Source: Arcobacter sp. LC1
GTDB lineage: Bacteria; Campylobacterota; Campylobacteria; Campylobacterales; Arcobacteraceae
DNA: 64,000 bases
Assembly: GCA_021378565.1 (NCBI GenBank)
Contig: JAACJU010000001.1
Span: 124,001 to 188,000 of the forward strand
Direction: 5' to 3'
Below the pieces are notes generated by a model. It searched no databases. It was not told the origin of the DNA and was given only the letters and a program-made list of their open reading frames with translations. Position 1 is the first letter of the stretch. The number at the start of each line of letters is the position of its first letter. The translations under genes and the position numbers were made by a program. Positions 1-64,000 of the stretch are shown here, in pieces.

Positions 1-194
1 GGATGAACCCCAACAGCAAAATAAATATTTTCATATTTTTCAACTAATTTAATAGCTTGAGGCAAGTCTGAAAAACTAGCTCCTGGAATAACAAAGCCTT
101 TTAAGCCTGCATCCACAGCTCTTTGTATAACTTTTTCAATATCTTCATAGAATGCACTATTATCAAGGTGGCAGTGTGTATCTATTATTATAAT
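1..194 (-). CDS. tatD: TatD-family metal-dependent deoxyribonuclease, N-terminal part
   Basis: The gene runs off the left edge and only about the first 64 residues are visible. The frame opens with a run of isoleucines followed by DTHCHLD, the metal-binding HxH motif at the start of TatD/YcfH hydrolases, and later shows the family's VGVHP. TatD enzymes are metal-dependent 3'-5' DNases. The frame has no ATG, GTG or TTG. An in-frame TGA lies at 197-195 and is followed by ATT (194-192) and ATA codons. I place the start at ATT, 5 nt behind an AAAGG. This overlaps the end of the upstream gene, so translational coupling is likely. Family assignment is firm; the start is uncertain. Confidence 0.85.
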   Translation of the reverse strand, partial: MIIIDTHCHLDNSAFYEDIEKVIQRAVDAGLKGFVIPGASFSDLPQAIKLVEKYENIYFAVGVH

Positions 195-493
195 TCAAAC
201 CTTTTTTTAAGAACTTCAATAAGCTCATTTATTTTATCTAAATCATCTCTTTTTATCCAAGAATCTAAACCAAAGTTTTTGAAAGCATCATAATCACTTA
301 GTTCATCTAAAATCGCTATTGATATAAACTTTTCTTTGCAAGATTTGTGTTTATTTTCTTCATAATCAAAAATAGTATCTATATCAACTAAGCAGATATC
401 AGCTTTCTCTTCTTTTAGGTCTGCTAGATTGTAAAAATTATGTTCTTTCGAAAATAAATTTTTATCAACTTCACAAAAAGCTACTATGCTCAT
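188..493 (-). CDS. Small protein resembling a degenerate response-regulator receiver domain
   Basis: About 101 residues. I chose the ATG at 493 because AAAGGGGA sits 7 nt upstream; a longer frame from 526 lacks such a site. The fold pattern suggests a CheY-like receiver: a strand ending in LVDID, then a strand and helix reading ISIAILDELSDYDAF, then GLDSWIKRDDL, which resembles the GxxxYLxKP end of receivers. The usual Pro after the Lys is missing and no output domain follows. It lies between hslU and tatD, 22 nt from hslU's start-distal end, and overlaps tatD. Function is unknown and the receiver assignment is an inference from pattern only. Confidence 0.7.
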   Translation of the reverse strand: MSIVAFCEVDKNLFSKEHNFYNLADLKEEKADICLVDIDTIFDYEENKHKSCKEKFISIAILDELSDYDAFKNFGLDSWIKRDDLDKINELIEVLKKRFEL

Positions 494-548
494 AGCCTGT
501 CCCCTTTTATTTACTCTAATAACCATTGTAACTAACTTTTACCAAATA

Positions 549-1880
549 TCACAATATATATCTAGCAATATCTTCATCTTCCACGATATTTTTAAGTTTT
601 GCTATAACCAATTCTTTTGTAACTTTAAACTTCTCTCCTTTATGCTCATCAGCCGTATAAGAAATATCTTCTAAGACTTTTTCAATAACCGTATGCAAGC
701 GTCTAGCCCCTATATCTTCAGTTTTTTCATTTGCACTGACTGAGAGTTTAGCAAATTCTCTTATAGCTTCATCACTAAATTCCAAGTCCACACCCTCAAC
801 TCCTAGAAGTGCTTTATATTGTTTCAATAAAGAGTTTTTAGTATTTGTTAAAATTTTATATAAAGCCTCTTCATCTAGCGAAGATAACTCAACTCTCAAA
901 GGAAATCTACCTTGTAATTCAGGAAGTAAATCACTAGGCTTGCTTATATGAAAAGCTCCAGCAGCAATAAATAAAATATGGTCTGTTTTGATTTGTCCAT
1001 ATTTTGTATGAACTGAACTTCCTTCAACAATAGGAAGTAAATCTCTTTGCACCCCTTCTTTGCTTGGGTCTTGATTTCCTTTTGAGCTTTTTCCTGAAGC
1101 TATTTTGTCAATCTCATCTAAAAATATAATCCCACCATCTTGGGCTCTTTTTAATGCCTCTTGCTTCACGCTTTCTTGGTCTAGAATTTTTTCACTAACT
1201 CCATCTCTTAAAAGAGTTTTTGCGATTTTTATTTTAACTTCTTTTTTGATTTTTTCTTTATTCATTCCATTTATCATTTTATTTAAACTATCTTGCATAG
1301 AAGACATATCTATGGGCAAGTTTGAATCAAGTACTTCAACTTTTGTTTTTTTAGGTAATTCAAGCTCTATTACGGTTTCATCCATTTTGCCACTTACAAC
1401 TTTTTCTTCCATTTTATTATAAGCATTTATAAAAGATTTTTGACTAGGCTCACTTGCGCCTTTTGGTAAAGGAGGAATTAATTTTTCAACTATTATTTTT
1501 ATAACTTCACTATCAATTTGCTTTGAGATTTTCTTTTTATATTCTTTATTAACTAAGCTGATTGATTCATAAACCAAATCCCTAACCATAGATTCAACAT
1601 CACGTCCAACAAATCCAACTTCAGTGTATTTGCTAGCTTCTACTTTAACAAAAGGCAAGTTCATCATTTTTGCAAGTCTTCGTGCAATCTCAGTTTTACC
1701 AACGCCTGTACTTCCTATCATCAAAATATTTTTTGGCATAATCTCTTCTTGCATTTCAGCACTTAATTGCATTCTTCTATATCTATTTCTTAAAGCAAGG
1801 GCTATGACTTTTTTTGCTTCATCTTGCCCTATAATATAGTCATCTAAATGCTTTACTATTTCTTTTGGCAACATATTCAT
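549..1880 (-). CDS. hslU: ATP-dependent protease ATPase subunit HslU
   Basis: HslU is the hexameric AAA+ unfoldase that feeds proteins into the HslV peptidase in the cytoplasm. At 443 residues it matches the family length. Visible features are the N-terminal [15 protein letters not shown] block, Walker A GSTGVGKT at about residues 56-63, the variable I-domain, Walker [10 protein letters not shown] near residue 255, a sensor-2 stretch with GARRLHTV, and the C-terminal RYIL tail that docks into HslV. Its ATG overlaps the hslV stop by 4 nt (ATGA), so the two are translationally coupled. Confidence 0.98.
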
Positions 1881-2428
1881 TTTTCGTCATCCTTGTCTTT
1901 TGTACTAAGTATTTTAATATTTTTATTTGTATAAATGCAAAGTTCACTTGCTACAAGCAAGGATTCTTTTACTAAAACTTTGGGTTTTAAATCTGCAAAC
2001 TTATTCAAGGCTCTTGCGGCTGAGAGGGCAAAATTTCCCCCAGAGCCAATAGCAGCCAAAATTCCATCTTCAGGCTCAACCACATCTCCCGTACCACTTA
2101 AAATAAAAAGATTTTTACTATCAAGCACCAACATCATAGCTTCAAGTCGTCTTAAAAGTTTATCTTTTCTCCAAGCTTTTGAAAAATCAATAACTGCTTT
2201 TAATAAATCACCTTTTCTAGTTTCAAGATGTTCTTCAAACATATCAAAAAGATTAAAAGCATCAGCCGTACTTCCTGCAAAACCTGCTAAAATCTTGCCC
2301 TTATAGAGTGTTCGAATTTTTGTAGCATTTCCTTTTAAAATTGTATTTCCGAAAGTAACTTGCCCATCTCCACCAATAACAGCTTCGCCTTCGCCTTTAT
2401 AAGCAAGTATAGTAGTAGCGTCAAACAT
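1877..2428 (-). CDS. hslV: ATP-dependent protease peptidase subunit HslV
   Basis: HslV is the threonine peptidase of the HslUV (ClpQY) protease. The 183-residue product begins [12 protein letters not shown]. The first Thr of TTI (residue 5) is the expected catalytic N-terminal nucleophile after removal of a four-residue propeptide. [16 protein letters not shown] and the IAIGSGG block are typical of the family. The gene overlaps the small ORF upstream by 8 nt and hslU by 4 nt. Together with rplI they form one minus-strand transcription unit. Confidence 0.98.
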
Positions 2429-2588
2429 TATAATCCCTATCTAGCTCAACTTTAAAATATCCACTCATATCAAAGCAGATACTTTTAGGCTTATACTCTT
2501 CAATGGAATTTTTTACCAATCTAGCACTAGCACCTAAGATTAACACCTCTTTTTGATATTCTAAAAACTTGTTTTTATCTTGTGTCAT
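2421..2588 (-). CDS. Small hypothetical protein upstream of hslV
   Basis: A 55-residue protein starting MTQDKNKF. The ATG at 2588 has AAGGA 5 nt upstream, so I prefer it to a longer reading from 2642 that would overlap the preceding small ORF further. The product is soluble, with a predicted helix and then a short region ending in [15 protein letters not shown]. No known domain is recognised. It overlaps hslV by 8 nt and the upstream small ORF by 14 nt, an arrangement that suggests a translated, coupled operon member. Confidence 0.6.
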
Positions 2589-2712
2589 TTTTATCCTTTT
2601 TATTTTCTTTATTGTTTCTAATTCTTTGTCTAAGCAGTTCACAGCCTAAAAATACTAAGCATAAGCCTAGAATTGTAAAAACTCCTATTCTAAAAATTTC
2701 AGTAGCGGTCAT
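2575..2712 (-). CDS. Very small single-pass membrane protein
   Basis: A 45-residue ORF starting MTATEIFRIG. It has one hydrophobic segment at about residues 10-25, rich in L, V, F and G, followed by a strongly basic tail with several Arg and Lys. Its ATG sits one nucleotide after the stop of the preceding small ORF, and its end overlaps the next one. It has the general look of a small inner-membrane subunit (OadG-like proteins are similar in size and shape), but I see no diagnostic motif. Existence is supported by operon packing; function is unknown. Confidence 0.45.
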   Translation of the reverse strand: MTATEIFRIGVFTILGLCLVFLGCELLRQRIRNNKENKKDKNDTR

Positions 2713-2713
2713 T

Positions 2714-2839
2714 TTAGCTTCCTTGTCTTAGTATTTTTCTTTTGCCTAAGCTTAGCTCATAATTTTTTTCAGGGATACAATTCACTTTATAATAATACCA
2801 CTTGTTTTCTTCTTCATTAAAAACATAAAAAAACTCCAT
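2714..2839 (-). CDS. Very small hypothetical protein after rplI
   Basis: A 41-residue ORF starting MEFFYVFNEEENKWYYY, rich in Tyr, Glu and Lys, with no membrane segment. It begins 7 nt after the rplI stop and ends (TAA) with a single base before the ATG of the next small ORF. A GGGAGAG lies about 10 nt upstream of its start, somewhat far for a strong ribosome-binding site. The tight chain of this ORF and the next two between rplI and hslV is the main evidence that it is real. No function can be assigned. Confidence 0.4.
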   Translation of the reverse strand: MEFFYVFNEEENKWYYYKVNCIPEKNYELSLGKRKILRQGS

Positions 2840-2845
2840 ATTAGC

Positions 2846-3295
2846 TTAGCTCTCTCCCATAACATCAACTTTAATCAAAGCATTTACACCATGCCCTAGT
2901 TTACAAGTAATCTCAAAAATACCAGGAGTTTTAATCTTGTCTTCTAAAACAATATTTTTTTTATCTATTATGATTTTTAATTCATTTTCCAAAGCTTGCG
3001 CTATTTCTTTATTTGTGACTGAACCTATCAAATGCCCATTTGCACCGACTTTATGTTTTATTGTTAATTTTGAAGAATTTAGTTTTTCTGCTAAATCTTT
3101 TGCTTCTTGAATATTTTCATTTTCTTTTTGCTTTTCTTTTTTTATCTGTGATTCGTATCTTTTTAAAACATCATTAGTAGCTAGCAGTCCAAAACCTCTT
3201 GCTATTAAAAAGTTTTTACCATATCCATCTTTTACTTCTTTTACTTCTCCGCTTTTACCAAGACTTTTTACATCTTTAATTAATAATACTTTCAT
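2846..3295 (-). CDS. rplI: 50S ribosomal protein L9
   Basis: L9 binds 23S rRNA at the base of the L1 stalk. The 149-residue product has the conserved N-terminal domain MKVLLIKDVKSLGKSGEV followed by GYGKNFLIARG, the long Lys/Glu-rich connecting helix at about residues 45-75, and the C-terminal rRNA-binding domain. It is the first gene of the minus-strand unit that continues through the small ORFs to hslVU. Length and motifs are normal for the family. Confidence 0.98.
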   Translation of the reverse strand: MKVLLIKDVKSLGKSGEVKEVKDGYGKNFLIARGFGLLATNDVLKRYESQIKKEKQKENENIQEAKDLAEKLNSSKLTIKHKVGANGHLIGSVTNKEIAQALENELKIIIDKKNIVLEDKIKTPGIFEITCKLGHGVNALIKVDVMGES

Positions 3296-3385
3296 TCTTG
3301 TTTCTCCAAAAATAATATTTATATATTTAAAAGAATAAATATTTTACTATATTTTATTTAAATAGTGCCTAAAGATGTAAAATTT

Positions 3386-4015
3386 TTAATCTTTAAGCTC
3401 AAACTCTTCTCTCATATTTCTTTTTTTAACATAGTTATTTAAACCAATGTGATTATTATACCCTAATAGCTTTGATATTTTTCTAACAGACAAGCCAAGA
3501 CTTAGTAGCTCTTGAATTTTATCTTTTTGTTCATCAAATTTTGATTTTTGTATTGTCCCTTTTGGCTTTCCTAAAATTACACCCTGATTTTTCTTTAAGA
3601 TTAAGGCTTCTTTTGTTCTAAGGCTCATTAAGTTTTTTTCTAGTTTTATAGTCATAGTAATAATATTTAAGATAACTTTTGTAAGTGTATCTTTGTTTGA
3701 TACTAAATCAAGATTTTGTTTTATTGCAATAATTCTTATATTATTATCAAGAAAATATTTGATTATTTCTAAAATATTTTTAATAGTTCGTCCAAAAGAA
3801 TTAATATCACTTACTATTAAAGTCACATTCCTAGGACAAGTTTTTAAAAGATGTAATATTTTTCTTTCTTCATCAGGGTTATTTATTTCAATAGCTATTT
3901 TATCATCAGCGAGTAAAGAATTACTAAGTAAATACTTAGTAATGATTTCTTTTTGTTCTTCATTGTAAGAAATGTTATTTTTATTAAGACGCAGAAAAAT
4001 AATCGTTTTAGACAT
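3386..4015 (-). CDS. Serine-recombinase-like protein with altered catalytic residues
   Basis: 209 residues with the architecture of a small resolvase/invertase: an N-terminal catalytic-type domain (about 1-135), a linker containing GKPKGT, and a C-terminal helix-turn-helix (about 165-205, LLSLGLSVRKISKLLGY). The motif normally reading YxRxS reads FLRLN, so the nucleophilic serine appears replaced by Asn. The DRLGR motif reads NSFGR, losing its first Arg while keeping GR. Similar invertase/recombinase-like genes occur in this phylum. No inverted repeats or partner element flank it. I infer a DNA-binding, non-recombining protein, but a shifted alignment of the serine (ISYNEEQ) cannot be excluded. 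Confidence 0.8.
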   Translation of the reverse strand: MSKTIIFLRLNKNNISYNEEQKEIITKYLLSNSLLADDKIAIEINNPDEERKILHLLKTCPRNVTLIVSDINSFGRTIKNILEIIKYFLDNNIRIIAIKQNLDLVSNKDTLTKVILNIITMTIKLEKNLMSLRTKEALILKKNQGVILGKPKGTIQKSKFDEQKDKIQELLSLGLSVRKISKLLGYNNHIGLNNYVKKRNMREEFELKD

Positions 4016-4203
4016 TTTAACCCTTTACAAAAAGTATAAATTTTAAAAAAATATACAAAATAGCTATTTTTATACTTCTTTTTTACATATACAAATATTA
4101 TCATTTTTTATTTTAAATTTCTCTTATTTTATTGCTTCAAGCTAGTAAAAAGATTTTTTTGCTAAAATCTCTTAAAATATATTTCTTGAATAAAAGGCAA
4201 AAA

Positions 4204-4767
4204 ATGAAATTAATACTTGCAATTACAGGAGCTAGCGGGACAAAATTGGCTATTAAATTTGCCAATTCTCTACCTGCATCTATTTCCTTGCACTTAGTAA
4301 TCTCTAAATCTTCTAAAAAAGCTTATGAATTAGAATGCCAAAAAGAAATAAATATAAAACATAAAGATACAATGATTTATGAAAATGAAGAAATATGGGC
4401 AAGTATCGCTTCTAGCTCTTTTGGAGCTGACGCTATGCTAATATTACCCTGCTCTATGAATACTTTGGCAAAATGCGCTTGTGGAATAAGTGACAATCTA
4501 ATTACAAGAGCATTTTCTTGTATGCTCAAAGAAAAAAAGAATATTATCTTAGCGCCAAGAGAAATGCCTTTTGATACTATTGCTTTGAAAAATATGCTAA
4601 AGTTATCTAAACTTGGGGTTTATATTGCTCCTCCTATTTTAGGTTATTATTCTAGCCAAGAAAATTTAGAAGATATGGAAGATTTTTTACTTGGAAAATG
4701 GTATGATTTACTAAATATAAAAAATACAAAATACAAAAGGTGGGGTGATGAAAAAACAAAATTATAA
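4204..4767 (+). CDS. ubiX: Flavin prenyltransferase UbiX
   Basis: UbiX attaches a dimethylallyl group to FMN to make the prenylated flavin cofactor used by UbiD-type decarboxylases. The 187-residue product starts MKLILAITGASGTKLAIKF, the FMN-binding N-terminus of the family, and contains the conserved PCSMNTLAKCACGISDNLITRA block and the PREMPFD segment. I use the ATG at 4204, which has AAGG just upstream, instead of an in-frame codon at 4132. It overlaps coaD by about 20 nt and heads a five-gene operon. Confidence 0.96.
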   Translation: MKLILAITGASGTKLAIKFANSLPASISLHLVISKSSKKAYELECQKEINIKHKDTMIYENEEIWASIASSSFGADAMLILPCSMNTLAKCACGISDNLITRAFSCMLKEKKNIILAPREMPFDTIALKNMLKLSKLGVYIAPPILGYYSSQENLEDMEDFLLGKWYDLLNIKNTKYKRWGDEKTKL

Positions 4768-5239
4768 AATAGCTTCTTTTACCAAAGCGATTTATAGTGG
4801 GACTTTTGATCCTATAACAAATGGTCATCTTGATATTATAAAAAGAGCTTTAAATATTTTTGATGAAGTCATAGTTGCAGTTGCTACAAGCAAAAGTAAA
4901 AACCCTATGTTTTCAATAGACAAAAGAGTTGAATTTGTAAAAAAAAGCACAAAAGGCATGAAAGGGATTGAAGTTTTACCTTTCAATACTCTTTTAGTTG
5001 AACTCGCAAGTAGCTTGAATGTAAGCACAATAATTAGAGGATTAAGAGCAGTTAGTGATTTTGAGTATGAATTACAAATGGGATATGCAAATTCTTCAAT
5101 AGATCCACGACTTGAAACGCTGTATTTGATGCCTAGTTTGCAAAATGCTTTTGTAAGTGCGACAATAGTGCGAGAAATTATTAAATTTAAGGGAAAATTT
5201 TCTCATCTTGTTCCAAAGGAAGTAGTAGAATGTATGTAG
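4748..5239 (+). CDS. coaD: Phosphopantetheine adenylyltransferase
   Basis: CoaD transfers AMP from ATP to 4'-phosphopantetheine, the penultimate step of coenzyme A synthesis. At 163 residues it has normal length. The nucleotidyltransferase motif YSGTFDPITNGHLDII carries the xxGH signature near residue 27, and the C-terminal half has TIIRGLRAVSDFEYELQM. The ATG at 4748 lies behind AAAGGTGG; an in-frame GTG three bases earlier is possible. It overlaps the start of tmk by 10 nt. Confidence 0.97.
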   Translation: MKKQNYKIASFTKAIYSGTFDPITNGHLDIIKRALNIFDEVIVAVATSKSKNPMFSIDKRVEFVKKSTKGMKGIEVLPFNTLLVELASSLNVSTIIRGLRAVSDFEYELQMGYANSSIDPRLETLYLMPSLQNAFVSATIVREIIKFKGKFSHLVPKEVVECM

Positions 5240-5805
5240 CATTAGAAGGAATTGACACAGCAGGCAAATCAACCCAATTAGAATACCTTAAAAAGAAGTA
5301 TCCAAAGGCAATATTTACTAAAGAACCAGGTGCTACAAAATTAGGACTTAAATTAAGGGAAATCCTTTTAGACTCCACAGATTTTAAGCTAAAATCTAGT
5401 CTAGCTGAGATGTTTTTATTTTTAGCTGATAGAGCTGAACATAGCTGTGAAATACTGCAAAAAAATAAAGACAATATAATTATAAGTGATAGAAGTTTAA
5501 TCTCAGGCATTGCTTATGCTAAAGATGTGCCTCAAGAAATTGCCCTAAGCCTAAATCTTTTAGCAGTCGATAATACCTTGCCAAGTCATGTGATTTTATT
5601 AAAACTTGATGAAGAGGATTTAAGCTTTAGACTTAATATGAAAAAAAATGATGGTATAGAAAGCAGAGGAATTGAATACTTACTTGACATTCAAGATAAA
5701 ATGCAAGAACTATTGAAATTTTTAAAAATAAAACATATAGTGATTAATGCAAATAAAAGTAAAGAAGATATAAAAGATATAATTTGGGAGTTTTTAAATG
5801 GATAA
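5230..5805 (+). CDS. tmk: Thymidylate kinase
   Basis: Tmk phosphorylates dTMP to dTDP for DNA synthesis. The 191-residue product begins MYVALEGIDTAGKSTQ, containing the P-loop GIDTAGKST at about residues 7-15. The FTKEPGATKLG segment carries the conserved EP of the family, and IISDRSLISGIAYA contains the DR(S/Y) substrate-binding motif. It overlaps coaD by 10 nt and hisS by 8 nt, so it is part of the ubiX-coaD-tmk-hisS-speA operon. Confidence 0.97.
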   Translation: MYVALEGIDTAGKSTQLEYLKKKYPKAIFTKEPGATKLGLKLREILLDSTDFKLKSSLAEMFLFLADRAEHSCEILQKNKDNIIISDRSLISGIAYAKDVPQEIALSLNLLAVDNTLPSHVILLKLDEEDLSFRLNMKKNDGIESRGIEYLLDIQDKMQELLKFLKIKHIVINANKSKEDIKDIIWEFLNG

Positions 5806-7054
5806 AGAAAAAGCTAAAGAAGAAGAAATAAAACCTAAGATTCAAGCACTAAGAGGCATGAAAGATTTACTAGATATTGGTGGAGAAAAATACTTATACT
5901 TTATAAAAAATACCTCAAAAATAGCTTCTAGATATGGCTTTAACTTTATTCAAAATCCTATTTTGGAGCAAACTTCACTTTTCAAAAGAAGCGTAGGACA
6001 AAGCTCTGATATAGTCCATAAAGAAATGTATCAATTTTTAGACAAAGGCGACAATGATGTTTGCTTAAGACCTGAGGGAACTGCTGGGCTTATGAGAAGT
6101 TTTATTCAAAATAAATTTGATAAAGCTGGCGGTGTGCATAGATATTTTTATTATGGTCCTATGTTTAGATATGAGCGTCCGCAAAAAGGCAGACTTAGAC
6201 AATTTCATCAATTTGGTTGTGAGAGCTTAGGACAAGCTAGCGTTTATGAAGATGCGAATGTTATTTTAATGCTTGGAGAAATTTTTGATTTTTTTGGTAT
6301 AGAGTTTACCTTAGATTTAAATTCTTTAGGCTGTGAAACTTGCATGCCAAAATATAAAAATAAATTAATTGATTTTTTACAAAATGAAGAAGAGATATTG
6401 TGCAATGATTGCAAAACAAGGTTAAAAACTAATCCTATTAGAGTGCTTGATTGCAAAAAAGAAAAATGCAAAGAGGTGCTTAAAAATGCGCCGAAATTAA
6501 GTGAGCATTTGTGTCAAACTTGTTCTAGTGATTTTTTGAAACTTCAAGATATTCTTAAAATAAATGACTTTAGTTTTACACTAAATGAAAAGTTAGTAAG
6601 AGGGCTTGATTATTATACTAAAACTGCTTTTGAATTTGTGAGTACAAATATTGGCGCTCAAAATGCCCTATGCGGAGGTGGAAGATATGATAAACTTTGC
6701 TCTATGCTTGGAGGCACCAATATTCCTGCTATTGGGTTTGCTATTGGAATTGAGCGCTTGATGGAGCTTATCAAGATAAAGCAAAAAAAAGAAAATTTTA
6801 TTTATCTTGGTTTTAGCAAAGAGACAAGTTTGGAAACAGCTTTTAGCCTCACTATAAAAAAACGAAAAAAAACGAAAACCTTTATAGAATATAAACCAAA
6901 AAGTTTTACCAAGCATATTACAAATGCAAAAAAAATGCTTTGTACCCACCTAGCTTTTATTGGTGAAGATGAAGAAAATAATAATACAATTTTATTGAAA
7001 TCATTAGAAAATAATGAAGAAATTTTGCTTAGTTTAGAGAAATTTTGTGAATAG
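5798..7054 (+). CDS. hisS: Histidyl-tRNA synthetase
   Basis: A class II aminoacyl-tRNA synthetase that charges tRNA-His. The 418-residue product has ALRGMKDLL at the N-terminus, motif 2 (FRYERPQKGRLRQFHQFGCE), the histidine-specific VRGLDYYTKTAFEF and motif 3 (AIGFAIGIERL). The C-terminal anticodon-binding domain follows, with a lysine-rich stretch encoded by A-rich sequence near 6857-6880. It overlaps tmk and speA by 8 nt each. Confidence 0.98.
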   Translation: MDKEKAKEEEIKPKIQALRGMKDLLDIGGEKYLYFIKNTSKIASRYGFNFIQNPILEQTSLFKRSVGQSSDIVHKEMYQFLDKGDNDVCLRPEGTAGLMRSFIQNKFDKAGGVHRYFYYGPMFRYERPQKGRLRQFHQFGCESLGQASVYEDANVILMLGEIFDFFGIEFTLDLNSLGCETCMPKYKNKLIDFLQNEEEILCNDCKTRLKTNPIRVLDCKKEKCKEVLKNAPKLSEHLCQTCSSDFLKLQDILKINDFSFTLNEKLVRGLDYYTKTAFEFVSTNIGAQNALCGGGRYDKLCSMLGGTNIPAIGFAIGIERLMELIKIKQKKENFIYLGFSKETSLETAFSLTIKKRKKTKTFIEYKPKSFTKHITNAKKMLCTHLAFIGEDEENNNTILLKSLENNEEILLSLEKFCE

Positions 7055-8846
7055 CTATGGACTAAAAATATGGTCTGAAGATAATTTTTTTATAGAAGAT
7101 GGTTTAATAAAACTAAATCACGCTTCAAAGCCTGCCTTTCTTGATATTTATAAAAACTTAAAATCCCAAGGTTTTAAAGGTCCCCTACTTTTGCGTTTTC
7201 CACATTTAATAAAAAAACAAATAGCTACGCTTTTTAATACTTTTGAACATTCGATAAAAGAATATAATTATAAAGGTTCTTTTTCTGGAGTTTTTCCTTT
7301 AAAAGTAAATCAAGTGCCAAACTTTTTATTTCCACTTTTACGAGCTGGTAAAAAATATGCCTATGGCTTGGAGGCTGGCTCAAAAGCTGAGTTAGTTTTG
7401 GCCATGGCTTATAATAACTTAGGAGCCCATATTATGGTGAATGGCTTTAAAGATAAAGAGATGATTCATATGGCTTTTTTAGCAAAAAAAATGGGGCATA
7501 AAATTACTCTTACAATTGAGGGATTAAATGAGCTTGAGACAATCTTAGAAGTAATAAAAGAAACTAAAATGACTAGTCCTGATATTGGGCTTAGGATAAG
7601 ACTTCATACTTCAGGCTCTGGAATTTGGGCAAAAAGTGGAGGCATAAACTCAAAATTTGGATTAAACGCAACTGAGATTTTACAAGCTTTTAAAATCCTT
7701 GAAGATAATGCCTTGATTGATTTGCTTAGGATTATTCATTTTCATATTGGCTCTTCTATATCTTCCATTCAAACTATTAAAAAAGCTATTAAAGAAACAG
7801 GAAATATTTATGCTGAGCTTAAAAAACTAGGTGCTAAAGCGCTTGATTCTATAAATATAGGTGGTGGCTTAGGTGTTGAATACTCGCAATTTGAAAAAAC
7901 TAAACAATACTCTTTAGAAGAATTTTCAAATGATATTGTATTTTTATTAAAAGAAATAGCCTTGCAAAAAAATGTAAAAGAGCCAAATATATTCACCGAA
8001 TCAGGACGCTTTATTGCAGCTTCCTCAGCTGTGTTATTAGCCCCCGTATTAGAGCTTTTTTCTTCTGAATACGAATATGAAAACCTAAAATTAAAAAAGC
8101 AAAACCCCAAACTAATATCTGAACTTTATGATTTATATCTAAGCTTAAATAAAAAATATGCTTTAGAATATATGCATGATAGTCTTGATTGTTTAGAGTC
8201 TTTGCTAACTTTGTTTGATTTAGGCTATATTGATTTACAAGATAGAAGTAATGCTGAAATTTTGACAAATCTTATTATAAAAAAAGCACTTGAACTTGTA
8301 AATATTGATGATTATAGTGAACTTAAAAAAATTGATGAAAAAATCCAAGAAAAATATCTAGTAAATTTTTCTATTTTTCAATCCTTGCCTGATTTGTGGG
8401 GAATAGACCAAGAATTTCCTATTATGCCGATTAGTCATCTTGACAAAAATGCAACAAGAAGTGCAAGTTTATGGGATATAACCTGCGATAGTGATGGAGA
8501 AATTTCTTTTAATGATAAAAAACCATTATATCTTCATGATATAAATTTAAAAAAAGAAGAGTATATTTTGGGCTTTTTTAACGTGGGCGCTTATCAAGAT
8601 ACTTTAGGAATGAAACATAATTTATTTTCTCATCCAAGTGAAGTATTAATCGAATTTGATAAAAAAGGGCAAATGAAAACAAATCAAGCCTTGCAATCTC
8701 AAAAAATTATTGATATTTTAGAAGACTTAGATTATGATATTTTGCATTTAGAAAAAGTATTTAAATCCAAACTTGATGATAAATCTTATAAAATACTAAA
8801 ACAATATCTTGAGGAAAACAATTATCTAAAAACAATTTGCTCTTAA
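7047..8846 (+). CDS. speA: Biosynthetic arginine decarboxylase
   Basis: SpeA decarboxylates arginine to agmatine, the first step of one route to putrescine and spermidine. The 599-residue product matches the PLP-dependent fold III family: FPLKVNQ carries the Schiff-base lysine near residue 91, GLEAGSKAEL and NIGGGLGVEYSQ bind PLP, and WDITCDSDGE with GAYQDTLGMKHNLF close the C-terminal barrel. It is the last gene of the operon; the next gene, on the other strand, ends 29 nt downstream. Confidence 0.97.
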   Translation: MNSYGLKIWSEDNFFIEDGLIKLNHASKPAFLDIYKNLKSQGFKGPLLLRFPHLIKKQIATLFNTFEHSIKEYNYKGSFSGVFPLKVNQVPNFLFPLLRAGKKYAYGLEAGSKAELVLAMAYNNLGAHIMVNGFKDKEMIHMAFLAKKMGHKITLTIEGLNELETILEVIKETKMTSPDIGLRIRLHTSGSGIWAKSGGINSKFGLNATEILQAFKILEDNALIDLLRIIHFHIGSSISSIQTIKKAIKETGNIYAELKKLGAKALDSINIGGGLGVEYSQFEKTKQYSLEEFSNDIVFLLKEIALQKNVKEPNIFTESGRFIAASSAVLLAPVLELFSSEYEYENLKLKKQNPKLISELYDLYLSLNKKYALEYMHDSLDCLESLLTLFDLGYIDLQDRSNAEILTNLIIKKALELVNIDDYSELKKIDEKIQEKYLVNFSIFQSLPDLWGIDQEFPIMPISHLDKNATRSASLWDITCDSDGEISFNDKKPLYLHDINLKKEEYILGFFNVGAYQDTLGMKHNLFSHPSEVLIEFDKKGQMKTNQALQSQKIIDILEDLDYDILHLEKVFKSKLDDKSYKILKQYLEENNYLKTICS

Positions 8847-8875
8847 GCACTTAAATAATTTTGATAAAAATAAGA

Positions 8876-9631
8876 TTAAAATTGCCCATACATCCATTTT
8901 CCAAAAATTGCAAAAGAAACTAAAACTATGAAAAATCTTATTAGTTTCTGACCTTTTTTTACAGCTAATTTTGCACCTAAACTAGCTCCTATAATTTGCC
9001 CAAAAGCCATAGCAAGTCCAGCGCCATAATAAATCTTTGCAAAGAATAAATAAAAGATTAAAGAGCTTAGATTGCTAACAAAATTTAGCACCTTAGCATG
9101 TGCAGTAGCTTTTGTGAGGTTAAATCCTAAAAATACTACAAAAGTTAAGGCAAAAAAGCTTCCAGCTCCAGGACCAAAAAATCCATCATAAAAAGCAATT
9201 GCCAAAACAAAAGTAAAAGAGAAAAATAAAACTGACATTTTTTTATTTTTATCAACTGAGCCAATATTAGGAGAAAATAAGAAATACATACCTATGCAAA
9301 AAGTCATCAAAGGGATTAATATTTTTAATATTCCGCTATCTATATTAAACATCAAAAAACTTCCAAGCATTGAGCCCACAAAAGATAATATAATCATTAG
9401 CTTCATTTTGCTAAGCTCAGCATATTTATGTCGTACATAATACAAAGATGCAAAAAAAGAGCCAAAAGTACTTTGAAATTTATTTGTAGCCAAACTAGCG
9501 ATTGGCGGGATTCCAAAAGCTAAAAGCGTAGGCAAGGCTATCATTCCTCCACCTCCAGCAATAGAATCTACAAAACCAGCAAAAAGTCCAACTATAAATA
9601 AAAAAAGTAAAATTTCAAGAGGAAAATGCAT
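8876..9631 (-). CDS. TSUP/TauE-family membrane exporter
   Basis: A 251-residue polytopic membrane protein of the sulfite/organosulfonate exporter (TauE/SafE) type. Visible features are the repeated half-motif near the N-terminus (GFVDSIAGGGGMIALPTLLAFG), the second-half counterpart YDGFFGPGAGSFFA, and about eight hydrophobic segments. The ATG at 9631 has AGGAG 7 nt upstream and is preferred to one 33 nt earlier. Proteins of this family move small sulfur- or carbon-containing anions; the substrate here cannot be read from sequence. It is converging with speA and diverging from uvrA. Confidence 0.9.
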   Translation of the reverse strand: MHFPLEILLFLFIVGLFAGFVDSIAGGGGMIALPTLLAFGIPPIASLATNKFQSTFGSFFASLYYVRHKYAELSKMKLMIILSFVGSMLGSFLMFNIDSGILKILIPLMTFCIGMYFLFSPNIGSVDKNKKMSVLFFSFTFVLAIAFYDGFFGPGAGSFFALTFVVFLGFNLTKATAHAKVLNFVSNLSSLIFYLFFAKIYYGAGLAMAFGQIIGASLGAKLAVKKGQKLIRFFIVLVSFAIFGKWMYGQF

Positions 9632-9750
9632 ATTTTTGCTCCTATTTTTACATAATAGTAACATAAAAAAGTATTTTTTTCTTTAATAAATATTTCTTGT
9701 AATTTTTTTAATAATTGTATAATTTTAATCTATTATTATATTACTTAGAA

Positions 9751-9775
9751 TATAATACAAACTTATAAAAGTTTG
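9751..9775 (+). promoter_or_regulatory. Putative uvrA promoter -10 box with adjacent inverted repeat
   Basis: TATAAT at 9751-9756 is followed two bases later by the perfect inverted repeat CAAACTT-ATAA-AAGTTTG (9758-9775), about 28 nt upstream of the uvrA start. The repeat would lie at the predicted transcription start. It could be an operator or a short 5' hairpin. No experimental support; position and symmetry only. Confidence 0.4.
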
Positions 9776-9803
9776 AAAAAAGTTTAAAATATAAAGAAAA
9801 AAA

Positions 9804-12629
9804 ATGACTGACAGTATAAAAATATTTAACGCAAATGAAAATAATCTTAAAAATGTAAATCTTGAGATTCCCAAAAACAAGCTTATAGTTTTTACAGGAC
9901 TTAGTGGTAGTGGAAAATCTACCCTAGCCTTTGATACACTGTACGCCGAAGGTCAAAGAAGATATATAGAATCTCTTTCAGCATATGCAAGACAATTTTT
10001 GGACAAAGTTGGAAAGCCTGATGTTGAGCGAATTGAAGGGCTTACTCCTGCTATTGCAATTGATCAAAAAACTACAAGTAAAAATCCTCGTTCAACGGTT
10101 GGGACTATTACAGAAATTTATGATTATTTAAGATTGCTTTATGCGAGACTTGGAATACAACATTGCCATAAATGTGGTAAAAAAATATCCAAAATGAGCT
10201 CAGCTGATGTAATAGAACAAGTTTTAGACTTGCCGATAAATTCAAAACTTATCCTTTTAGCTCCATTGGTAAACAGAAAAAAAGGAACTTTTGCAGATTT
10301 AATAGAAAGTCTAAGAGCTAAAGGCTATGTAAGAGCTATGATTGATGGCGTCATGGTTAGGCTTGATGAAGATTTTGAGCTTAGCAAAACAAAAATGCAC
10401 ACTATAAAAGTAGTAATCGATAGAGTTGTTATAAAAGATGAAAATAAAGAAAGAATAGCAAGTGATGTAGAAAAAGCTTTAAATGAAAGTTATGGGGAAC
10501 TTGAAATCGAAGTGTTAAATCATGAAGAAGTGGAAACTGAGCAACATATTCATTATAGTGAACATATGGCTTGTTTTTCTTGTAAAATATCTTTTGAAGT
10601 TTTAGAGCCTTTAACTTTTTCTTTTAACTCTCCAAAAGGTGCCTGTTCTTCTTGTGATGGTTTAGGAATTCGCTATACCCTTGATATGAAAAAAATTATA
10701 AACGAAGAGCTAAGTATTGACGAAGGAGCGATTAAAGTCGTATATGGATTCAATAAAAGTTATTATTCAAAATTTTTAAAGGCGTTTTGTGAGACTTGTG
10801 ATATTCCAACTTCAAAAAAATTTGGAGATTTAGAAGATTTTGAAAAAAAAGCTATTTTGCATGGAAATTCACAAGAAGTAAAATTTACTTGGAAAAGACA
10901 TCCTATACATAAAAAATTTGATGGTATAGTAAAAATCGCTTATAATATGATAAAAGATGAAAGAGAAATGGCTGATTATATGAGTGAAAAAGTCTGCGAT
11001 ACTTGTGGTGGATTTAGACTAAAAGCATCTTCTCTTAATGTCTTAGTGGCTGGTAAAAGTATAAGTGAGATTATCTCTTATTGTATTGAAGATGCTTATA
11101 AATTTTTAAAAGATGAGAAAAACTTTGAGCATTTTAATGAAAAAGAACAACTAATCTCAAAACCAATTTTAAAAGAAATTAGAGAAAGAATTTATTTTCT
11201 TTATGATGTTGGACTTGGCTATATAACTTTAAGCCGTGACGCTAGAACAATCTCAGGAGGTGAAGCACAAAGAATAAGAGTAGCTTCTCAGATAGGAAGT
11301 GGCTTAACTGGAGTTATGTATGTTCTTGATGAGCCTTCTATTGGGCTTCACGAAAGAGATACTCTAAGATTAATTAGCACACTAAAAGCACTAAGAGACA
11401 AGGGAAATACTGTTATTGTAGTTGAGCATGACAAAGAAACCATAAAAGCAGCAGATTATATAGTTGATATTGGACCTAGGGCTGGACGATACGGTGGCAA
11501 CATTGTTTTTGCTGGAACAATAGATGAAATGTACAAAGCTAAAACGCTAACTTCATCATATTTAACAAATGAAAAAATCATAGATTATTATCAAAATAGA
11601 AAACAAAAAGAATTTATAGAAATAAAAAATATAAATATAAATAACATAAAAAAACTAAATATAAAAATACCTCTCAAAAACCTATGTGCAATAACTGGAG
11701 TTAGTGGAAGTGGAAAAAGTTCTTTGATTCTTCAAACGCTTCTTCCAGTTGCAAAAGAGCTTTTAAATCACGCAAAAAAAATAAAAAAAGTAGACGGCGT
11801 TACTATAAATGGATTAGAACAGCTTGATAAAGTAATCTATCTTGACCAAAGTCCAATAGGCAGAACTCCTAGATCAAACCCTGCGACTTATACAGGATTG
11901 ATGGACGAACTTCGAGGAATATTTGCCCAAACAAAAGAAGCAAAAATAAGAGCTTATCAAATAGGCAGATTTTCTTTTAATGTAAAAGGTGGAAGATGTG
12001 AAAAATGTCAGGGAGAAGGTGAGATAAAAATTGAAATGCACTTTTTACCTGATATTATGGTCAAATGTGATGATTGTAAAGGTGCAAGATACAACGCCCA
12101 AACTTTAGAGATTAGTTATAAGGGCAAAAATATTGCTGATGTTTTAGGCATGAGTGTTGATGAAGCTTTGGAATTTTTTATAAAAGTGCCAAAAATAAAA
12201 GCAAAACTTCAAACCTTAAGTGATGTCGGACTTGGTTATATAACCCTAGGGCAAAATGCTATCACTCTAAGTGGAGGTGAAGCACAAAGAATCAAACTAA
12301 GCAAAGAGCTTAGCAAAAAAGACACAGGAAATACCCTTTACATTCTTGATGAGCCTACAACGGGACTTCATTTTGCTGACGTTGATAGATTAACGAAAGT
12401 TTTAAACCATTTAGTTGATTTGGGAAATTCTGTGCTTGTGATTGAACATAATCTTGATATTATTAAAAATGCAGATTGGGTAATAGACATGGGGCCAGAA
12501 GGTGGGGCAAAAGGTGGCGAAATAGTAGCGCAAGGAAATCCTAAAACACTAGCAAAAGAGCATAAAAAAACATTAAGTTATACAGGATTTTATTTAAATG
12601 AAGAGTTCAAATTAACTAAAGCGAAATAA
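9804..12629 (+). CDS. uvrA: Excinuclease ABC subunit A
   Basis: UvrA is the damage-recognition ATPase of nucleotide excision repair and works with UvrB and UvrC (uvrC lies at 47351 in this window). The 941-residue product has two ABC ATPase modules: Walker A GLSGSGKST at about 32-40 and GVSGSGKSS near residue 632, each followed by an ISGGEAQRI or LSGGEAQRI signature. Zinc-binding CxxC pairs are visible near residues 119, 250-275, 396 and 735. Length is normal. No gene downstream is on the same strand for 650 nt. Confidence 0.98.
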   Translation: MTDSIKIFNANENNLKNVNLEIPKNKLIVFTGLSGSGKSTLAFDTLYAEGQRRYIESLSAYARQFLDKVGKPDVERIEGLTPAIAIDQKTTSKNPRSTVGTITEIYDYLRLLYARLGIQHCHKCGKKISKMSSADVIEQVLDLPINSKLILLAPLVNRKKGTFADLIESLRAKGYVRAMIDGVMVRLDEDFELSKTKMHTIKVVIDRVVIKDENKERIASDVEKALNESYGELEIEVLNHEEVETEQHIHYSEHMACFSCKISFEVLEPLTFSFNSPKGACSSCDGLGIRYTLDMKKIINEELSIDEGAIKVVYGFNKSYYSKFLKAFCETCDIPTSKKFGDLEDFEKKAILHGNSQEVKFTWKRHPIHKKFDGIVKIAYNMIKDEREMADYMSEKVCDTCGGFRLKASSLNVLVAGKSISEIISYCIEDAYKFLKDEKNFEHFNEKEQLISKPILKEIRERIYFLYDVGLGYITLSRDARTISGGEAQRIRVASQIGSGLTGVMYVLDEPSIGLHERDTLRLISTLKALRDKGNTVIVVEHDKETIKAADYIVDIGPRAGRYGGNIVFAGTIDEMYKAKTLTSSYLTNEKIIDYYQNRKQKEFIEIKNININNIKKLNIKIPLKNLCAITGVSGSGKSSLILQTLLPVAKELLNHAKKIKKVDGVTINGLEQLDKVIYLDQSPIGRTPRSNPATYTGLMDELRGIFAQTKEAKIRAYQIGRFSFNVKGGRCEKCQGEGEIKIEMHFLPDIMVKCDDCKGARYNAQTLEISYKGKNIADVLGMSVDEALEFFIKVPKIKAKLQTLSDVGLGYITLGQNAITLSGGEAQRIKLSKELSKKDTGNTLYILDEPTTGLHFADVDRLTKVLNHLVDLGNSVLVIEHNLDIIKNADWVIDMGPEGGAKGGEIVAQGNPKTLAKEHKKTLSYTGFYLNEEFKLTKAK

Positions 12630-12693
12630 TTATTTCTTTAATATAATTGCAATTTTTTGCAAAGTTCTTTATCTATTGGATTTTAATGTAGTA

Positions 12694-12723
12694 TTTGGTT
12701 TTAAAAAACTAGATAAAAACCAC
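12694..12723. terminator. Weak inverted repeat between convergent genes
   Basis: GGTTTT and AAAACC arms separated by about 15 nt lie between the end of uvrA and the end of the convergent FlaG-like gene. The stem is short and A/T-rich, and no long T-run follows. It is a possible weak bidirectional terminator. Confidence 0.2.
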
Positions 12724-12743
12724 ACTTAAAATGATGTCAAATA

Positions 12744-13106
12744 TTAGTTTAGATACATTCCAAGACTAATCAAATAAGCTTTAGCTCTCATCATATCATC
12801 AGTTGGATATTGGTTTTTTACTTTTCCTCTTAATACTCTAACAAAAAAATCTTCACTAGCAGTATTGTAACCAAAACTAACATTTGCAACTGGGCTTTGT
12901 TTATATTCTTTAAGTTGTGCTAATTTTTCTTTAGAAATATTACTCAAAGCCTTAGATTCTGGAGTTTTTTCTTCTCCTTCAACTACATTTTTATGATTTT
13001 GGTTAATACTTAAGTCATTTTGAGTATCCACCTCTTTCACTTGATGAACTTTTGAATCTAAATTGTCCTGATAGTGCTCTATCACAGCTATATGTCCTAA
13101 TTGCAT
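12744..13106 (-). CDS. Conserved hypothetical protein with FlaG-like C-terminus
   Basis: A 120-residue protein starting MQLGHIAVIEHY behind an excellent AAGGAG (7 nt spacing). Residues 25-80 are polar and low in complexity and look disordered. The last 45 residues form a compact block, VSFGYNTASEDFFVRVLRG followed by NQYPTDDMMRAKAYL. This resembles the FlaG fold of the flagellar FlaG family, in which a strand pair precedes an IPxxEAxxxxA helix. A -10 box (TATAAT on the minus strand) is at 13139-13134. No flagellar gene is adjacent, so the FlaG link is a pattern-based suggestion only. Confidence 0.7.
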   Translation of the reverse strand: MQLGHIAVIEHYQDNLDSKVHQVKEVDTQNDLSINQNHKNVVEGEEKTPESKALSNISKEKLAQLKEYKQSPVANVSFGYNTASEDFFVRVLRGKVKNQYPTDDMMRAKAYLISLGMYLN

Positions 13107-13211
13107 ATCACACTCCTTTAATAAGGTTTAAATATTATATACCTTTTTAAATAAAAATACAAATTTAAAGTAAATTTTGCTAAGATAGTTTCAAAAAACT
13201 AGGGAGAATTC

Positions 13212-13277
13212 TTGGATGACTTAGCCTCGAGGCGCATTTTAACAAAAACTATAATGATTTCCAAAAAAGTACATTAA
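13212..13277 (+). CDS. Possible 21-codon leader ORF before the CNNM gene
   Basis: A TTG at 13212, 4 nt behind AGGGAGA, opens a 21-codon frame (start LDDLASRRILTK) whose TAA directly abuts the ATG of the next gene at 13278. The frame contains the perfect palindrome GCCTCGAGGC (13224-13233), GC-rich for this chromosome. The next gene has no better ribosome-binding site of its own, so termination-reinitiation is plausible. This is a candidate only; it has no recognised homology. Confidence 0.3.
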   Translation: MDDLASRRILTKTIMISKKVH

Positions 13278-14372
13278 ATGGAATTATTAGCAGTACTTTT
13301 TATATTAGTTATCGGTATATCTTTTCTTTGCTCGATTTTAGAATCCATAATTCTTTCGACAAATATGTCATATATCTCTGTTTTAGAAAAAGAAAACCCA
13401 AAAATTGGCAAACTTTTAAAAAATCTAAAAAAAAATATTGACAAATCAATTGCTTCGATTTTAATACTAAATACAATAGCAAATACAATAGGCGCGACTG
13501 TTATTGGAATGCAAGCACAAAGTGTTTTCAAAGGTGACTCAGATTTTGTCCTTTTAATTTCTATTGTTTTGACTTTTTTAATTCTTATCGTGGCTGAAAT
13601 AATTCCAAAAACAATAGGTGCGCTTTATTGGAAAAAATTAGCGCCATTTGCTGCTAGACTTACAAAACTTTTCATAATAATCACCTACCCTATTATTTTA
13701 GTGACTCAATTTGTCACTAAACAATTTATAAAAAAAGATTCAAGTGCAGATTCTTTTTCAAGACAAGAGCTTATAAATTCTGCGCTTTTAAGTGAAGAAG
13801 AAGGACTTATTGGAGATTTAGAATCTGATATTATAAAAAATTCTCTTAGTCTAAATGATATAAAAGTAAAAGATATTTTAACTCCAAGGTCAGTTTTGTT
13901 TACCATTAAGCAAAAAACGAAGATAAAAGATTTACTTGAAGATAGAAGAACTTTTAAGTTTTCAAGAGTTCCAATCTATAAAGATACCATAGATAATGTA
14001 GTAGGAGTAGTTCTTACAAAAAAAATCTTCAAACAAGCTATTAAAAATCCAGATGAGCTTATAGAAAATATATCTAAACCTATTTTTTCTATAAATGAAA
14101 ATATCCCAGTTAGTAAGGCTCTAAATATTTTTATTAAAAAAAGAGAGCATATGTTTTTAGTTCAAGATAGTTATGACCAAACTGAGGGAATAGTAACGCT
14201 AGAAGATTGTATTGAAACATTGTTAGGACTTGAAATTATGGATGAATCTGATACCACTGAAGATATGAGAGAACTTGCTCTAAAACAAATGAAAGCCAAA
14301 AGACAGGCTAAAATAAAAAACCTACAAGAACAAAATATTTCTATTTTAAAAGCACAAAAACTAGCAAAATAA
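13278..14372 (+). CDS. CNNM/CBS-domain membrane protein (TlyC/CorB-like)
   Basis: A 364-residue protein with an N-terminal CNNM (DUF21) transmembrane domain at about 1-160, three to four hydrophobic segments and the conserved AEIIPKTIGALYW. A CBS pair follows at about 190-320 (VKDILTPRSVLFTI and EGIVTLEDCIETLLG). The C-terminal CorC_HlyC domain of longer relatives is absent, and the protein ends in a basic helix. Relatives are called hemolysins historically, but CNNM proteins are linked to magnesium and other divalent cation transport. A possible leader ORF abuts the start. Confidence 0.88.
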   Translation: MELLAVLFILVIGISFLCSILESIILSTNMSYISVLEKENPKIGKLLKNLKKNIDKSIASILILNTIANTIGATVIGMQAQSVFKGDSDFVLLISIVLTFLILIVAEIIPKTIGALYWKKLAPFAARLTKLFIIITYPIILVTQFVTKQFIKKDSSADSFSRQELINSALLSEEEGLIGDLESDIIKNSLSLNDIKVKDILTPRSVLFTIKQKTKIKDLLEDRRTFKFSRVPIYKDTIDNVVGVVLTKKIFKQAIKNPDELIENISKPIFSINENIPVSKALNIFIKKREHMFLVQDSYDQTEGIVTLEDCIETLLGLEIMDESDTTEDMRELALKQMKAKRQAKIKNLQEQNISILKAQKLAK

Positions 14373-14394
14373 GTTTTATATTAACAATATAAAT

Positions 14395-14721
14395 AAGGCA
14401 CAAAATAAGCTGGGTTTTGTCAAGGATAATAATTTATCTACTTGCTTAATTACTTAAGCAATCTTGCGATATGCCAAAATGTGGAGTTAATACCAAGCAT
14501 ATCTTGCTGCAAGTTGGGTTTACCTAGCTGCTAAGATTACTCAAAGCACTGGTGGGCTCTTACCCCACCCTTTCACCATTACCGATAAATCGGCTGTTTA
14601 CTTTCTGTTGCACTTTCCCTTAGATTACTCTAGCCATTCGTTAAATGGAACTTTACTCCACAGCAGCCCAGACTTTCCTCTTAAAAAGTAAGGCTTCTTA
14701 AGCTATTATCTTTTGTACCTT
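14395..14721 (-). ncRNA. rnpB: RNase P RNA
   Basis: On the minus strand this region reads as the catalytic RNA of RNase P, which trims the 5' ends of tRNA precursors. Visible landmarks are GAGGAAAGTC with GGGC near the 5' end, ACAGAAA in the centre, GGTAAGAGCCCACCAG (the P10-P11 region), and GGTAAACCC in the 3' half. The ends were set by the P1 helix: AAGGTACAAAA at the 5' end pairs with TTTTGTGCCTT at the 3' end with one G-U pair. A -10 box TATAAT lies at 14733-14728. No ORF of note occupies the interval. Confidence 0.93.
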
Positions 14722-14744
14722 AGTGAAATTATAGCAAAAAAACT

Positions 14745-15269
14745 TTACTTTCTTATTACGTCATAATCTTTTGGTATTTTGTAAGAAAAAATTGAAGATG
14801 GAATACGAATATTTTTTCTAACTTTTGTAAAACTTATTGTAACTCTATTATCCAATTTATCAGTATATTTTATTTCGCTTGGAACTGAATTTTTTAATTT
14901 TATGATATAAACAGTTTTATTCACAAATGCTCTATAAGTATTTTTAGTGATTTTTTTTGCCTTATCGAAAATCTTAATAAAATTCATTTTCTTGTTAAAA
15001 GTGCTAAGTAACACTTGCTCCAAATCAGGCTCAACGACAAGTACAGAAGAAGAATTTATATAAACACTTTTTTTTATAGGACTAGTATATTTCCATAAAA
15101 TATTTTGTGGTCTTTTCAAAAAAATCTCACCTTTGTAAACAATATTTTTATTCTTGCTAGCTTCTATGCTTTGAGTAAAATTAGCTTTAAAATTTCTTAT
15201 AGTAGTAAAACTATTACCAAAAAGACAAGAGGCAAATGCCAAAATAATTACAACTCTTAAATAACTCAT
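14745..15269 (-). CDS. lolA: Outer-membrane lipoprotein carrier protein LolA
   Basis: LolA ferries lipoproteins across the periplasm. The 174-residue product has a signal peptide (about residues 1-18, [18 protein letters not shown]). A LolA-type beta-sheet body follows, with [21 protein letters not shown] near the N-terminus, and [15 protein letters not shown], the usual RPxxxRWxY-like segment. It is divergent from secA with 56 nt between them. The same secA-lolA pairing is known from Campylobacter. A LolC-like permease lies on the other side of secA. Confidence 0.9.
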
Positions 15270-15325
15270 TCTTAACCTTATTTATAGTAAAATACCGTAA
15301 TTATAACCAAAAGGATTTTATTATT

Positions 15326-17950
15326 ATGTTAAATGTTTTTGCAAAAGTTTTTGGAACAAGAAACGACAAAGAAATAAAGAAATATCAAAAAAGAATAATA
15401 GAGATAAATTCTCTCGAAGAAAAATATCAAAGCCTTAGTGATGAAAATTTGCAAAATGAATTTTTTAAGTTAAAGACAAGTGTGTTAGACAAGAAAAAAA
15501 CTCTAGATGATGTGTTATATCAATCTTTTGCAATAACAAAAGAAGCTAGCAAAAGAATACTAGGACTTAGACACCATGATGTGCAATTAGTTGGTGGTAT
15601 GGTTTTACATGAACACAAAATTGCGGAAATGAAAACAGGTGAAGGTAAAACTTTGGTTGCTACACTTGCAGTTGCGCTAAATGCTATGGAAAACAAAGGC
15701 GTACATGTTGTAACTGTAAATGATTATCTAGCTTCAAGAGATGCAAAAGAGCTTGAACCACTTTATAATTTTTTAGGATTTAGTGTAGGAGTTATTGCAA
15801 ACTCAAATCAAGATGATGAACTTAGAAAAAAAGAATATGATGCTGATATTACTTATGGTACAAACAATGAGTTTGGATTTGATTATCTAAGAGATAATAT
15901 GAAATACGATTTAGAAGAAAAAGTCCAAAGACTACACAATTTTGTTATTGTCGATGAAGTGGATTCTATTTTAATAGATGAAGCTAGAACTCCTTTAATC
16001 ATCTCAGGTCCAACAAATCAAAAAACTGCAGATTATGCAAAGTCTGATGCAATAGCTAGAAAATTAGTAAGAGGTCAAACTATTGAGCCTAAAAAATCTG
16101 ATGAAAAGGTTATACATACAGGCGATTTTACAGTTGATGAAAAAAATAAAGTCATTCTAATCACTGACCAAGGTATTGGAAAAGCTGAAGAGTTATACGG
16201 AGTTGATAACTTATACTCACTTGAAAATGCTATGCTCTCACATTATCTTGACCAAGCTCTAAAAGCTAATCATATTTTTGAAAAAGATGTTGATTATGTA
16301 GTTAAAGATAATGAAGTTATTATTGTTGATGAATTTACAGGAAGACTAAGTGAAGGGCGAAGATTTAGTGAAGGCCTTCATCAAGCGTTAGAAGCAAAAG
16401 AAAAAGTAACCATTCAAGAAGAGTCACAAACATTAGCAGATATTACTTTTCAAAATTATTTTAGAATGTATAATAAACTATCAGGAATGACAGGAACAGC
16501 GCAAACAGAAGCAACAGAATTTACTGAGATTTATAAACTTGAAGTTATATCAATCCCTACAAATGTACCAGTTACAAGAATTGATAAAAATGACCTTATT
16601 TATAAAAGTGAAAGAGAAAAATTTGAAGCAGTAAGTGCAAAAATAAAAGAGCTACACAAAAAAGGGCAACCCGTTTTAGTCGGTACTGCTTCTATTGAAA
16701 AAAGTGAACATTTACATGAACTTCTTGAAAAAGCAAAAATACCTCATACAGTTTTAAATGCAAAACAACACGAAAAAGAAGGTAAGATTATTGCTGATGC
16801 TGGAAATAGATCTGCTATTACCATAGCTACAAATATGGCTGGGCGTGGTGTAGATATAAAACTAAGCGAAGAAGTTATAAAACTAGGTGGATTAGCTATC
16901 ATAGGAACTGAAAGACATGAATCAAGAAGAATAGATAATCAACTAAGAGGAAGAAGTGGTAGACAAGGAGACGCAGGGGTTTCTCAATTTTATTTATCCT
17001 TAGAAGATTCTTTACTTAGAATTTTTGGAAGTGATAAAATAAAAGGCATCATGGAGCGACTTGGAATAAAAGAAGGTGAGCATATAGAATCAAGAATGGT
17101 CACAAGAGCAGTAGAAAATGCTCAAAAGAAAGTGGAAGCTATGCACTTTGAAAGTAGAAAACATTTATTAGAATATGATGATGTAGCCAATAAACAAAGA
17201 AAAGTTATCTATAATTTTAGAAATGAACTTTTAGATGAAAAATACGATATAACTGCCAAACTAGATGGGCATAGAGAAGAATATGTTTCTTTACTTCTTG
17301 CTGATTTAGATATATTTCCAGATTCTTCTTATGAAGATTATGATTTAGATAGATTGATTTCTAGACTAAAAGAAGATTTAAATATTAGCTTAGAAAAAAG
17401 CACTTTTGAAAACAAAAATTATGAAGAGCTTTCTGATTTCACTCTTGCATCTTTAAATAAAATCTATGCTCAAAAAATGGGATTAGCAATTGATGACCAA
17501 AAAAGTGAAATTGAGAGAATCTTATATCTTCAAATCTTAGACAATACTTGGAGAGAACATCTTTATTCTATGGATACATTAAAAACAGGTATAGGGTTAA
17601 GAGGATACAATCAAAAAGATCCTTTAGTTGAGTATAAAAAAGAAAGTTATAATATGTTTTTAGAATTAGTTGAGTCTATAAAATTTGAAATAACTAAGAT
17701 ACTTTTTACAGTTCAATTAAGCGAAGAGGAAGAGGAAAATAAAGATAAAGAAGTAATAGATAAGATTTTAACAGATATGCAAAGTGGGCAAGAAAATATG
17801 ACTATGAATTTAGCAAGCGATGGCACACCTATTGCACCACAAGAGAAAAAAATTGCAAGAAATGAGCCTTGCCCTTGTGGAAGTGGTAAAAAATATAAGC
17901 ATTGTTGTGGAAAATCAGGGCCTAAAAAAGGCTTAGCAGCGCGAAATTAA
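15326..17950 (+). CDS. secA: Preprotein translocase ATPase SecA
   Basis: SecA drives Sec-dependent protein export at the inner membrane. The 874-residue product has the DEAD motor with Walker A MKTGEGKT at 102-109, the [14 protein letters not shown] motif, the preprotein crosslinking domain, [11 protein letters not shown] and [24 protein letters not shown] (motifs V and VI). It ends with the zinc-binding SEC-C tail, [15 protein letters not shown]. Length is close to other Campylobacter SecAs. The permease gene starts 4 nt downstream. Confidence 0.98.
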
Positions 17951-17953
17951 AAT

Positions 17954-19159
17954 ATGAATAAAGAGTTAGTTAATTTTATAGTTAGAAAATATCTAAAGTT
18001 TGATAAAAAAAATCCTTTTATAGGTTTATCAGCCATTTTGGCATTTTTAGGTGTCTGTATAGGGGTTATGGTTTTATTAATCTCTATGGCTATTATGAGT
18101 GGAACAGCACACGAATTTGAAAGCAAACTATCTACTATGAATTATCCTTTATCAATTTATCCTAAAATTGATGGAAGTGTGAACGAGAATTTATTAGAGA
18201 AGTTAGAAAATAAATTTCCAAACTTAAAATTTTCACCCTATTTGTCATCTCAAGTTATTTTACAAAAAGGAAGCTCTTTAAACGGAGGTATGCTTTTTGG
18301 AGTCATTCCAAAAAAAGAAGAAGCGATAAATTCTATCTATGCAAAACATACAAGAGGACTTAAATTTTCAAAATACGATATTATAGTTGGGCAAAGCATT
18401 AAAAATAGTTTCTTTTTATACAAAGGTGCAAAATTAAGCTTATATTTTAACTCCATAGACCCAAGTGGATTTTCTGTGCTTCCAAAAATAAAACGCTTTA
18501 CTTATAAATCATACTTTAAATCAGGGCTAAATGCTTATGATAAATCCTATATGTACACTTCAATTGGAGCGCTTAGAACAATCTTGCATAAAAATAAAGA
18601 TTATTTTGATGGCATACACATTTATTCAAGCCAACCTTTTAAAGATATAAAACTTTTAAGAATTTTTCTAAAAGGCTCTTATACGGGCATACTTGGATGG
18701 TGGCAACAAAATGGAAACTTTTTTTCTGCAATGGAAATGGAGAAAAAAGCACTTTTTATAGTCTTGATGCTTATAATCTTAGTAGCTTCTTTAAATATAA
18801 TTTCTTCACTTTTAATGACCGTTATGAGTCGGAGAAAAGAAATCGCACTTTTATTATCACTTGGAGCAAACAAAAAAGAAATTCAAGCTATATTTATGCG
18901 TCTTGGTATAGTTATAGGCTTTGGAGGAATATTAATAGGAACTCTTTTGGGATTTTTAGGGATTTACATTTTAGGGCATTTTAATGTAATCTCACTCCCA
19001 GCTGATGTTTATGGTACTTCAAAATTACCCCTTGATTTATCTTTGAATGATTTTTTATATATAATTTTTGGTTCTATTGTAATAGTTTTTCTCTCAACTT
19101 ATTACCCAGCTAAAAAAGCTACTAAACTTGATGTTATTGATGTATTAAGAAATGAATAG
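17954..19159 (+). CDS. LolC/LolE-like ABC transporter permease
   Basis: A 401-residue inner-membrane protein with the MacB/FtsX-like layout: one membrane segment near residues 20-50, a periplasmic domain of about 200 residues, and three C-terminal segments (about 270-390). The end carries SRRKEIALLLSLGANKKEIQ, the cytoplasmic coupling region, and YYPAKKATKLDVIDVLRNE, the standard C-terminus of lipoprotein-releasing permeases. With lolA beside secA, a role in releasing lipoproteins from the inner membrane is the best guess. No LolD ATPase is present in the window. Confidence 0.88.
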   Translation: MNKELVNFIVRKYLKFDKKNPFIGLSAILAFLGVCIGVMVLLISMAIMSGTAHEFESKLSTMNYPLSIYPKIDGSVNENLLEKLENKFPNLKFSPYLSSQVILQKGSSLNGGMLFGVIPKKEEAINSIYAKHTRGLKFSKYDIIVGQSIKNSFFLYKGAKLSLYFNSIDPSGFSVLPKIKRFTYKSYFKSGLNAYDKSYMYTSIGALRTILHKNKDYFDGIHIYSSQPFKDIKLLRIFLKGSYTGILGWWQQNGNFFSAMEMEKKALFIVLMLIILVASLNIISSLLMTVMSRRKEIALLLSLGANKKEIQAIFMRLGIVIGFGGILIGTLLGFLGIYILGHFNVISLPADVYGTSKLPLDLSLNDFLYIIFGSIVIVFLSTYYPAKKATKLDVIDVLRNE

Positions 19160-19244
19160 AATAAATCTACAAATTCAAAAGCCCTTAACTTGTATTTAAG
19201 TTAAATTTTGTAAGTATTGTATATATTTTATAAAAGGCTGGAAG

Positions 19245-19574
19245 ATGAAAAATATACTAATTACAAGTTTAATGATATTAAGTGTTTTAAGTATTAGTGG
19301 GTGTAATTTTGATTATTTAAAATCAGGCAAAGAATTAAAAAAAGAAATTAGCCAAATTAAAAAAATAAATCCTTATGGCTTTGATGGCAAATTGGATAAA
19401 AAGTTAGCTAGTTTGCAAAAGGCTTTTTATAATACTGATGAAGGCAAAGCTCAGCTAAAAGCAGACAAGATACACAATGACAAAATATATAAACAAATAG
19501 CAAAAGACTCACAGCCCACAGCAAAAGATAAAAAAGAATGGAAAAAAAACTTTGGCGAAAATTGGAACGATTAA
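19245..19574 (+). CDS. Small putative lipoprotein
   Basis: 109 residues. The N-terminus is a lipoprotein signal peptide with lipobox LSISGC, and the lipidated cysteine would be residue 20. The mature part is about 90 residues, very rich in Lys and predicted helical, without a known domain. A GGCTGGAAG directly upstream acts as a weak ribosome-binding site. It follows a permease likely to sort lipoproteins, but a functional link is not shown. Unknown function. Confidence 0.75.
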   Translation: MKNILITSLMILSVLSISGCNFDYLKSGKELKKEISQIKKINPYGFDGKLDKKLASLQKAFYNTDEGKAQLKADKIHNDKIYKQIAKDSQPTAKDKKEWKKNFGENWND

Positions 19575-19607
19575 ATTTTAAGGAGTAAAGAAAAGAAATG
19601 GGTTAAA

Positions 19608-19648
19608 AACTTATATTTTATGGACTTAGCATTTTAGCTTAAAATATA
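19608..19648 (+). repeat. Inverted repeat downstream of the lipoprotein gene
   Basis: TATATTTTA and TAAAATATA form a perfect 9-bp stem around a loop of about 19 nt, between the lipoprotein gene and the convergent purD. It is not followed by a T-run on the plus strand, so it may be a weak terminator or an RNA-end stabiliser. Confidence 0.35.
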
Positions 19649-19652
19649 GACC

Positions 19653-19675
19653 AAAAAAGTTAGGCTAAAAGCCTA
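19653..19675 (-). terminator. Rho-independent terminator of the pur operon
   Basis: On the minus strand TAGGCT-TTT-AGCCTA forms a perfect 6-bp stem (19675-19661), followed after two bases by six T (19658-19653). The purD stop codon TAG lies inside the hairpin at 19667-19665. Position and form fit the end of the purEKLCFMD transcript. Confidence 0.8.
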
Positions 19676-20933
19676 TATCTTTTCTATAAAATGAACCTTC
19701 ACAAGTTATATTTTTTAAATCTTCATAAACAATATCTCTTGCTTTTTCAATACTTGAAGCCTTAGCAACTAAGGTTAATATTCTGCCACCCTTGCTTATA
19801 AGTTTATTATCCTTTTGGCCTACTCCCATATAATAAATCTGTGATTTTATAGATTGTTTTGACTTGCTTGACTTCTCTGACTTGCTAAAAATAATTTCTT
19901 TGTTTATTTCAGGAGTTTTTGGATAATTTTTTGATGCCATTACTACTCCTAAAACATAGTCCTTATCCCAATCAAGCTCAGTAACATTTCCTTTTTTTAG
20001 CTCTAAAATACTATAAATCAAATCTGATTTCAATCTTGGAAGTAAAATCTGTGCTTCAGGGTCTCCAAATCTTGCATTAAATTCAATAGTTTTAACACCC
20101 TCTTTTGTAGCCATAACCCCAGCATATAAAAAACCTGAAAAAGGTATTTTGTCTTCATTCATTCCCAAAGCCAAAGGCTCTAAAATCTTCTTTTTGGCTT
20201 CATTTATAATATCTTCACTTATTATATCAACTCGTGAATAAGCACCCATACCTCCAGTATTTTCGCCTTTGTGTCCATCATATGCTCTTTTATAATCTTG
20301 GGCAATTTCAAGGCTCATTACCTTATCTTCATGAACAAGTGCGATTATAGAAAACTCAATTCCCTCAAGATATTCTTCAATCAAAACTTTATTCTGCTCT
20401 ATATTAAAGGCATTTTCAAGTGCTTTTTTTGCCTCATCAAAACTAAAACAAACACTAACACCCTTTCCTGCTTTTAAGCCATCTTCTTTGATAACTATGG
20501 GTATTTTTTGAGTTTTTAAAAAATCCAATCCATCGTTTAAAGATTCTACACTTTTATAAGATGCTGTTGGGATATTGTATTTTTTCATTAGTTTTTTTGC
20601 AAAATCTTTTGAAGTTTCTATCTGTGCTGCTTGCCTGCTTGGTCCAAAAATACTAAGATTATTTTGCTCAAATTCATCAACCACGCCAAGAGACAAAGAG
20701 CTTTCGGGTCCGACGATAGTTAAATCTATTTTTTCTTTTTTTGCAAAAACACTAAGCGCTTTTATATCTGTTTCATCAATATCTACAAGCTCTCCGACAT
20801 CTTTCATACCAATATTTCCAGGAGCAATAAATACCTTTTTAACCAAAGGACTTTGCTTTGCCTTTAAAGCTAAGGCATGCTCTCTGCCTCCTTTTCCTAT
20901 TATTAGGATTTTTAGTCTAGAACTCTCTTGCAT
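19665..20933 (-). CDS. purD: Phosphoribosylamine-glycine ligase
   Basis: PurD joins glycine to phosphoribosylamine to form GAR, step two of de novo purine synthesis. The 422-residue product has the N-terminal KILIIGKGGREHAL, an ATP-grasp domain with VIKEDGLKAGKGV and IEEYLEGIEFS, and the substrate-binding GDPEAQ near residue 290. The start at 20933 has AAGGG 5 nt upstream. It is the last gene of the pur operon and its stop lies in the terminator hairpin. Confidence 0.97.
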   Translation of the reverse strand: MQESSRLKILIIGKGGREHALALKAKQSPLVKKVFIAPGNIGMKDVGELVDIDETDIKALSVFAKKEKIDLTIVGPESSLSLGVVDEFEQNNLSIFGPSRQAAQIETSKDFAKKLMKKYNIPTASYKSVESLNDGLDFLKTQKIPIVIKEDGLKAGKGVSVCFSFDEAKKALENAFNIEQNKVLIEEYLEGIEFSIIALVHEDKVMSLEIAQDYKRAYDGHKGENTGGMGAYSRVDIISEDIINEAKKKILEPLALGMNEDKIPFSGFLYAGVMATKEGVKTIEFNARFGDPEAQILLPRLKSDLIYSILELKKGNVTELDWDKDYVLGVVMASKNYPKTPEINKEIIFSKSEKSSKSKQSIKSQIYYMGVGQKDNKLISKGGRILTLVAKASSIEKARDIVYEDLKNITCEGSFYRKDIGF

Positions 20934-20964
20934 GAATACCCTTTTTTATTATTTTAATTTTATC

Positions 20965-21996
20965 TTAAACAAACTCAATTCCTTGTCCTTCAACAATCTC
21001 TCCAATTTGGCAAAAATCTTGCATTTGGCTTTTTAGAATACTTGTAGTTTTTTCTAAATCTTTTGGCTTTATTATTAAAATAAAACCTGTTCCCATATTA
21101 AAAATATTAAAAATTTCCTCAAAACTAAGTTTGCCTTCTTTTTGCAAAAAATCAAAAATAGGCAAAGTTTTTAGCTTGTCTTTGTAAATTTTAGCTTTTA
21201 AATCTTTCTTTAAAACTCTAGGTATATTTTCATAAAATCCTCCACCTGTAATATGAACCATTGCACAAACTTCAATATGTTCTAATACTTTTAGTACAAT
21301 ATCTACATAAATTTTAGTAGGTTTTAAAAGCTCTTCTCCAAGACTTAAATCTAAGCCTTCATATTTTTTGCTAAGGTCTAGATTTTTATCTTTTATTATT
21401 TTTCTGACAAGAGAAAAACCGTTTGAATGCACGCCACTTGAGCTAAGCCCTAGCATAATATCACCCTTTGCTAAGTTTTGCCCATCAATCAATTTTGCTT
21501 TCTCAACAGCGCCCACAGCAAAACCAGCCAAATCATAATGCCCATCTTCATACATTCCAGGCATTTCAGCACTTTCTCCACCAAGCAAAGCGCATTTGCC
21601 TAAAATACAACCATCAGCTATGCCTTTTACTATGCCTTGTATTTTTTTTGGCTCATTCTTTCCAAAAGCAATATAATCAAGAAAATATAAAGGTTTTGCA
21701 CCTTGAACCAAAATATCATTTACACACATTGCAACTAAATCTTGCCCTATGGTATCGTGCTTATTCATTTGCTTTGCTAGTAAAAGTTTAGTTCCTACCC
21801 CATCAGTGCCACTTACTAAAATTGGCTCTTTTAGGTTTAGGCTTGACAAATCAAACATAGCACCAAAAGCACCAAGACTGCTCATTGCCCCTTTTATTTG
21901 TGTTCTTTTTACATCAGCTTTTATTCGTGAAACTACTTCATAACCAGCTTCTAGGCTAACCCCTGCTTTTTCATAAGCTTTGCTATTTTCTTGCAT
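20965..21996 (-). CDS. purM: Phosphoribosylformylglycinamidine cyclo-ligase
   Basis: PurM closes the imidazole ring to form AIR, step five of purine synthesis. The 343-residue product has the AIR-synthase fold with YEKAGVSLEAGYE at the start, VSGTDGVGTKLLLA (nucleotide-binding), GGESAEMPGMY and HITGGGFYENIPR. The start has AAGGA upstream. It lies 31 nt upstream of purD and 40 nt downstream of purF. Length is normal. Confidence 0.97.
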   Translation of the reverse strand: MQENSKAYEKAGVSLEAGYEVVSRIKADVKRTQIKGAMSSLGAFGAMFDLSSLNLKEPILVSGTDGVGTKLLLAKQMNKHDTIGQDLVAMCVNDILVQGAKPLYFLDYIAFGKNEPKKIQGIVKGIADGCILGKCALLGGESAEMPGMYEDGHYDLAGFAVGAVEKAKLIDGQNLAKGDIMLGLSSSGVHSNGFSLVRKIIKDKNLDLSKKYEGLDLSLGEELLKPTKIYVDIVLKVLEHIEVCAMVHITGGGFYENIPRVLKKDLKAKIYKDKLKTLPIFDFLQKEGKLSFEEIFNIFNMGTGFILIIKPKDLEKTTSILKSQMQDFCQIGEIVEGQGIEFV

Positions 21997-22036
21997 AAAA
22001 TTCCTTAGTTTCTATTGTTTTTCTCTTAGTTTTTTC

Positions 22037-23470
22037 TTAGTGTTTTAACAAATTGTATGTTTTTGTAGGATAATCTCTTGTAAAACATGCCATGCAAATA
22101 TCATTACCCAATGCCTTTTTTAAGTTTTCTGTATTCATAAATTCCAAAGAATCTGCACCGATATATTCGCTTAATTGTTTTGCATCTAAAGTATTACTTA
22201 TTAATTCACCTGAGGTTGAAGTATCAACTCCATAAAAACAAGGACTTATTATCGCTGGAGATGCTATTTTCATATGCACTTCTTTAGCACCTGCGTCTTT
22301 TAGAATTTGGACAATATGCTTTGAAGTAGTTCCCCTAACGATAGAATCATCAACTAAAATAATTTTTTTATCTTTAATCACAGATTTCATAGCAGATAAT
22401 TTCATCTTAACACCCTCAGCCCTTTTAGCTTGAGTTGGACTTATAAAGGTTCTTCCCACATAACGGCTTTTTACAAGTCCAAATTCGTACGGAATTTTTG
22501 AATATTTGGCATAACCCATGGCAGCTGAAAGCGAAGAATCTGGCACTCCTATCACAATATCAGCTTTTGTAGGACTTTGTTTTGCTAAAAGTTCTCCACA
22601 TTTTTGTCTTGAAACATGTACATTAAGATTGTTAATATCACTATCTGGTCTTGAAAAATAAATATATTCCATTGCGCACATAGTTTTGTTTATTTCTTCA
22701 GAATATTTGCAAGTTTTTAAGCCATTTTTTGAGATTCTCAAAAGCTCTCCCGCTTCAATCTCTCTTATAAAACTAGCGCCAATCATATTAAAAGCTGAGC
22801 TTTCTGAAGAAAAAATATAACCATCTTCTAATCTTGCTATAGACAAAGGTCTAAAACCATTTTTGTCTCTTATAGCAAAAAGTTCATCTTTATTCATAAT
22901 CAAAAAAGAAAAAGCGCCTTCAAGTTTAGGTAAGGCTTTTAGAAGTCTAGTTTTAAAATCACCAGTTTCTCTTTGTATTAAATGCCCTATTATTTCTGTA
23001 TCTGAACTTGCATGAAAAATACTTCCAGTTAACTCTAATTCAGTTCTAAGCTCTAGTGCATTTACTATATTTCCATTATACGCAACTACAAAATCACCCC
23101 TATGTGAGCGTATCAAAATAGGCTGTACATTTTCAAGTCCACCGCCTCCAGAAGTTGAATATCTTACATGACCTATCGCCATTTTTCCATCTAATTGGTC
23201 AAGTTTTTTAGGAGTGAAAAAATCAGAAACTAAGCCCTCAGCTCTTTGTCTTTTTATTTTACCATTCTCATCAACAGTAGAAATTCCTGCACCTTCTTGT
23301 CCACGATGTTGTAAGGAATGCAAACCATAATAAGTAAGATAAGAAGCATTATTTGCATTAAAAACCCCAAATACCCCACATTCTTCATGCAATTCTCTCT
23401 CTTGTAAATATTGTATATTTTCTTTAAAATTTATTTTTTTTTCATTTTTTTCATTTTGTCCTACAGACAT
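22037..23470 (-). CDS. purF: Amidophosphoribosyltransferase, Bacillus-type
   Basis: PurF makes phosphoribosylamine from PRPP and glutamine, the committed step of purine synthesis. In the 477-residue product the catalytic cysteine is residue 31 (EECGVFGVF), so a 30-residue propeptide must be removed. The glutaminase domain is followed by a phosphoribosyltransferase domain with IILVDDSIVRGTTS. Four further cysteines (265, 411, 459, 462) match the [4Fe-4S] ligands of Bacillus subtilis PurF in context and, for the first pair, in spacing. This is the Gram-positive subtype, not the short-leader MCG(I/V) subtype. It overlaps purC by 10 nt. Confidence 0.97.
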   Translation of the reverse strand: MSVGQNEKNEKKINFKENIQYLQERELHEECGVFGVFNANNASYLTYYGLHSLQHRGQEGAGISTVDENGKIKRQRAEGLVSDFFTPKKLDQLDGKMAIGHVRYSTSGGGGLENVQPILIRSHRGDFVVAYNGNIVNALELRTELELTGSIFHASSDTEIIGHLIQRETGDFKTRLLKALPKLEGAFSFLIMNKDELFAIRDKNGFRPLSIARLEDGYIFSSESSAFNMIGASFIREIEAGELLRISKNGLKTCKYSEEINKTMCAMEYIYFSRPDSDINNLNVHVSRQKCGELLAKQSPTKADIVIGVPDSSLSAAMGYAKYSKIPYEFGLVKSRYVGRTFISPTQAKRAEGVKMKLSAMKSVIKDKKIILVDDSIVRGTTSKHIVQILKDAGAKEVHMKIASPAIISPCFYGVDTSTSGELISNTLDAKQLSEYIGADSLEFMNTENLKKALGNDICMACFTRDYPTKTYNLLKH

Positions 23471-24195
23471 AATAAACCTGCCTTTCTTATTCTAAGGAGT
23501 ACTTCTTCATAAGCTTTAACAACCCCGCCTAAATCTTCTCTAAATCTATCTTTATCAAGTTTTTTGTGTGTTTCTTTATCCCATAATCTACAAGAATCAG
23601 GAGATATTTCATCTGCTAAGATTAAGTTTGAATCTTTATCTTTTCCAAATTCAAGTTTAAAATCAATCAAGTCTATATCACACTTTAGAAAAAATTCTTT
23701 TAAAAGATTATTTATTTTAGAAGCCATAGAATAAATCTGTGTCAAGTCTTCTTTAGTAGCAAGTCCTAAAGCTAAAGCATGGCTATCGTTTATCAAAGGA
23801 TCGCCCAATTCATCATTTTTATAACATATTTCAAAAATTACATTTTTTGGTTTTGTACCTTCTTTTATATTTAAACGCTTAGCAAAAGAGCCTGCTATAA
23901 TATTTCTAACGATAACTTCCAAAGGAATAATTTTTACTTTTTTACAAAGATGAAGTCTCGGTTCAAGAACTTTTATAAAATGGGTATTAATGCCATTTTT
24001 TTCTAAATACTTATAAATGCAAGCTGTTATCGTGGCGTTTATTTCTCCCTTATTTTTTAAGCTAGATTTTTTAAGATTATTAAAAGCCGTTGCATCATCT
24101 TTATAATAAATTTCTACTTCATCACTATTCTGACTTTTAAATATTTTTTTAGCCTTACCTTCGTAAATCATATCTTTTAAATCATAATTTTGCAT
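23461..24195 (-). CDS. purC: Phosphoribosylaminoimidazole-succinocarboxamide synthase
   Basis: PurC condenses CAIR with aspartate to form SAICAR. The 244-residue product starts MQNYDLKDMIYEGKAKKIF and contains IPLEVIVRNIIAGSFAKR, DFKLEFGKD and ADEISPDSCRLWD, all diagnostic. I use the ATG at 24195, behind AAAAGG; a reading from 24309 would only add sequence lying inside purL. It overlaps purL by 14 nt and purF by 10 nt. Confidence 0.97.
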   Translation of the reverse strand: MQNYDLKDMIYEGKAKKIFKSQNSDEVEIYYKDDATAFNNLKKSSLKNKGEINATITACIYKYLEKNGINTHFIKVLEPRLHLCKKVKIIPLEVIVRNIIAGSFAKRLNIKEGTKPKNVIFEICYKNDELGDPLINDSHALALGLATKEDLTQIYSMASKINNLLKEFFLKCDIDLIDFKLEFGKDKDSNLILADEISPDSCRLWDKETHKKLDKDRFREDLGGVVKAYEEVLLRIRKAGLLCL

Positions 24196-27100
24196 TTTTT
24201 TCCTTTTTAAAATAAGTAATTGCATTTTTGAAAATATCTTGTTCTTTGTTTCCATAAATATTTTTAAATAATCCCTCTTCATATCTCTCTGAATGTGCCA
24301 TTTTTCCAAAAATTTGTCCTGATTTTGAAACTAAACTTTCAATAAAAAAATCACTTCCATTTAAGTTTGCTTCATCTTTTAAAGCCCCATTTCCATCACA
24401 ATAAAGACAAGAAACTTGAGCATTTTCAAACAATTTTTTGGCATCTTTTTTTGATATCACCATTCTACCTTCACCATGTGAAAGAGGAACATTATGCACC
24501 TCTCCTACTTTAAAACTGCTAAGCCAAGGAGAAGAATTTGAAACTATTTTGGTATTTGCCATTTTTGAAATATGGCGATTATTTGCATTTCTAAACAATG
24601 TTGGGCTATCTTCATCAATTTTGCTTTCAAAAGGCAAAAGTCCAGATTTAATCAAAGCTTGAAAACCATTGCAAATTCCTAAAATCAAACCTTCATTTTT
24701 TAAAAGTTCTTTTATTGCCTTAGCTATTTTTTCATTTTTTAAAATATTTGCGATAAATTTCCCAGAACCATCAGGCTCATCAGCTAGAGAAAAGCCTCCA
24801 CTTAAGGCTAAAATTTGAGTTGATTTTATTTTTTCTTCTAGGGCAATAAGAGATTTTTTTATATGCTTTTCATCTAAGTTGTTTAAAACAAATATTTCGA
24901 CTTCTCCACCAGCTCTTACAAAAGCTTTTTGCATATCATATTCACAGTTTGTACCTGAAAAAACAGGAAGTAAAACTTTTGGTTTAAGATAAGTTTTTTT
25001 TGCTTTGAGATTTTTGTTTTTAGCATCTTTATAAGCATTTTTTTCTAATAGTTCTTCAAGCTCATTTTTTTCAAAGACTTTAGTTTTTATTTTCTTCTTA
25101 GGATAAAGTTTTTCATATCTAATATTATGTATTTTGATAAGCTCATCAATATTAAAAGTTTCATTGTTTATTCTTATTTCTTTTGCTTCTTTTAGCTCAT
25201 TTCCTGCACTTGTTTTACCTAATTTTATTCCAAAATCCAACTCTTCTTTACTTTGAATTACTATACTACCAATATTTAAATCAAATAATTCTTCTGCATT
25301 TATATTAAAAGATACTTTACTTCCAAAACTCATATTAAGCAAAGCTCCGATTAAACCGCCAAAACTTAAAGTACTAGCTGAGAGGATTTTATTTTCCAAA
25401 TTTGCTTTATAAATTTTAGAAAAATTATCTCTTAATTGTGGATAATTAGGCTTATTTTTTTCTAGACTTAGAGCTTTTACTAGATAAATATTTGCCTCAC
25501 AAACTTTGAAATCACTAGAAATTATATTATCAGTTTCTTCTGTTGTTATTGCAAAAGATATTAAAGTAGGAGGAACATTTAAATCCTTGAAACTCCCACT
25601 CATGCTATCTTTTCCACCAATCGCAGGAGTGCCAAACTCTTCTTGAGCCTTTAAAGCTCCGAGTAAACTTGCACTTACCTTACCCCACTTGCTTGGAATT
25701 TTATCAAGCTTTTGAAAGTATTCTTGAAAAGATAATCTCGCTTTTTTATAATCCCCACCACTTGCTACAAGATTTGCCAAAGACGCAATAAGAGCGTATT
25801 GTGCCCCTAAAAAAGGAGAATATTTTGAAATATCAGGATTAAACCCATAGGATAAAATTGAGCAAGTTTTAGTAAAATCATTACTTGGGATTTTATGCAC
25901 CGAAGCTTGGGATTTACTTAGTTGGTATTTTCCTCCAAAAGGTGCTAAAACACTTGTTCTGCCTATGCTAAAATCAAACATATCATTCATGCCTTGCAAA
26001 GAAGCTATATTTGGACTTTGTAATAATGAGAATATTTTTTCTTTTAGCGAATTTTTAAAAGGATTTTTTTTCTTTAGGCTTTTATCTTTATTTCTATTTT
26101 CATCTTCACCAATTAGAACATCTTGATTTTGTCTTATACCATTTGTATCTATAAATTCTCTTTTTATATCAAAATATTTTTTTTCCTTATATTTCATAAT
26201 AAGTCGCTTAGAATTTGTCACTTTTGCAATCACACTAGCTTGCAAGTTTTCACTTTCAACCAAGCTAAGAAATTTTTCTAAATCATTTGGTGCCAATAAA
26301 ACTGCCATTCTTTCTTGAGATTCACTAAGAGCTAATTCTCTAGGGCTTAAACCTTTATATTTAGTGAAAACTTTATCAAGATAAATCTCAAGTGAAGGTG
26401 CTAATTCTCCAACAGCCACACAAACCCCACCAGCGCCAAAGTCATTTGCTTTTTTGATTAGTTTTGAAGCCTTTGGATTTCTAAAAAGCCTTTGGATTTT
26501 TCGCTCCATAGGTGCATTGCCTTTTTGGACTTCACAAGAGCAAGTTGACAAGGATTTTTCATCATGCCCTTTTGAGGAACCACTTGCCCCACCTACTCCA
26601 TCTCTTCCAGTTTCACCACCTAAAAGTACAACTAAATCCCCATCTTTAGGCTCTAGTCTTGAAACATCAGCTTGTTTAACAGCACCAACAACAGCACCAA
26701 CTTCCATTCTTTTTGCTACATATCCATCATGAAAAATCTCTTCTATAAAACTTGTGGCTACTCCTATTTGGTTACCATAAGAGCTAAATCCTAGTGCTGC
26801 TTCTTTTGAGATTTTTTCTTGAGGAAGTTTTTGTTCAAGTGTTTTAGAAAAATCTTGCGTAATATCTCCCGCACCTGTAATTCTAAGAGTTTGATAAACA
26901 TAAGCTCGCCCAGACAAAGGATCTCTAATTGCTCCACCCACGCATGTACTAGCTCCCCCAAAAGGCTCTATTTCTGTAGGATGATTGTGCGTTTCATTTT
27001 TAAACATCAAAAGCCATTTTTCTATTTGTTTATTTTTAATTCCAACTTTTACATCAATTACAATACTGCAAGCATTAATCTCGTTTGATTTTTCCAAATC

Positions 27101-27972
27101 CTCTAAAAGCCCTATTTTCTTTTGATACCTTGCAAAAATTGTAGCTAAATCCATCAAAGTTTTTGGCTTATCAACTCGCTTTAATTCTTTTCTAAGCTCT
27201 AGATATCTGGTGAAAACTTCTTCTATCTCATCTTTAAAAAGTTCATCATTTATAGTAATGTTTTGCAAATTTGTTTCAAAAGTGCTATGTCTGCAATGGT
27301 CAGACCAATAAGTATCTAAAACCATAATTTCAGTTTTACTTGGGCTTCTTTTTTCTATATTTTTAAAATATTTTTGAATATGGATTAAATCATCAATACT
27401 TATCGCTAAGTTTTGAGCTTGCAAAAAATTCTCTAATTCTTGTAAATTATGCGTACAAAAATTATCAAATTTTTCATCAACTTGCATACTAATATCTTCA
27501 TTGTATTCTAAAGTATTTAGATTTTTTTCTTGCATTTCAACGGGATTAATAAGATATTTTTTGATTTTTTCTAGGCTTTTAACTTCGCCTTCAAATTTCA
27601 CTAATCTAGCAGTTTTTATTTTTACTTTAGTATTTGGCTTGAAAAGTCTGAGGCATTGCAGACACGAATCTGCTCTTTTATCAAAAGTTCCTGCTAAGTA
27701 TTCATAAGATATGTAATTTTTGTCTTTTAAATCAATATCTAAATTTAGGCTTGTAAGTATTTCATCAGTCGAAAGTTCGGCTAATATATTTTTTCTTAGA
27801 ATTTCTTCTTCATTGTTTTCATATTTATCATCTAGGTTGTAAACATCATAAATATTATAAATCTCTAGCTTTGAAATTTTATCTTCAAATAAAAAACCTT
27901 GTAACTCTTCTAGTAAACTCTCATTCTCAACTCGAAATTGACTTTTTTTTTTACGAAAAATCTTTTATTCAT
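24182..27972 (-). CDS. purL: Phosphoribosylformylglycinamidine synthase, large one-chain form, frame broken at a poly-A tract
   Basis: This enzyme converts FGAR to FGAM using glutamine. The region from 27601 downwards encodes 1139 residues: the linker, two AIR-synthase-like halves (DTYWSDHCRHSTF, KNETHNHPTEIEPFGGA), and a C-terminal glutaminase domain with LGICNGFQ (cysteine) and a catalytic His near its end. Upstream, the same frame continues without a stop back to 27964 and encodes the PurS-like N-domain, with YLAGTFDKRADS. The only good start for it, ATG at 27972 overlapping the purK stop, is in the other frame: it gives MNKRFFVKKK and stops at codon 18. The switch sits at ten A (27952-27943). 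One extra A, or -1 slippage, gives 1263 residues, the usual size of this subtype. Confidence 0.9.
27943..27952 (-). repeat. Homopolymer tract of ten A at the start of purL
   Basis: On the minus strand, codons 7-10 of purL contain a run of ten A (GTA AAA AAA AAA, then GTC). Reading one A twice switches to the frame that encodes the rest of the enzyme. The run is a site for polymerase slippage, for -1 ribosomal slippage (A AAA AAA), for mutation, or for sequencing error. Confidence 0.85.
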
Positions 27973-29048
27973 TTTACAAAATCTCCCAAAATATTTATAT
28001 GTCCCATTTTTCTTCCTTTTCTCCAAGCACCTTTGCCATACAGATAAACTTTTGTATTTTTATCGCTTTTCAAATTTTCTATACTTTTTTTATCTTCGCC
28101 TAAAATATTTTGCATCAATACTTTTCTTAATAATTTAGGCCTTTTTAACTCTAATCCTAAAATACTTCTAAGATGCAGTTCAAACTGAGATACATTACAA
28201 GCATCTAGAGTAAAATGTCCGCTATTATGCGGTCTAGGTGCCATCTCATTAAAATATATTTTTAAATCTTTTGCAATAAAATATTCAATCGCCAAAGGTC
28301 CTATAAAGTCTAATTTTTCGATAATATCTTTTGAATAAGATTTTATTTTTTTTTCTAAATCTTCACTTAGAGGACTTGGAACCTGACTAATATTAAGTAT
28401 AGCATTTTTATGCACATTTCTTACTATTGGAAAAAGCTCTATTTCTTTATTTTTTGCTCTTATAGCTATGCAAGATACTTCATATTTTATATCAATTGCC
28501 TTTTCAAGCACATAAGTAATATTTTCTAATTTAACTGCTTTTAAGTCCTTAATATCTTTTATAAAACACTGCCCTTTTCCATCATACCCACCACGGCTTG
28601 TTTTTAAAATCACGGGGAATCCAAGTATTTTCGTATATTTTTCTAAATCATCATAAGTTAAAACTTTATAATAAGGAACTGTTGGAATATTTATTTTTTT
28701 TAGAGCTTCTTTTTCTCTTATTCTATCTTGACTTAGATATAAAGGCCTTGCACCTTGAGGAATATTTGCTCCAAAGTCTTCTAAAATTTTTATAGTTTCA
28801 CTAGGAATATGCTCAAATTCATAAGTAATAAGACAGGTATTTTTTGCAAGTTTTTCTAAGGCATTTTTATCATCATATGAGGCTTCTATAAAATAATCAG
28901 CTTTTTGTCTAGCACAGGCATCTTTGTTTGCATCTAAAACCATAGTTTTATAGCCTAAATCAAAAGCGGCTTCACAAAGCATTTTGCCAAGTTGCCCTCC
29001 ACCTAAAATACCTATTGTTTTTTCTTTTATAATATTCAAATCTTTCAT
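27969..29048 (-). CDS. purK: 5-(carboxyamino)imidazole ribonucleotide synthase
   Basis: PurK carboxylates AIR with ATP and bicarbonate to form N5-CAIR, which PurE then rearranges. The 359-residue product has GILGGGQLGKML at the N-terminus, an ATP-grasp core with VILKTSRGGYDGKGQ, and FNEMAPRPHNSGHFTLDAC near residue 265, all typical. Its TGA overlaps the purL ATG (ATGA). The start is 3 nt after the purE stop with no strong ribosome-binding site, suggesting translational coupling. Confidence 0.97.
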   Translation of the reverse strand: MKDLNIIKEKTIGILGGGQLGKMLCEAAFDLGYKTMVLDANKDACARQKADYFIEASYDDKNALEKLAKNTCLITYEFEHIPSETIKILEDFGANIPQGARPLYLSQDRIREKEALKKINIPTVPYYKVLTYDDLEKYTKILGFPVILKTSRGGYDGKGQCFIKDIKDLKAVKLENITYVLEKAIDIKYEVSCIAIRAKNKEIELFPIVRNVHKNAILNISQVPSPLSEDLEKKIKSYSKDIIEKLDFIGPLAIEYFIAKDLKIYFNEMAPRPHNSGHFTLDACNVSQFELHLRSILGLELKRPKLLRKVLMQNILGEDKKSIENLKSDKNTKVYLYGKGAWRKGRKMGHINILGDFVK

Positions 29049-29051
29049 TTG

Positions 29052-29528
29052 TTAAAAAGACTCATTTTGTTTGATTATTTGATTTTTTAATTCGTTCTTT
29101 TTACTCTCAAGTTTTGCTAATAGTTTTTTATCCTCTATGGCAAGGATTCTAAGAGCGAAAAGCCCTGCATTTTTAGCCCCATTTATTGCCATAGTGGCAA
29201 CTGGAACTCCACTTGGCATTTGAGCTATTGAATATAAAGAATCAAGCCCATTTAGGTTTTTGCTATCAATCGGTACTCCAATAACAGGCAAAGAGCAAAG
29301 AGAAGCTACCATGCCTGGTAAATGTGCTGCACCTCCCGCACCTGCAATTATGATTTTAACTCCATTTTTCGAAGCATTTTTTGCATACTCAAACATAAAT
29401 TCAGGAGTTCTATGTGCTGAGACAATTTTTATTTCATATGATACATCATAATCTTCTAAAACTTCTTTCACTTCTTCCATTATTCTTAAATCTGACTTGC
29501 TACCCATAATCACACTAACATCTGCCAT
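29052..29528 (-). CDS. purE: N5-carboxyaminoimidazole ribonucleotide mutase
   Basis: PurE converts N5-CAIR to CAIR. The 158-residue product has [19 protein letters not shown] with the active-site histidine, and [12 protein letters not shown], the family signature. It is the first gene of the purE-K-L-C-F-M-D operon and is preceded by AAGGA. Upstream are a -10 box and two overlapping palindromes in the leader. Length is normal for the class I enzyme. Confidence 0.98.
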
Positions 29529-29543
29529 ATTTTTCCTTGAGCC

Positions 29544-29586
29544 TAAAGCTAAGCTTTACATGTAAGTTTTTTGTAGGGGTATTATA
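29544..29586 (-). promoter_or_regulatory. pur operon promoter and palindromic leader
   Basis: On the minus strand TATAAT lies at 29586-29581. Between it and the purE ribosome-binding site are two overlapping palindromes: TTACATGTAA (29556-29565) and TAAAGCT-A-AGCTTTA (29544-29558). They fall in the predicted 5' leader, where an operator or RNA hairpin could control the whole operon. No purine-riboswitch core is visible. Confidence 0.45.
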
Positions 29587-29680
29587 TTAATTTCATTCAT
29601 AAAAGTTTATTAAATTAAAAAAAAATTTAAAGATTTAATTAAATTAAGAAAGCAAAAGTAAGATTTAGAATTTAGAGTTA

Positions 29681-29719
29681 AATATCCAACAAGAGAAAAA
29701 TTCGCTCTTGTTAGATATT
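29681..29719. terminator. Long hairpin downstream of yqhD
   Basis: AATATC-c-AACAAGAG and CTCTTGTT-a-GATATT make a 14-bp stem with one mismatch around a 9-nt loop. It lies 50 nt past the yqhD stop and upstream of the pur promoter. On the plus strand it runs into a T-run; on the minus strand the tail is A/T-mixed. It probably insulates yqhD from the pur operon. Confidence 0.55.
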
Positions 29720-29768
29720 TTTGTGATAATATTCTGTGATAGGTTTTTATAAAATATTTAAAAAAATA

Positions 29769-30926
29769 TTAAAGACTAGCTAGAAGTATTTTTTCACTAA
29801 TATCTAAGCTTAAATTTGAACGCTCAGATAATTTTGTCCTATCATTATTTTTCATAGACTTTAAAATTTTAGGTATATCTTCTTTTGTTATATCATATGC
29901 TCCAAGGTTAGTAGCGATGCCTAAACTCTCAAAAAAGTCATTTGTTTTGCTAATTGCTAAATCAATAGCTTTTCCTTCATCAAGTTCTTCAATCTTCCAA
30001 ACTCTTCTTGCATATTGCAATAATTTATCCCATTTTTCTTTTTTTCTAATAGTCCAAATTTGGGCTTGAATAGCTGCTAATGTTTTTCCATGGTCTATTC
30101 CAAAAACTGCTGTTATTTCATGTCCTATCATATGCGTTGTCCAATCTTGCGGAACTCCTGAACAGATTAAACCATTTAATGCCATAGTTGAACAAAGTAA
30201 TAAATTTGCTCTTGCATCATAGTTTTTACTTTCATTTATGCAAGTTTGCCCAATTTCAATCAAAGTTTGAAGTATTCCCTCAGCAGTTCTATCTTGAAAT
30301 CTTCCATCAACTGGATAAGTGATATATTGCTCAACAGTATGGATAAAAGTATCGACTATACCGTTTGCCACTTGAGTTTTTGGCAAAGTAAAAGTAAGGC
30401 TAGGATCTAGCATAGAAAATTTTGGAAAAGTATGCATAGAAAAAATCGGAACTTTTTTGCCTTTATGACTAATAACTGCTCCATTATTCATCTCAGAACC
30501 TGTAGCAGGTAAAGTTACAATAGTAGCTAAATCAATAGCACTCTCTACTGGTGCTAAACCAAAATCAGGAGTTAGTAAATCAAGTGCATCTCCTTTATAT
30601 CTTGAAGCGAGCGCTATAAATTTTGTCCCATCCATCACAGAACCTCCACCAACAGCTAGTAAAAAATCAAGATTTTCATTTTTTACAACACTACAAGCCT
30701 TAATCAAAGTAGAATAATGAGGATTTGGCTCAATCCCTCCAAATTCTACTACATGTCTATCTTTAAGTGCTCTTTTAACTTTTTCTAATGTTCCATATTT
30801 TTTAACTGAGCCTCCACCAAAAGTTAATAAAATTCTTGCTTTTGGTGGAATTAAATCATCGAGTTCTTCAATTCTATCTTTTCCAAAAATAATCTTTGTT
30901 GGATTATAAAAATCAAAATTCATCAT
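29769..30926 (-). CDS. yqhD: NADPH-dependent aldehyde reductase, YqhD-like iron-containing alcohol dehydrogenase
   Basis: 385 residues, close over its full length to E. coli YqhD by eye: FDFYNPTKIIFGK, LTFGGGSVKKYGTL, EFGGIEPNPHYSTL, LAVGGGSVMDGTKFIALA and TLPATGSEMN. The metal-binding part, with HTVEQY and GHEITAVFGIDHG, is intact. YqhD reduces short-chain and toxic aldehydes with NADPH in the cytoplasm. Two ATGs occur in tandem; AAGGA is 7 nt before the first. It stands alone, followed by a hairpin. Confidence 0.93.
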   Translation of the reverse strand: MMNFDFYNPTKIIFGKDRIEELDDLIPPKARILLTFGGGSVKKYGTLEKVKRALKDRHVVEFGGIEPNPHYSTLIKACSVVKNENLDFLLAVGGGSVMDGTKFIALASRYKGDALDLLTPDFGLAPVESAIDLATIVTLPATGSEMNNGAVISHKGKKVPIFSMHTFPKFSMLDPSLTFTLPKTQVANGIVDTFIHTVEQYITYPVDGRFQDRTAEGILQTLIEIGQTCINESKNYDARANLLLCSTMALNGLICSGVPQDWTTHMIGHEITAVFGIDHGKTLAAIQAQIWTIRKKEKWDKLLQYARRVWKIEELDEGKAIDLAISKTNDFFESLGIATNLGAYDITKEDIPKILKSMKNNDRTKLSERSNLSLDISEKILLASL

Positions 30927-31105
30927 ATTATTTCCTTGTATTTTATTAGAATAGAATTATACTAAATTTTTTTTTATAGTTTAATATGCTTTTATTATTA
31001 GTATTAAAAGATAAAATTAAGTGAATTTTTTAAAAGAAATGTTTAATATTTACTCCAAACTTAAAATTAAATTATAAAAAATTAGACTTTATTATTTATT
31101 TTAGA

Positions 31106-31111
31106 TATAAT
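31106..31111 (+). promoter_or_regulatory. -10 box upstream of the 210-residue gene
   Basis: TATAAT in AT-rich sequence, 35 nt upstream of the ATG at 31146, with AAGGAG before the start codon. The rest of the 219-nt gap behind yqhD is AT-rich and I see nothing else in it. Confidence 0.45.
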
Positions 31112-31145
31112 AGTTAAAATATTTAAATCGCATAAGGAGCAAATT

Positions 31146-31778
31146 ATGGACATAAATTCACTTAATGGCGCAGAGGCATCAAAAAGTTTAAACTCGCAAA
31201 GTGTTGGCATTAATCCAAATGAAAGTTTACATATTGCACATAAGAAAGCACATGTAGTTGATGACACTAAAGATGCTAGTATTTCTTTTGATCCTGCTAA
31301 AAATATAAAAAGAAGTGATACATCTTCTTATTTATCAAAATTAAATAATAATATGTTAGATTTAAAAAATGAGCAAAGTAGATTAATAGAAAAACAAAAT
31401 AATCTTCTTCATCAAAAAGCAAATATTTCAAATGAAGAAGTTGCTAAACAAAATAAAGATATAGCACATTCTTTAGCTGTTGGAGAAATAGCACACAAAA
31501 AAGAAAGTAAAACTCCTAGCCCACTTCAAAATAGTCTTGAAGGCATAAATAAAAGTTTAGGTATAAACTCACAAGGTCAAAAAGATATTTTAAAAAAAGG
31601 GCAAGATTATATTAAAAATGAAGCCTTAAAAACAAATGATAAATTCAAAAAAGAAGAAGTAAACCTTGGTCAAAAGGTTAGCGATTTTAATAAAAGTGAT
31701 ATCACTTCTCAACAAGGATACCTAGTAGCGAGTCAAGCGAACTTAGGACAGGAGCAAAGCTTTAAGTTACTCGCTTAA
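31146..31778 (+). CDS. Hypothetical protein with flagellin-like C-terminal tail
   Basis: 210 residues, highly polar, rich in Asn, Ser, Lys and Gln, with no signal peptide and no membrane segment. Residues about 62-90 are predicted coiled coil (LNNNMLDLKNEQSRLIEKQNN). The last residues, YLVASQANLGQEQSFKLLA, resemble the D0 C-terminal helix of flagellins (AxxQANxxPQxxLxLL). AAGGAG precedes the ATG at good spacing. I infer a possible type III-exported flagellar-type substrate, but the similarity is limited to the tail. The gene is separated from the OPT transporter by 35 nt. Confidence 0.7.
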   Translation: MDINSLNGAEASKSLNSQSVGINPNESLHIAHKKAHVVDDTKDASISFDPAKNIKRSDTSSYLSKLNNNMLDLKNEQSRLIEKQNNLLHQKANISNEEVAKQNKDIAHSLAVGEIAHKKESKTPSPLQNSLEGINKSLGINSQGQKDILKKGQDYIKNEALKTNDKFKKEEVNLGQKVSDFNKSDITSQQGYLVASQANLGQEQSFKLLA

Positions 31779-31813
31779 AGTCTCCTTCTCAAATTCTCCT
31801 AAAGGTATATTAA

Positions 31814-33838
31814 ATGTTCAAACCATATATTAGTGACGATAAAACACTACCCGAATTAACCATTCGAGCTTGTTTATTATCTATAGTTATAACTGTACTT
31901 TTTACAGCTTCAAATGTCTATCTTGGGCTAAAAGTTGGACTGACTTTTGCTAGCACAATCCCCGCTGCTGTTATCTCAATGGCGATTTTGAAAGTTTTTA
32001 AAAATTCAAATATTTTAGAAAATACCATGGTTCAAACCTTTGCTTCTTCAGCTGGAACTTTATCAGCGATTATTTTTACTCTTCCAGCTTTGATAATCGT
32101 AGGGGCTTGGGATGGTTTTCCTTTTTGGCAAACAACTTTACTTTGTGCTATTGGTGGAGGATTTGGGGTGATGTATTCTATTCCTCTAAGAAGAGCTTTA
32201 GTAGTAAATTCTGATTTGCCCTATCCTGAGGGAGTTGCTGCTGCTGAAGTTTTAAAAGTCGGAAGTAAAGACCTTAGCAAGGAAAATCTAAATATAGAAG
32301 AAAGCTCAAGTGGAATGAAAGATATTTTATTAGGTGGAATAATTTCCGCTGTTTTTTCTTTATTATCTGCTTTTAGAATTTTTAGCTCATCAACTGCAAT
32401 AACTACAAAAGCTTTTGGCTCAATCTTTAGCATAGGAATAAATTTTTCTTTTGCTTTATTTGGAGCTGGTTATTTAGTAGGTATGAGAATAGCTCTTGCT
32501 ATGCTTTTAGGACTTTTTGTGTCTTGGGGTTTGGCTGTTCCTATTCTATCTCATGGACAAGTAATGACGGGTTTAAATATTACAAGTATTGCAAATGGTA
32601 TTTGGTCTAGCGATGTTCGTTTTATTGGTGTTGGAGCTATTGGAGTTGCTGCACTTTGGGCAATCATCTTACTTTTAAGCCCTGTTGCAGAAGGTCTCCG
32701 CTCTGCTTTTAGAGCAGTTTCAGAAAAAAAACAAGGCATAAAAGACATTCCAAGAACACAAAAAGACATTCCAATAAATTATGTTTTAGGAATTACACTT
32801 TTATTAATAATCCCATTAGTTGCAATTCTTTATTATTTTATACATAGCCAAGGCTTAGATATGCCTAACTCTATGCTAATATTTTTAATATCTTTAGCTG
32901 TAATATTTTGTCTTTTTGTGGGCTTTATAGTTGCGGCTGCTAGTGGATATATGGCTGGACTAGTTGGCTCATCAAGTTCTCCATTATCAGGGATTATTAT
33001 TTTAGCTGTGATTATCATGTCACTGATTGTAACTTACATAATAATAGCCTTTTTTCCTATGGATGATTTTGACAATTTCAAGCATTTCTTAATAGGATTT
33101 GTGATTTTTACTTCTTCTATAGTTCTAGCAAGTTCAGCAATATCAAATGACAATATGCAAGATTTAAAAACAGGGCACTTAGTGGGGGCAACTCCATGGA
33201 AACAACAAACTGCCCTACTTTTTGGTGTTATTGTTGGAGCTTTAACTATATCTCCGATTTTAGACATTTTATATAATGCTTATGGTTTTATAGGCGCACT
33301 TCCTAGACTTGGAATGGATCCAACTAAAGCTTTGGCTGCCCCACAAGCGACACTTATGGCTGCTATTGCTTCAGGAATAATTGACCATAATATCCATTGG
33401 AATATGGTTGAAATAGGTGTAGTTTTAGGTGTAGTTTTAATCTTAGTAGATGTATTTATTTTAAAATTAAAAAATCTACCAAGACTTTCAGTTTTATCAG
33501 TTGGTATCGGTATTTATCTTCCCGCTGGCATAACGATAATGCTTGTTCTTGGTGGAATAGTATCTTACTTAGTAAAAAGAAAAATCAATAAAACAACTAC
33601 TCAAAAAAATAGATTAGAAATGTTATTGCAAAAAGGAACTCTAGTCTCAGCTGGACTAATCGTGGGCGAATCCTTGATTGGAGTCGTAGTAGCGCTTGTC
33701 ATAGGACTAACTGCCAATCAAGACATACTTAGCTTAGTAAGTGCTAGTTTTGCTCCTTTTGCAAATGTTTTAGCTGTTTTGGTATTTTTAGCAACCGTAG
33801 TCTTTTTATATAGATACAAAACTACCAGTAAAGAGTAA
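31814..33838 (+). CDS. OPT-family oligopeptide transporter
   Basis: A 674-residue inner-membrane protein with about 14-16 hydrophobic segments. NVYLGLKVGLTFASTIPAAVISMA near the N-terminus, DLPYPEGVAAAEVLKVG near residue 137, and MAAIASGIIDHNIHWNMVEIG in the second half are typical of the prokaryotic OPT family. Members take up short peptides, or in some cases metal chelates, by proton symport. No binding protein or ATPase is near. The substrate is not readable from the sequence. Confidence 0.93.
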   Translation: MFKPYISDDKTLPELTIRACLLSIVITVLFTASNVYLGLKVGLTFASTIPAAVISMAILKVFKNSNILENTMVQTFASSAGTLSAIIFTLPALIIVGAWDGFPFWQTTLLCAIGGGFGVMYSIPLRRALVVNSDLPYPEGVAAAEVLKVGSKDLSKENLNIEESSSGMKDILLGGIISAVFSLLSAFRIFSSSTAITTKAFGSIFSIGINFSFALFGAGYLVGMRIALAMLLGLFVSWGLAVPILSHGQVMTGLNITSIANGIWSSDVRFIGVGAIGVAALWAIILLLSPVAEGLRSAFRAVSEKKQGIKDIPRTQKDIPINYVLGITLLLIIPLVAILYYFIHSQGLDMPNSMLIFLISLAVIFCLFVGFIVAAASGYMAGLVGSSSSPLSGIIILAVIIMSLIVTYIIIAFFPMDDFDNFKHFLIGFVIFTSSIVLASSAISNDNMQDLKTGHLVGATPWKQQTALLFGVIVGALTISPILDILYNAYGFIGALPRLGMDPTKALAAPQATLMAAIASGIIDHNIHWNMVEIGVVLGVVLILVDVFILKLKNLPRLSVLSVGIGIYLPAGITIMLVLGGIVSYLVKRKINKTTTQKNRLEMLLQKGTLVSAGLIVGESLIGVVVALVIGLTANQDILSLVSASFAPFANVLAVLVFLATVVFLYRYKTTSKE

Positions 33839-34265
33839 AATCTTTACTGTATAGAAATTAAAATCTCAAAATTTTATAAAAATAAATATTCTTATACATT
33901 TACTTAAGATAAACATTATAAATAAAAAATAATGCTTTGCCTTAGCACTTATGATATTGAATTTTAAATTTTCATACTGCGTTGAAAATACGAAAAATTA
34001 TAGAAAGCTATTTTTCAAAAATTACTTACAGAATAGAGTTTATAAATATAGAAAAATTTACAATAAACAAGAATCAATAAGACATGAGATAATAATAATA
34101 AAAAAAGGGTTAAAGATTGATAGATTGTTAACTTAAGAAGTAGCAGAAGTGAGACAAGAAAACATCTAAAAAGCACCACTCTTTAAGCTCTTTTTATTAG
34201 ATACTTCTAAAATTAAATTTATAAGTATCTATGAATAGAAAAAATTGATATATCTAAAATCTTAT
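33839..34265. other. 427-nt AT-rich intergenic region
   Basis: This lies between the convergent OPT transporter and Wzz-like genes. An open frame at 33951-34136 has no ribosome-binding site and a composition typical of AT-rich noise; it could be a gene remnant, but I see no homology. The perfect inverted repeat TAGATACTT-N16-AAGTATCTA lies at 34198-34231 and may serve as a weak terminator. I see no RNA gene here. Confidence 0.5.
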
Positions 34266-35279
34266 TTAAATCAAATCTCCTGATTTTTTTCTTCTTTTAT
34301 ATTCATCAATAAATTCTTTAATAAAAGCAAAAAAGATTGATAGAATAATACTTAGGACAAAACCTATAGCTAGGATTAATTTTGTTTTAGATTTTTTAAT
34401 AAGCAAATATTGACTAGTTGTAATATCAACAGCTTGGATATTTCTAACTTTAGCATTATTTAATTGAATAAGATTTGAGCTAGTGTTAGCAAAATCTTTT
34501 TGCAACATCTGTTTTTTTAGGATTAAATCAGGATATCTTGTATTTAAAAAAGTATTTATTGCTAATGGACTAAGTTTTGGGTATTTTGAAATAATATGAT
34601 TTATTTTTAAATTTAGTTTGTTTAAACTTATCTGAGATTTATTTAAACTATTTTCTTGAGCTTTTATATCACTTGTTAATTTATTATTCAATAAGTCATT
34701 GTTAAAGCTAGATAAAGAAGATACAAAAGTTTGTAAAAGATATTTTTGTAAAGATTTCGAAGAAACAAAACTTACTTTAACTAAAACTTTTTGAGGTTTT
34801 GAATCATTAATGTTAGAAGGCATAGAAACAACTTTTGGGGCAGAAAATAAAATTATACTATTTAAAAATTCTCTTTTAAATTCTAAAGAATTTATATTTT
34901 CTTTTGGTGTATTTGCTATAAAATATGCTTCAAGCTCTTTATTTTTAAAGAATTTATTTATTACAATATTTGAAAATAATAATTCTTTATAAGATATAAA
35001 ATCTACTCTAGTCAGCTCCCTTGGAACAAAATCTGAATTTTTTGAACTTCCACTATTGGTATAAACTACAAAGTTTTTTTTAGCGATTAAATTTTGAGCT
35101 AAGGGATCTTTATGCTTGTATTTAATATAAAAAGCACCGGCAAAACTAAGTAGCATAAGAATTATAAAAGAAAAAATTATTGTTTTTTTATGTCTAAATA
35201 AGGTAGCAACTATTTCGTATAAATCAATCTCATCATCTTTACAAACTTCAAAATTATTAACTTGTTTGTTTTCTTGCAT
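34266..35279 (-). CDS. Wzz-family chain-length determinant-like protein
   Basis: 337 residues. A cytoplasmic start (DDEIDLYEIVATLFRHKKTI) leads into a first membrane segment at about 34-53, then a periplasmic helical domain of about 240 residues, and a second membrane segment at about 303-323, with a short basic tail. This is the Wzz/polysaccharide co-polymerase layout. No tyrosine-kinase domain follows, and no polysaccharide genes lie nearby. It probably sets chain length of a surface glycan made elsewhere. Family assignment is firm on topology and N-terminal motif, not on residue-level detail. Confidence 0.82.
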   Translation of the reverse strand: MQENKQVNNFEVCKDDEIDLYEIVATLFRHKKTIIFSFIILMLLSFAGAFYIKYKHKDPLAQNLIAKKNFVVYTNSGSSKNSDFVPRELTRVDFISYKELLFSNIVINKFFKNKELEAYFIANTPKENINSLEFKREFLNSIILFSAPKVVSMPSNINDSKPQKVLVKVSFVSSKSLQKYLLQTFVSSLSSFNNDLLNNKLTSDIKAQENSLNKSQISLNKLNLKINHIISKYPKLSPLAINTFLNTRYPDLILKKQMLQKDFANTSSNLIQLNNAKVRNIQAVDITTSQYLLIKKSKTKLILAIGFVLSIILSIFFAFIKEFIDEYKRRKKSGDLI

Positions 35280-35329
35280 TAAGTGCCTTTTAAATTTAAT
35301 TATTTTATTTTTGTTATTTTATTGTGTTT

Positions 35330-36256
35330 TTACTTAAATTTTGCATAATACTCACTCATTATACCTTCTCTTAATCCATCATCTATAACAATAGAATAAT
35401 CCTTGTCTAAGAGTTCATAAAACTTTTTTAGAATCATTATGCCTATTAAAATAAATTCCTTTTGCCCTTTTCCTAAAATCTCAATAATTTCATTTTCACT
35501 TAAAGTTTTAATTCTTTTAAATTCAAAATCTAAATCTTTTAAATATATTTTTGTTGTATTTATCTTTTTCTTGTCATAGTTTTTATAATGCATTTTATGT
35601 TTTAATGCTGCTAATGTTGTCGATGTTCCAGCTGTAGATATAAAAATAAATTCTTTAAGTTCTTTTTTATTCGCACCAAGTGAATCTTTTAAAAAATCTT
35701 TTAACTCAATAGTTTTTTTGTTTAATACATTTTCAAGCTTGTCAAGTTCACTAAAATTTTCACACTCATTAAATAAAGTAACTATACCAAAATCAAAGGA
35801 TTTTATAAAAGATTTATCTTCTCTTTGAATCATTAGCTCACTTGAGCCACCACCAATATCGAGTGCTAAAAAATCATTATTTTCAATCTTTTCTCTTTTT
35901 AGGGCATTTTTTATAGCTCTCAAAGTTAATTTGGCTTCTTTTTTTGCGCTTATTATTTCAAAATTAACTCCCGTAGCATCAAAAATACTAGCTAAAATTT
36001 GCTGTTTATTTTTTGCGTATCTTAATGCCGCTGTTGTGTATGCAGTAGAATTTTTTGGCTCAAAGCCTAAAAGTTTTTTGCTTTCATTTATTGCAAAAAT
36101 TATTTTGTCTAAGGCTTCTTTTGATATTTGCTTATCATTTTTAAGTCCTCTAGCGGTACCAACGACTTTTTCGTATTCGCCTAAAATCTGTTTATTTTTT
36201 TCATCAAAACATAAAACTCTAAAAGAATTTGAGCCTAAATCAAGTGCGGCCCACAT
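35330..36256 (-). CDS. Ppx/GppA-family exopolyphosphatase or pppGpp phosphatase
   Basis: 308 residues with the actin-like fold of the family: WAALDLGSNSFRVLCF is the first phosphate motif, DFLALDIGGGSSELMI the second, and FISTAGTSTTLAALKHKMHYKNYD matches the ATP/phosphate region. Members hydrolyse polyphosphate or pppGpp. The two activities cannot be separated from this sequence, so no symbol is given. The ATG at 36256 overlaps the pssA stop by one base (TGATG), pointing to coupling. Confidence 0.9.
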   Translation of the reverse strand: MWAALDLGSNSFRVLCFDEKNKQILGEYEKVVGTARGLKNDKQISKEALDKIIFAINESKKLLGFEPKNSTAYTTAALRYAKNKQQILASIFDATGVNFEIISAKKEAKLTLRAIKNALKREKIENNDFLALDIGGGSSELMIQREDKSFIKSFDFGIVTLFNECENFSELDKLENVLNKKTIELKDFLKDSLGANKKELKEFIFISTAGTSTTLAALKHKMHYKNYDKKKINTTKIYLKDLDFEFKRIKTLSENEIIEILGKGQKEFILIGIMILKKFYELLDKDYSIVIDDGLREGIMSEYYAKFK

Positions 36257-36810
36257 CAAAGATGTTTGATTTTAATCTTTGAATTCAAGGCAAAACCTAC
36301 AATAACTACTAATAAAAGTACAAAAACTTGAGGCAACACTCCAGCCAACCAAAGAAGATAAATACAAAATAATAAAATTCCTCCCAAAGGTGTAGGCACA
36401 CCTATGAAGTGTTTTTGCACATCTCCTTCAGTAGCTTCAATATTGAACTGAATCAATCTTCTAAGTCCTGAGATTATATAATAAACAAAAACTACAAAAA
36501 TAATAAAAATATTAATTTCATTTGCTGAATTAAAAATTGCAAAATAAATAAACATAGGTGGAACTATTACAAAAGATAAAAAATCTGCGTAAGAGTCAAG
36601 CTGTATTCCAAATTGCGTTGAGAGTTTATATTTTCTAGCAATTTTGCCATCTATTAAATCAAAAGCACCCCCAATCCATGCAAAAAGAGCACCTGCAAAA
36701 AAACTACTATGAGTTATAAAGTAAATTGCTAAAACTCCAGCGGCAATATTTCCAAAAGTTGCTAAATTTGCTAAATTAAAGTGACTGTTCTTATTAAATA
36801 AAAAAGACAT
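36256..36810 (-). CDS. pssA: CDP-diacylglycerol-serine O-phosphatidyltransferase
   Basis: PssA makes phosphatidylserine in the inner membrane, the precursor of phosphatidylethanolamine. The 184-residue product has the complete CDP-alcohol phosphotransferase signature: DLIDGKIARKYK, then G eight residues on and two Asp (GIQLDSYAD) near residues 50-75. About five hydrophobic segments are present. It is shorter than many PssA proteins, but the conserved core is complete. The ppx/gppA gene follows with a one-base overlap. Confidence 0.9.
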   Translation of the reverse strand: MSFLFNKNSHFNLANLATFGNIAAGVLAIYFITHSSFFAGALFAWIGGAFDLIDGKIARKYKLSTQFGIQLDSYADFLSFVIVPPMFIYFAIFNSANEINIFIIFVVFVYYIISGLRRLIQFNIEATEGDVQKHFIGVPTPLGGILLFCIYLLWLAGVLPQVFVLLLVVIVGFALNSKIKIKHL

Positions 36811-36938
36811 TGTTATCCTTATGAATTATTTTTAATTATAGCTAAAACTTCATAAAGACATTTTCATAAACAGATTAAAAGACATTTTTTGCTTTTTTTT
36901 GGACATTTGGTTATAATCATTGCTTTTTAAGGAAGATA

Positions 36939-38486
36939 ATGCTAAAAGATTTTTTTAATACCCTAGTTGGAAAGTGCGCTAAAAACGATATACTCTCAGG
37001 CATAGTAGTATCAGTAGCCTTAGTCCCTGAAGCTGTTGGTTTTTCACTAATTGCTGGAGTGTCACCTATTGTTGGACTTTATACTGCTTTTATCTTAGGA
37101 TTAATTACTGCTTTTATTGGTGGAAAAGCTGGGATGATTTCAGGTGCTACGGGTGCGGTTGCTGTTGTGCTTATTAGCCTTGCAATTAAATTAAAAGAAG
37201 CTTTACCAAATGATGTTTACGCAAATTTACTTAAAAATCATGAATTATCATCTTATATTTTACAATATATTTTAGCAGCAACTATTTTAGCAGGTTGTAT
37301 CCAAGTTCTTATTGGGATTTTTAAACTTGGTAAATTTATAAGATTAGTGCCTCAACCTGCAATGTACGGTTTTGTAAATGGTCTTGCTGTAGTTATTGCA
37401 ATGGCGCAATTTCATCTTTTCAAAGGACAATCTTGGGTTATGTACGCCCTAGTTTGCGCTACTATGTTAATCGTGCAATTTTTTCCAAAACTCACAAAGG
37501 CAATTCCTGCTGGTTTAGTTGCTATCATAGTAGTTTCAGCTTTTGTTGTTATTTTTGGAATTGACACAAAAAGAGTTGGGGATTTGGCAAACATCTCTGG
37601 AGCATTTCCAAGCTTTGGCATACCTTCGGTTCATTTTAGTCTTAACACCTTGCTTATCATCTTGCCATATTCTATACTTGTTGCACTTGTCGGATTGATT
37701 GAATCTTTGCTTACACTTTCTGTAATTGATGAAATGGATGGACAAAGAGGAAGAGGAAATAAAGAATGTATAGCTCAAGGCACAGGTAATATCTTTTGTG
37801 GATTTTTTGGAGCAATGGCAGGATGTGCACTAATCGGACAATCCTTAATCAACTTTTCAAATGGTGGCAGAGGAAGACTTTCGTCCTTGATTGCGTCTTG
37901 TCTTTTGATATGCTTTGTAGTATTTTTATCAAAATACATAGCTATAATTCCCCTGGCAGTTTTAGTAGGTATTATGTTTATGGTGGCGATTGGAACTTTT
38001 GAATGGGAAAGTGCGCATAGAATAAAACATATGCCAAATTCAGATAGGTTTGTATTAGTTTGCGTAACTATCATAACAATTTTTTCAGATTTAGCCATAG
38101 CTGTAATCACAGGTATTATAATATCTGCTTTAGTTTTTGCTTGGAAACACTCTAAAATAAGCTCAAAAATTTCAAAAGAAAATGAAGACACTAAAGTTTA
38201 TACTTTTGATGGAGCTTTATTCTTTGGTTCAACTAGGTCTTTTTTTGATTTATTTGATTTAGAAAAAGATCCTAAAAATATAATACTTGATTTTGCAAAT
38301 GCAAGAGTGGCTGATATTTCTGGAGTTGAGGCGATTGATAGTATCACAAAAAAATATGCCCAAAAAGGTAAAATTTTAAAAATAAGACATTTAAGCCAAG
38401 ATTGCAAAAAGATTTTAAAAGATGCTGGACCATATTGCCAATATTCTGAAGATGATCCAACTTATAAAGTAGCAATAAATTACTAA
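36939..38486 (+). CDS. SulP-family anion transporter with STAS domain
   Basis: 515 residues. The first 400 hold about 10-12 membrane segments, with VALVPEAVGFSLIAGVSPIVGLYTAF near the N-terminus, the SulP signature, and GGKAGMISGATGAVAVV next. A cytoplasmic STAS domain (about 415-500) ends the protein, with ILDFANARVADISGVEAID in the usual place of the anti-sigma-antagonist loop. SulP carriers move sulfate, bicarbonate or other anions; the substrate is unknown. It is a single-gene unit. Confidence 0.93.
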   Translation: MLKDFFNTLVGKCAKNDILSGIVVSVALVPEAVGFSLIAGVSPIVGLYTAFILGLITAFIGGKAGMISGATGAVAVVLISLAIKLKEALPNDVYANLLKNHELSSYILQYILAATILAGCIQVLIGIFKLGKFIRLVPQPAMYGFVNGLAVVIAMAQFHLFKGQSWVMYALVCATMLIVQFFPKLTKAIPAGLVAIIVVSAFVVIFGIDTKRVGDLANISGAFPSFGIPSVHFSLNTLLIILPYSILVALVGLIESLLTLSVIDEMDGQRGRGNKECIAQGTGNIFCGFFGAMAGCALIGQSLINFSNGGRGRLSSLIASCLLICFVVFLSKYIAIIPLAVLVGIMFMVAIGTFEWESAHRIKHMPNSDRFVLVCVTIITIFSDLAIAVITGIIISALVFAWKHSKISSKISKENEDTKVYTFDGALFFGSTRSFFDLFDLEKDPKNIILDFANARVADISGVEAIDSITKKYAQKGKILKIRHLSQDCKKILKDAGPYCQYSEDDPTYKVAINY

Positions 38487-38518
38487 ATTATTGAATTATC
38501 ACTTACTAATTAAATATT

Positions 38519-39427
38519 TTAAAAACTTAGAACGAAACTTAAAACAAAAAAAGAAAGAATGGTTTCTAAAGTAATTATTGAAGACATCAAAGGCACATCG
38601 CCCCTTTCTTGTCTTGCTAAAACAAAAGATGATGGTGCAGTTGGCAAAGATGCAAAAATAATCAATAATGACAACATAGTTTTATCTAAAGAAAAATACC
38701 TTCCAAGCAAATAAATAACAATTAATGATAAAAATAATTTTGCAAAACAAGATACAAATATTTCTAACTTTTTAGCTTTCATTTCCTTAATAACCAAACC
38801 AAAACCTACAGACATAAGTCCCATAGGTAAGGCAGCTTGACTTAGAGTAAAAATAATTTTATTTATACTAACAGGCAAATTTATTTGGAAAAAAGCTAAA
38901 GTTCCGCCTATTATACAGGCTATTATCAAGGGATTTTTAAAAATCATTTTAAAGAGATAAATAAAACTAAATCTATCTTCATTTACAAAAATTGCAAAAG
39001 TGCTTATACATATAATATTGTTAAAAGGAATAACAAAGGTAAGCAAAATAGCGGCCAAAACAAGCCCTTTGGAAGAAAAAAATGAAGCGCTAAGAGCTAA
39101 AAAAACATAAGTATTAAACCTTATTCCTCCTTGGACTATTGAGGTAAAAGATTTTGGATTAAATTTAAGTATTTTGTTCAAAACAAGCATTACAAGCAAA
39201 ACTATAAAAATCATCAATAAAGCAGAAAGAATATAATAAAAACTTTCTTTTGCATTTAGATTTGCGTCCTTTAATTTTGAAATTAAAAGTGCAGGCATTA
39301 AAACATTGTAAGTTAATTTATCAGCTAATGGCCAAAATTCATAGGCAGGAAATTTTATTTTTTTAAAAAAATAGCCAAGCAAGATTAAGGAAAAAATCGG
39401 AATTAAAGCAGATAAAATATTAGGCAT
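38519..39427 (-). CDS. AEC-family auxin efflux carrier-like transporter
   Basis: 302 residues with about ten hydrophobic segments arranged as two five-helix halves. ALIPIFSLILLGYFFKK at the N-terminus, FNTYVFLALSASFF in the middle, and LPTAPSSFVLARQERGD near residue 265 are typical of bacterial AEC proteins, which export small organic acids or malate-type metabolites. It is 34 nt downstream of ttcA on the same strand and could share a transcript. Substrate unknown. Confidence 0.9.
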   Translation of the reverse strand: MPNILSALIPIFSLILLGYFFKKIKFPAYEFWPLADKLTYNVLMPALLISKLKDANLNAKESFYYILSALLMIFIVLLVMLVLNKILKFNPKSFTSIVQGGIRFNTYVFLALSASFFSSKGLVLAAILLTFVIPFNNIICISTFAIFVNEDRFSFIYLFKMIFKNPLIIACIIGGTLAFFQINLPVSINKIIFTLSQAALPMGLMSVGFGLVIKEMKAKKLEIFVSCFAKLFLSLIVIYLLGRYFSLDKTMLSLLIIFASLPTAPSSFVLARQERGDVPLMSSIITLETILSFFVLSFVLSF

Positions 39428-39460
39428 TTTTCTTCACCTTAGAGAATATTTTTGGATAAA

Positions 39461-40216
39461 TTAATTTTCTATATATTTTTCATCAAAAAAAGAACCTACT
39501 TGAATATTTTCAAAAGCTGCTCGCATTGATATAAATATTCTAGGATTTTGCTCTTCAAGTTTTTCTAGCATTTTTTTCATTTCAGCTCTTGCATGTGGCA
39601 TTTTTATATCAAACCTCATAGCTGGACATGCCTCATCACTTACAACTTGTAGTTTATTACTAAGAGCAAAAGCTTGCATTTGTCTTTCTCTACAAAAAAT
39701 CAAAGGGCGAATAATCTTTAAGCCGTTTTCTGCTTCATAAATTGGAGGCATAGACCTAAAAGCACCTGAATAAAAAAAATTCATAAAAAAACTCTCCATT
39801 GCGTCATCAAGATGATGCCCTAGAGCTAATTTATTGTAGCCATTTTGCAAGGCATAAGCATACAAATATCCTCTTCTCATTCGTGAGAAAAATGAACAAA
39901 AAGAAGAATTTTTTCGTATCTTCTCTTTCGCTAACTCAAAGATTTTTGTATCTAAAATTTCATGTTTTATGCCATATTTTTCGCAATGTTTTGTCAAAAA
40001 ACTAAGGTCTTCTCCCATGCCGTAAGTAATGCTTAAAGCTGTAAAGCTAAAGTCATAAGGTGCCACTTTTTTAATATGTTTTAAGGCATGCAAAAGAGTA
40101 GTTGAATCCTTGCCTCCACTAAAACCTACTAAAACTTTATCATTTTTTTCGATTAGCTTGTACCTTGCATTTGTTTTTGCTGCTAGTTTTGAGATTTTTT
40201 TGCTGAGTTCTATCAA
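39461..40216 (-). CDS. ttcA: TtcA-like tRNA 2-thiocytidine synthetase
   Basis: 251 residues of the PP-loop ATPase family that thiolates C32 in some tRNAs. The PP-loop GFSGGKDST is at about 31-39, and LGHHLDDAMESFFMNFFYSG and IRPLIFCRERQ match TtcA. In E. coli TtcA two cysteines of the Fe-S cluster form CxxC (CSLCSRLRRG); here the segment is CSFFSRMRRG (near residue 106), so only the first remains. The third ligand region has one cysteine (DEACPAMRFD). This may be a distinct subgroup in the phylum. Function of this form is inferred. Confidence 0.85.
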   Translation of the reverse strand: MIELSKKISKLAAKTNARYKLIEKNDKVLVGFSGGKDSTTLLHALKHIKKVAPYDFSFTALSITYGMGEDLSFLTKHCEKYGIKHEILDTKIFELAKEKIRKNSSFCSFFSRMRRGYLYAYALQNGYNKLALGHHLDDAMESFFMNFFYSGAFRSMPPIYEAENGLKIIRPLIFCRERQMQAFALSNKLQVVSDEACPAMRFDIKMPHARAEMKKMLEKLEEQNPRIFISMRAAFENIQVGSFFDEKYIEN

Positions 40217-40273
40217 GTAGCTATCCTAAATAAATTTTACAAATTATAGCAAAAAGCTGAAAAAACTTTATTA

Positions 40274-40301
40274 AAAGTCTCAAAATTAAGACTTTTTTTT
40301 A
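40274..40301 (+). terminator. Orphan terminator-shaped hairpin upstream of the moeA operon
   Basis: AAAAGTCT-N8-AGACTTTT forms an 8-bp stem that continues into a run of T on the plus strand. It lies 39 nt before the start of the 68-residue ORF and just upstream of a TATAAT at about 40311-40319. No plus-strand gene ends nearby, so it may stop read-through or an unrecognised transcript. Confidence 0.4.
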
Positions 40302-40340
40302 GAAAAAACTATATAATTAGACCTAAGATAAAGGGTATAA

Positions 40341-40547
40341 ATGAAAGATATAGAAATAAAAGAATTTGAAAATAAGATTATGCAAGATATATTGCCTCAT
40401 ATTGTAAGTCTAAGTAAATTAGAGATAAAAAATATAATTGATGAAGTGCAGATAAAAAATACATCTTTACCCAAAGGTTTTGGAGAAATGCTTTATGCAA
40501 AAATTTTAGAACAAAAACATAAACAACACAAAAAAGGTATAAAATGA
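40341..40547 (+). CDS. Small hypothetical protein preceding moeA
   Basis: 68 residues, charged, predicted helical, without a membrane segment or known motif. It starts MKDIEIKEFE with AAAGGG about 8 nt upstream and overlaps the moeA start by 4 nt (ATGA), which supports translation and coupling. Its place directly before moeA suggests a link to molybdenum cofactor use, but nothing in the sequence shows this. Confidence 0.65.
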   Translation: MKDIEIKEFENKIMQDILPHIVSLSKLEIKNIIDEVQIKNTSLPKGFGEMLYAKILEQKHKQHKKGIK

Positions 40548-41776
40548 GAAATATAATTAGCTTTGATAAAGCCATAGATTTTATAAATGACTTAGAACTT
40601 CCAAGCCCAACTAGGCAAAAATTATTTATTTCAGATGCCTTAGGTTTCATTTTGGCTGAAGATGTAAAAGCAAAAGAAAATAGTCCAGCTTTCAAAACTT
40701 CTGGCATGGATGGCTACGCTTTTTGTCATGATGATTTTAGCAAAAATTCGAACGAAATCAAACTAAAAATTTTAGGGGACAATCCAGCAGGCAGTGAAAA
40801 TTGCATAAAACTAGAAAAAAATACTTGTATCAAAACTTTTACAGGCTCACTTATGCCAAAGGGGAGTGATACTTTAATACCTATTGAAAATGTTGAAGTT
40901 CAAAATAATTGTATTTTAATAAAAAAAGAAGTTCCAAAAGGTTTTGCTATTAGGCCAATTGGAGAAAACTATAAACTTGACGAAATGCTTATAAAAAAAG
41001 GTACAAAAATATCTTACGCCCAAGTTGGAGTTTTAGCATCACTAAACATATCTCAAGTTTTAGTTTATAAAAAGCCCCTAATTTCTATAGTAGGCACTGG
41101 TAGCGAGGTTTTAGACCTAGGTGAAACTCAAACAAATCATTCACAAATTAGAAGCTCAAACCATCTAGCTATTGAAGCCCTAGCTAAAAATTTAGGTGCA
41201 AGCACTTTGCAACTTGGGCTAGTAAAAGATGATATAGATTCGATCAAAGCCCTTTTTAAAGACGCTCTTAATACAAGTGATATACTTGTGACAACAGGTG
41301 GGGTTAGCGTAGGAGATTATGATTTTGTTCAAGATGTTATAAAAAATGATTTAGGTGCAAAAGTTTTATTTCATGGTATAAATATGAAACCTGGTATGCA
41401 TGTACTTCTTGCTAGAAAGGATAATAAAATTATCTTAGCACTTCCTGGTTTTGCTTATTCTTGTGTTGTTTGCGCTATTTTATTTCTTTTACCTCTGATA
41501 AAACAATTTAGCAAAGAAAAGCTAGAATTAAAACAAATTAAAGCTAAAATGGAAGTTGATTTCAAAAAAGCAAATAAAAAAAGAATCTTTACAGCTTGCA
41601 ATGTAAGATATGAAAATGGTGAATACTCACTAAACTTTGACGGTAAAAAACAAGGAACTTCTGCAATTTTAAGTAATTTACTTGATAATCCTGCCTTGCT
41701 TATTCAGTACGAAGAAGATGAAGATTTAAAAGCTGGAGATTTGGTTGATGCTATGCTTATTGATACAATTTACTAA
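40544..41776 (+). CDS. moeA: Molybdopterin molybdenumtransferase
   Basis: MoeA inserts molybdate (or tungstate) into molybdopterin. The 410-residue product has the family layout: SPAFKTSGMDGYAF near residue 50, the G(D/E)NPAGSE domain, AIRPIGENYK, the MPT-binding GTGSEVLDLGE, TTGGVSVGDYDFV, and LPGFAYSCVVC near the end (usually LPGNPVS). The last two domains are complete. It overlaps the preceding small ORF by 4 nt. Molybdoenzyme genes are not in the window. Confidence 0.95.
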   Translation: MRNIISFDKAIDFINDLELPSPTRQKLFISDALGFILAEDVKAKENSPAFKTSGMDGYAFCHDDFSKNSNEIKLKILGDNPAGSENCIKLEKNTCIKTFTGSLMPKGSDTLIPIENVEVQNNCILIKKEVPKGFAIRPIGENYKLDEMLIKKGTKISYAQVGVLASLNISQVLVYKKPLISIVGTGSEVLDLGETQTNHSQIRSSNHLAIEALAKNLGASTLQLGLVKDDIDSIKALFKDALNTSDILVTTGGVSVGDYDFVQDVIKNDLGAKVLFHGINMKPGMHVLLARKDNKIILALPGFAYSCVVCAILFLLPLIKQFSKEKLELKQIKAKMEVDFKKANKKRIFTACNVRYENGEYSLNFDGKKQGTSAILSNLLDNPALLIQYEEDEDLKAGDLVDAMLIDTIY

Positions 41777-41896
41777 GATTTGGTATCTCAATATTTACAT
41801 CTAATGCCAACAACTAAATTTTTATAGAACTTAATTATTTTGTAATGTAAGTATTTTTTTAAATCCTCTTCAAAAATATTTTAATTTTACTAATCA

Positions 41897-41935
41897 AATA
41901 TCTATCCATCTCAAAAGACAGATAGATATTATTTT
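41897..41935. terminator. Bidirectional terminator between moeA and the Ste24-like gene
   Basis: AATATCTATC (41897-41906) and GATAGATATT (41921-41930) make a perfect 10-bp stem with a 14-nt loop, followed by ATTTTTC on the plus strand. On the minus strand it immediately follows the protease stop codon. The position between two convergent genes fits shared termination. Confidence 0.65.
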
Positions 41936-43131
41936 TCTTTGTATCCAAGTCTTTTTAGTCTTGCTATTAAAGGCGGATGAGAATAATAAAAAAATACAAA
42001 AGCCTTGCAAGAAAATGGAAAAGATTTATTTTCATTTATAAGTTTTAAAAGAGCTGATTTTAAATCTTCTTTTGAAGTTAAATTAGCACCAAATTTATCT
42101 GCATTATATTCATTTTTTCTTGAAATTAAAGAAATTATAGGCATAAGAAAAAAAGATAAAAATGGTGTAAAGATTAAAAATAAAATCATAAGTGAAGCTG
42201 GAGAATTTTCTAAATTTAAAGAGTTAAATAAACTCTGTGGTAAATTCCCAAAGATAGCAAAAAAGCAAAATAACATAACAGCCATCACTCCAATATTTTT
42301 TAAAATATCTTTGTTTTTAAAATGCCCTAGCTCATGTCCTAAAACTGCTAAAAGCTCATTTGTGCTTAGTTTTTCTATCAAAGTATCAAATAATACCACT
42401 CTTTTAGTCTTACCAAGTCCACCAAAATAAGCATTTAACCTTGAGTCTCTTTTACTAGCATCCACACTAAAAACTCCTTTAGATTTAAAGCCTACACTTG
42501 TTAGTAAATTTGTTATTTTTTTATCAAGTTTTTTATCTTCTAAAGGTAAAAATTTATCAAACATTTTTTCTCTAATTAATGGGTAAAGCATATTTGTTAA
42601 AATAATGATTACGAATATAAAAATAAAAGAATATATCCACCAAATTGGCAAATATGTAATTATTAAAAAAAGTCCATAAATTACAATATTCCCTAACACA
42701 AAAAACAAAATAGCGCTTTTTAGTGTATCTTTTATAAAAAGCTTAATAGTCATTTTAGAAAAACCATATTTTTTGTCAAGTCCAAAACTAGAATACAAAG
42801 ATATTGGCAAAGAAAGCACCCAAGATATGACAATAAATAAATCAAGTAAAACCAAAGTTTTAAGCCAAGCCTGCTCTATTTGTAAATGATTCTGTAAAAA
42901 TACAATTCCAAATAAAACCCAAAGACAAAAAATCAAAAATGAATAAATATGGCTTATTAGGGCTACTTTTTCCTTATCAATTGAATAATGCCCTGCTTTT
43001 ATGTAGTTTTCTTTCGATAGAAAAAGAGCTTTTTTATCTAAAAATTTTGGGACATAAGAAATCTGATTTAAAGACACATAAACGCTACATAAAAAATATA
43101 AAATATACCCTATTACTAAAAATTCTAACAC
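41929..43131 (-). CDS. M48-family membrane metalloprotease (Ste24/CAAX protease type)
   Basis: 400 residues with several membrane segments in the first 230 residues and the zinc motif LGHELGHFKNKD near residue 265. A downstream Glu in NEYNADKFGANL (about residue 340) completes the site. Bacterial Ste24-type proteases act at the inner membrane, probably in protein quality control, since prenylation is not expected here. The gene is transcribed with the YbgC thioesterase gene 16 nt upstream. Confidence 0.92.
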   Translation of the reverse strand: MLEFLVIGYILYFLCSVYVSLNQISYVPKFLDKKALFLSKENYIKAGHYSIDKEKVALISHIYSFLIFCLWVLFGIVFLQNHLQIEQAWLKTLVLLDLFIVISWVLSLPISLYSSFGLDKKYGFSKMTIKLFIKDTLKSAILFFVLGNIVIYGLFLIITYLPIWWIYSFIFIFVIIILTNMLYPLIREKMFDKFLPLEDKKLDKKITNLLTSVGFKSKGVFSVDASKRDSRLNAYFGGLGKTKRVVLFDTLIEKLSTNELLAVLGHELGHFKNKDILKNIGVMAVMLFCFFAIFGNLPQSLFNSLNLENSPASLMILFLIFTPFLSFFLMPIISLISRKNEYNADKFGANLTSKEDLKSALLKLINENKSFPFSCKAFVFFYYSHPPLIARLKRLGYKEK

Positions 43132-43147
43132 AAATCAACCTTCTAAA

Positions 43148-43519
43148 TTATTTTATAGTTTTAAAAAAATCAAATACATCTTCAGGTATTTTGCAAGCTT
43201 TTTCATTATGGACATAAACTAAAGTTATTTTCAAGCTAAAAATTAACTCTTCGTCCTTGTATATTCTTTGCTCCATAAGTAAAGATGCTTTCCTTTTTGT
43301 GATACTCTCACATTTAATATCCAACATATCACCAAGCTTCGCTGATTTTATAAATTCTGCTTCAAGATGCCTCGCTACAAAAAAATATTCGTCCGAATGT
43401 GGACTTAGCCCCTTGGAAAAAAATAGCTCGCTTCTAGCTCTTTCACAAAAAGAGATATAATTTGAATGATAAACTATGCCACAGCAATCTGTATCTTCAT
43501 AATAAACTCTTATTTTCAT
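43148..43519 (-). CDS. ybgC: YbgC-type acyl-CoA thioesterase
   Basis: 123 residues, a single hot-dog domain starting MKIRVYYEDTDCCGIVYHSNYI. The D in DTDCCGxVYH (residue 11) is the catalytic-type Asp of the 4-hydroxybenzoyl-CoA thioesterase/YbgC family. ERARSELFF follows, as in the family. YbgC in other bacteria is tied to phospholipid synthesis and lies beside tol-pal genes; here it lies between a metalloprotease and an uncharacterised 696-residue protein. tol genes are not seen. Confidence 0.92.
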   Translation of the reverse strand: MKIRVYYEDTDCCGIVYHSNYISFCERARSELFFSKGLSPHSDEYFFVARHLEAEFIKSAKLGDMLDIKCESITKRKASLLMEQRIYKDEELIFSLKITLVYVHNEKACKIPEDVFDFFKTIK

Positions 43520-43533
43520 ATCAAATCTCTTAG

Positions 43534-45624
43534 TTATTCTTCATAATCTAAAATAGAAGAATTATACTTAATTCCAAAAATATTTGATTTTTTTATATTC
43601 TTGTCATTTTTAATACCATATATTTTTTTAAAATTTTTAACTATTAAGGTAGTGCCAAAAACACTCTCATAACAATCAATTGCTCTTAAAATCATATCTT
43701 TATCTTCAAATTGAGTAATTTCTTTATAATAATAATACTGCATATAAATACTAACTTTGTGTTGCCAAAAATCTATGCTCATATAAAGTGATATTATTTT
43801 ATAGGCTCTCGCTAAATCTGATTCTTTTATACTTTGAATAGAATCATTAAAGTCATTTTTAGCTACATCAATAAAACCTTTATAGGCATCAGTTATTGAT
43901 AAAAATTCATATTTTGTAATAAGATGATAAATTGATTTTATATTTTTTTGCTCAATCGCCTTATCAAGCAAATCTTTAACAGTTCCATAAGAGATTAGCA
44001 TTTCAACTTTTGCTTTATAGGCTGGGAAAAATTTTAAATCTCTAGCAACTTTTTGAAATTGATTTGTATGCGTATCTAGTGTGATTAAGTTATGATATAA
44101 CTCTTTTCCTAATTTTTCATATTCAATATAAAAATAAGCACTTTTTAAAAAAGGATATTTTTCTACATATCTATCAAAAAGTGCATAATGACTCGTAGAA
44201 AAAGACTCTCTCGCTTTCACAAAAATATCATAATTTTGCATAATATTTTTGAGTAATATATTTTTTTCGTCAATTTCCAAAAAACGTTCCAAACTTTTCT
44301 TGACATTTTCTATACTATTTTTATTTTCTAATAAATCTTTTTGAGCTTTTATAAATAATTTATCCCAATATGTTTCAACTTTTGTGTAGCTTAAACTATT
44401 TTTTAAGAAAGGATATTGTTTTACCAATTCATAGGATATTTTATAATTTTTATTTACTAGATTTTGATTAAATTTAATTATATTTTCACTATGATTTAGA
44501 ACTTTTTCATAATTTCCTTTTTTGCCCTTTAATTCAAAAAATGGACTAAGCATTTTATCAACAGTTTCTTTTTTATTTTCTCCTAACAAATACAAAGCTT
44601 GTTTAAAAACATTAAGCCAAGAAGCATTCATTATTTGCAAAAGTCTATAATTTATATACAAAATAATATTTTTATTAATACATTCAAAGGCACTATCATA
44701 TTTTTTTTCATTTATAAAATTCAAAGCTTGAGCTAATTGGTCTTGTTTGTCAAAAAAATACAAAATATTATCTTCACCCAATATTATTAATAAATTTTCA
44801 TCATTAATCAAGTCTTTTATTTTAAGCTTGAGTTCAACAGAATACAAAACATTAATCTTTTTCAAATCAATTAAATTTAATGTTCCATTTTTTGTAGCAC
44901 CTAGGACAGTAAGATTTTCAATATCAGGACGGCAAAAATCAAGACTAATATCTTTGTCTTTTGCCATAATCTGAACTCTTTTAATCATATCATATTTAAA
45001 ATAGCCAAAAGAGCTTTTTTCAAGCTTAAAAAATAAACCATTTTTAAAAACTAATCCATCACCTATCTTAGCTTTCGCTACAAAAGAATCTTTTAGCTTT
45101 TGATATAATAAATCATAGATAAAAACCTTATTTGAAGCAGTAACCAATATTAGAAGTACAGCATCAGGTGAAAAAAAATATTTTTTTATTTCTTCACTAA
45201 TATCAATTTTAATTTGTGAAAAAAATTCCAAATCATTACACATATAACTTAGAATCTTATTCGTTTGGGTAAATACCAATAAAAATTTATCATCAGGTGA
45301 AACTAAAATATCTCTTATTTTTTCACTTGCAAAAATTTCAACCTTTTTACTACTATCTTGTTCAATATCAAAGTAAGCTAAATTTATCCCATCTTTTTCT
45401 GCATAAAAAACTTTCTTATCTTCTGTAATATAAATAGCTAAAGGATTTTTAGGGATTTGTAATTGAATAGTTTTTTCAATATTGTTACGTGCCTTATCAA
45501 TTATATATAAAAGCATATCCACATCTACTAAAAATAAAATTGTAGGACTTATGTCTTTTATATAAAAAATCTTCTTATCAAAACCTAATTTTTCTCTTAT
45601 GATAAACCCTATAGTATCTGCCAC
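43534..45624 (-). CDS. Large hypothetical protein, possible beta-propeller plus helical repeats
   Basis: 696 residues without signal peptide or membrane segment. Roughly the first 290 residues are a series of short strands with repeats such as ILVSPDDKFLLVFTQTNKILSY, FFSPDAVLLILVTASNKVFIYDLLY and LTVLGATKNGTLNLIDL, which look like a WD40-type propeller. The rest is helical with regularly spaced Tyr/Phe, as in TPR-like arrays. It lies 15 nt upstream of ybgC on the same strand. I do not recognise a function; a scaffold or adaptor role is a guess. Confidence 0.8.
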   Translation of the reverse strand: MADTIGFIIREKLGFDKKIFYIKDISPTILFLVDVDMLLYIIDKARNNIEKTIQLQIPKNPLAIYITEDKKVFYAEKDGINLAYFDIEQDSSKKVEIFASEKIRDILVSPDDKFLLVFTQTNKILSYMCNDLEFFSQIKIDISEEIKKYFFSPDAVLLILVTASNKVFIYDLLYQKLKDSFVAKAKIGDGLVFKNGLFFKLEKSSFGYFKYDMIKRVQIMAKDKDISLDFCRPDIENLTVLGATKNGTLNLIDLKKINVLYSVELKLKIKDLINDENLLIILGEDNILYFFDKQDQLAQALNFINEKKYDSAFECINKNIILYINYRLLQIMNASWLNVFKQALYLLGENKKETVDKMLSPFFELKGKKGNYEKVLNHSENIIKFNQNLVNKNYKISYELVKQYPFLKNSLSYTKVETYWDKLFIKAQKDLLENKNSIENVKKSLERFLEIDEKNILLKNIMQNYDIFVKARESFSTSHYALFDRYVEKYPFLKSAYFYIEYEKLGKELYHNLITLDTHTNQFQKVARDLKFFPAYKAKVEMLISYGTVKDLLDKAIEQKNIKSIYHLITKYEFLSITDAYKGFIDVAKNDFNDSIQSIKESDLARAYKIISLYMSIDFWQHKVSIYMQYYYYKEITQFEDKDMILRAIDCYESVFGTTLIVKNFKKIYGIKNDKNIKKSNIFGIKYNSSILDYEE

Positions 45625-45745
45625 AAATTAACCTTTATTTAAGTAATTAGCATCTATTTATTAGAATTATAACCAATAATCACTTTTAAAATTGTTAAAA
45701 GTTTATTTTTTATGTTTCTTTTAGGTTTTACGCGAATAAATATCT

Positions 45746-45771
45746 AAATTATAAAATTATTTTTATAATTT
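45746..45771. repeat. AT-only stem-loop upstream of the amino-acid permease
   Basis: AAATTATAAAA-TTAT-TTTTATAATTT forms a perfect 11-bp stem in the 254-nt gap between the divergent 696-residue protein gene and the APC permease gene. A TATAAT follows at 45834-45839, 40 nt before the permease start. The repeat might be an operator, but its AT-only make-up makes chance symmetry likely. Confidence 0.3.
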
Positions 45772-45878
45772 TCAAGCCAATAAAATAATAAAATAAATTT
45801 TGACTTAGTTTCACATATTAATAATTTATATGATATAATATTTTTTCAAATTAGAAAATTTAGAAAAAAGGAGTTGAA

Positions 45879-47219
45879 ATGAAAGAAAAATTGCAAAAAA
45901 GATATGGCTTTTTTGTTGCTTCATCTATGGTCGTTGGAATAGTTATAGGAATAGGAATATTTTTTAAGGCCAAAGATGTCTTAGCTGCTGCTGGATTAAA
46001 TCCAAAAGTTGCTATCGCAGCATGGGTTATTGGTGGAATTATAACCATTTTATCTGGACTTAGTGCTGCTGAACTAGGAGCTGCTATTCCTGAAACTGGT
46101 GGTATGATAGCTTGGATTAAGAAAATTTATGGAGATAGATTAGGTTTTGTTGTAGGTTGGACGTATATGATTTTATATTTCCCAGCGTTAATCGCAATGA
46201 TTGGTTACTTTTTTGCATTATTTGCCGCTAACTTATTTGGTATTTCTCCTGAACATACCCATTTATTTATAATTCTTCTATCTTTTTTTGCAATTACTTT
46301 TATTTTTATAATGAATGTCATAACTTCAAAATTAGCAGGTAGAATTCAAGCTGTAACAACTGTAATCAAACTAATACCTTTAATTTTAATTTTAATTTTT
46401 GGATTATTATCGCATAACAACATTCAAGGTACTTTCTTTACAAGTCCAAGTGTTGTAAATATGCATTCAAGTTTTATGATTTTATTAGGAACTGCACTTG
46501 TACCTGTAATGTTTGCTTTTGATGGTTGGATTATTGTAGGTACAATATCTGGAGATTTAAAAAATGTAACAAAAGATTTGCCAAGAGCTATTATTTTTGG
46601 TTTAGGTTTTATTGTTCTTTTATATATTTTGTTAAATATTGGACTTTTAGAAGTTTTTCCAGCTCATGAACTAGCAAAAAAAGGTCTTATGGGCGCAGTT
46701 GCATTTCTTTTTGGAGCATATGGCTCTAAGTTAATATATGTAGGAATTGTTATCTCAGCTTTTGGAGTATTGAATGGAATTATCTTAGCTTCAACTAGAG
46801 TTCCTTATGCTCTTGCTATTGAAAACACTTTACCTAAAAAAGATTTTTTTGCTAAAGTTAGCGATAGACATAAACAACCTATAAATTCATCGATTACCAT
46901 GTTTATTTTAACTATGATTTATTTTGTACTGATGTTTATAACTAAACAATATGGTGTTTTTGGTGATGTTCCTGTTGCTATATTTTGGCTTTTTTATTCT
47001 TTACTATTTTTAGGTGTTTTTATATTAAGAAAAAAAGATCCAGACTTAGTTCGACCGTATAAAGTACCTTTTTATCCTCTTGTGCCTTTGATTGCCTTTT
47101 TGGGTGGTGTAGTGATTTTCATTTCAGCTCTATATGCACACCCAATTTATATGGTAATTTCTTTAGTCTTGGCGCTTTTAGGCTTTATTGTTTATCAAAA
47201 TCCTGCTAAAAATAAATAG
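45879..47219 (+). CDS. APC-superfamily amino-acid permease
   Basis: 446 residues with about 12 membrane segments. SMVVGIVIGIGIFFKAKDVLAAAG at the N-terminus is the conserved first helix with the broken GIGIF stretch that binds the amino-acid backbone. AELGAAIPETGGMIAWIKKIYGDRLGF is helix 2 and its loop, again typical of APC-family exchangers. The C-terminal FWLFYSLLFLGVFILRKKDPDLVRPYKVPFYPLVP is a hallmark of the LAT/YjeM-like group. AAAGGAG precedes the ATG. The substrate is unknown. A strong hairpin follows the gene. Confidence 0.92.
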   Translation: MKEKLQKRYGFFVASSMVVGIVIGIGIFFKAKDVLAAAGLNPKVAIAAWVIGGIITILSGLSAAELGAAIPETGGMIAWIKKIYGDRLGFVVGWTYMILYFPALIAMIGYFFALFAANLFGISPEHTHLFIILLSFFAITFIFIMNVITSKLAGRIQAVTTVIKLIPLILILIFGLLSHNNIQGTFFTSPSVVNMHSSFMILLGTALVPVMFAFDGWIIVGTISGDLKNVTKDLPRAIIFGLGFIVLLYILLNIGLLEVFPAHELAKKGLMGAVAFLFGAYGSKLIYVGIVISAFGVLNGIILASTRVPYALAIENTLPKKDFFAKVSDRHKQPINSSITMFILTMIYFVLMFITKQYGVFGDVPVAIFWLFYSLLFLGVFILRKKDPDLVRPYKVPFYPLVPLIAFLGGVVIFISALYAHPIYMVISLVLALLGFIVYQNPAKNK

Positions 47220-47243
47220 CAAAACAAGATTAAGATTAAAATG

Positions 47244-47271
47244 ATTACCCTTGCACTTTGGCAAGGGTAAT
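47244..47271 (+). terminator. Strong hairpin after the amino-acid permease
   Basis: ATTACCCTTGC-ACTTTG-GCAAGGGTAAT is a perfect 11-bp stem beginning 24 nt after the permease stop. The 3' side is AT-rich (ATAAAACATT), not a clear T-run, so it may be an imperfect intrinsic terminator or an mRNA-stabilising stem. Confidence 0.6.
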
Positions 47272-47350
47272 ATAAAACATTAAAAAATATTCAAAAAAAC
47301 TCTAAACTTATTAAACTCCTTTAAATTCAAAATCTTGTATAATTGCTTAA

Positions 47351-49165
47351 ATGAATTTAGAACAAAAAATAAAAGATTTACCAAAACTTGCAGGTGTCTA
47401 TCAATACTATGACAAAAACGGGCATTTACTCTATATTGGTAAAGCAAAAATACTAAAAAATAGAGTCAAAAGCTACTTTAAATTTATTCCCAAACTTGCT
47501 CCTTCAGATAAATTAGGTTTAAGAATTTATAAAATGATAAGTGAAACTGTATCTTTGGAATATATCGTAGTTCCAAATGAATACGAAGCACTTATTTTGG
47601 AAAATTCCTTAATAAAGCAGTTGAAACCAAAATACAATATTTTATTAAGAGATGATAAAACTTTTCCTTATATTTATGTAGATTTTAACCTTGATTTTCC
47701 AAGATTAGAAATAACTAGAAAGGTTATTAATAAAAAAGGTATTAGATATTTTGGGCCATTTAGTTTAGGTGCAAGGGATATTTTAAATTCAATTTATGAG
47801 TTAGTTCCTCTGGTTCAAAAAAAATCTTGTGTAAGAGGTAAAAAAACTTGTCTTTTTTTTCAAATTGGCAAGTGCCTTGGTCCTTGCGAGGGCAGAATAG
47901 CTAAAGATGAATATAAAAAATATCTCAAAACTGCCCTAGATTTTTTATACAATAAATCCAAGCTTTTAGCACTTTTAAAAATAAAAATGAAAGATTTTAC
48001 ACAAGATTGTCTTAGATTTGAAGATGCGCTTATTTTAAGAGATAGAATAAGCACTATAGAAAAATCTCAAATAAAATCTAGTATTGATTTAGCAAAAAAC
48101 CAAAATATTGATATTTTTGCTATATCTCATAACAAAGCAGAACAAGGTGTTGTAGTTTCTATGTTTATTCGAGATGGAAAAGTAATATCTTCAGCAAATT
48201 CATATTTTTCTAGCCAAAATTTTTCTTATGATGAAGCCTATAAAAGAGCTTTAGTGAATTATTACAATCAAGACTTGCTTTTTGTACCAAAAGACATCTT
48301 ACTTGGCAAAGTGATTGAAGAAGAAGAATTTTTAGAGGAATTCATAAAAAATAAGTTTTCAAAAAATATAAAAATTTCTTCTCCAAAAATTGGGCAAAAA
48401 AAAGATTTAGTTAATATTGCTTTAAAAAATTGTGAAGAATTATTGAGAATAAAAACACAAAATGCAAAATACTTGCCAGAAGCAAAATTAAAAGACTTTT
48501 TTGGATTTGAAGAAAGCATTACAAGAATAGAAGGTTTTGATAATTCTCATATGATGGGACAGGCAAAAGTGGGTGCTATGGTTGTTTATGAAAATGGCAA
48601 GTTTTTAAAAAGTGCTTATAGGCACTATAATTTAAGTGCTAGAGATGAATATGGGCAAATGAAAGAAATGCTAAGTGCAAGAGTAAATAGCTTTGATAAG
48701 AACCCTCCTCCTGATTTATGGGTTATTGATGGTGGTAAAACACTTTTAAGCCTTGCAAGGGATATATTGGCCTCTGTTGGAGTAAATATTGCAACTTTGG
48801 GCATTGCTAAAGAAAAAATTGATGCAAAAGCACATAGAGCAAAAGGAAAGGCAAAAGATATCTTGCACACAAAAGATAGTGAGCTTAAACTAAGCACAGC
48901 TGATAAAAATTTGCAATTCATACAAAGAATACGAGATGAATCCCATAGATTTGCTATAACATATCATAAAAAAATGAAACTAAAAGAAGATAAAGAAATC
49001 TCTTTGCTTAACCTAAAAGGCATAGGTGAGGCAACAGTATCAAAGCTACTAAGATATTTTGAAACTTTTGAAAATATTAAAAAAGCTAGTTTTAAAGATT
49101 TAAAAGAACTTATAAATGAAAAAAATGCTAAACTTATCTTTGAATATTTTAATAATAAAAATTAA
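47351..49165 (+). CDS. uvrC: Excinuclease ABC subunit C
   Basis: UvrC makes both incisions in nucleotide excision repair. The 604-residue product has the N-terminal GIY-YIG nuclease (GVYQYYDKNGHLLYIGKAK), a central UvrB-binding region, the RNase H-like 5' nuclease with IEGFDNSHMMGQAKVGAMVV and PPPDLWVIDGGKTLL, and a C-terminal helix-hairpin-helix (LLNLKGIGEATVSKLL). Length is typical. It starts a run of three closely spaced genes with alr and the Sel1 protein. Confidence 0.97.
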   Translation: MNLEQKIKDLPKLAGVYQYYDKNGHLLYIGKAKILKNRVKSYFKFIPKLAPSDKLGLRIYKMISETVSLEYIVVPNEYEALILENSLIKQLKPKYNILLRDDKTFPYIYVDFNLDFPRLEITRKVINKKGIRYFGPFSLGARDILNSIYELVPLVQKKSCVRGKKTCLFFQIGKCLGPCEGRIAKDEYKKYLKTALDFLYNKSKLLALLKIKMKDFTQDCLRFEDALILRDRISTIEKSQIKSSIDLAKNQNIDIFAISHNKAEQGVVVSMFIRDGKVISSANSYFSSQNFSYDEAYKRALVNYYNQDLLFVPKDILLGKVIEEEEFLEEFIKNKFSKNIKISSPKIGQKKDLVNIALKNCEELLRIKTQNAKYLPEAKLKDFFGFEESITRIEGFDNSHMMGQAKVGAMVVYENGKFLKSAYRHYNLSARDEYGQMKEMLSARVNSFDKNPPPDLWVIDGGKTLLSLARDILASVGVNIATLGIAKEKIDAKAHRAKGKAKDILHTKDSELKLSTADKNLQFIQRIRDESHRFAITYHKKMKLKEDKEISLLNLKGIGEATVSKLLRYFETFENIKKASFKDLKELINEKNAKLIFEYFNNKN

Positions 49166-49177
49166 AAGGAAAATATA

Positions 49178-50203
49178 ATGTCAACTATTTATTTAAGTAA
49201 AAAAAACCTATTTCATAACCTAGATAAAGCCTTAAGCATAGTCAAAGAAAAGTCAAAATTAGCACCTGTGTTAAAAGACAATGCCTATGGGCACGGATTA
49301 GTTGAAATGGCTTCACTTCTAAAAGAATACGGAGTTAGCAAGGCTGTTGTTATAACTTGCGATGATGCAGAGAAAATTAAAGATTTCTTTCCTTATATAA
49401 TAGTTTTAGCAGATACTGTAAATGCAAGTTATTCACATGATTTTCACATAGCTATAAATGGTATAGAACAACTCGATGAACTCCCCGCAAACACGAACAT
49501 CCACATCAATTGTGACACAGGGATGCACAGAAATGGAATAAGACCAGATCAGCTAGAAAGCTGTATTCGTGGGGCTCATGAGAGAAAATTGAATATTACT
49601 GGGATTTTTACACACTTTGCATCTTCATACATGGTTACTGAAAGTTTCATTACTCAAAATGAGATATATTCTGTATGCTGCGAGAAGGCAAAGAAATTAT
49701 GTGAAAAACTATCTTTACCCGTTCCAAGCGTCCATTCTTGCAATACTTCGGCACTTTTTAGAGCCAAAAACTTCACTGATGATTTTGCAAGATTAGGTAG
49801 TGGAATGTATGGATATTGTACTTACGGAAAGGGCCTTAAAAATCCAGATTTAAAGCCAGTATTATCGCTAGAAACAAATTTAATATCTAGTAGAATCTTA
49901 AAAAAAGGTCAAAAAATTGGATATGGTGAAACATATGAAGCAAAAGAAGATATGCAAGTTGGAACTTATGATATAGGTTATGCTCAAGGTTTTCCTAGAG
50001 TAGATGAAACCAAAATTTATCATACTCCAGATAATTATAGACTTTTAGGAAGAGTATCTATGGATTATGTATCTTTAGATACAAATGAAAAAAAAGTTAT
50101 TCTTTTTAATAATGTAAGTGGCTTAGCGGCTTTACATAAAACTATAACTATTCAAATCACTTGTTCTTTATCTCCATTTTTAAAAAGAATCATAATAGAA
50201 TGA
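49178..50203 (+). CDS. alr: Alanine racemase
   Basis: Alr supplies D-alanine for peptidoglycan. The 341-residue product has the PLP lysine in PVLKDNAYGHG (residue 33, usually VKANAYGHG), HINCDTGMHRNGI, RLGSGMYGY, and IGYGETY carrying the catalytic tyrosine. GRVSMDYVSLD follows near residue 285. At 341 residues it is slightly short of the usual 360-380. The gene sits 12 nt after uvrC. Its stop overlaps the next start by 4 nt. Confidence 0.94.
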   Translation: MSTIYLSKKNLFHNLDKALSIVKEKSKLAPVLKDNAYGHGLVEMASLLKEYGVSKAVVITCDDAEKIKDFFPYIIVLADTVNASYSHDFHIAINGIEQLDELPANTNIHINCDTGMHRNGIRPDQLESCIRGAHERKLNITGIFTHFASSYMVTESFITQNEIYSVCCEKAKKLCEKLSLPVPSVHSCNTSALFRAKNFTDDFARLGSGMYGYCTYGKGLKNPDLKPVLSLETNLISSRILKKGQKIGYGETYEAKEDMQVGTYDIGYAQGFPRVDETKIYHTPDNYRLLGRVSMDYVSLDTNEKKVILFNNVSGLAALHKTITIQITCSLSPFLKRIIIE

Positions 50204-50865
50204 AGAAAATACTCACTCTTTTACTTTTTATTTGTATTTTTAGTATTTCCATTCAAGCTGATACGCTTAGCAAGGCAAAAAGTTTATGGCAAAATAAACA
50301 ATACAAAGCGGCATTAAAAATTTATCAAAAAGAAGCAAAAAACGATAATCCTAAGGCACTTTATTTTTTAGCTAGACTGTATTATCAAAAAAGAAATTTT
50401 GCTTTGGCAGAAAAATATCTAAAAAAAGCAAGTTCTCTTGGATATTTAAAGGCTAGATATAATTTAGGAGTTTTTTATCAAAATAAAAGTACGAAGTATT
50501 TTGATTTAAAAAAATCCTTTGATATCTTTTATGCACTTGCAACAAAAGATAAATATGCAAGTGCACAAAATCGAATAGGACTTTTTTTACAGCATGGTGT
50601 TTATGTTCAAACTGACTATAAACTTGCAGTAAAGTGGTATGAAAAATCAGCTAAACAAGGCGATGTTGATGCTGAATGTAATTTAGCTTTTATGTATGCA
50701 AGTGGTAAGGGCGTTTTTCCAAACTTTGGAAGAGCACATAATTTTGCAAAAAGAGGATATGCACAAGGTCAAGAAATATGCCGTAAAGTTTGGAAGCAAT
50801 ATAATCTCAAAAATTTTCCAGAAGATAAAAGTTTCAAGATTGGCTTTTTTAAGCCTATTGATTAG
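50200..50865 (+). CDS. Secreted Sel1/TPR-repeat protein
   Basis: 221 residues. The start [20 protein letters not shown] looks like a signal peptide cleaved after about residue 20. Helical Sel1-type repeats follow, for example [71 protein letters not shown]. These match the A-x-x-x-LG-x-x-Y pattern. Such proteins are periplasmic adaptors; the partner is unknown. The ATG at 50200 overlaps the alr stop (ATGA); I prefer it to an in-frame TTG at 50161. Confidence 0.88.
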
Positions 50866-51431
50866 ATTTTTGTATGGATAAAGTTGTCTAAAACCCCGAC
50901 AACAGCTTCTATGCTTTGCTCTCCACTTATATCATGCAAAATATTATGATTTTTATAGAAATCTTGTATATCATTTAAGGGATTTTTATAAACTTCCATT
51001 CTATTTAAAAATACTTTTTCATTATCATCGGCACCCCTGGCTCTTCCTAAAACTCTTAATCTTGCAGTTTCGTCGCTAACTTTTACTTCGATTACATTTA
51101 CAAGTTTTACGCTATCATCATTTTTTAGGTATTTGTCAAGCTCTAGCATTTGCTCTTTGCTTCTTGGATATCCATCTATTAATATTATATCTTTTGGTGC
51201 TTTTTTTATAGCTTCTGTTATCGTTTCTATAACTATTTCAATAGGTACTAAATTTCCCTTGCTAACAAAAGAATCAATTATTTTTCCTCTTTCGCTTTTA
51301 GATGCAACTTCAGCTCTAAACATATCTCCTGTTGAATAATGGATAATATTTTTATGTTTTTTTGCTATTAATTCTGCATCTGTTGTTTTGCCACTTCCTG
51401 GTGCACCAATTATCAAAAATATTTTCTTCAT
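50862..51431 (-). CDS. adk: Adenylate kinase
   Basis: Adk interconverts ATP+AMP and 2 ADP. The 189-residue product is the short form without the zinc-lid. It has the P-loop GAPGSGKTT at 9-17, [12 protein letters not shown] for AMP binding, [12 protein letters not shown], and [11 protein letters not shown] in the short lid. The stop overlaps the stop of the convergent Sel1 gene by 4 nt. It is a single-gene unit. Confidence 0.97.
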
Positions 51432-51529
51432 CTACATCCTTTTATATTTTCAAAGTATAGCAAATTTTTGCTTATTATAAGGTATTCAGACTGTACATAA
51501 AATATACAAAAATATAATTATTTTAAAAG

Positions 51530-51563
51530 CTTGATTGACTTTGACTCAAGTTTAGGTTATAAT
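51530..51563 (+). promoter_or_regulatory. HAIR operator (HspR site) and cbpA promoter
   Basis: CTTGATT-N7-ACTCAAG at 51530-51550 matches the HspR-associated inverted repeat CTTGAGT-N7-ACTCAAG with a single mismatch in the left arm. TATAAT follows at 51558-51563, so HspR bound here would cover the upstream promoter region. The site precedes cbpA-hspR, as in Campylobacter and Helicobacter, and points to autorepression. Confidence 0.8.
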
Positions 51564-51601
51564 TAAATATTAAATAATATAAGTAAAAAGTAGAGGTCAA
51601 A

Positions 51602-52471
51602 ATGGCAAAAAGTTTATATGAAACACTTGGTATTAGTGAAAGTGCTAGTGCAGATGAAATTAAAAAAGCATATAGAAAATTAGCGAGAAAATACCACCCT
51701 GATGTAAACAAAGACAAAGGGGCTGAAGATAAATTTAAAGAAATAAATGGAGCCTATGAAGTTTTAAGTAATCATGATAAAAAACAGCAATATGACCAAG
51801 TTGGTGATAGTATGTTTGGAGGACAACATTTCCATGATTTTGCACAAGGGCAAAATGCAGGAGTCAATCTAGATGATATACTTAGCCAAATGTTTGGAGG
51901 AGGAGCAAGTGGCTTTAGTGGAGCAGGTTTTGGAAATTCAAATTTTGAAGGTTTTGGAGGTTTTGGCGAACCTGATTTGGATTTACAAGCACAAATAAAT
52001 ATTGACTTTAGGACAGCAGTTCTAGGGGGAAAACAGCATATTTCACTAAATAATACAAGTTTTGATATTAAAATCCCTGAAGGCATAAAAGATGGACAAA
52101 AAATTAGAGCCAAAGGAAAAGGAAAAAGTCTAAATGGTAAAAAAGGCGATTTAATTATAAAAATAAATGTTGCCCCAGATGCGCAGTATTCGCAAAATGG
52201 CTCGACTTTGATTAAATATTTTGATATTCCTTTAAAAACTGCTTGGTTTGGTGGTAAAGTGCAGATTGAGACTCTGCATAAAAATTTTACACTAAAAATA
52301 CCAGAAAATACCAAAGAAAATCAAAAGTTTAGAGTAAAAGATTTAGGAATTTTAGATAGAAAAGCAAAAACAAGAGGCGATTTACATTTAAAAGCAAATA
52401 TAGTCATACCTTCTTTGAGTGAACTTGATGATGATTTAAAAAACTTAATGCAAGAAAAATTGCCTTCTTAA
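51602..52471 (+). CDS. cbpA: DnaJ-family co-chaperone CbpA
   Basis: 289 residues with an N-terminal J-domain (about 5-70; HPD at 32-34), a Gly/Phe-rich linker (about 95-130, [19 protein letters not shown]), and the C-terminal DnaJ-type substrate-binding region (about 135-280). The zinc-finger domain of full DnaJ is absent, which identifies a CbpA-type co-chaperone of DnaK. A HAIR site lies upstream and hspR follows 27 nt downstream. The context is that of a heat-shock operon. Confidence 0.95.
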
Positions 52472-52497
52472 TTTAAAAAAGATGAAAAGGAAAAATG

Positions 52498-52878
52498 ATG
52501 GATAAGAATACTTATAAAGAACCTGTTTATCTGATAAGTGCAGTAGCACAAATTTTAAAAATCCATCCACAAACACTAAGACAATATGAGCGAGAAGGAC
52601 TTATAAAACCTTCAAGATCAAACGGCAAAATAAGACTATATTCTCAAAATGATATAGATAATATAAAAACTATTTTACAATTAACTAGAGATTTAGGGAT
52701 AAATTTAGCTGGGGTTGATGTCATATTAAACTTAAAAGCAAAACTTGAGCTTGTAGAAAATGAATTAAAAATCTCTAAAGCAAAACTTGCAAAATTTGAG
52801 AAGCTTGGAATTGAACCACTTTCAAAAGCCTTAGTTCTTAGAAATTCAAGTGAACTTATAGTTATAGAAGAAATTTAG
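52498..52878 (+). CDS. hspR: MerR-family heat-shock repressor HspR
   Basis: 126 residues. A winged-helix MerR-type HTH at about 10-80 has EPVYLISAVAQILKIHPQTLRQYEREGLIKPSRSNGKIRLYS, the hallmark of HspR, followed by a short helical tail. HspR represses chaperone operons in this phylum together with HrcA, and represses its own. I choose the second of two tandem ATGs, 7 nt from AAAAGG. The HAIR site upstream of cbpA is its likely target. Confidence 0.95.
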   Translation: MDKNTYKEPVYLISAVAQILKIHPQTLRQYEREGLIKPSRSNGKIRLYSQNDIDNIKTILQLTRDLGINLAGVDVILNLKAKLELVENELKISKAKLAKFEKLGIEPLSKALVLRNSSELIVIEEI

Positions 52879-52903
52879 ATTTTAAACGCCATAACTATTC
52901 TTA

Positions 52904-54046
52904 CTAATCTAATTGATATTTTATTGTGTAATTTCTAGTTAATGGTGGAGTATCAAGATATGCTTCATCATTTACAAAAGTATTATTCTCTTCCACTCTA
53001 AAAGATTCTTCTTTAGGTACCAAATCAAGATTATTACTTTCTTTTTCTTTAAAGCCAGTCGCAACTATTGTAATTTTAACTTCATCAGACTCTAGTTTTT
53101 TATCAATAGTAGTTCCAAAAATAATAAGAGGATTTGAATCTATAGTTTGATTTATTGTCTCCATTACATTATTTATGGCAAACAAAGAAACTTTTGGACT
53201 AATAGTAAAATGTATCAAAATACCTTTAGCACCATTTAAGGCAATTTTTTCTAAAAGTGGGGAGTTAATAGTATTTTCCAAAGCATCAAAGGCAGCATTT
53301 TCACCCTTAGCCTTACCAATGCCAATCAAAGCCATACCGCGATGACGCATAATAGTTTTGACATCAGCAAGATCTATGTTAAAATCTTTAGCAGTTCCAG
53401 ATTTTAAAATAACTTCACTCATACCATTTACTGCTCGGTATAAAACATTATCAACGATTTTAAAAGACTCTTCCCAAGTAGTATCTTTATCAATAATTCC
53501 TAATAGTTTATTATTCGAAATAACAATAACAGAATCACTAACTTTTCTAAGTTCCTCAAGTCCAATATTTGCAAGCCCTACTCTTGAGCCTTCCCAAAAA
53601 AATGGCTTAGTAACAACAGAAACACTCAAAGCACCAATTTCTTTAGCAGCAGATGCAACAATAGCAACAGCACCAGTACCAGTACCGCCACCAAGCCCTG
53701 CTGAAATAAATACAATATCAGAACCTTTTAAGGATTCCTTTATATCTTCATAGCTTTCAAGTGCTGAATCTTTTCCTATTTCAGGATCAGCTCCAGCTCC
53801 AAGTCCTTTTGTTAATTTTGGACCTAATTGGATTTTTTTTGGCGCTTTACTTAGATTTAAAACTTGCAAATCTGTATTTGCAACGATTAAATTAACCCCA
53901 GAACAACCTTCATCAATCATATGGTCAATCATATTACAACCTGCACCACCTACGCCTATAACTGTAATTTTTGCCACATTATCCATCAAAGCATCATTTG
54001 GCATTTCTATTTCTAAGCTATTTGAATCAAACAAGGTATCTTCCAT
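52904..54046 (-). CDS. ftsZ: Cell-division protein FtsZ
   Basis: FtsZ is the tubulin-like GTPase of the division ring. The 380-residue product has GVGGAGCNMIDHM near residue 31, the tubulin signature GGGTGTG at 119-125, and the T7-loop region before residue 220. After about residue 320 comes a disordered linker and the short end TRNYTIKYQLD, the place of the FtsA/ZipA-binding tail. Its ATG overlaps the ftsA stop by one base (TAATG). Confidence 0.98.
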   Translation of the reverse strand: MEDTLFDSNSLEIEMPNDALMDNVAKITVIGVGGAGCNMIDHMIDEGCSGVNLIVANTDLQVLNLSKAPKKIQLGPKLTKGLGAGADPEIGKDSALESYEDIKESLKGSDIVFISAGLGGGTGTGAVAIVASAAKEIGALSVSVVTKPFFWEGSRVGLANIGLEELRKVSDSVIVISNNKLLGIIDKDTTWEESFKIVDNVLYRAVNGMSEVILKSGTAKDFNIDLADVKTIMRHRGMALIGIGKAKGENAAFDALENTINSPLLEKIALNGAKGILIHFTISPKVSLFAINNVMETINQTIDSNPLIIFGTTIDKKLESDEVKITIVATGFKEKESNNLDLVPKEESFRVEENNTFVNDEAYLDTPPLTRNYTIKYQLD

Positions 54047-55404
54047 TAAAACAACTCCATCATTCTTTGTCCTATACTCTTTTTATGTCTTTTTTTAGGT
54101 CCGCTAAGTTGATTTTTATTTGTGCCAATAGTCTTAACCTGTTTAGGTTCATCGCTTTTTATGCCTGGTGCTTTATAAATTTTTTCTTCATTTTTTTTTG
54201 GACTTTCTATAATCTTGTGAAGATTTTTATTTGAGTCAAGTTCAAAGTTTGGTTTATCATTTAGCATATAAGATAAAAGTCCCATAACACTTGCTAAACT
54301 TGGATCTGACAAATCCATAACACCATTTTTAAGATTTTCAGGCCTTGCAATCTTAACAGGCAAGTCCTCAAAAATCTTAATTGCTAACTCTTTTACTCCA
54401 GCTAACTCGCTCATTCCACCTGTGATTACAAGCCCTGCACTCATATTTTTTATTACTCCATTTGCTTGCATTTTATCTCTCATTAAAATAAGCATTTCTT
54501 CTATTCTTGCATGTACTATTATTTGGATTTGTTCTAAGCTAATTTCTTGAAGTTTTTTTTCATCGCCCAAAATTGGAATTTTAACTTTTTTTATTTTCTT
54601 TTCTTCATTTTCTTTTTTACTAAGCAAAGCACCATATTTTATCTTTAGTTCCTCAGCCGCAGAAACTGGAGTTCTTAGCATCGAAGATAAATCATTAGTA
54701 ATATTTGATGAGCCAACAGGTAAAAAATCTATGTATGAAACAGCTTTTTTTTTAAAAAAAATAAACTCACTCGTAGTGCTTCCGATGTCTAAAAGCCCTA
54801 TTCCAAAACGCTTTTGCTCTTCATCTAAAACAGCTATAGAAGAAGCATAAGAATTTAATACAAAATTATAAACTTTTAGCTTTGCTTCTTTCATAGCACT
54901 TTTAATATTTGCAAGAGCTGTTTTTTTAGCTGTGATTATATAAACAATCACTTCCAATCTAGAACCTGTCATATTTAAAGGGTTTTCAAGATAACTAGAA
55001 TCATCAACTTTAAAATACATAGGTAGAACATGCACAGCCTCATATTCATCTACAATACTTGCTTGATACAAGGCTTGTTGCATTACTTTATTTACTTCGC
55101 TTGAGCTTATTAAACTATTTGGAATACTAATAGAGCCTCTACCTTTAATTCCTTTAATATCAGCTCCTGACATAGAAACAACAGCTCCACTAAAATCCTC
55201 ATCAGTCAAGCTTTTAGCTTGATTTAGAGCCTTTTTTATGCTATCACCAGCTAGGGAAATACTTGTAATTAATCCTTTATTAACTCCCCTACTAGGCTCA
55301 ACCGCAGCTCCTAAAATACTAATCTTATTTTCTAAGTTTTTTTTAGCAATTACAGCTTTTATGCTACTTGAACATATGTCTATTGCTAAAATACTTTGCT
55401 TCAA
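54046..55404 (-). CDS. ftsA: Cell-division protein FtsA
   Basis: FtsA is the actin-like tether of FtsZ. The 452-residue product has AIDICSSSIKAVIA at the N-terminus (phosphate-1), GIGLLDIGSTTSEFIFF (phosphate-2), and GLVITGGMSELAGVKELA (adenosine motif). The end KKRHKKSIGQRMMELF is a basic amphipathic helix that would hold it on the membrane. ftsA stops within the ftsZ start (1 nt) and begins within the end of the PpiD-like gene (4 nt). Confidence 0.97.
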   Translation of the reverse strand: MKQSILAIDICSSSIKAVIAKKNLENKISILGAAVEPSRGVNKGLITSISLAGDSIKKALNQAKSLTDEDFSGAVVSMSGADIKGIKGRGSISIPNSLISSSEVNKVMQQALYQASIVDEYEAVHVLPMYFKVDDSSYLENPLNMTGSRLEVIVYIITAKKTALANIKSAMKEAKLKVYNFVLNSYASSIAVLDEEQKRFGIGLLDIGSTTSEFIFFKKKAVSYIDFLPVGSSNITNDLSSMLRTPVSAAEELKIKYGALLSKKENEEKKIKKVKIPILGDEKKLQEISLEQIQIIVHARIEEMLILMRDKMQANGVIKNMSAGLVITGGMSELAGVKELAIKIFEDLPVKIARPENLKNGVMDLSDPSLASVMGLLSYMLNDKPNFELDSNKNLHKIIESPKKNEEKIYKAPGIKSDEPKQVKTIGTNKNQLSGPKKRHKKSIGQRMMELF

Positions 55405-56873
55405 TTATTACCCTTTTCATCATTTAAATAAATTTTAATTTCATATTTATTTTGTAAATTTCCAATTATTTTTGACATAAGCTCATTGCTTTGCCAAAGT
55501 TTGATAGTGTTTCTTATGCCAGCTTCTTTGTTTTTATCAAATTTTGCTAATTTACTTCCACTAATATTATAAATAAGAGCTTTGTTATTTAAATATATTA
55601 TACCATTTTTCTTGTTAAGCATAAAAAGTTTTTGCAAAAACTGCGCACTTTCTTGAGCGTCTAGTCCTGCAATTTTGTCCAAAGATGTTCTAGATACAAA
55701 ACCAATGCTTTTGCCTTTAAAATCTTTTAGAGCTTTATTTGCTCTAAGTTTTAAAACATCTTGTTTTTTTAAAGCTTGGAAATCAACAAGTACAAGACTT
55801 TTTGCTTTTTTAAAACCAAGAATTTTTCGAGGATTTTTATTAACTATTTGTAAAGTTAAATAATAATCCTTATGAACAAATGGTTTGATAAATTTTCCCA
55901 AACTTGAAAACTTAATTTTCTTTTTTACTGATTTTGGAAAGTCAATATTTTCTAAGCTTATATCTTCTCTTTTATCAAAAGATAATTTTGATTTTTTTAA
56001 TTTTATATAATCTTTTAAAGCTTGAAATTTTGCATCTTTTTGTGATAAAATTTTATTTATTTTACCTTTTGCAAGCTCGAAACTAAGTATTTTTCCGTCT
56101 GTTGCTAAAAGCGAATCTTTATTAGTCTTGTAATAGTTTTTTAAAGCACTCAAAGCATAAGTTTTTGCTGCAATATGAGTTTTATAAACATCAATTTTGT
56201 AAGTAATATTTGATTTATATTTTGCTTTATTTTTAAGCCAATAAGCTTTAAGTTCTTTTTCATTGATTTTTACTTTCATATCTTTAAGTTTTAAAATCTG
56301 CAAACTCAAATTATCTTGTGAAAATAAAATTGAACCAAAGTTTTTTACTTCCGCTAAACTAGGATTTATAGCAAAAATATCTTCAATTTTTTGTAAAAGT
56401 ACATCTTGTCTCAAAGAAGCTTCAAAATCACTAATTTTTAAACCATTAACTGCTAAAACTTTTTCATATGTTTTTTTGTCAAAATTACCATTTTTATAAA
56501 AAACTTTCATTCCGATTAGTTTTTGAGCCACTTCTTTATCACTAACTCCAAGACCTAAATCATCAGCAAAATTTAAAAGCAAATTTCTTTGTATTAAAGA
56601 TTGTAAAGCTATTTGTCTAAGGTGCATTTTATCTGCAACTTCTTTAGTAAAGCCTGAGCCAAGCCCTTTAGAATATCTATCATAAATTGAATTATACTCT
56701 GTTTGGTACTCTGTGCGAGATATTTTTTTTGAACCTACTGTTGCTACATATTTTGAGCTTTTACTATAATTGTATGTTCCCCAACCAACAAAACCAGCGC
56801 CTATAAAAGCAACTGTACTTATCCAAATAGTTATGACTAGCCATCTTCTGTGTCTTTGCATCCAAGTTATCAT
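55401..56873 (-). CDS. PpiD-like membrane-anchored periplasmic chaperone
   Basis: 490 residues starting with MITWMQRHRRWLVITIWIST and one membrane anchor at about 11-34. A SurA/PpiD N-terminal helical domain follows (about 40-180: VGSKKISRTEYQTEY, LIQRNLLLNFADDLGLGVSDKEV). The parvulin domain expected near 250-350 shows no GGDLG-type motif, so peptidyl-prolyl isomerase activity may be missing. It matches the gene order ppiD-ftsA-ftsZ of Campylobacter. Chaperone role at the periplasmic face of the inner membrane is inferred. Confidence 0.85.
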   Translation of the reverse strand: MITWMQRHRRWLVITIWISTVAFIGAGFVGWGTYNYSKSSKYVATVGSKKISRTEYQTEYNSIYDRYSKGLGSGFTKEVADKMHLRQIALQSLIQRNLLLNFADDLGLGVSDKEVAQKLIGMKVFYKNGNFDKKTYEKVLAVNGLKISDFEASLRQDVLLQKIEDIFAINPSLAEVKNFGSILFSQDNLSLQILKLKDMKVKINEKELKAYWLKNKAKYKSNITYKIDVYKTHIAAKTYALSALKNYYKTNKDSLLATDGKILSFELAKGKINKILSQKDAKFQALKDYIKLKKSKLSFDKREDISLENIDFPKSVKKKIKFSSLGKFIKPFVHKDYYLTLQIVNKNPRKILGFKKAKSLVLVDFQALKKQDVLKLRANKALKDFKGKSIGFVSRTSLDKIAGLDAQESAQFLQKLFMLNKKNGIIYLNNKALIYNISGSKLAKFDKNKEAGIRNTIKLWQSNELMSKIIGNLQNKYEIKIYLNDEKGNN

Positions 56874-56934
56874 ACTTAAACAATCCTCTATTTTTTTGAT
56901 AATATACTACAAATTTGCTTTTATTTTTGTTAAG

Positions 56935-59226
56935 CTAACAAGCTCCTAAAATATCATTTATAACACTTTGCCTTTTTGTTGTTTCTATTTTTTTACAAGC
57001 ACTAGCAAAAGCGTCTTTTTGCCCCACCACATAACACATATTTTTTGCCCTTGTAATCGCTGTATATAGAAGTTTTGTGTTATGCATAATAAAATGGCTC
57101 GACGTCATAGGAAGCAAGGCAGCATTGTATTCCATGCCTTGAGTTTTATGTATGCTAAGACAATATGCAAGATTTAAATAAGAGTTTAGAGTGTCAAAAT
57201 CATAAAAAACTACCATATCGTCATTTGGATAAAATACTATAACTTTTTGCTCATCAAAATCAAGTTTAACAAGCACACCAAGTTGCCCGTTGAATACTCT
57301 TTTTTCTATAAATTCTTTTGATTTATTTTTATACATATCCATAGTCTGAATCTTCATATTTTCATTTTTTATATGAATCACTTTATCAGCTAAGCGATAA
57401 GAATAAAGCTTAGTTTTAAAAACTTTAGAACTTGAATTATTGAAAATCTTTTGAATTTGTTTATTTATATTTTCTACACCTAAAATACCTGCTTTCATAG
57501 GTGTAATTATTTGGAATAAGGTTAAATACTTTGAAATTTCTTTTTGCTTTAAAAGCGTATTCATTTTTTCAATATATGAAGCATAAATTTCAATTATTTC
57601 ATTCAAAATCTCATGCGAATTTTCATCCCTTAATTCTTTTAATTCATAAGCACTTAAAGTATGTTTTAGAGCGTGGATATTTTTTATAGAAATATCTTTA
57701 AAGATAAAATCTTCATAGGTTTTTGCTTCAAATTCAGGAACTTTAGCAAGTCTAATATCATTTGCAATCAAGGTTAAGGCTTGTTTTTCATTTTGTCTAT
57801 AAATTTTTGCTAGTTTGCAAATTGGAGCTAATTCATATTTTATGCAATCACTTAAAATATTTCCAGCCCCAATAGCAGGCAATTGCCCATCATCTCCAAC
57901 AACAATAAAAATACAAGATCCTGAAATTTTTGAGCATATTTGATAAAAAAGTAAAGAGTTCACCATAGACGCTTCATCAAGCAAAATTACTTTTTGAGGA
58001 AAAAAATCTTCTTTTAGATATTGAATTAAAAAAGATTGAATTGTTGAGCTTTTATAGCCTGTGGTTTCACTTATTCTTTGCGCTGCTATTCCACTTAGCG
58101 CTAAACATTTTATGCTGTCATACGATATTTTTTCTTCCAAAAGCTCCAAAATTGCCCTAGATGAAGTAGATTTACCAGTTCCAGCGTAACCTATCAAAAA
58201 AATACTTTTATGGCCAGCGTTTATTAGCCTAAGTGCTTTTTTTTGCTCTTCACCTAGAATAAAACCAAGACTTTCTTCTTTATTTTCTATATAATCATCA
58301 AGATTAGTTACGATTTTTTGAGATACAAAATCATCTTTTCTATTTAAGAAAAAATCCATTATAGTTTTTTCGTAAAAGTATAATTTTGCAAGTGCTAGTC
58401 TATCTTTAGAAGTTGATTTTAATTCATCTTTTGCTAATAATTGTGATATTATTTCTTCATATAATTCGTCACTTTCATAAAAACCCAAATTTTCATCAAG
58501 CATAGCAAAAAGTTCTTGCTTTGATATTGATGTATTTCCTTGATTATCACAATGTTGGCTAAGCGTATATTGCAAGCAAGCTTTGAGCCTAAAAGCTGAT
58601 TTTTCAGGAATTCCTAAAGACAAGCCTATTTCATCAGCTTTTTTAAATCCAATTCCTTTTATTTCTATAAGCATATATGGGTTAGCTTCTAGCTTTTCTT
58701 TTAGTTTTGGAACTTGTTCAAAATGAGCATAAATTTTAGCCAAAAATTGTGTAGAAACTCCATATTTTGCCAAAAATTCCCCAAGTTCTCTTAGGTGGCT
58801 AAACTCAGCCCAAGATTCAATAATATTTTTTAATTTCTTTTCTTTAATCCCTGAGATTTTCAAGAGCACTTTTGGTCTATTGTCTAAAATCTCAATTAGC
58901 TCTTCTTCTTCATATTTGTTTAAAAGAATTTTAACAGAAGTTTCTCCTAAACCTTTGACTATTTTAGCAAGAAAGAAAAATAATTCAGAAGTTTTTAGCT
59001 TTAAGTTTGTAAATTCAAACTGCTTTCCATACTTTTTATGCACACTCCAAGCACCTTCGAAACTAAGTTCTTCTCCGACTAGAGATTGAATATTTGCACT
59101 TACATAAGTCCCACAAATTTTAGTACCATCTTCTAAAACAGCTATTATAAATGAATTTTCTTTGCTTTGAAAAAGTATTTTTTTAATAGTTCCTTCAAGC
59201 TCAAATAAACTTTTTTCTTTATCCAT
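56935..59226 (-). CDS. recD2: RecD2-like ATP-dependent DNA helicase
   Basis: 763 residues. An N-terminal OB-like and HhH region (about 1-210, VKGLGETSVKILLNKY, IKGIGFKKADEIGLSLGI) is followed by the SF1B helicase core with Walker A GYAGTGKSTSS near residue 345, DEASMVN (motif II), and the C-terminal TVHRxQG-like motif here SIHKTQGMEYN, then YTAITRAKNMCYVVG. This is the RecBC-independent RecD2 type, with roles in repair and replication. The small protein gene upstream overlaps its start by one base. Confidence 0.92.
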   Translation of the reverse strand: MDKEKSLFELEGTIKKILFQSKENSFIIAVLEDGTKICGTYVSANIQSLVGEELSFEGAWSVHKKYGKQFEFTNLKLKTSELFFFLAKIVKGLGETSVKILLNKYEEEELIEILDNRPKVLLKISGIKEKKLKNIIESWAEFSHLRELGEFLAKYGVSTQFLAKIYAHFEQVPKLKEKLEANPYMLIEIKGIGFKKADEIGLSLGIPEKSAFRLKACLQYTLSQHCDNQGNTSISKQELFAMLDENLGFYESDELYEEIISQLLAKDELKSTSKDRLALAKLYFYEKTIMDFFLNRKDDFVSQKIVTNLDDYIENKEESLGFILGEEQKKALRLINAGHKSIFLIGYAGTGKSTSSRAILELLEEKISYDSIKCLALSGIAAQRISETTGYKSSTIQSFLIQYLKEDFFPQKVILLDEASMVNSLLFYQICSKISGSCIFIVVGDDGQLPAIGAGNILSDCIKYELAPICKLAKIYRQNEKQALTLIANDIRLAKVPEFEAKTYEDFIFKDISIKNIHALKHTLSAYELKELRDENSHEILNEIIEIYASYIEKMNTLLKQKEISKYLTLFQIITPMKAGILGVENINKQIQKIFNNSSSKVFKTKLYSYRLADKVIHIKNENMKIQTMDMYKNKSKEFIEKRVFNGQLGVLVKLDFDEQKVIVFYPNDDMVVFYDFDTLNSYLNLAYCLSIHKTQGMEYNAALLPMTSSHFIMHNTKLLYTAITRAKNMCYVVGQKDAFASACKKIETTKRQSVINDILGAC

Positions 59227-59585
59227 TAGTTACCATCTTCAAAACTTTTATGTTTGTGTTTATGTTTTTTATAGGCTTTTTTATTTTTTTCTTTTTGCAA
59301 GGAATTTGCTTCTTTTAAAAGTATTTCTTTGGTATTTATTTGTAAATCACTAGAATGAACTTTTTGATAAGTTAATTCAATAAATATTTTTAAAGCTTTT
59401 AAGTAATTTGAATTTAGCTCAATATTAATCTCACTTTGATTTTTTTTTAAATTCTCAAAGTTTTTTATAGTTTTTTCTTTAAATTTAAGTTCATCAAATT
59501 CTGCCATCTTAAGCAAAGAAATTGTTTTAGTAAAAAATTTTTCTAAAAGCCTAATTTCTTTTATTCTTTTTGCTTTTTCGTGCAT
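59226..59585 (-). CDS. Small hypothetical protein with His/Lys-rich tail
   Basis: 119 residues, predicted entirely helical with heptad-like spacing of Leu/Ile/Phe. The C-terminal tail has alternating His and Lys (KKHKHKHKS). No membrane segment or known domain is visible. Its stop overlaps the recD2 start by one base. It lies 65 nt downstream of hypA. A metal- or nucleic acid-binding tail is possible, but alternating His/Lys could equally be a result of A/T-rich codons. Function unknown. Confidence 0.65.
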   Translation of the reverse strand: MHEKAKRIKEIRLLEKFFTKTISLLKMAEFDELKFKEKTIKNFENLKKNQSEINIELNSNYLKALKIFIELTYQKVHSSDLQINTKEILLKEANSLQKEKNKKAYKKHKHKHKSFEDGN

Positions 59586-59650
59586 TTTTCACCTAGATTC
59601 TATTTGTTTTACTGAGCATTATACAAGATTTTTTTTAAATAAAGATTTTT

Positions 59651-59992
59651 TTAATCAAGCTCCAAGCTCATAAGATACATTTCCTCACCATCAAGCACAT
59701 CAAGAACATTAGAATCACATTTTGGACAAAAAAATTCATGCTTATTTAACGTGCTTGTTGTCCCACAATCTAGGCATTTTATCACAACTTTTTGGATATT
59801 TAGCTCAAATATTGCATCTTCACAAATTGTTTTTTCCTTAAAAGTATCAAAAGCTCTTTGCAATAAATCAGGTTCAACCCCACTTAAAACCCCAATTTTT
59901 ACTATTAGCTTACTTACCTTTTGCGCATTATTTTCTTTTACATATGTTTCGCAAGTCTCAAGCAAAGCTTGAACAATACTAAACTCATGCAC
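59651..59992 (-). CDS. hypA: Hydrogenase/urease nickel-insertion protein HypA
   Basis: HypA delivers nickel to NiFe hydrogenase together with HypB. The 113-residue product begins MHEFSIVQALLETC: His2 is the nickel ligand. The zinc site is CLDCG followed by CPKCDS (residues about 72-92). I start at the GTG at 59992, which overlaps the hypE stop (TAGTG); an earlier TTG would add two residues and bury His2. It is the last gene of hypBCDEA. Confidence 0.94.
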   Translation of the reverse strand: MHEFSIVQALLETCETYVKENNAQKVSKLIVKIGVLSGVEPDLLQRAFDTFKEKTICEDAIFELNIQKVVIKCLDCGTTSTLNKHEFFCPKCDSNVLDVLDGEEMYLMSLELD

Positions 59993-60996
59993 TAACAAAT
60001 CCTAGGAAGTAGTTCACCGCTTGGCAAGTCTAAAAATCTTTTTGTTCCCCAAGAACTTTTTAATATAACTTTTTGGCTCAAATCTTTTGTATTTTTACTA
60101 ACCCTAGCTACCACAACAGCTTCTTTTGAAGCGTCAAAACTGTGCAAAACATCAAGAGCCTTTTGCACTTCACTTTGTTTTAAAGCTAAAACAAAAGTCC
60201 CCTCATTTGCCAAATCATAAGGCTCAAATCCAAGCATTTCACAAATTCCTTGCACTTGCTCACAAATTGGAATTTTTTCTTCATCAACTTCTATATTTAT
60301 ATTTGATTGCTTCGCCCATTCATTTAAAACAGCGCTTATCCCACCTCGTGTAGCGTCTCTTAAAGCTCTGATTTCAATCTTATTTTTTATCAAAGCTTCA
60401 ACTATTGGCCACAAAGAAGTACAATCACTTTTTAGCTCTGAGCTTATTTCTATACCTTTTCTGCTAGCAAAAATACTAGCGCCATGCCTTGCGATTGAAC
60501 TTGATATTATTATGCAATCATCTTGCTTAATATTATTAGATGAAATGCCATCTTGGGCAACTAAACCTATACCACTTGTATTTATAAAAATCTTATCCAA
60601 GCTTCCTTTTGGTAAAATCTTAGTATCTCCACAAATAATTTTTGCCCCATTAATTTGCAATTCTTTTCTCATAGATTCAGCGATTTTTTTAAGCAATTCT
60701 AAACTAAATCCTTCTTCAATCATAAAAGCACTTGAAATATATTTAGGTTTTGCACCCATCATAGCCAAGTCATTGCAAGTGCCACAAATACTAAGCTTAC
60801 CAATATCTCCACCTTTAAAAAAAATAGGATTAATCGTAAAACTATCACTTGTAAAAGCAAGATTTTTTTCTATTATGCTTGCATCTTCACTTTTTGCTAA
60901 AATATCATTTTTAAAGCTTTTATAAAATACTTCTTTTATAAGCTCATTGTTTTCAAGTCCGCCATTTCCTTGTGCTAGGCTAATCGTTTTATTCAT
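59992..60996 (-). CDS. hypE: Hydrogenase maturation protein HypE
   Basis: HypE dehydrates the carbamoyl group received from HypF to form the cyanide ligand of the NiFe centre. The 334-residue product has the AIR-synthase fold (SLAQGNGGLENNELIKE, FTSDSFTINPIFFKGGDIGKL, DATRGGISAVLNEWA) and the essential C-terminal cysteine in PRIC. It overlaps hypD by 8 nt and hypA by one base. Confidence 0.97.
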   Translation of the reverse strand: MNKTISLAQGNGGLENNELIKEVFYKSFKNDILAKSEDASIIEKNLAFTSDSFTINPIFFKGGDIGKLSICGTCNDLAMMGAKPKYISSAFMIEEGFSLELLKKIAESMRKELQINGAKIICGDTKILPKGSLDKIFINTSGIGLVAQDGISSNNIKQDDCIIISSSIARHGASIFASRKGIEISSELKSDCTSLWPIVEALIKNKIEIRALRDATRGGISAVLNEWAKQSNINIEVDEEKIPICEQVQGICEMLGFEPYDLANEGTFVLALKQSEVQKALDVLHSFDASKEAVVVARVSKNTKDLSQKVILKSSWGTKRFLDLPSGELLPRIC

Positions 60997-62125
60997 TTTC
61001 TACCTTAAAATTTCCATATTTGAAATAAGCATTACAAGCACCTTCACTTGAAACCATACACGAACCAATAGGACTTGTAGGTGTACAAGCATTGCCAAAA
61101 ACTTTGCACTCATTTGGCTTTGCTTCACCTTTTAAAATCTTAGCGCAAATACAGGCTTTGGAATCTTTTATTTCGCTAAAATCTAAAACATCTTTGTAAA
61201 TTTTCTCACAATCTAAATACGAATATTCATCTTTTAGTTTAAATCCAGCGTCTTTAATAAATCCAAGTCCTCTAAATTTAACTTCAGGTTTTTTATCAAA
61301 ATACTTAAAAATTAGTTCTTGTGCTTTAACATTTCCCTCATAACTCACACTTCTTGAATACTGAATCTCTAGTTTTGGTTTTTTTGCAATATTCTGCTTA
61401 ACAAGCATTAAAATAGCTTCTAAAATATCTACAGGCTCAAAACCACCAACAACCAAAGGAACTTTATATTTTTTTGGAAAAATCTCATAAATTTTGCTAC
61501 CCATTATCACGCTTACATGTGAAGGAGCCAAAAAGCCATCAATTTTTGCACCCTCATCAAGCAAAGCTGCCATTGGCTCTGGTACTGATACATGATTTAT
61601 ATGAAAAAAAATATTTTTTATGTTTTGTTTTATTGTTGCTTCGACTAAAGCAGCAGTCATAGGCGTAGTTGTTTCAAAGCCAATGGCAAAATATATGATT
61701 TTTTTATCCAAGTTTTGCTCAGCAATTTTTATACACTCAAGTGGAGAATAAACAAAGCGGACATCCCGTCCTTTTGCTCTCATATCTTGCAAACTTCCTT
61801 TACTTCCAGGCACTTTTATCATATCGCCTAAAGTTAGTAAAATGACATCTTTTTGCAAGCTTAAATCCATAGCTTGATTTATCCGCTCTTTTGGCATCAC
61901 GCACACAGGGCAACCTGGCCCGTGTATAAAATTAACTTTTTCTCCAACAAGTTGATTTAGCCCATATTTCATAATAGCGTGAGTATGACCGCCACAAACT
62001 TCCATAATATTTATAGTTTTTGGCAAACTTTTAGCTTCTTTTTTGATTTCGTTCGCTAAAAATTTTATAAGTTTTGGCTGTCTAAAACCTAAATATAAAT
62101 CTTTTAATTCTAAATTTTCAATCAA
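60989..62125 (-). CDS. hypD: Hydrogenase maturation protein HypD
   Basis: HypD is the iron-sulfur scaffold on which the Fe(CN)2CO group is built with HypC. The 378-residue product contains NIMEVCGGHTHAIMKYG, FIHGPGCPVCVMP, IYFAIGFETTTPMTA and the C-terminal cysteine-rich region (KACICAKILKGEAKPNECKVFGNACTPTSPIGSCMVSSEGACNAYF). All match the family. It starts 1 nt after the hypC stop and overlaps hypE. Confidence 0.97.
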   Translation of the reverse strand: MIENLELKDLYLGFRQPKLIKFLANEIKKEAKSLPKTINIMEVCGGHTHAIMKYGLNQLVGEKVNFIHGPGCPVCVMPKERINQAMDLSLQKDVILLTLGDMIKVPGSKGSLQDMRAKGRDVRFVYSPLECIKIAEQNLDKKIIYFAIGFETTTPMTAALVEATIKQNIKNIFFHINHVSVPEPMAALLDEGAKIDGFLAPSHVSVIMGSKIYEIFPKKYKVPLVVGGFEPVDILEAILMLVKQNIAKKPKLEIQYSRSVSYEGNVKAQELIFKYFDKKPEVKFRGLGFIKDAGFKLKDEYSYLDCEKIYKDVLDFSEIKDSKACICAKILKGEAKPNECKVFGNACTPTSPIGSCMVSSEGACNAYFKYGNFKVENE

Positions 62126-62126
62126 A

Positions 62127-62438
62127 TTATGCCTTAGTTTGTGCTTTTACTTGCGTTTTGCGTTCTTGAATTTCTTGCACTTGCCTAGCTTCCTCAGCTT
62201 CTTTTTTATCCATAATAGCAAGTATTTCTTCGTAAGTTTTCAAAGACTCTAAAGCGTCTGCCTTGTCTATTTTATTCATAGCAAAACCTATATGAATTAA
62301 TACATAATCGCCAATTTTTACATCTTTATCATCTATTAAATCCAAACTTGCACTTCTACTCGCTCCCATAGTATCAACTAGAGCAGTATTTAATTCTTTA
62401 TTTATTTTTATAATTTTTGAAGGTATTGATAGGCACAT
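62127..62438 (-). CDS. hypC: Hydrogenase maturation chaperone HypC
   Basis: HypC carries iron-ligand intermediates between HypD and the hydrogenase large subunit. The 103-residue product begins MCLSIPSKIIKI; Cys2 is the essential residue. The core (about 1-75) has GDYVLIHIGFAMNKID, then a Lys/Gln-rich tail that is longer than usual. It lies 1 nt from both hypB and hypD, all on one strand. Confidence 0.97.
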   Translation of the reverse strand: MCLSIPSKIIKINKELNTALVDTMGASRSASLDLIDDKDVKIGDYVLIHIGFAMNKIDKADALESLKTYEEILAIMDKKEAEEARQVQEIQERKTQVKAQTKA

Positions 62439-62439
62439 T

Positions 62440-63201
62440 TTAACTCATTTTTCTTTTATTTTCAATCCAAGCTAAAAAACCTTTTACGGAACTTTCATCT
62501 TTTGTTGAAAATTCTAAAATATCAGCTTTTGGATTTAATTTTTTTGCCATTTCTTTTTCTTGCTTTAAATCATAATCAAAATAATCCAATAAATCAGTTT
62601 TAGTAAAAATAATCAAATCAGCCGCCCTAAACATCACAGGATATTTTACGATTTTATCTTCACCCTCAGGAACTGAAACCAAAACAACATTTAAATGCGT
62701 CCCAACATCATAAGAAGCTGGGCAAACTAAATTGCCAACATTTTCAACAAAACAAACATCAATTTTTTTTAAATCAATATTATGCATAGCTTTGTGAGTC
62801 ATAAAAGCATCAAGATGACAAGATGAACCTGTTTGAATCTGCACAGCTTGGATACCTTTTGCTTTTAGTCTATCTGCATCTTTGTTTGTCTCCAAATCTC
62901 CTTCAATCACTCCAAAAGTAAATTTTGCAAAAGGAACAATGCTTTCAAGCAAACTAGTTTTTCCACTACCTGGACTTGACATAAGATTTATTCCCAAAAC
63001 ATTATTTTCATCAAGATGTAAGCGATTATGCTCAGCTTCTTGGTCATTTTTATCTAATATTTTTTTTATTACCGCAATTGTTTTACCATCATTTAATTGT
63101 GGGTTTTTACTTATAATTTCTCTTGCTACTTTTTTTTGAGTATTTTCATCTAAAACTTTAACTTCTTCTTTTTCTAACGAACATCCACAATCTTTGCACA
63201 T
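62440..63201 (-). CDS. hypB: Hydrogenase nickel-incorporation GTPase HypB
   Basis: HypB is the GTPase that drives nickel transfer in NiFe-hydrogenase maturation. The 253-residue product starts MCKDCGCSLEK, a CxxCGC-like high-affinity nickel motif, has the Walker A SSPGSGKTS at 75-83, and GDLETNKDADRL and FVENVGNLVCPASYD, all typical. There is no His-rich stretch. It is first in the hypB-C-D-E-A unit. Neither hydrogenase subunits nor hypF are in the window. Confidence 0.97.
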   Translation of the reverse strand: MCKDCGCSLEKEEVKVLDENTQKKVAREIISKNPQLNDGKTIAVIKKILDKNDQEAEHNRLHLDENNVLGINLMSSPGSGKTSLLESIVPFAKFTFGVIEGDLETNKDADRLKAKGIQAVQIQTGSSCHLDAFMTHKAMHNIDLKKIDVCFVENVGNLVCPASYDVGTHLNVVLVSVPEGEDKIVKYPVMFRAADLIIFTKTDLLDYFDYDLKQEKEMAKKLNPKADILEFSTKDESSVKGFLAWIENKRKMS

Positions 63202-63304
63202 TTCTATTTCCTTTATTAACTTATTTTAAGTTTTTATATATTTTACTCATTTTTCTTAAAAAAGAAATTATTATTTTATTTTCTTAGGTATTTTTAGGAC
63301 TCTT

Positions 63305-63982
63305 TTGTTAAAATATATTATGGATTTTAATAAGTGTATATTTTGCCAGAAAACAAGTCTTTTAGTTTTAAAAAATTCTTATTTAAGATGTAAAACTTGT
63401 AAAAAAAAATATTCTTTAAAATATTTAAAGCAAGAACTTAAAATACTAGAATTATTTTGTGAAAATTTTAGTGCAAATGAGGCAAGCAAGAAACTAGCAC
63501 TAAATTATAAAACAATCTCTCAAAAATATAAATTTTTTAGACAAATTTGCGCAATTTATTTACAAAATTTATATTATAAAAATAAAACTAATAAAAATAT
63601 TTATGAAGAATTTTATTATTTCACAAAAAAACAAAAACTAAATAAAAAAAAATCACTTTTTGAGGCAATAAATATCATTGCTTTTTATGAAAATAAAAGA
63701 ATTTTTTGTATTTTAATGCCAAAATTAAATAAAAGCGGAGACTATAAAAGTGATAAGATTTTTGAAACCTATTTAAGTCAAAGAAAAATAAAAGAAAATT
63801 CTCTTGGAAATGCAAAATTAAAAAATTTTTGGTTATTTTTAGAAAAAAATCTTCTAAAATACAAGGGAATAAATCAAGAAAACTTTTTTTATTACTTAAA
63901 AGAAAGTGAATTTAAATATAATTTTTCAAAAACTATGGCTAAAAAAATCTTGCAAAAAGAATTTTTAAACTATAAAGTTTAG
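63305..63982 (+). CDS. IS1595/ISXO2-like transposase-derived protein
   Basis: 225 residues. The N-terminus has a zinc ribbon (CIFCQK and CKTCKK, about 11-36), then a helix-turn-helix (ANEASKKLALNYKTISQKYKF). The C-terminus, NAKLKNFWLFLEKNLLKYKGINQENFFYYLKESEFKYNF, resembles the end of the IS1595 DDE domain. The acidic strand motifs of the DDE triad are not evident between them, so I consider it degenerate or domesticated. The TTG at 63305 has AGGA 5 nt upstream; ATG at 63320 is an alternative. It is a likely non-mobile remnant or regulator. Confidence 0.7.
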   Translation: MLKYIMDFNKCIFCQKTSLLVLKNSYLRCKTCKKKYSLKYLKQELKILELFCENFSANEASKKLALNYKTISQKYKFFRQICAIYLQNLYYKNKTNKNIYEEFYYFTKKQKLNKKKSLFEAINIIAFYENKRIFCILMPKLNKSGDYKSDKIFETYLSQRKIKENSLGNAKLKNFWLFLEKNLLKYKGINQENFFYYLKESEFKYNFSKTMAKKILQKEFLNYKV

Positions 63983-64000
63983 ACTACGAATTTTACATTA

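Follow-up and report, generated by a model that had tools for sequence, protein, structure and literature searches.

DSR, as we call the serine-recombinase homologue encoded in the window (the whole 64-kb stretch of Arcobacter sp. LC1 DNA that was analysed), is probably a domesticated resolvase of the Tn3 type that only binds DNA and regulates its own gene from an operator derived from a res site. In the sequence comparisons that underlie this reading, we find a family-wide loss of catalytic residues, a single group in the phylogenetic tree, purifying selection focused on the helix-turn-helix (HTH), a conserved array of candidate sites in the promoter region, a half-site that is shared with relatives, and no crossover core. 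The positions of the relevant features in the window are compiled in Table 1.

Table 1. Features in and around the DSR locus, in window coordinates
Feature	Position	Strand	Basis
hslU, after hslV	549-1880		NCBIfam
hslV, after rplI	1877-2428		NCBIfam
rplI, next downstream gene	2846..3295	-	NCBIfam, synteny; other genes there in some genomes
DSR, serine-recombinase homologue without catalytic residues, 209 aa	3386..4015	-	ORF, Pfam, AlphaFold2 model
Linker and C-terminal HTH, residues 149-205, best-conserved part of DSR	3401..3571	-	Pairwise identity
NSFGR, residues 72-76, equivalent to gamma-delta D67-R68-L69-G70-R71; R68-equivalent lost, R71-equivalent kept	3788..3802	-	Orthologue columns, profile alignment
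Codon of Asn11, nucleophilic-serine position (gamma-delta S10)	3983..3985	-	Profile alignment, orthologue columns
TTATACTTTTTGTA, array member proximal to the ribosome-binding site	4026..4039	-	Family PWM; 0/2000 shuffles reach score; unique in 64 kb
TGTATA half-site at -42, DSR upstream region	4052..4057	-	
TGTATA half-site at -78, DSR upstream region	4088..4093	-	
ubiX, divergent neighbour of DSR	4204..4767	+	NCBIfam, synteny

The DSR reading frame is free of internal stop codons, and its minus-strand translation contains the stretches FLRLNKNN and DINSFGR. Both its match to the Pfam Resolvase family (PF00239; E value 1.2e-10, 42.1 bits against a cut-off of 23.3) and its AlphaFold2 model (mean pLDDT 88.8), in which a catalytic domain, a long E helix (residues 110-143) and a C-terminal HTH are apparent, place DSR by fold among the serine recombinases. 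When the model was compared with solved structures, the top match by Z score was gamma-delta resolvase on DNA (1gdt; Z 13.9, 182 aligned residues, rmsd 9.8), with which other serine recombinases were tied within one Z unit; Foldseek ranked the Tn3 resolvase 5cy1 first. These data bear out the sequence-only reading in two respects: the protein is full length, with linker and HTH intact, and FLRLN and NSFGR stand at the positions of the YxRxS and DRLGR motifs, both in the translation and in the alignment with gamma-delta resolvase.

We set the active-site columns by aligning gamma-delta resolvase with a profile built from 46 sequences of the family and its relatives (set A3). In this profile alignment, S10 of gamma-delta falls on DSR residue 11, R8 on residue 9, D67 and R68 on residues 72 and 73, and R71 on residue 76. 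The DSR protein of the window carries Asn11 at the position of the nucleophile and Ser73 at that of the second catalytic arginine (R68), in agreement with the loss of the nucleophilic serine that had been proposed from the sequence. Excerpts of a study of Tn3 resolvase describe contacts of R8 and R68, and a proposed contact of R71, with the scissile phosphate (PMC4499144). Among 94 DSR orthologues from 104 Arcobacteraceae genomes (window genome included), the nucleophile column holds Asn in 86, Ile in three and Ser in three, while two do not cover it. The R68-equivalent column reads Val in 92 orthologues, Ser in one, Ala in one and Arg in none, and Lys occupies the Arg119 column in all 94. By comparison, relatives outside this group (30 close and 18 distant ones) possess the R68-equivalent in 48 of 48 cases, and Ser in all 46 that cover the nucleophile position. 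L167, whose frame is broken early as extracted, was excluded from these residue columns. Since the R68-equivalent is absent from every orthologue and present in every outside relative, the catalytic loss goes beyond chance. Judged on the window protein and the 94 orthologues, DSR lacks both marks of a competent serine recombinase, the serine of YxRxS and the Arg68-equivalent of DRLGR. Of the two residue changes singled out at the outset, the loss of the arginine is constant among the orthologues and the Asn is not. The constant features of the family are the loss of the R68-equivalent and the exchange of Arg119 for Lys, rather than Asn at the nucleophile position.

DSR is a nearly universal constituent of the family. 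Besides the window's own gene, 93 orthologues were found at 56-68% identity, and the orthologue matches cover 19 of 20 genera. If one counts genome G019, whose gene is cut by the contig end just past the start, and four copies of a sister genus (g6), a DSR copy or start is present in 99 of 104 genomes. The contig carrying ubiX ends within the DSR gene in G019, in the intergenic region in G020 and in the promoter array in G048; TGTATAA is visible at the truncated loci of G019 and G048. No DSR gene was found in G070, G074 and G101, and G070 and G074 did not yield ubiX either. In a search of 398 genomes across the order, 81 had a match at E<=1e-20. Of these, 34 do not belong to the Arcobacteraceae, and the ten fetched from among the 34 all possess the Ser and Arg68. 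DSR homologues additional to the orthologue exist in some genomes of the family, and the eight Arcobacteraceae paralogues fetched are all of the distant kind. A phage origin of DSR was considered and rejected; none of the seven matching phage records extends over more than 75% of the protein.

In a maximum likelihood tree of 72 rows (36 of the 92 complete dead orthologues, that is, those without catalytic residues, together with four g6, 14 close and 18 distant sequences), a branch supported at 100/99 sets the dead orthologues and the g6 copies apart from the other sequences. L162, L166 and L167, as well as the two cut orthologues L284 and L286, were excluded from the tree and identity set. 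We infer the direction of descent from a midpoint root placed on this unrooted tree, a procedure that comes with long-branch warnings.

Loss of the catalytic residues has not been accompanied by decay of the gene, as the sequence-only reading had maintained. The dN/dS ratio of DSR has a median of 0.21 and a maximum of 0.44 (1078 of 4186 pairs, those with dS between 0.05 and 1), and no stop codon interrupts any of the 94 orthologous matches. Purifying selection is strongest on the linker and HTH (0.095, versus 0.24 for the catalytic domain), which supports the further proposal that the putative DNA-binding part is the one maintained. Mean pairwise identity among the 92 complete orthologues amounts to 60% for the catalytic domain, 78% for the E helix and 88% for the linker and HTH; the corresponding values among close relatives are 71%, 82% and 72%. 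Between orthologues and close relatives, the catalytic domain is 27% identical, the E helix 59% and the linker with the HTH 69%, a C-terminal similarity that is inflated by the retrieval of most close relatives through C-terminal peptide patterns. However, L031, a relative found by whole-protein search, exhibits a like contrast to the orthologues (28% versus a mean of 70% for residues 149-205). DSR is maintained, above all in the part predicted to bind DNA.

The region upstream of DSR carries a recurrent arrangement of short motifs. Motifs common to many orthologues are located near -87, -53 and -19, with consensus sequences like TAACATTTTGTATAA, TTAAACATTATGT and TATACTTTATGTAAAAGGA, and their layout is compatible with abutting dimer sites of the form TGTATAA...TTWAACA. 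In the 42 loci with a match to this pattern, the putative dimer site spans 28-31 bp, and either 30 or 31 bp in 34 of them. The array is situated between a likely -10 region and the ribosome-binding site; TGTATAAT resembles an extended -10 box, so that some of the motif may belong to the promoter. These tandem putative subsites are clear across the family and diverged in the window genome, in which TTATACTTTTTGTA is the only array element to rise above shuffled sequences by the family PWM; the array PWMs J1 (p 0.71) and J2 (p 0.89) do not do so there. Two copies of TGTATA are present in the 160 bp upstream of the window gene, a number matched by 0.1% of 2000 shuffles. The sequence-only reading held that no invertible element or inverted repeats flank the gene; between positions 2800 and 5300 we detected only imperfect AT-rich pairs, so that this part roughly stands, but the array of promoter sites had been missed.

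The half-site is enriched upstream of dead orthologues. We counted 63 copies of TGTATAA in 39 de-duplicated regions, versus 6.9 in shuffled sequences (maximum 16). This dead set was drawn from the window and L033-L090; two regions were too short, and 35 later-added loci were excluded. Upstream of close relatives, which possess the same HTH, 19 copies occur in 20 regions (11 of them with at least one) versus 2.8 after shuffling (maximum 7), whereas 12 regions from distant relatives with another HTH contain a single copy versus 1.5. The close and distant sets represent 20 of 29 and 12 of 18 regions, respectively, after de-duplication at 85%, a threshold at which upstream regions of related genomes are still non-independent. 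A ranking of 7-mers in which no word had been preset placed TTGTATA third in the dead set (32 of 39 regions versus 5.9) and seventh in the close set (12 of 20 versus 2.2). When the dead-array PWMs were applied to single upstream regions at p<=0.05, the response was weak among close relatives (3, 4 and 4 of 20 regions) and amounted to 1, 0 and 0 of 12 among distant ones. In seven loci of genus g2 (L034, L035, L039, L052, L057, L066 and L088), the array is shortened. The shortened arrays, the weak PWM response, the divergence in the window genome and the lack of TGTATA upstream of the g6 copies all weigh against the autoregulatory reading.

The sister genus g6 (four genomes of 1.3-1.5 Mb) presents a picture of its own. 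Its DSR copies (L091 3956-4576, L092 3941-4552, L174 3992-4609 and L175 3971-4582) have kept the Ser, carry Lys in place of Arg8, and possess no Arg68. They have no TGTATA array, and ubiX does not adjoin them within the flanks that were fetched; in all four genomes, TGTATA is missing from the 200 bp upstream of the DSR copy, and it is likewise missing upstream of the two of four ubiX genes that were located. The g6 copies represent an independent course of decay or reuse.

Relatives that retain the catalytic residues (from Legionella and other bacteria) have both the HTH and the TGTATA half-site in common with the DSR family. In addition, the strict core AACGnnCGTT is found upstream of 18 of 29 close relatives (14 of 20 after de-duplication), at -107 to -120, and TGTAT lies immediately to its left in nine of these 18 regions. 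A relaxed core pattern matches 28 of the 29 regions; it was fitted by eye, and the strict count is preferred. In the DSR family, ACGnnCGT is present in none of 90 dead upstream regions. The family is therefore devoid of a res-type crossover core of the kind found in its close relatives, a pattern that would miss a different core. One example is L031, a resolvase encoded on a Legionella fallonii plasmid, which is 44% identical to DSR over 97% of the protein. Unlike DSR, it has kept the Ser, Arg8 and Arg68, and an upstream TGTATAGCATAAAACGGACGTTATTATACA site carries the core; it adjoins an annotated Tn3-family transposase.

With respect to the Tn3-family TnpR proteins and their res sites, DSR shares the fold, the HTH and the pairing of half-sites about 30 bp apart, as well as (putative) tandem sites upstream of its own gene, from which autorepression would be expected. 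Unlike TnpR, most of its members are missing the nucleophile, and the family has no second catalytic Arg and no crossover core; there is no transposase beside the gene, which is chromosomal and embedded in a conserved gene order. Excerpts from two studies report that TnpR represses tnpR and tnpA (PMC7157771), and that binding and synapsis of sites persist in an S10A-substituted Tn3 resolvase with an activated background (PMC4499144). If an active TnpR represses its own gene and S10A resolvase still binds, then removal of catalysis leaves an autorepressor acting on its own res. By this analogy, an autorepressor on res would account most economically for the combination of a dead enzyme, a coreless array and a conserved HTH.

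We envisage the following course of events. A Tn3-type (TnpR-like) resolvase would have been captured early in the Arcobacteraceae, and would then have lost its catalytic apparatus while being retained as a DNA-binding protein. Dimers of DSR would bind pairs of TGTATA-type half-sites, each pair spanning about 30 bp between its outer ends. These pairs follow one another head to tail along the DSR leader, downstream of the likely promoter and ahead of the ribosome-binding site. Bound DSR would repress its own transcription, as active TnpR represses tnpR from res, a role that we read from the position of the array; with the ancestral crossover core gone, no recombination would ensue. Autoregulation through the array would be the main job of the protein. 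More tentatively, the entire resolution module of a transposon, both resolvase and res, might have been domesticated, with recombination lost in parallel and recognition kept. The outcome would be a core protein of bridging or regulatory function, which would synapse the tandem dimer sites, leave them uncut and thereby loop its own promoter. On this speculative extension, which we consider rather unlikely, the nucleophile and the Arg in the enzyme and the crossover core in the site would be the parallel losses, and recognition would have been kept throughout the history of the family.

A different role is suggested by the neighbourhood of the gene. In the window, the named neighbours of DSR are hslU, hslV, rplI, ubiX, coaD, tmk, hisS and speA, with no linked tnpA among them, and 53 of the 58 loci checked have ubiX in divergent orientation to DSR, a count that excludes 35 loci of later-added orthologues. 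At three of the five other loci, the contig ends on the ubiX side, and the remaining two (genus g7) lack ubiX there. This gene order could mean that DSR serves specifically to regulate the genes on its divergent side, ubiX-coaD-tmk-hisS-speA, and that the conserved neighbourhood reflects such control. We regard this as unlikely, because the array is placed on the DSR side of the DSR-ubiX intergenic region, and because in both g7 genomes the DSR gene, although away from ubiX, has kept an upstream TTAACATTATGTATA element while ubiX has no TGTATA upstream. The array hence appears to go with DSR and not with ubiX. The genes downstream of DSR were also considered as a cause of its conservation; this was rejected, since the downstream gene varies in several of 21 loci.

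Searches for further targets bear on the view that DSR is a nucleoid or DNA-bridging protein, whose dimers at scattered sites would synapse without cutting, like S10A resolvase. The synapsis of sites by a catalytically dead resolvase in vitro, described in parts of the Tn3 resolvase study (PMC4499144), and the well-conserved E helix are in its favour. However, the exact dimer pattern TGTATA-N16-19-TAWACA gave 99 matches in 12 genomes versus 164 for the reversed control, although degenerate binding would escape such a search. The junction motif TAACATTNTGTATAA has 39 matches in 104 genomes, of which 30 are at the DSR promoter and only nine elsewhere, versus 20 for the reversed control; the seven off-promoter matches inspected have neither common DNA nor a recurring gene. 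With TGTATAA-N13-17-TTAWACA, the first 21 genomes contributed 33 of the matches listed versus 98 for the control, and these were scattered and in many cases hairpin-like. We consider a nucleoid function unlikely, although degenerate sites could still sustain it. Since exact sites are not in excess elsewhere, the data point to DSR as a local autoregulator rather than a nucleoid factor or a wide regulator. A second DSR target was not found with exact patterns, and other targets, if any, are degenerate or few. With its own promoter as the sole target, DSR would bring no evident benefit; it likely has weaker targets or some additional role.

Two observations were made in the course of these searches. 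Around position 1501 of L241 (g2 genome G030), an array-like run of TTATACA half-sites separates an upstream ORF from a hypothetical gene; it is possible that this run is a second DSR target in one species. An element of the form TGTATAAT...TTTAAACA recurs away from DSR in six g2 genomes (G002, G004, G006, G011, G023 and G024), and could represent a conserved promoter instead of a site for DSR.

The relationship with transposon-borne resolvases could also be taken to mean that DSR is an anti-transposon factor, which, having retained specificity for the sites of invading Tn3-type elements, would occupy their res sites and poison their resolvase dimers. The similarity of its linker and HTH to those of close relatives with intact catalytic residues (69% identity) and the TGTATA half-site common to both would fit, as would the finding that the relatives' crossover site (TGTAT-N7-9-AACGnnCGTT) has no match in 104 family genomes and 20 in the reversed control. 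The absence of a site does not show exclusion, though, and no close relative with retained catalytic residues turned up in the family, where the eight paralogues fetched are distant ones, which leaves this factor without a known present target; we consider such a function very unlikely.

Still less probable is continued recombination by DSR, be it through another nucleophile or together with an active paralogue. The R8-equivalent is indeed retained by 92 of 92 orthologues and the R71-equivalent by 94 of 94, three orthologues (L088, L285 and L287) have a Ser at the nucleophile position, and some genomes contain further homologues. Yet, Asn or Ile occupies this position in 89 of the 92 orthologues covered, the three Ser carriers likewise lack R68, the family has no crossover core, and no second DSR homologue is present in the window genome at E<=0.001. 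An alternative active-site serine, for which the stretch NNISYNEEQ had been named as a candidate, found no backing either: the column of residue 16 is not conserved as Ser and holds Lys in 33, Glu in 18 and Ser in 12 of the 94 orthologues, besides other residues. The idea that the gene is decaying and its conservation incidental, to which the lost catalytic residues and the less conserved catalytic domain might be adduced, deserves practically no credence in view of the dN/dS values over 1078 pairs, the uninterrupted reading frames and the spread of DSR across 19 genera.

Among curated NCBIfam models, the best match is that of the Mpi-type DNA invertases (NF009949), which all 46 members of set A3 match at E<=1e-5. 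DSR attains 91.1 bits, under the cut-off of 272, and no invertible segment was seen. The YneB resolvase-like family of Bacillus (NF049883) resembles DSR in being chromosomal; its model matches five of the 46 A3 members and has no match in the window genome at E<=0.001. In Bacillus, yneB is located in an SOS operon. Hosts are known to recruit both recombinases and transcription factors from mobile elements, and DSR seems to be such an exaptation of a mobile-element protein. In the sections available to us, serine recombinases figure in a 2022 review of such recruitment as switches for inversion or excision and not as binding-only regulators; the review makes no mention there of a dead serine resolvase, and no case of chromosome segregation by serine resolvases is known to it (PMC8987985). 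The open-licence literature that was searched contained no title or abstract concerning the DSR gene. Genes of this type are presumably annotated as plain recombinases. With DSR, one can trace a serine resolvase together with its site through a loss of recombination in which recognition was kept, and the use of a recombinase that can no longer recombine becomes a question that can be addressed at the bench.

Two groups of records deserve mention for their provenance. The Arcobacteraceae DSR locus also occurs in metagenome-assembled genomes that bear the titles Helicobacter pylori PMSS1, Desulfosporosinus and Sulfurospirillum (L130, L131 and L142); these records probably have a wrong name or a mixed content. 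Another resolvase, with intact catalytic residues and a different HTH, was encountered in other families of the Campylobacterales and in one Arcobacteraceae genome (L176-L181 and L187, the latter from the Arcobacteraceae). Its upstream DNA is nearly identical in L176-L178, and this resolvase has the look of an element that is mobile or has moved recently.
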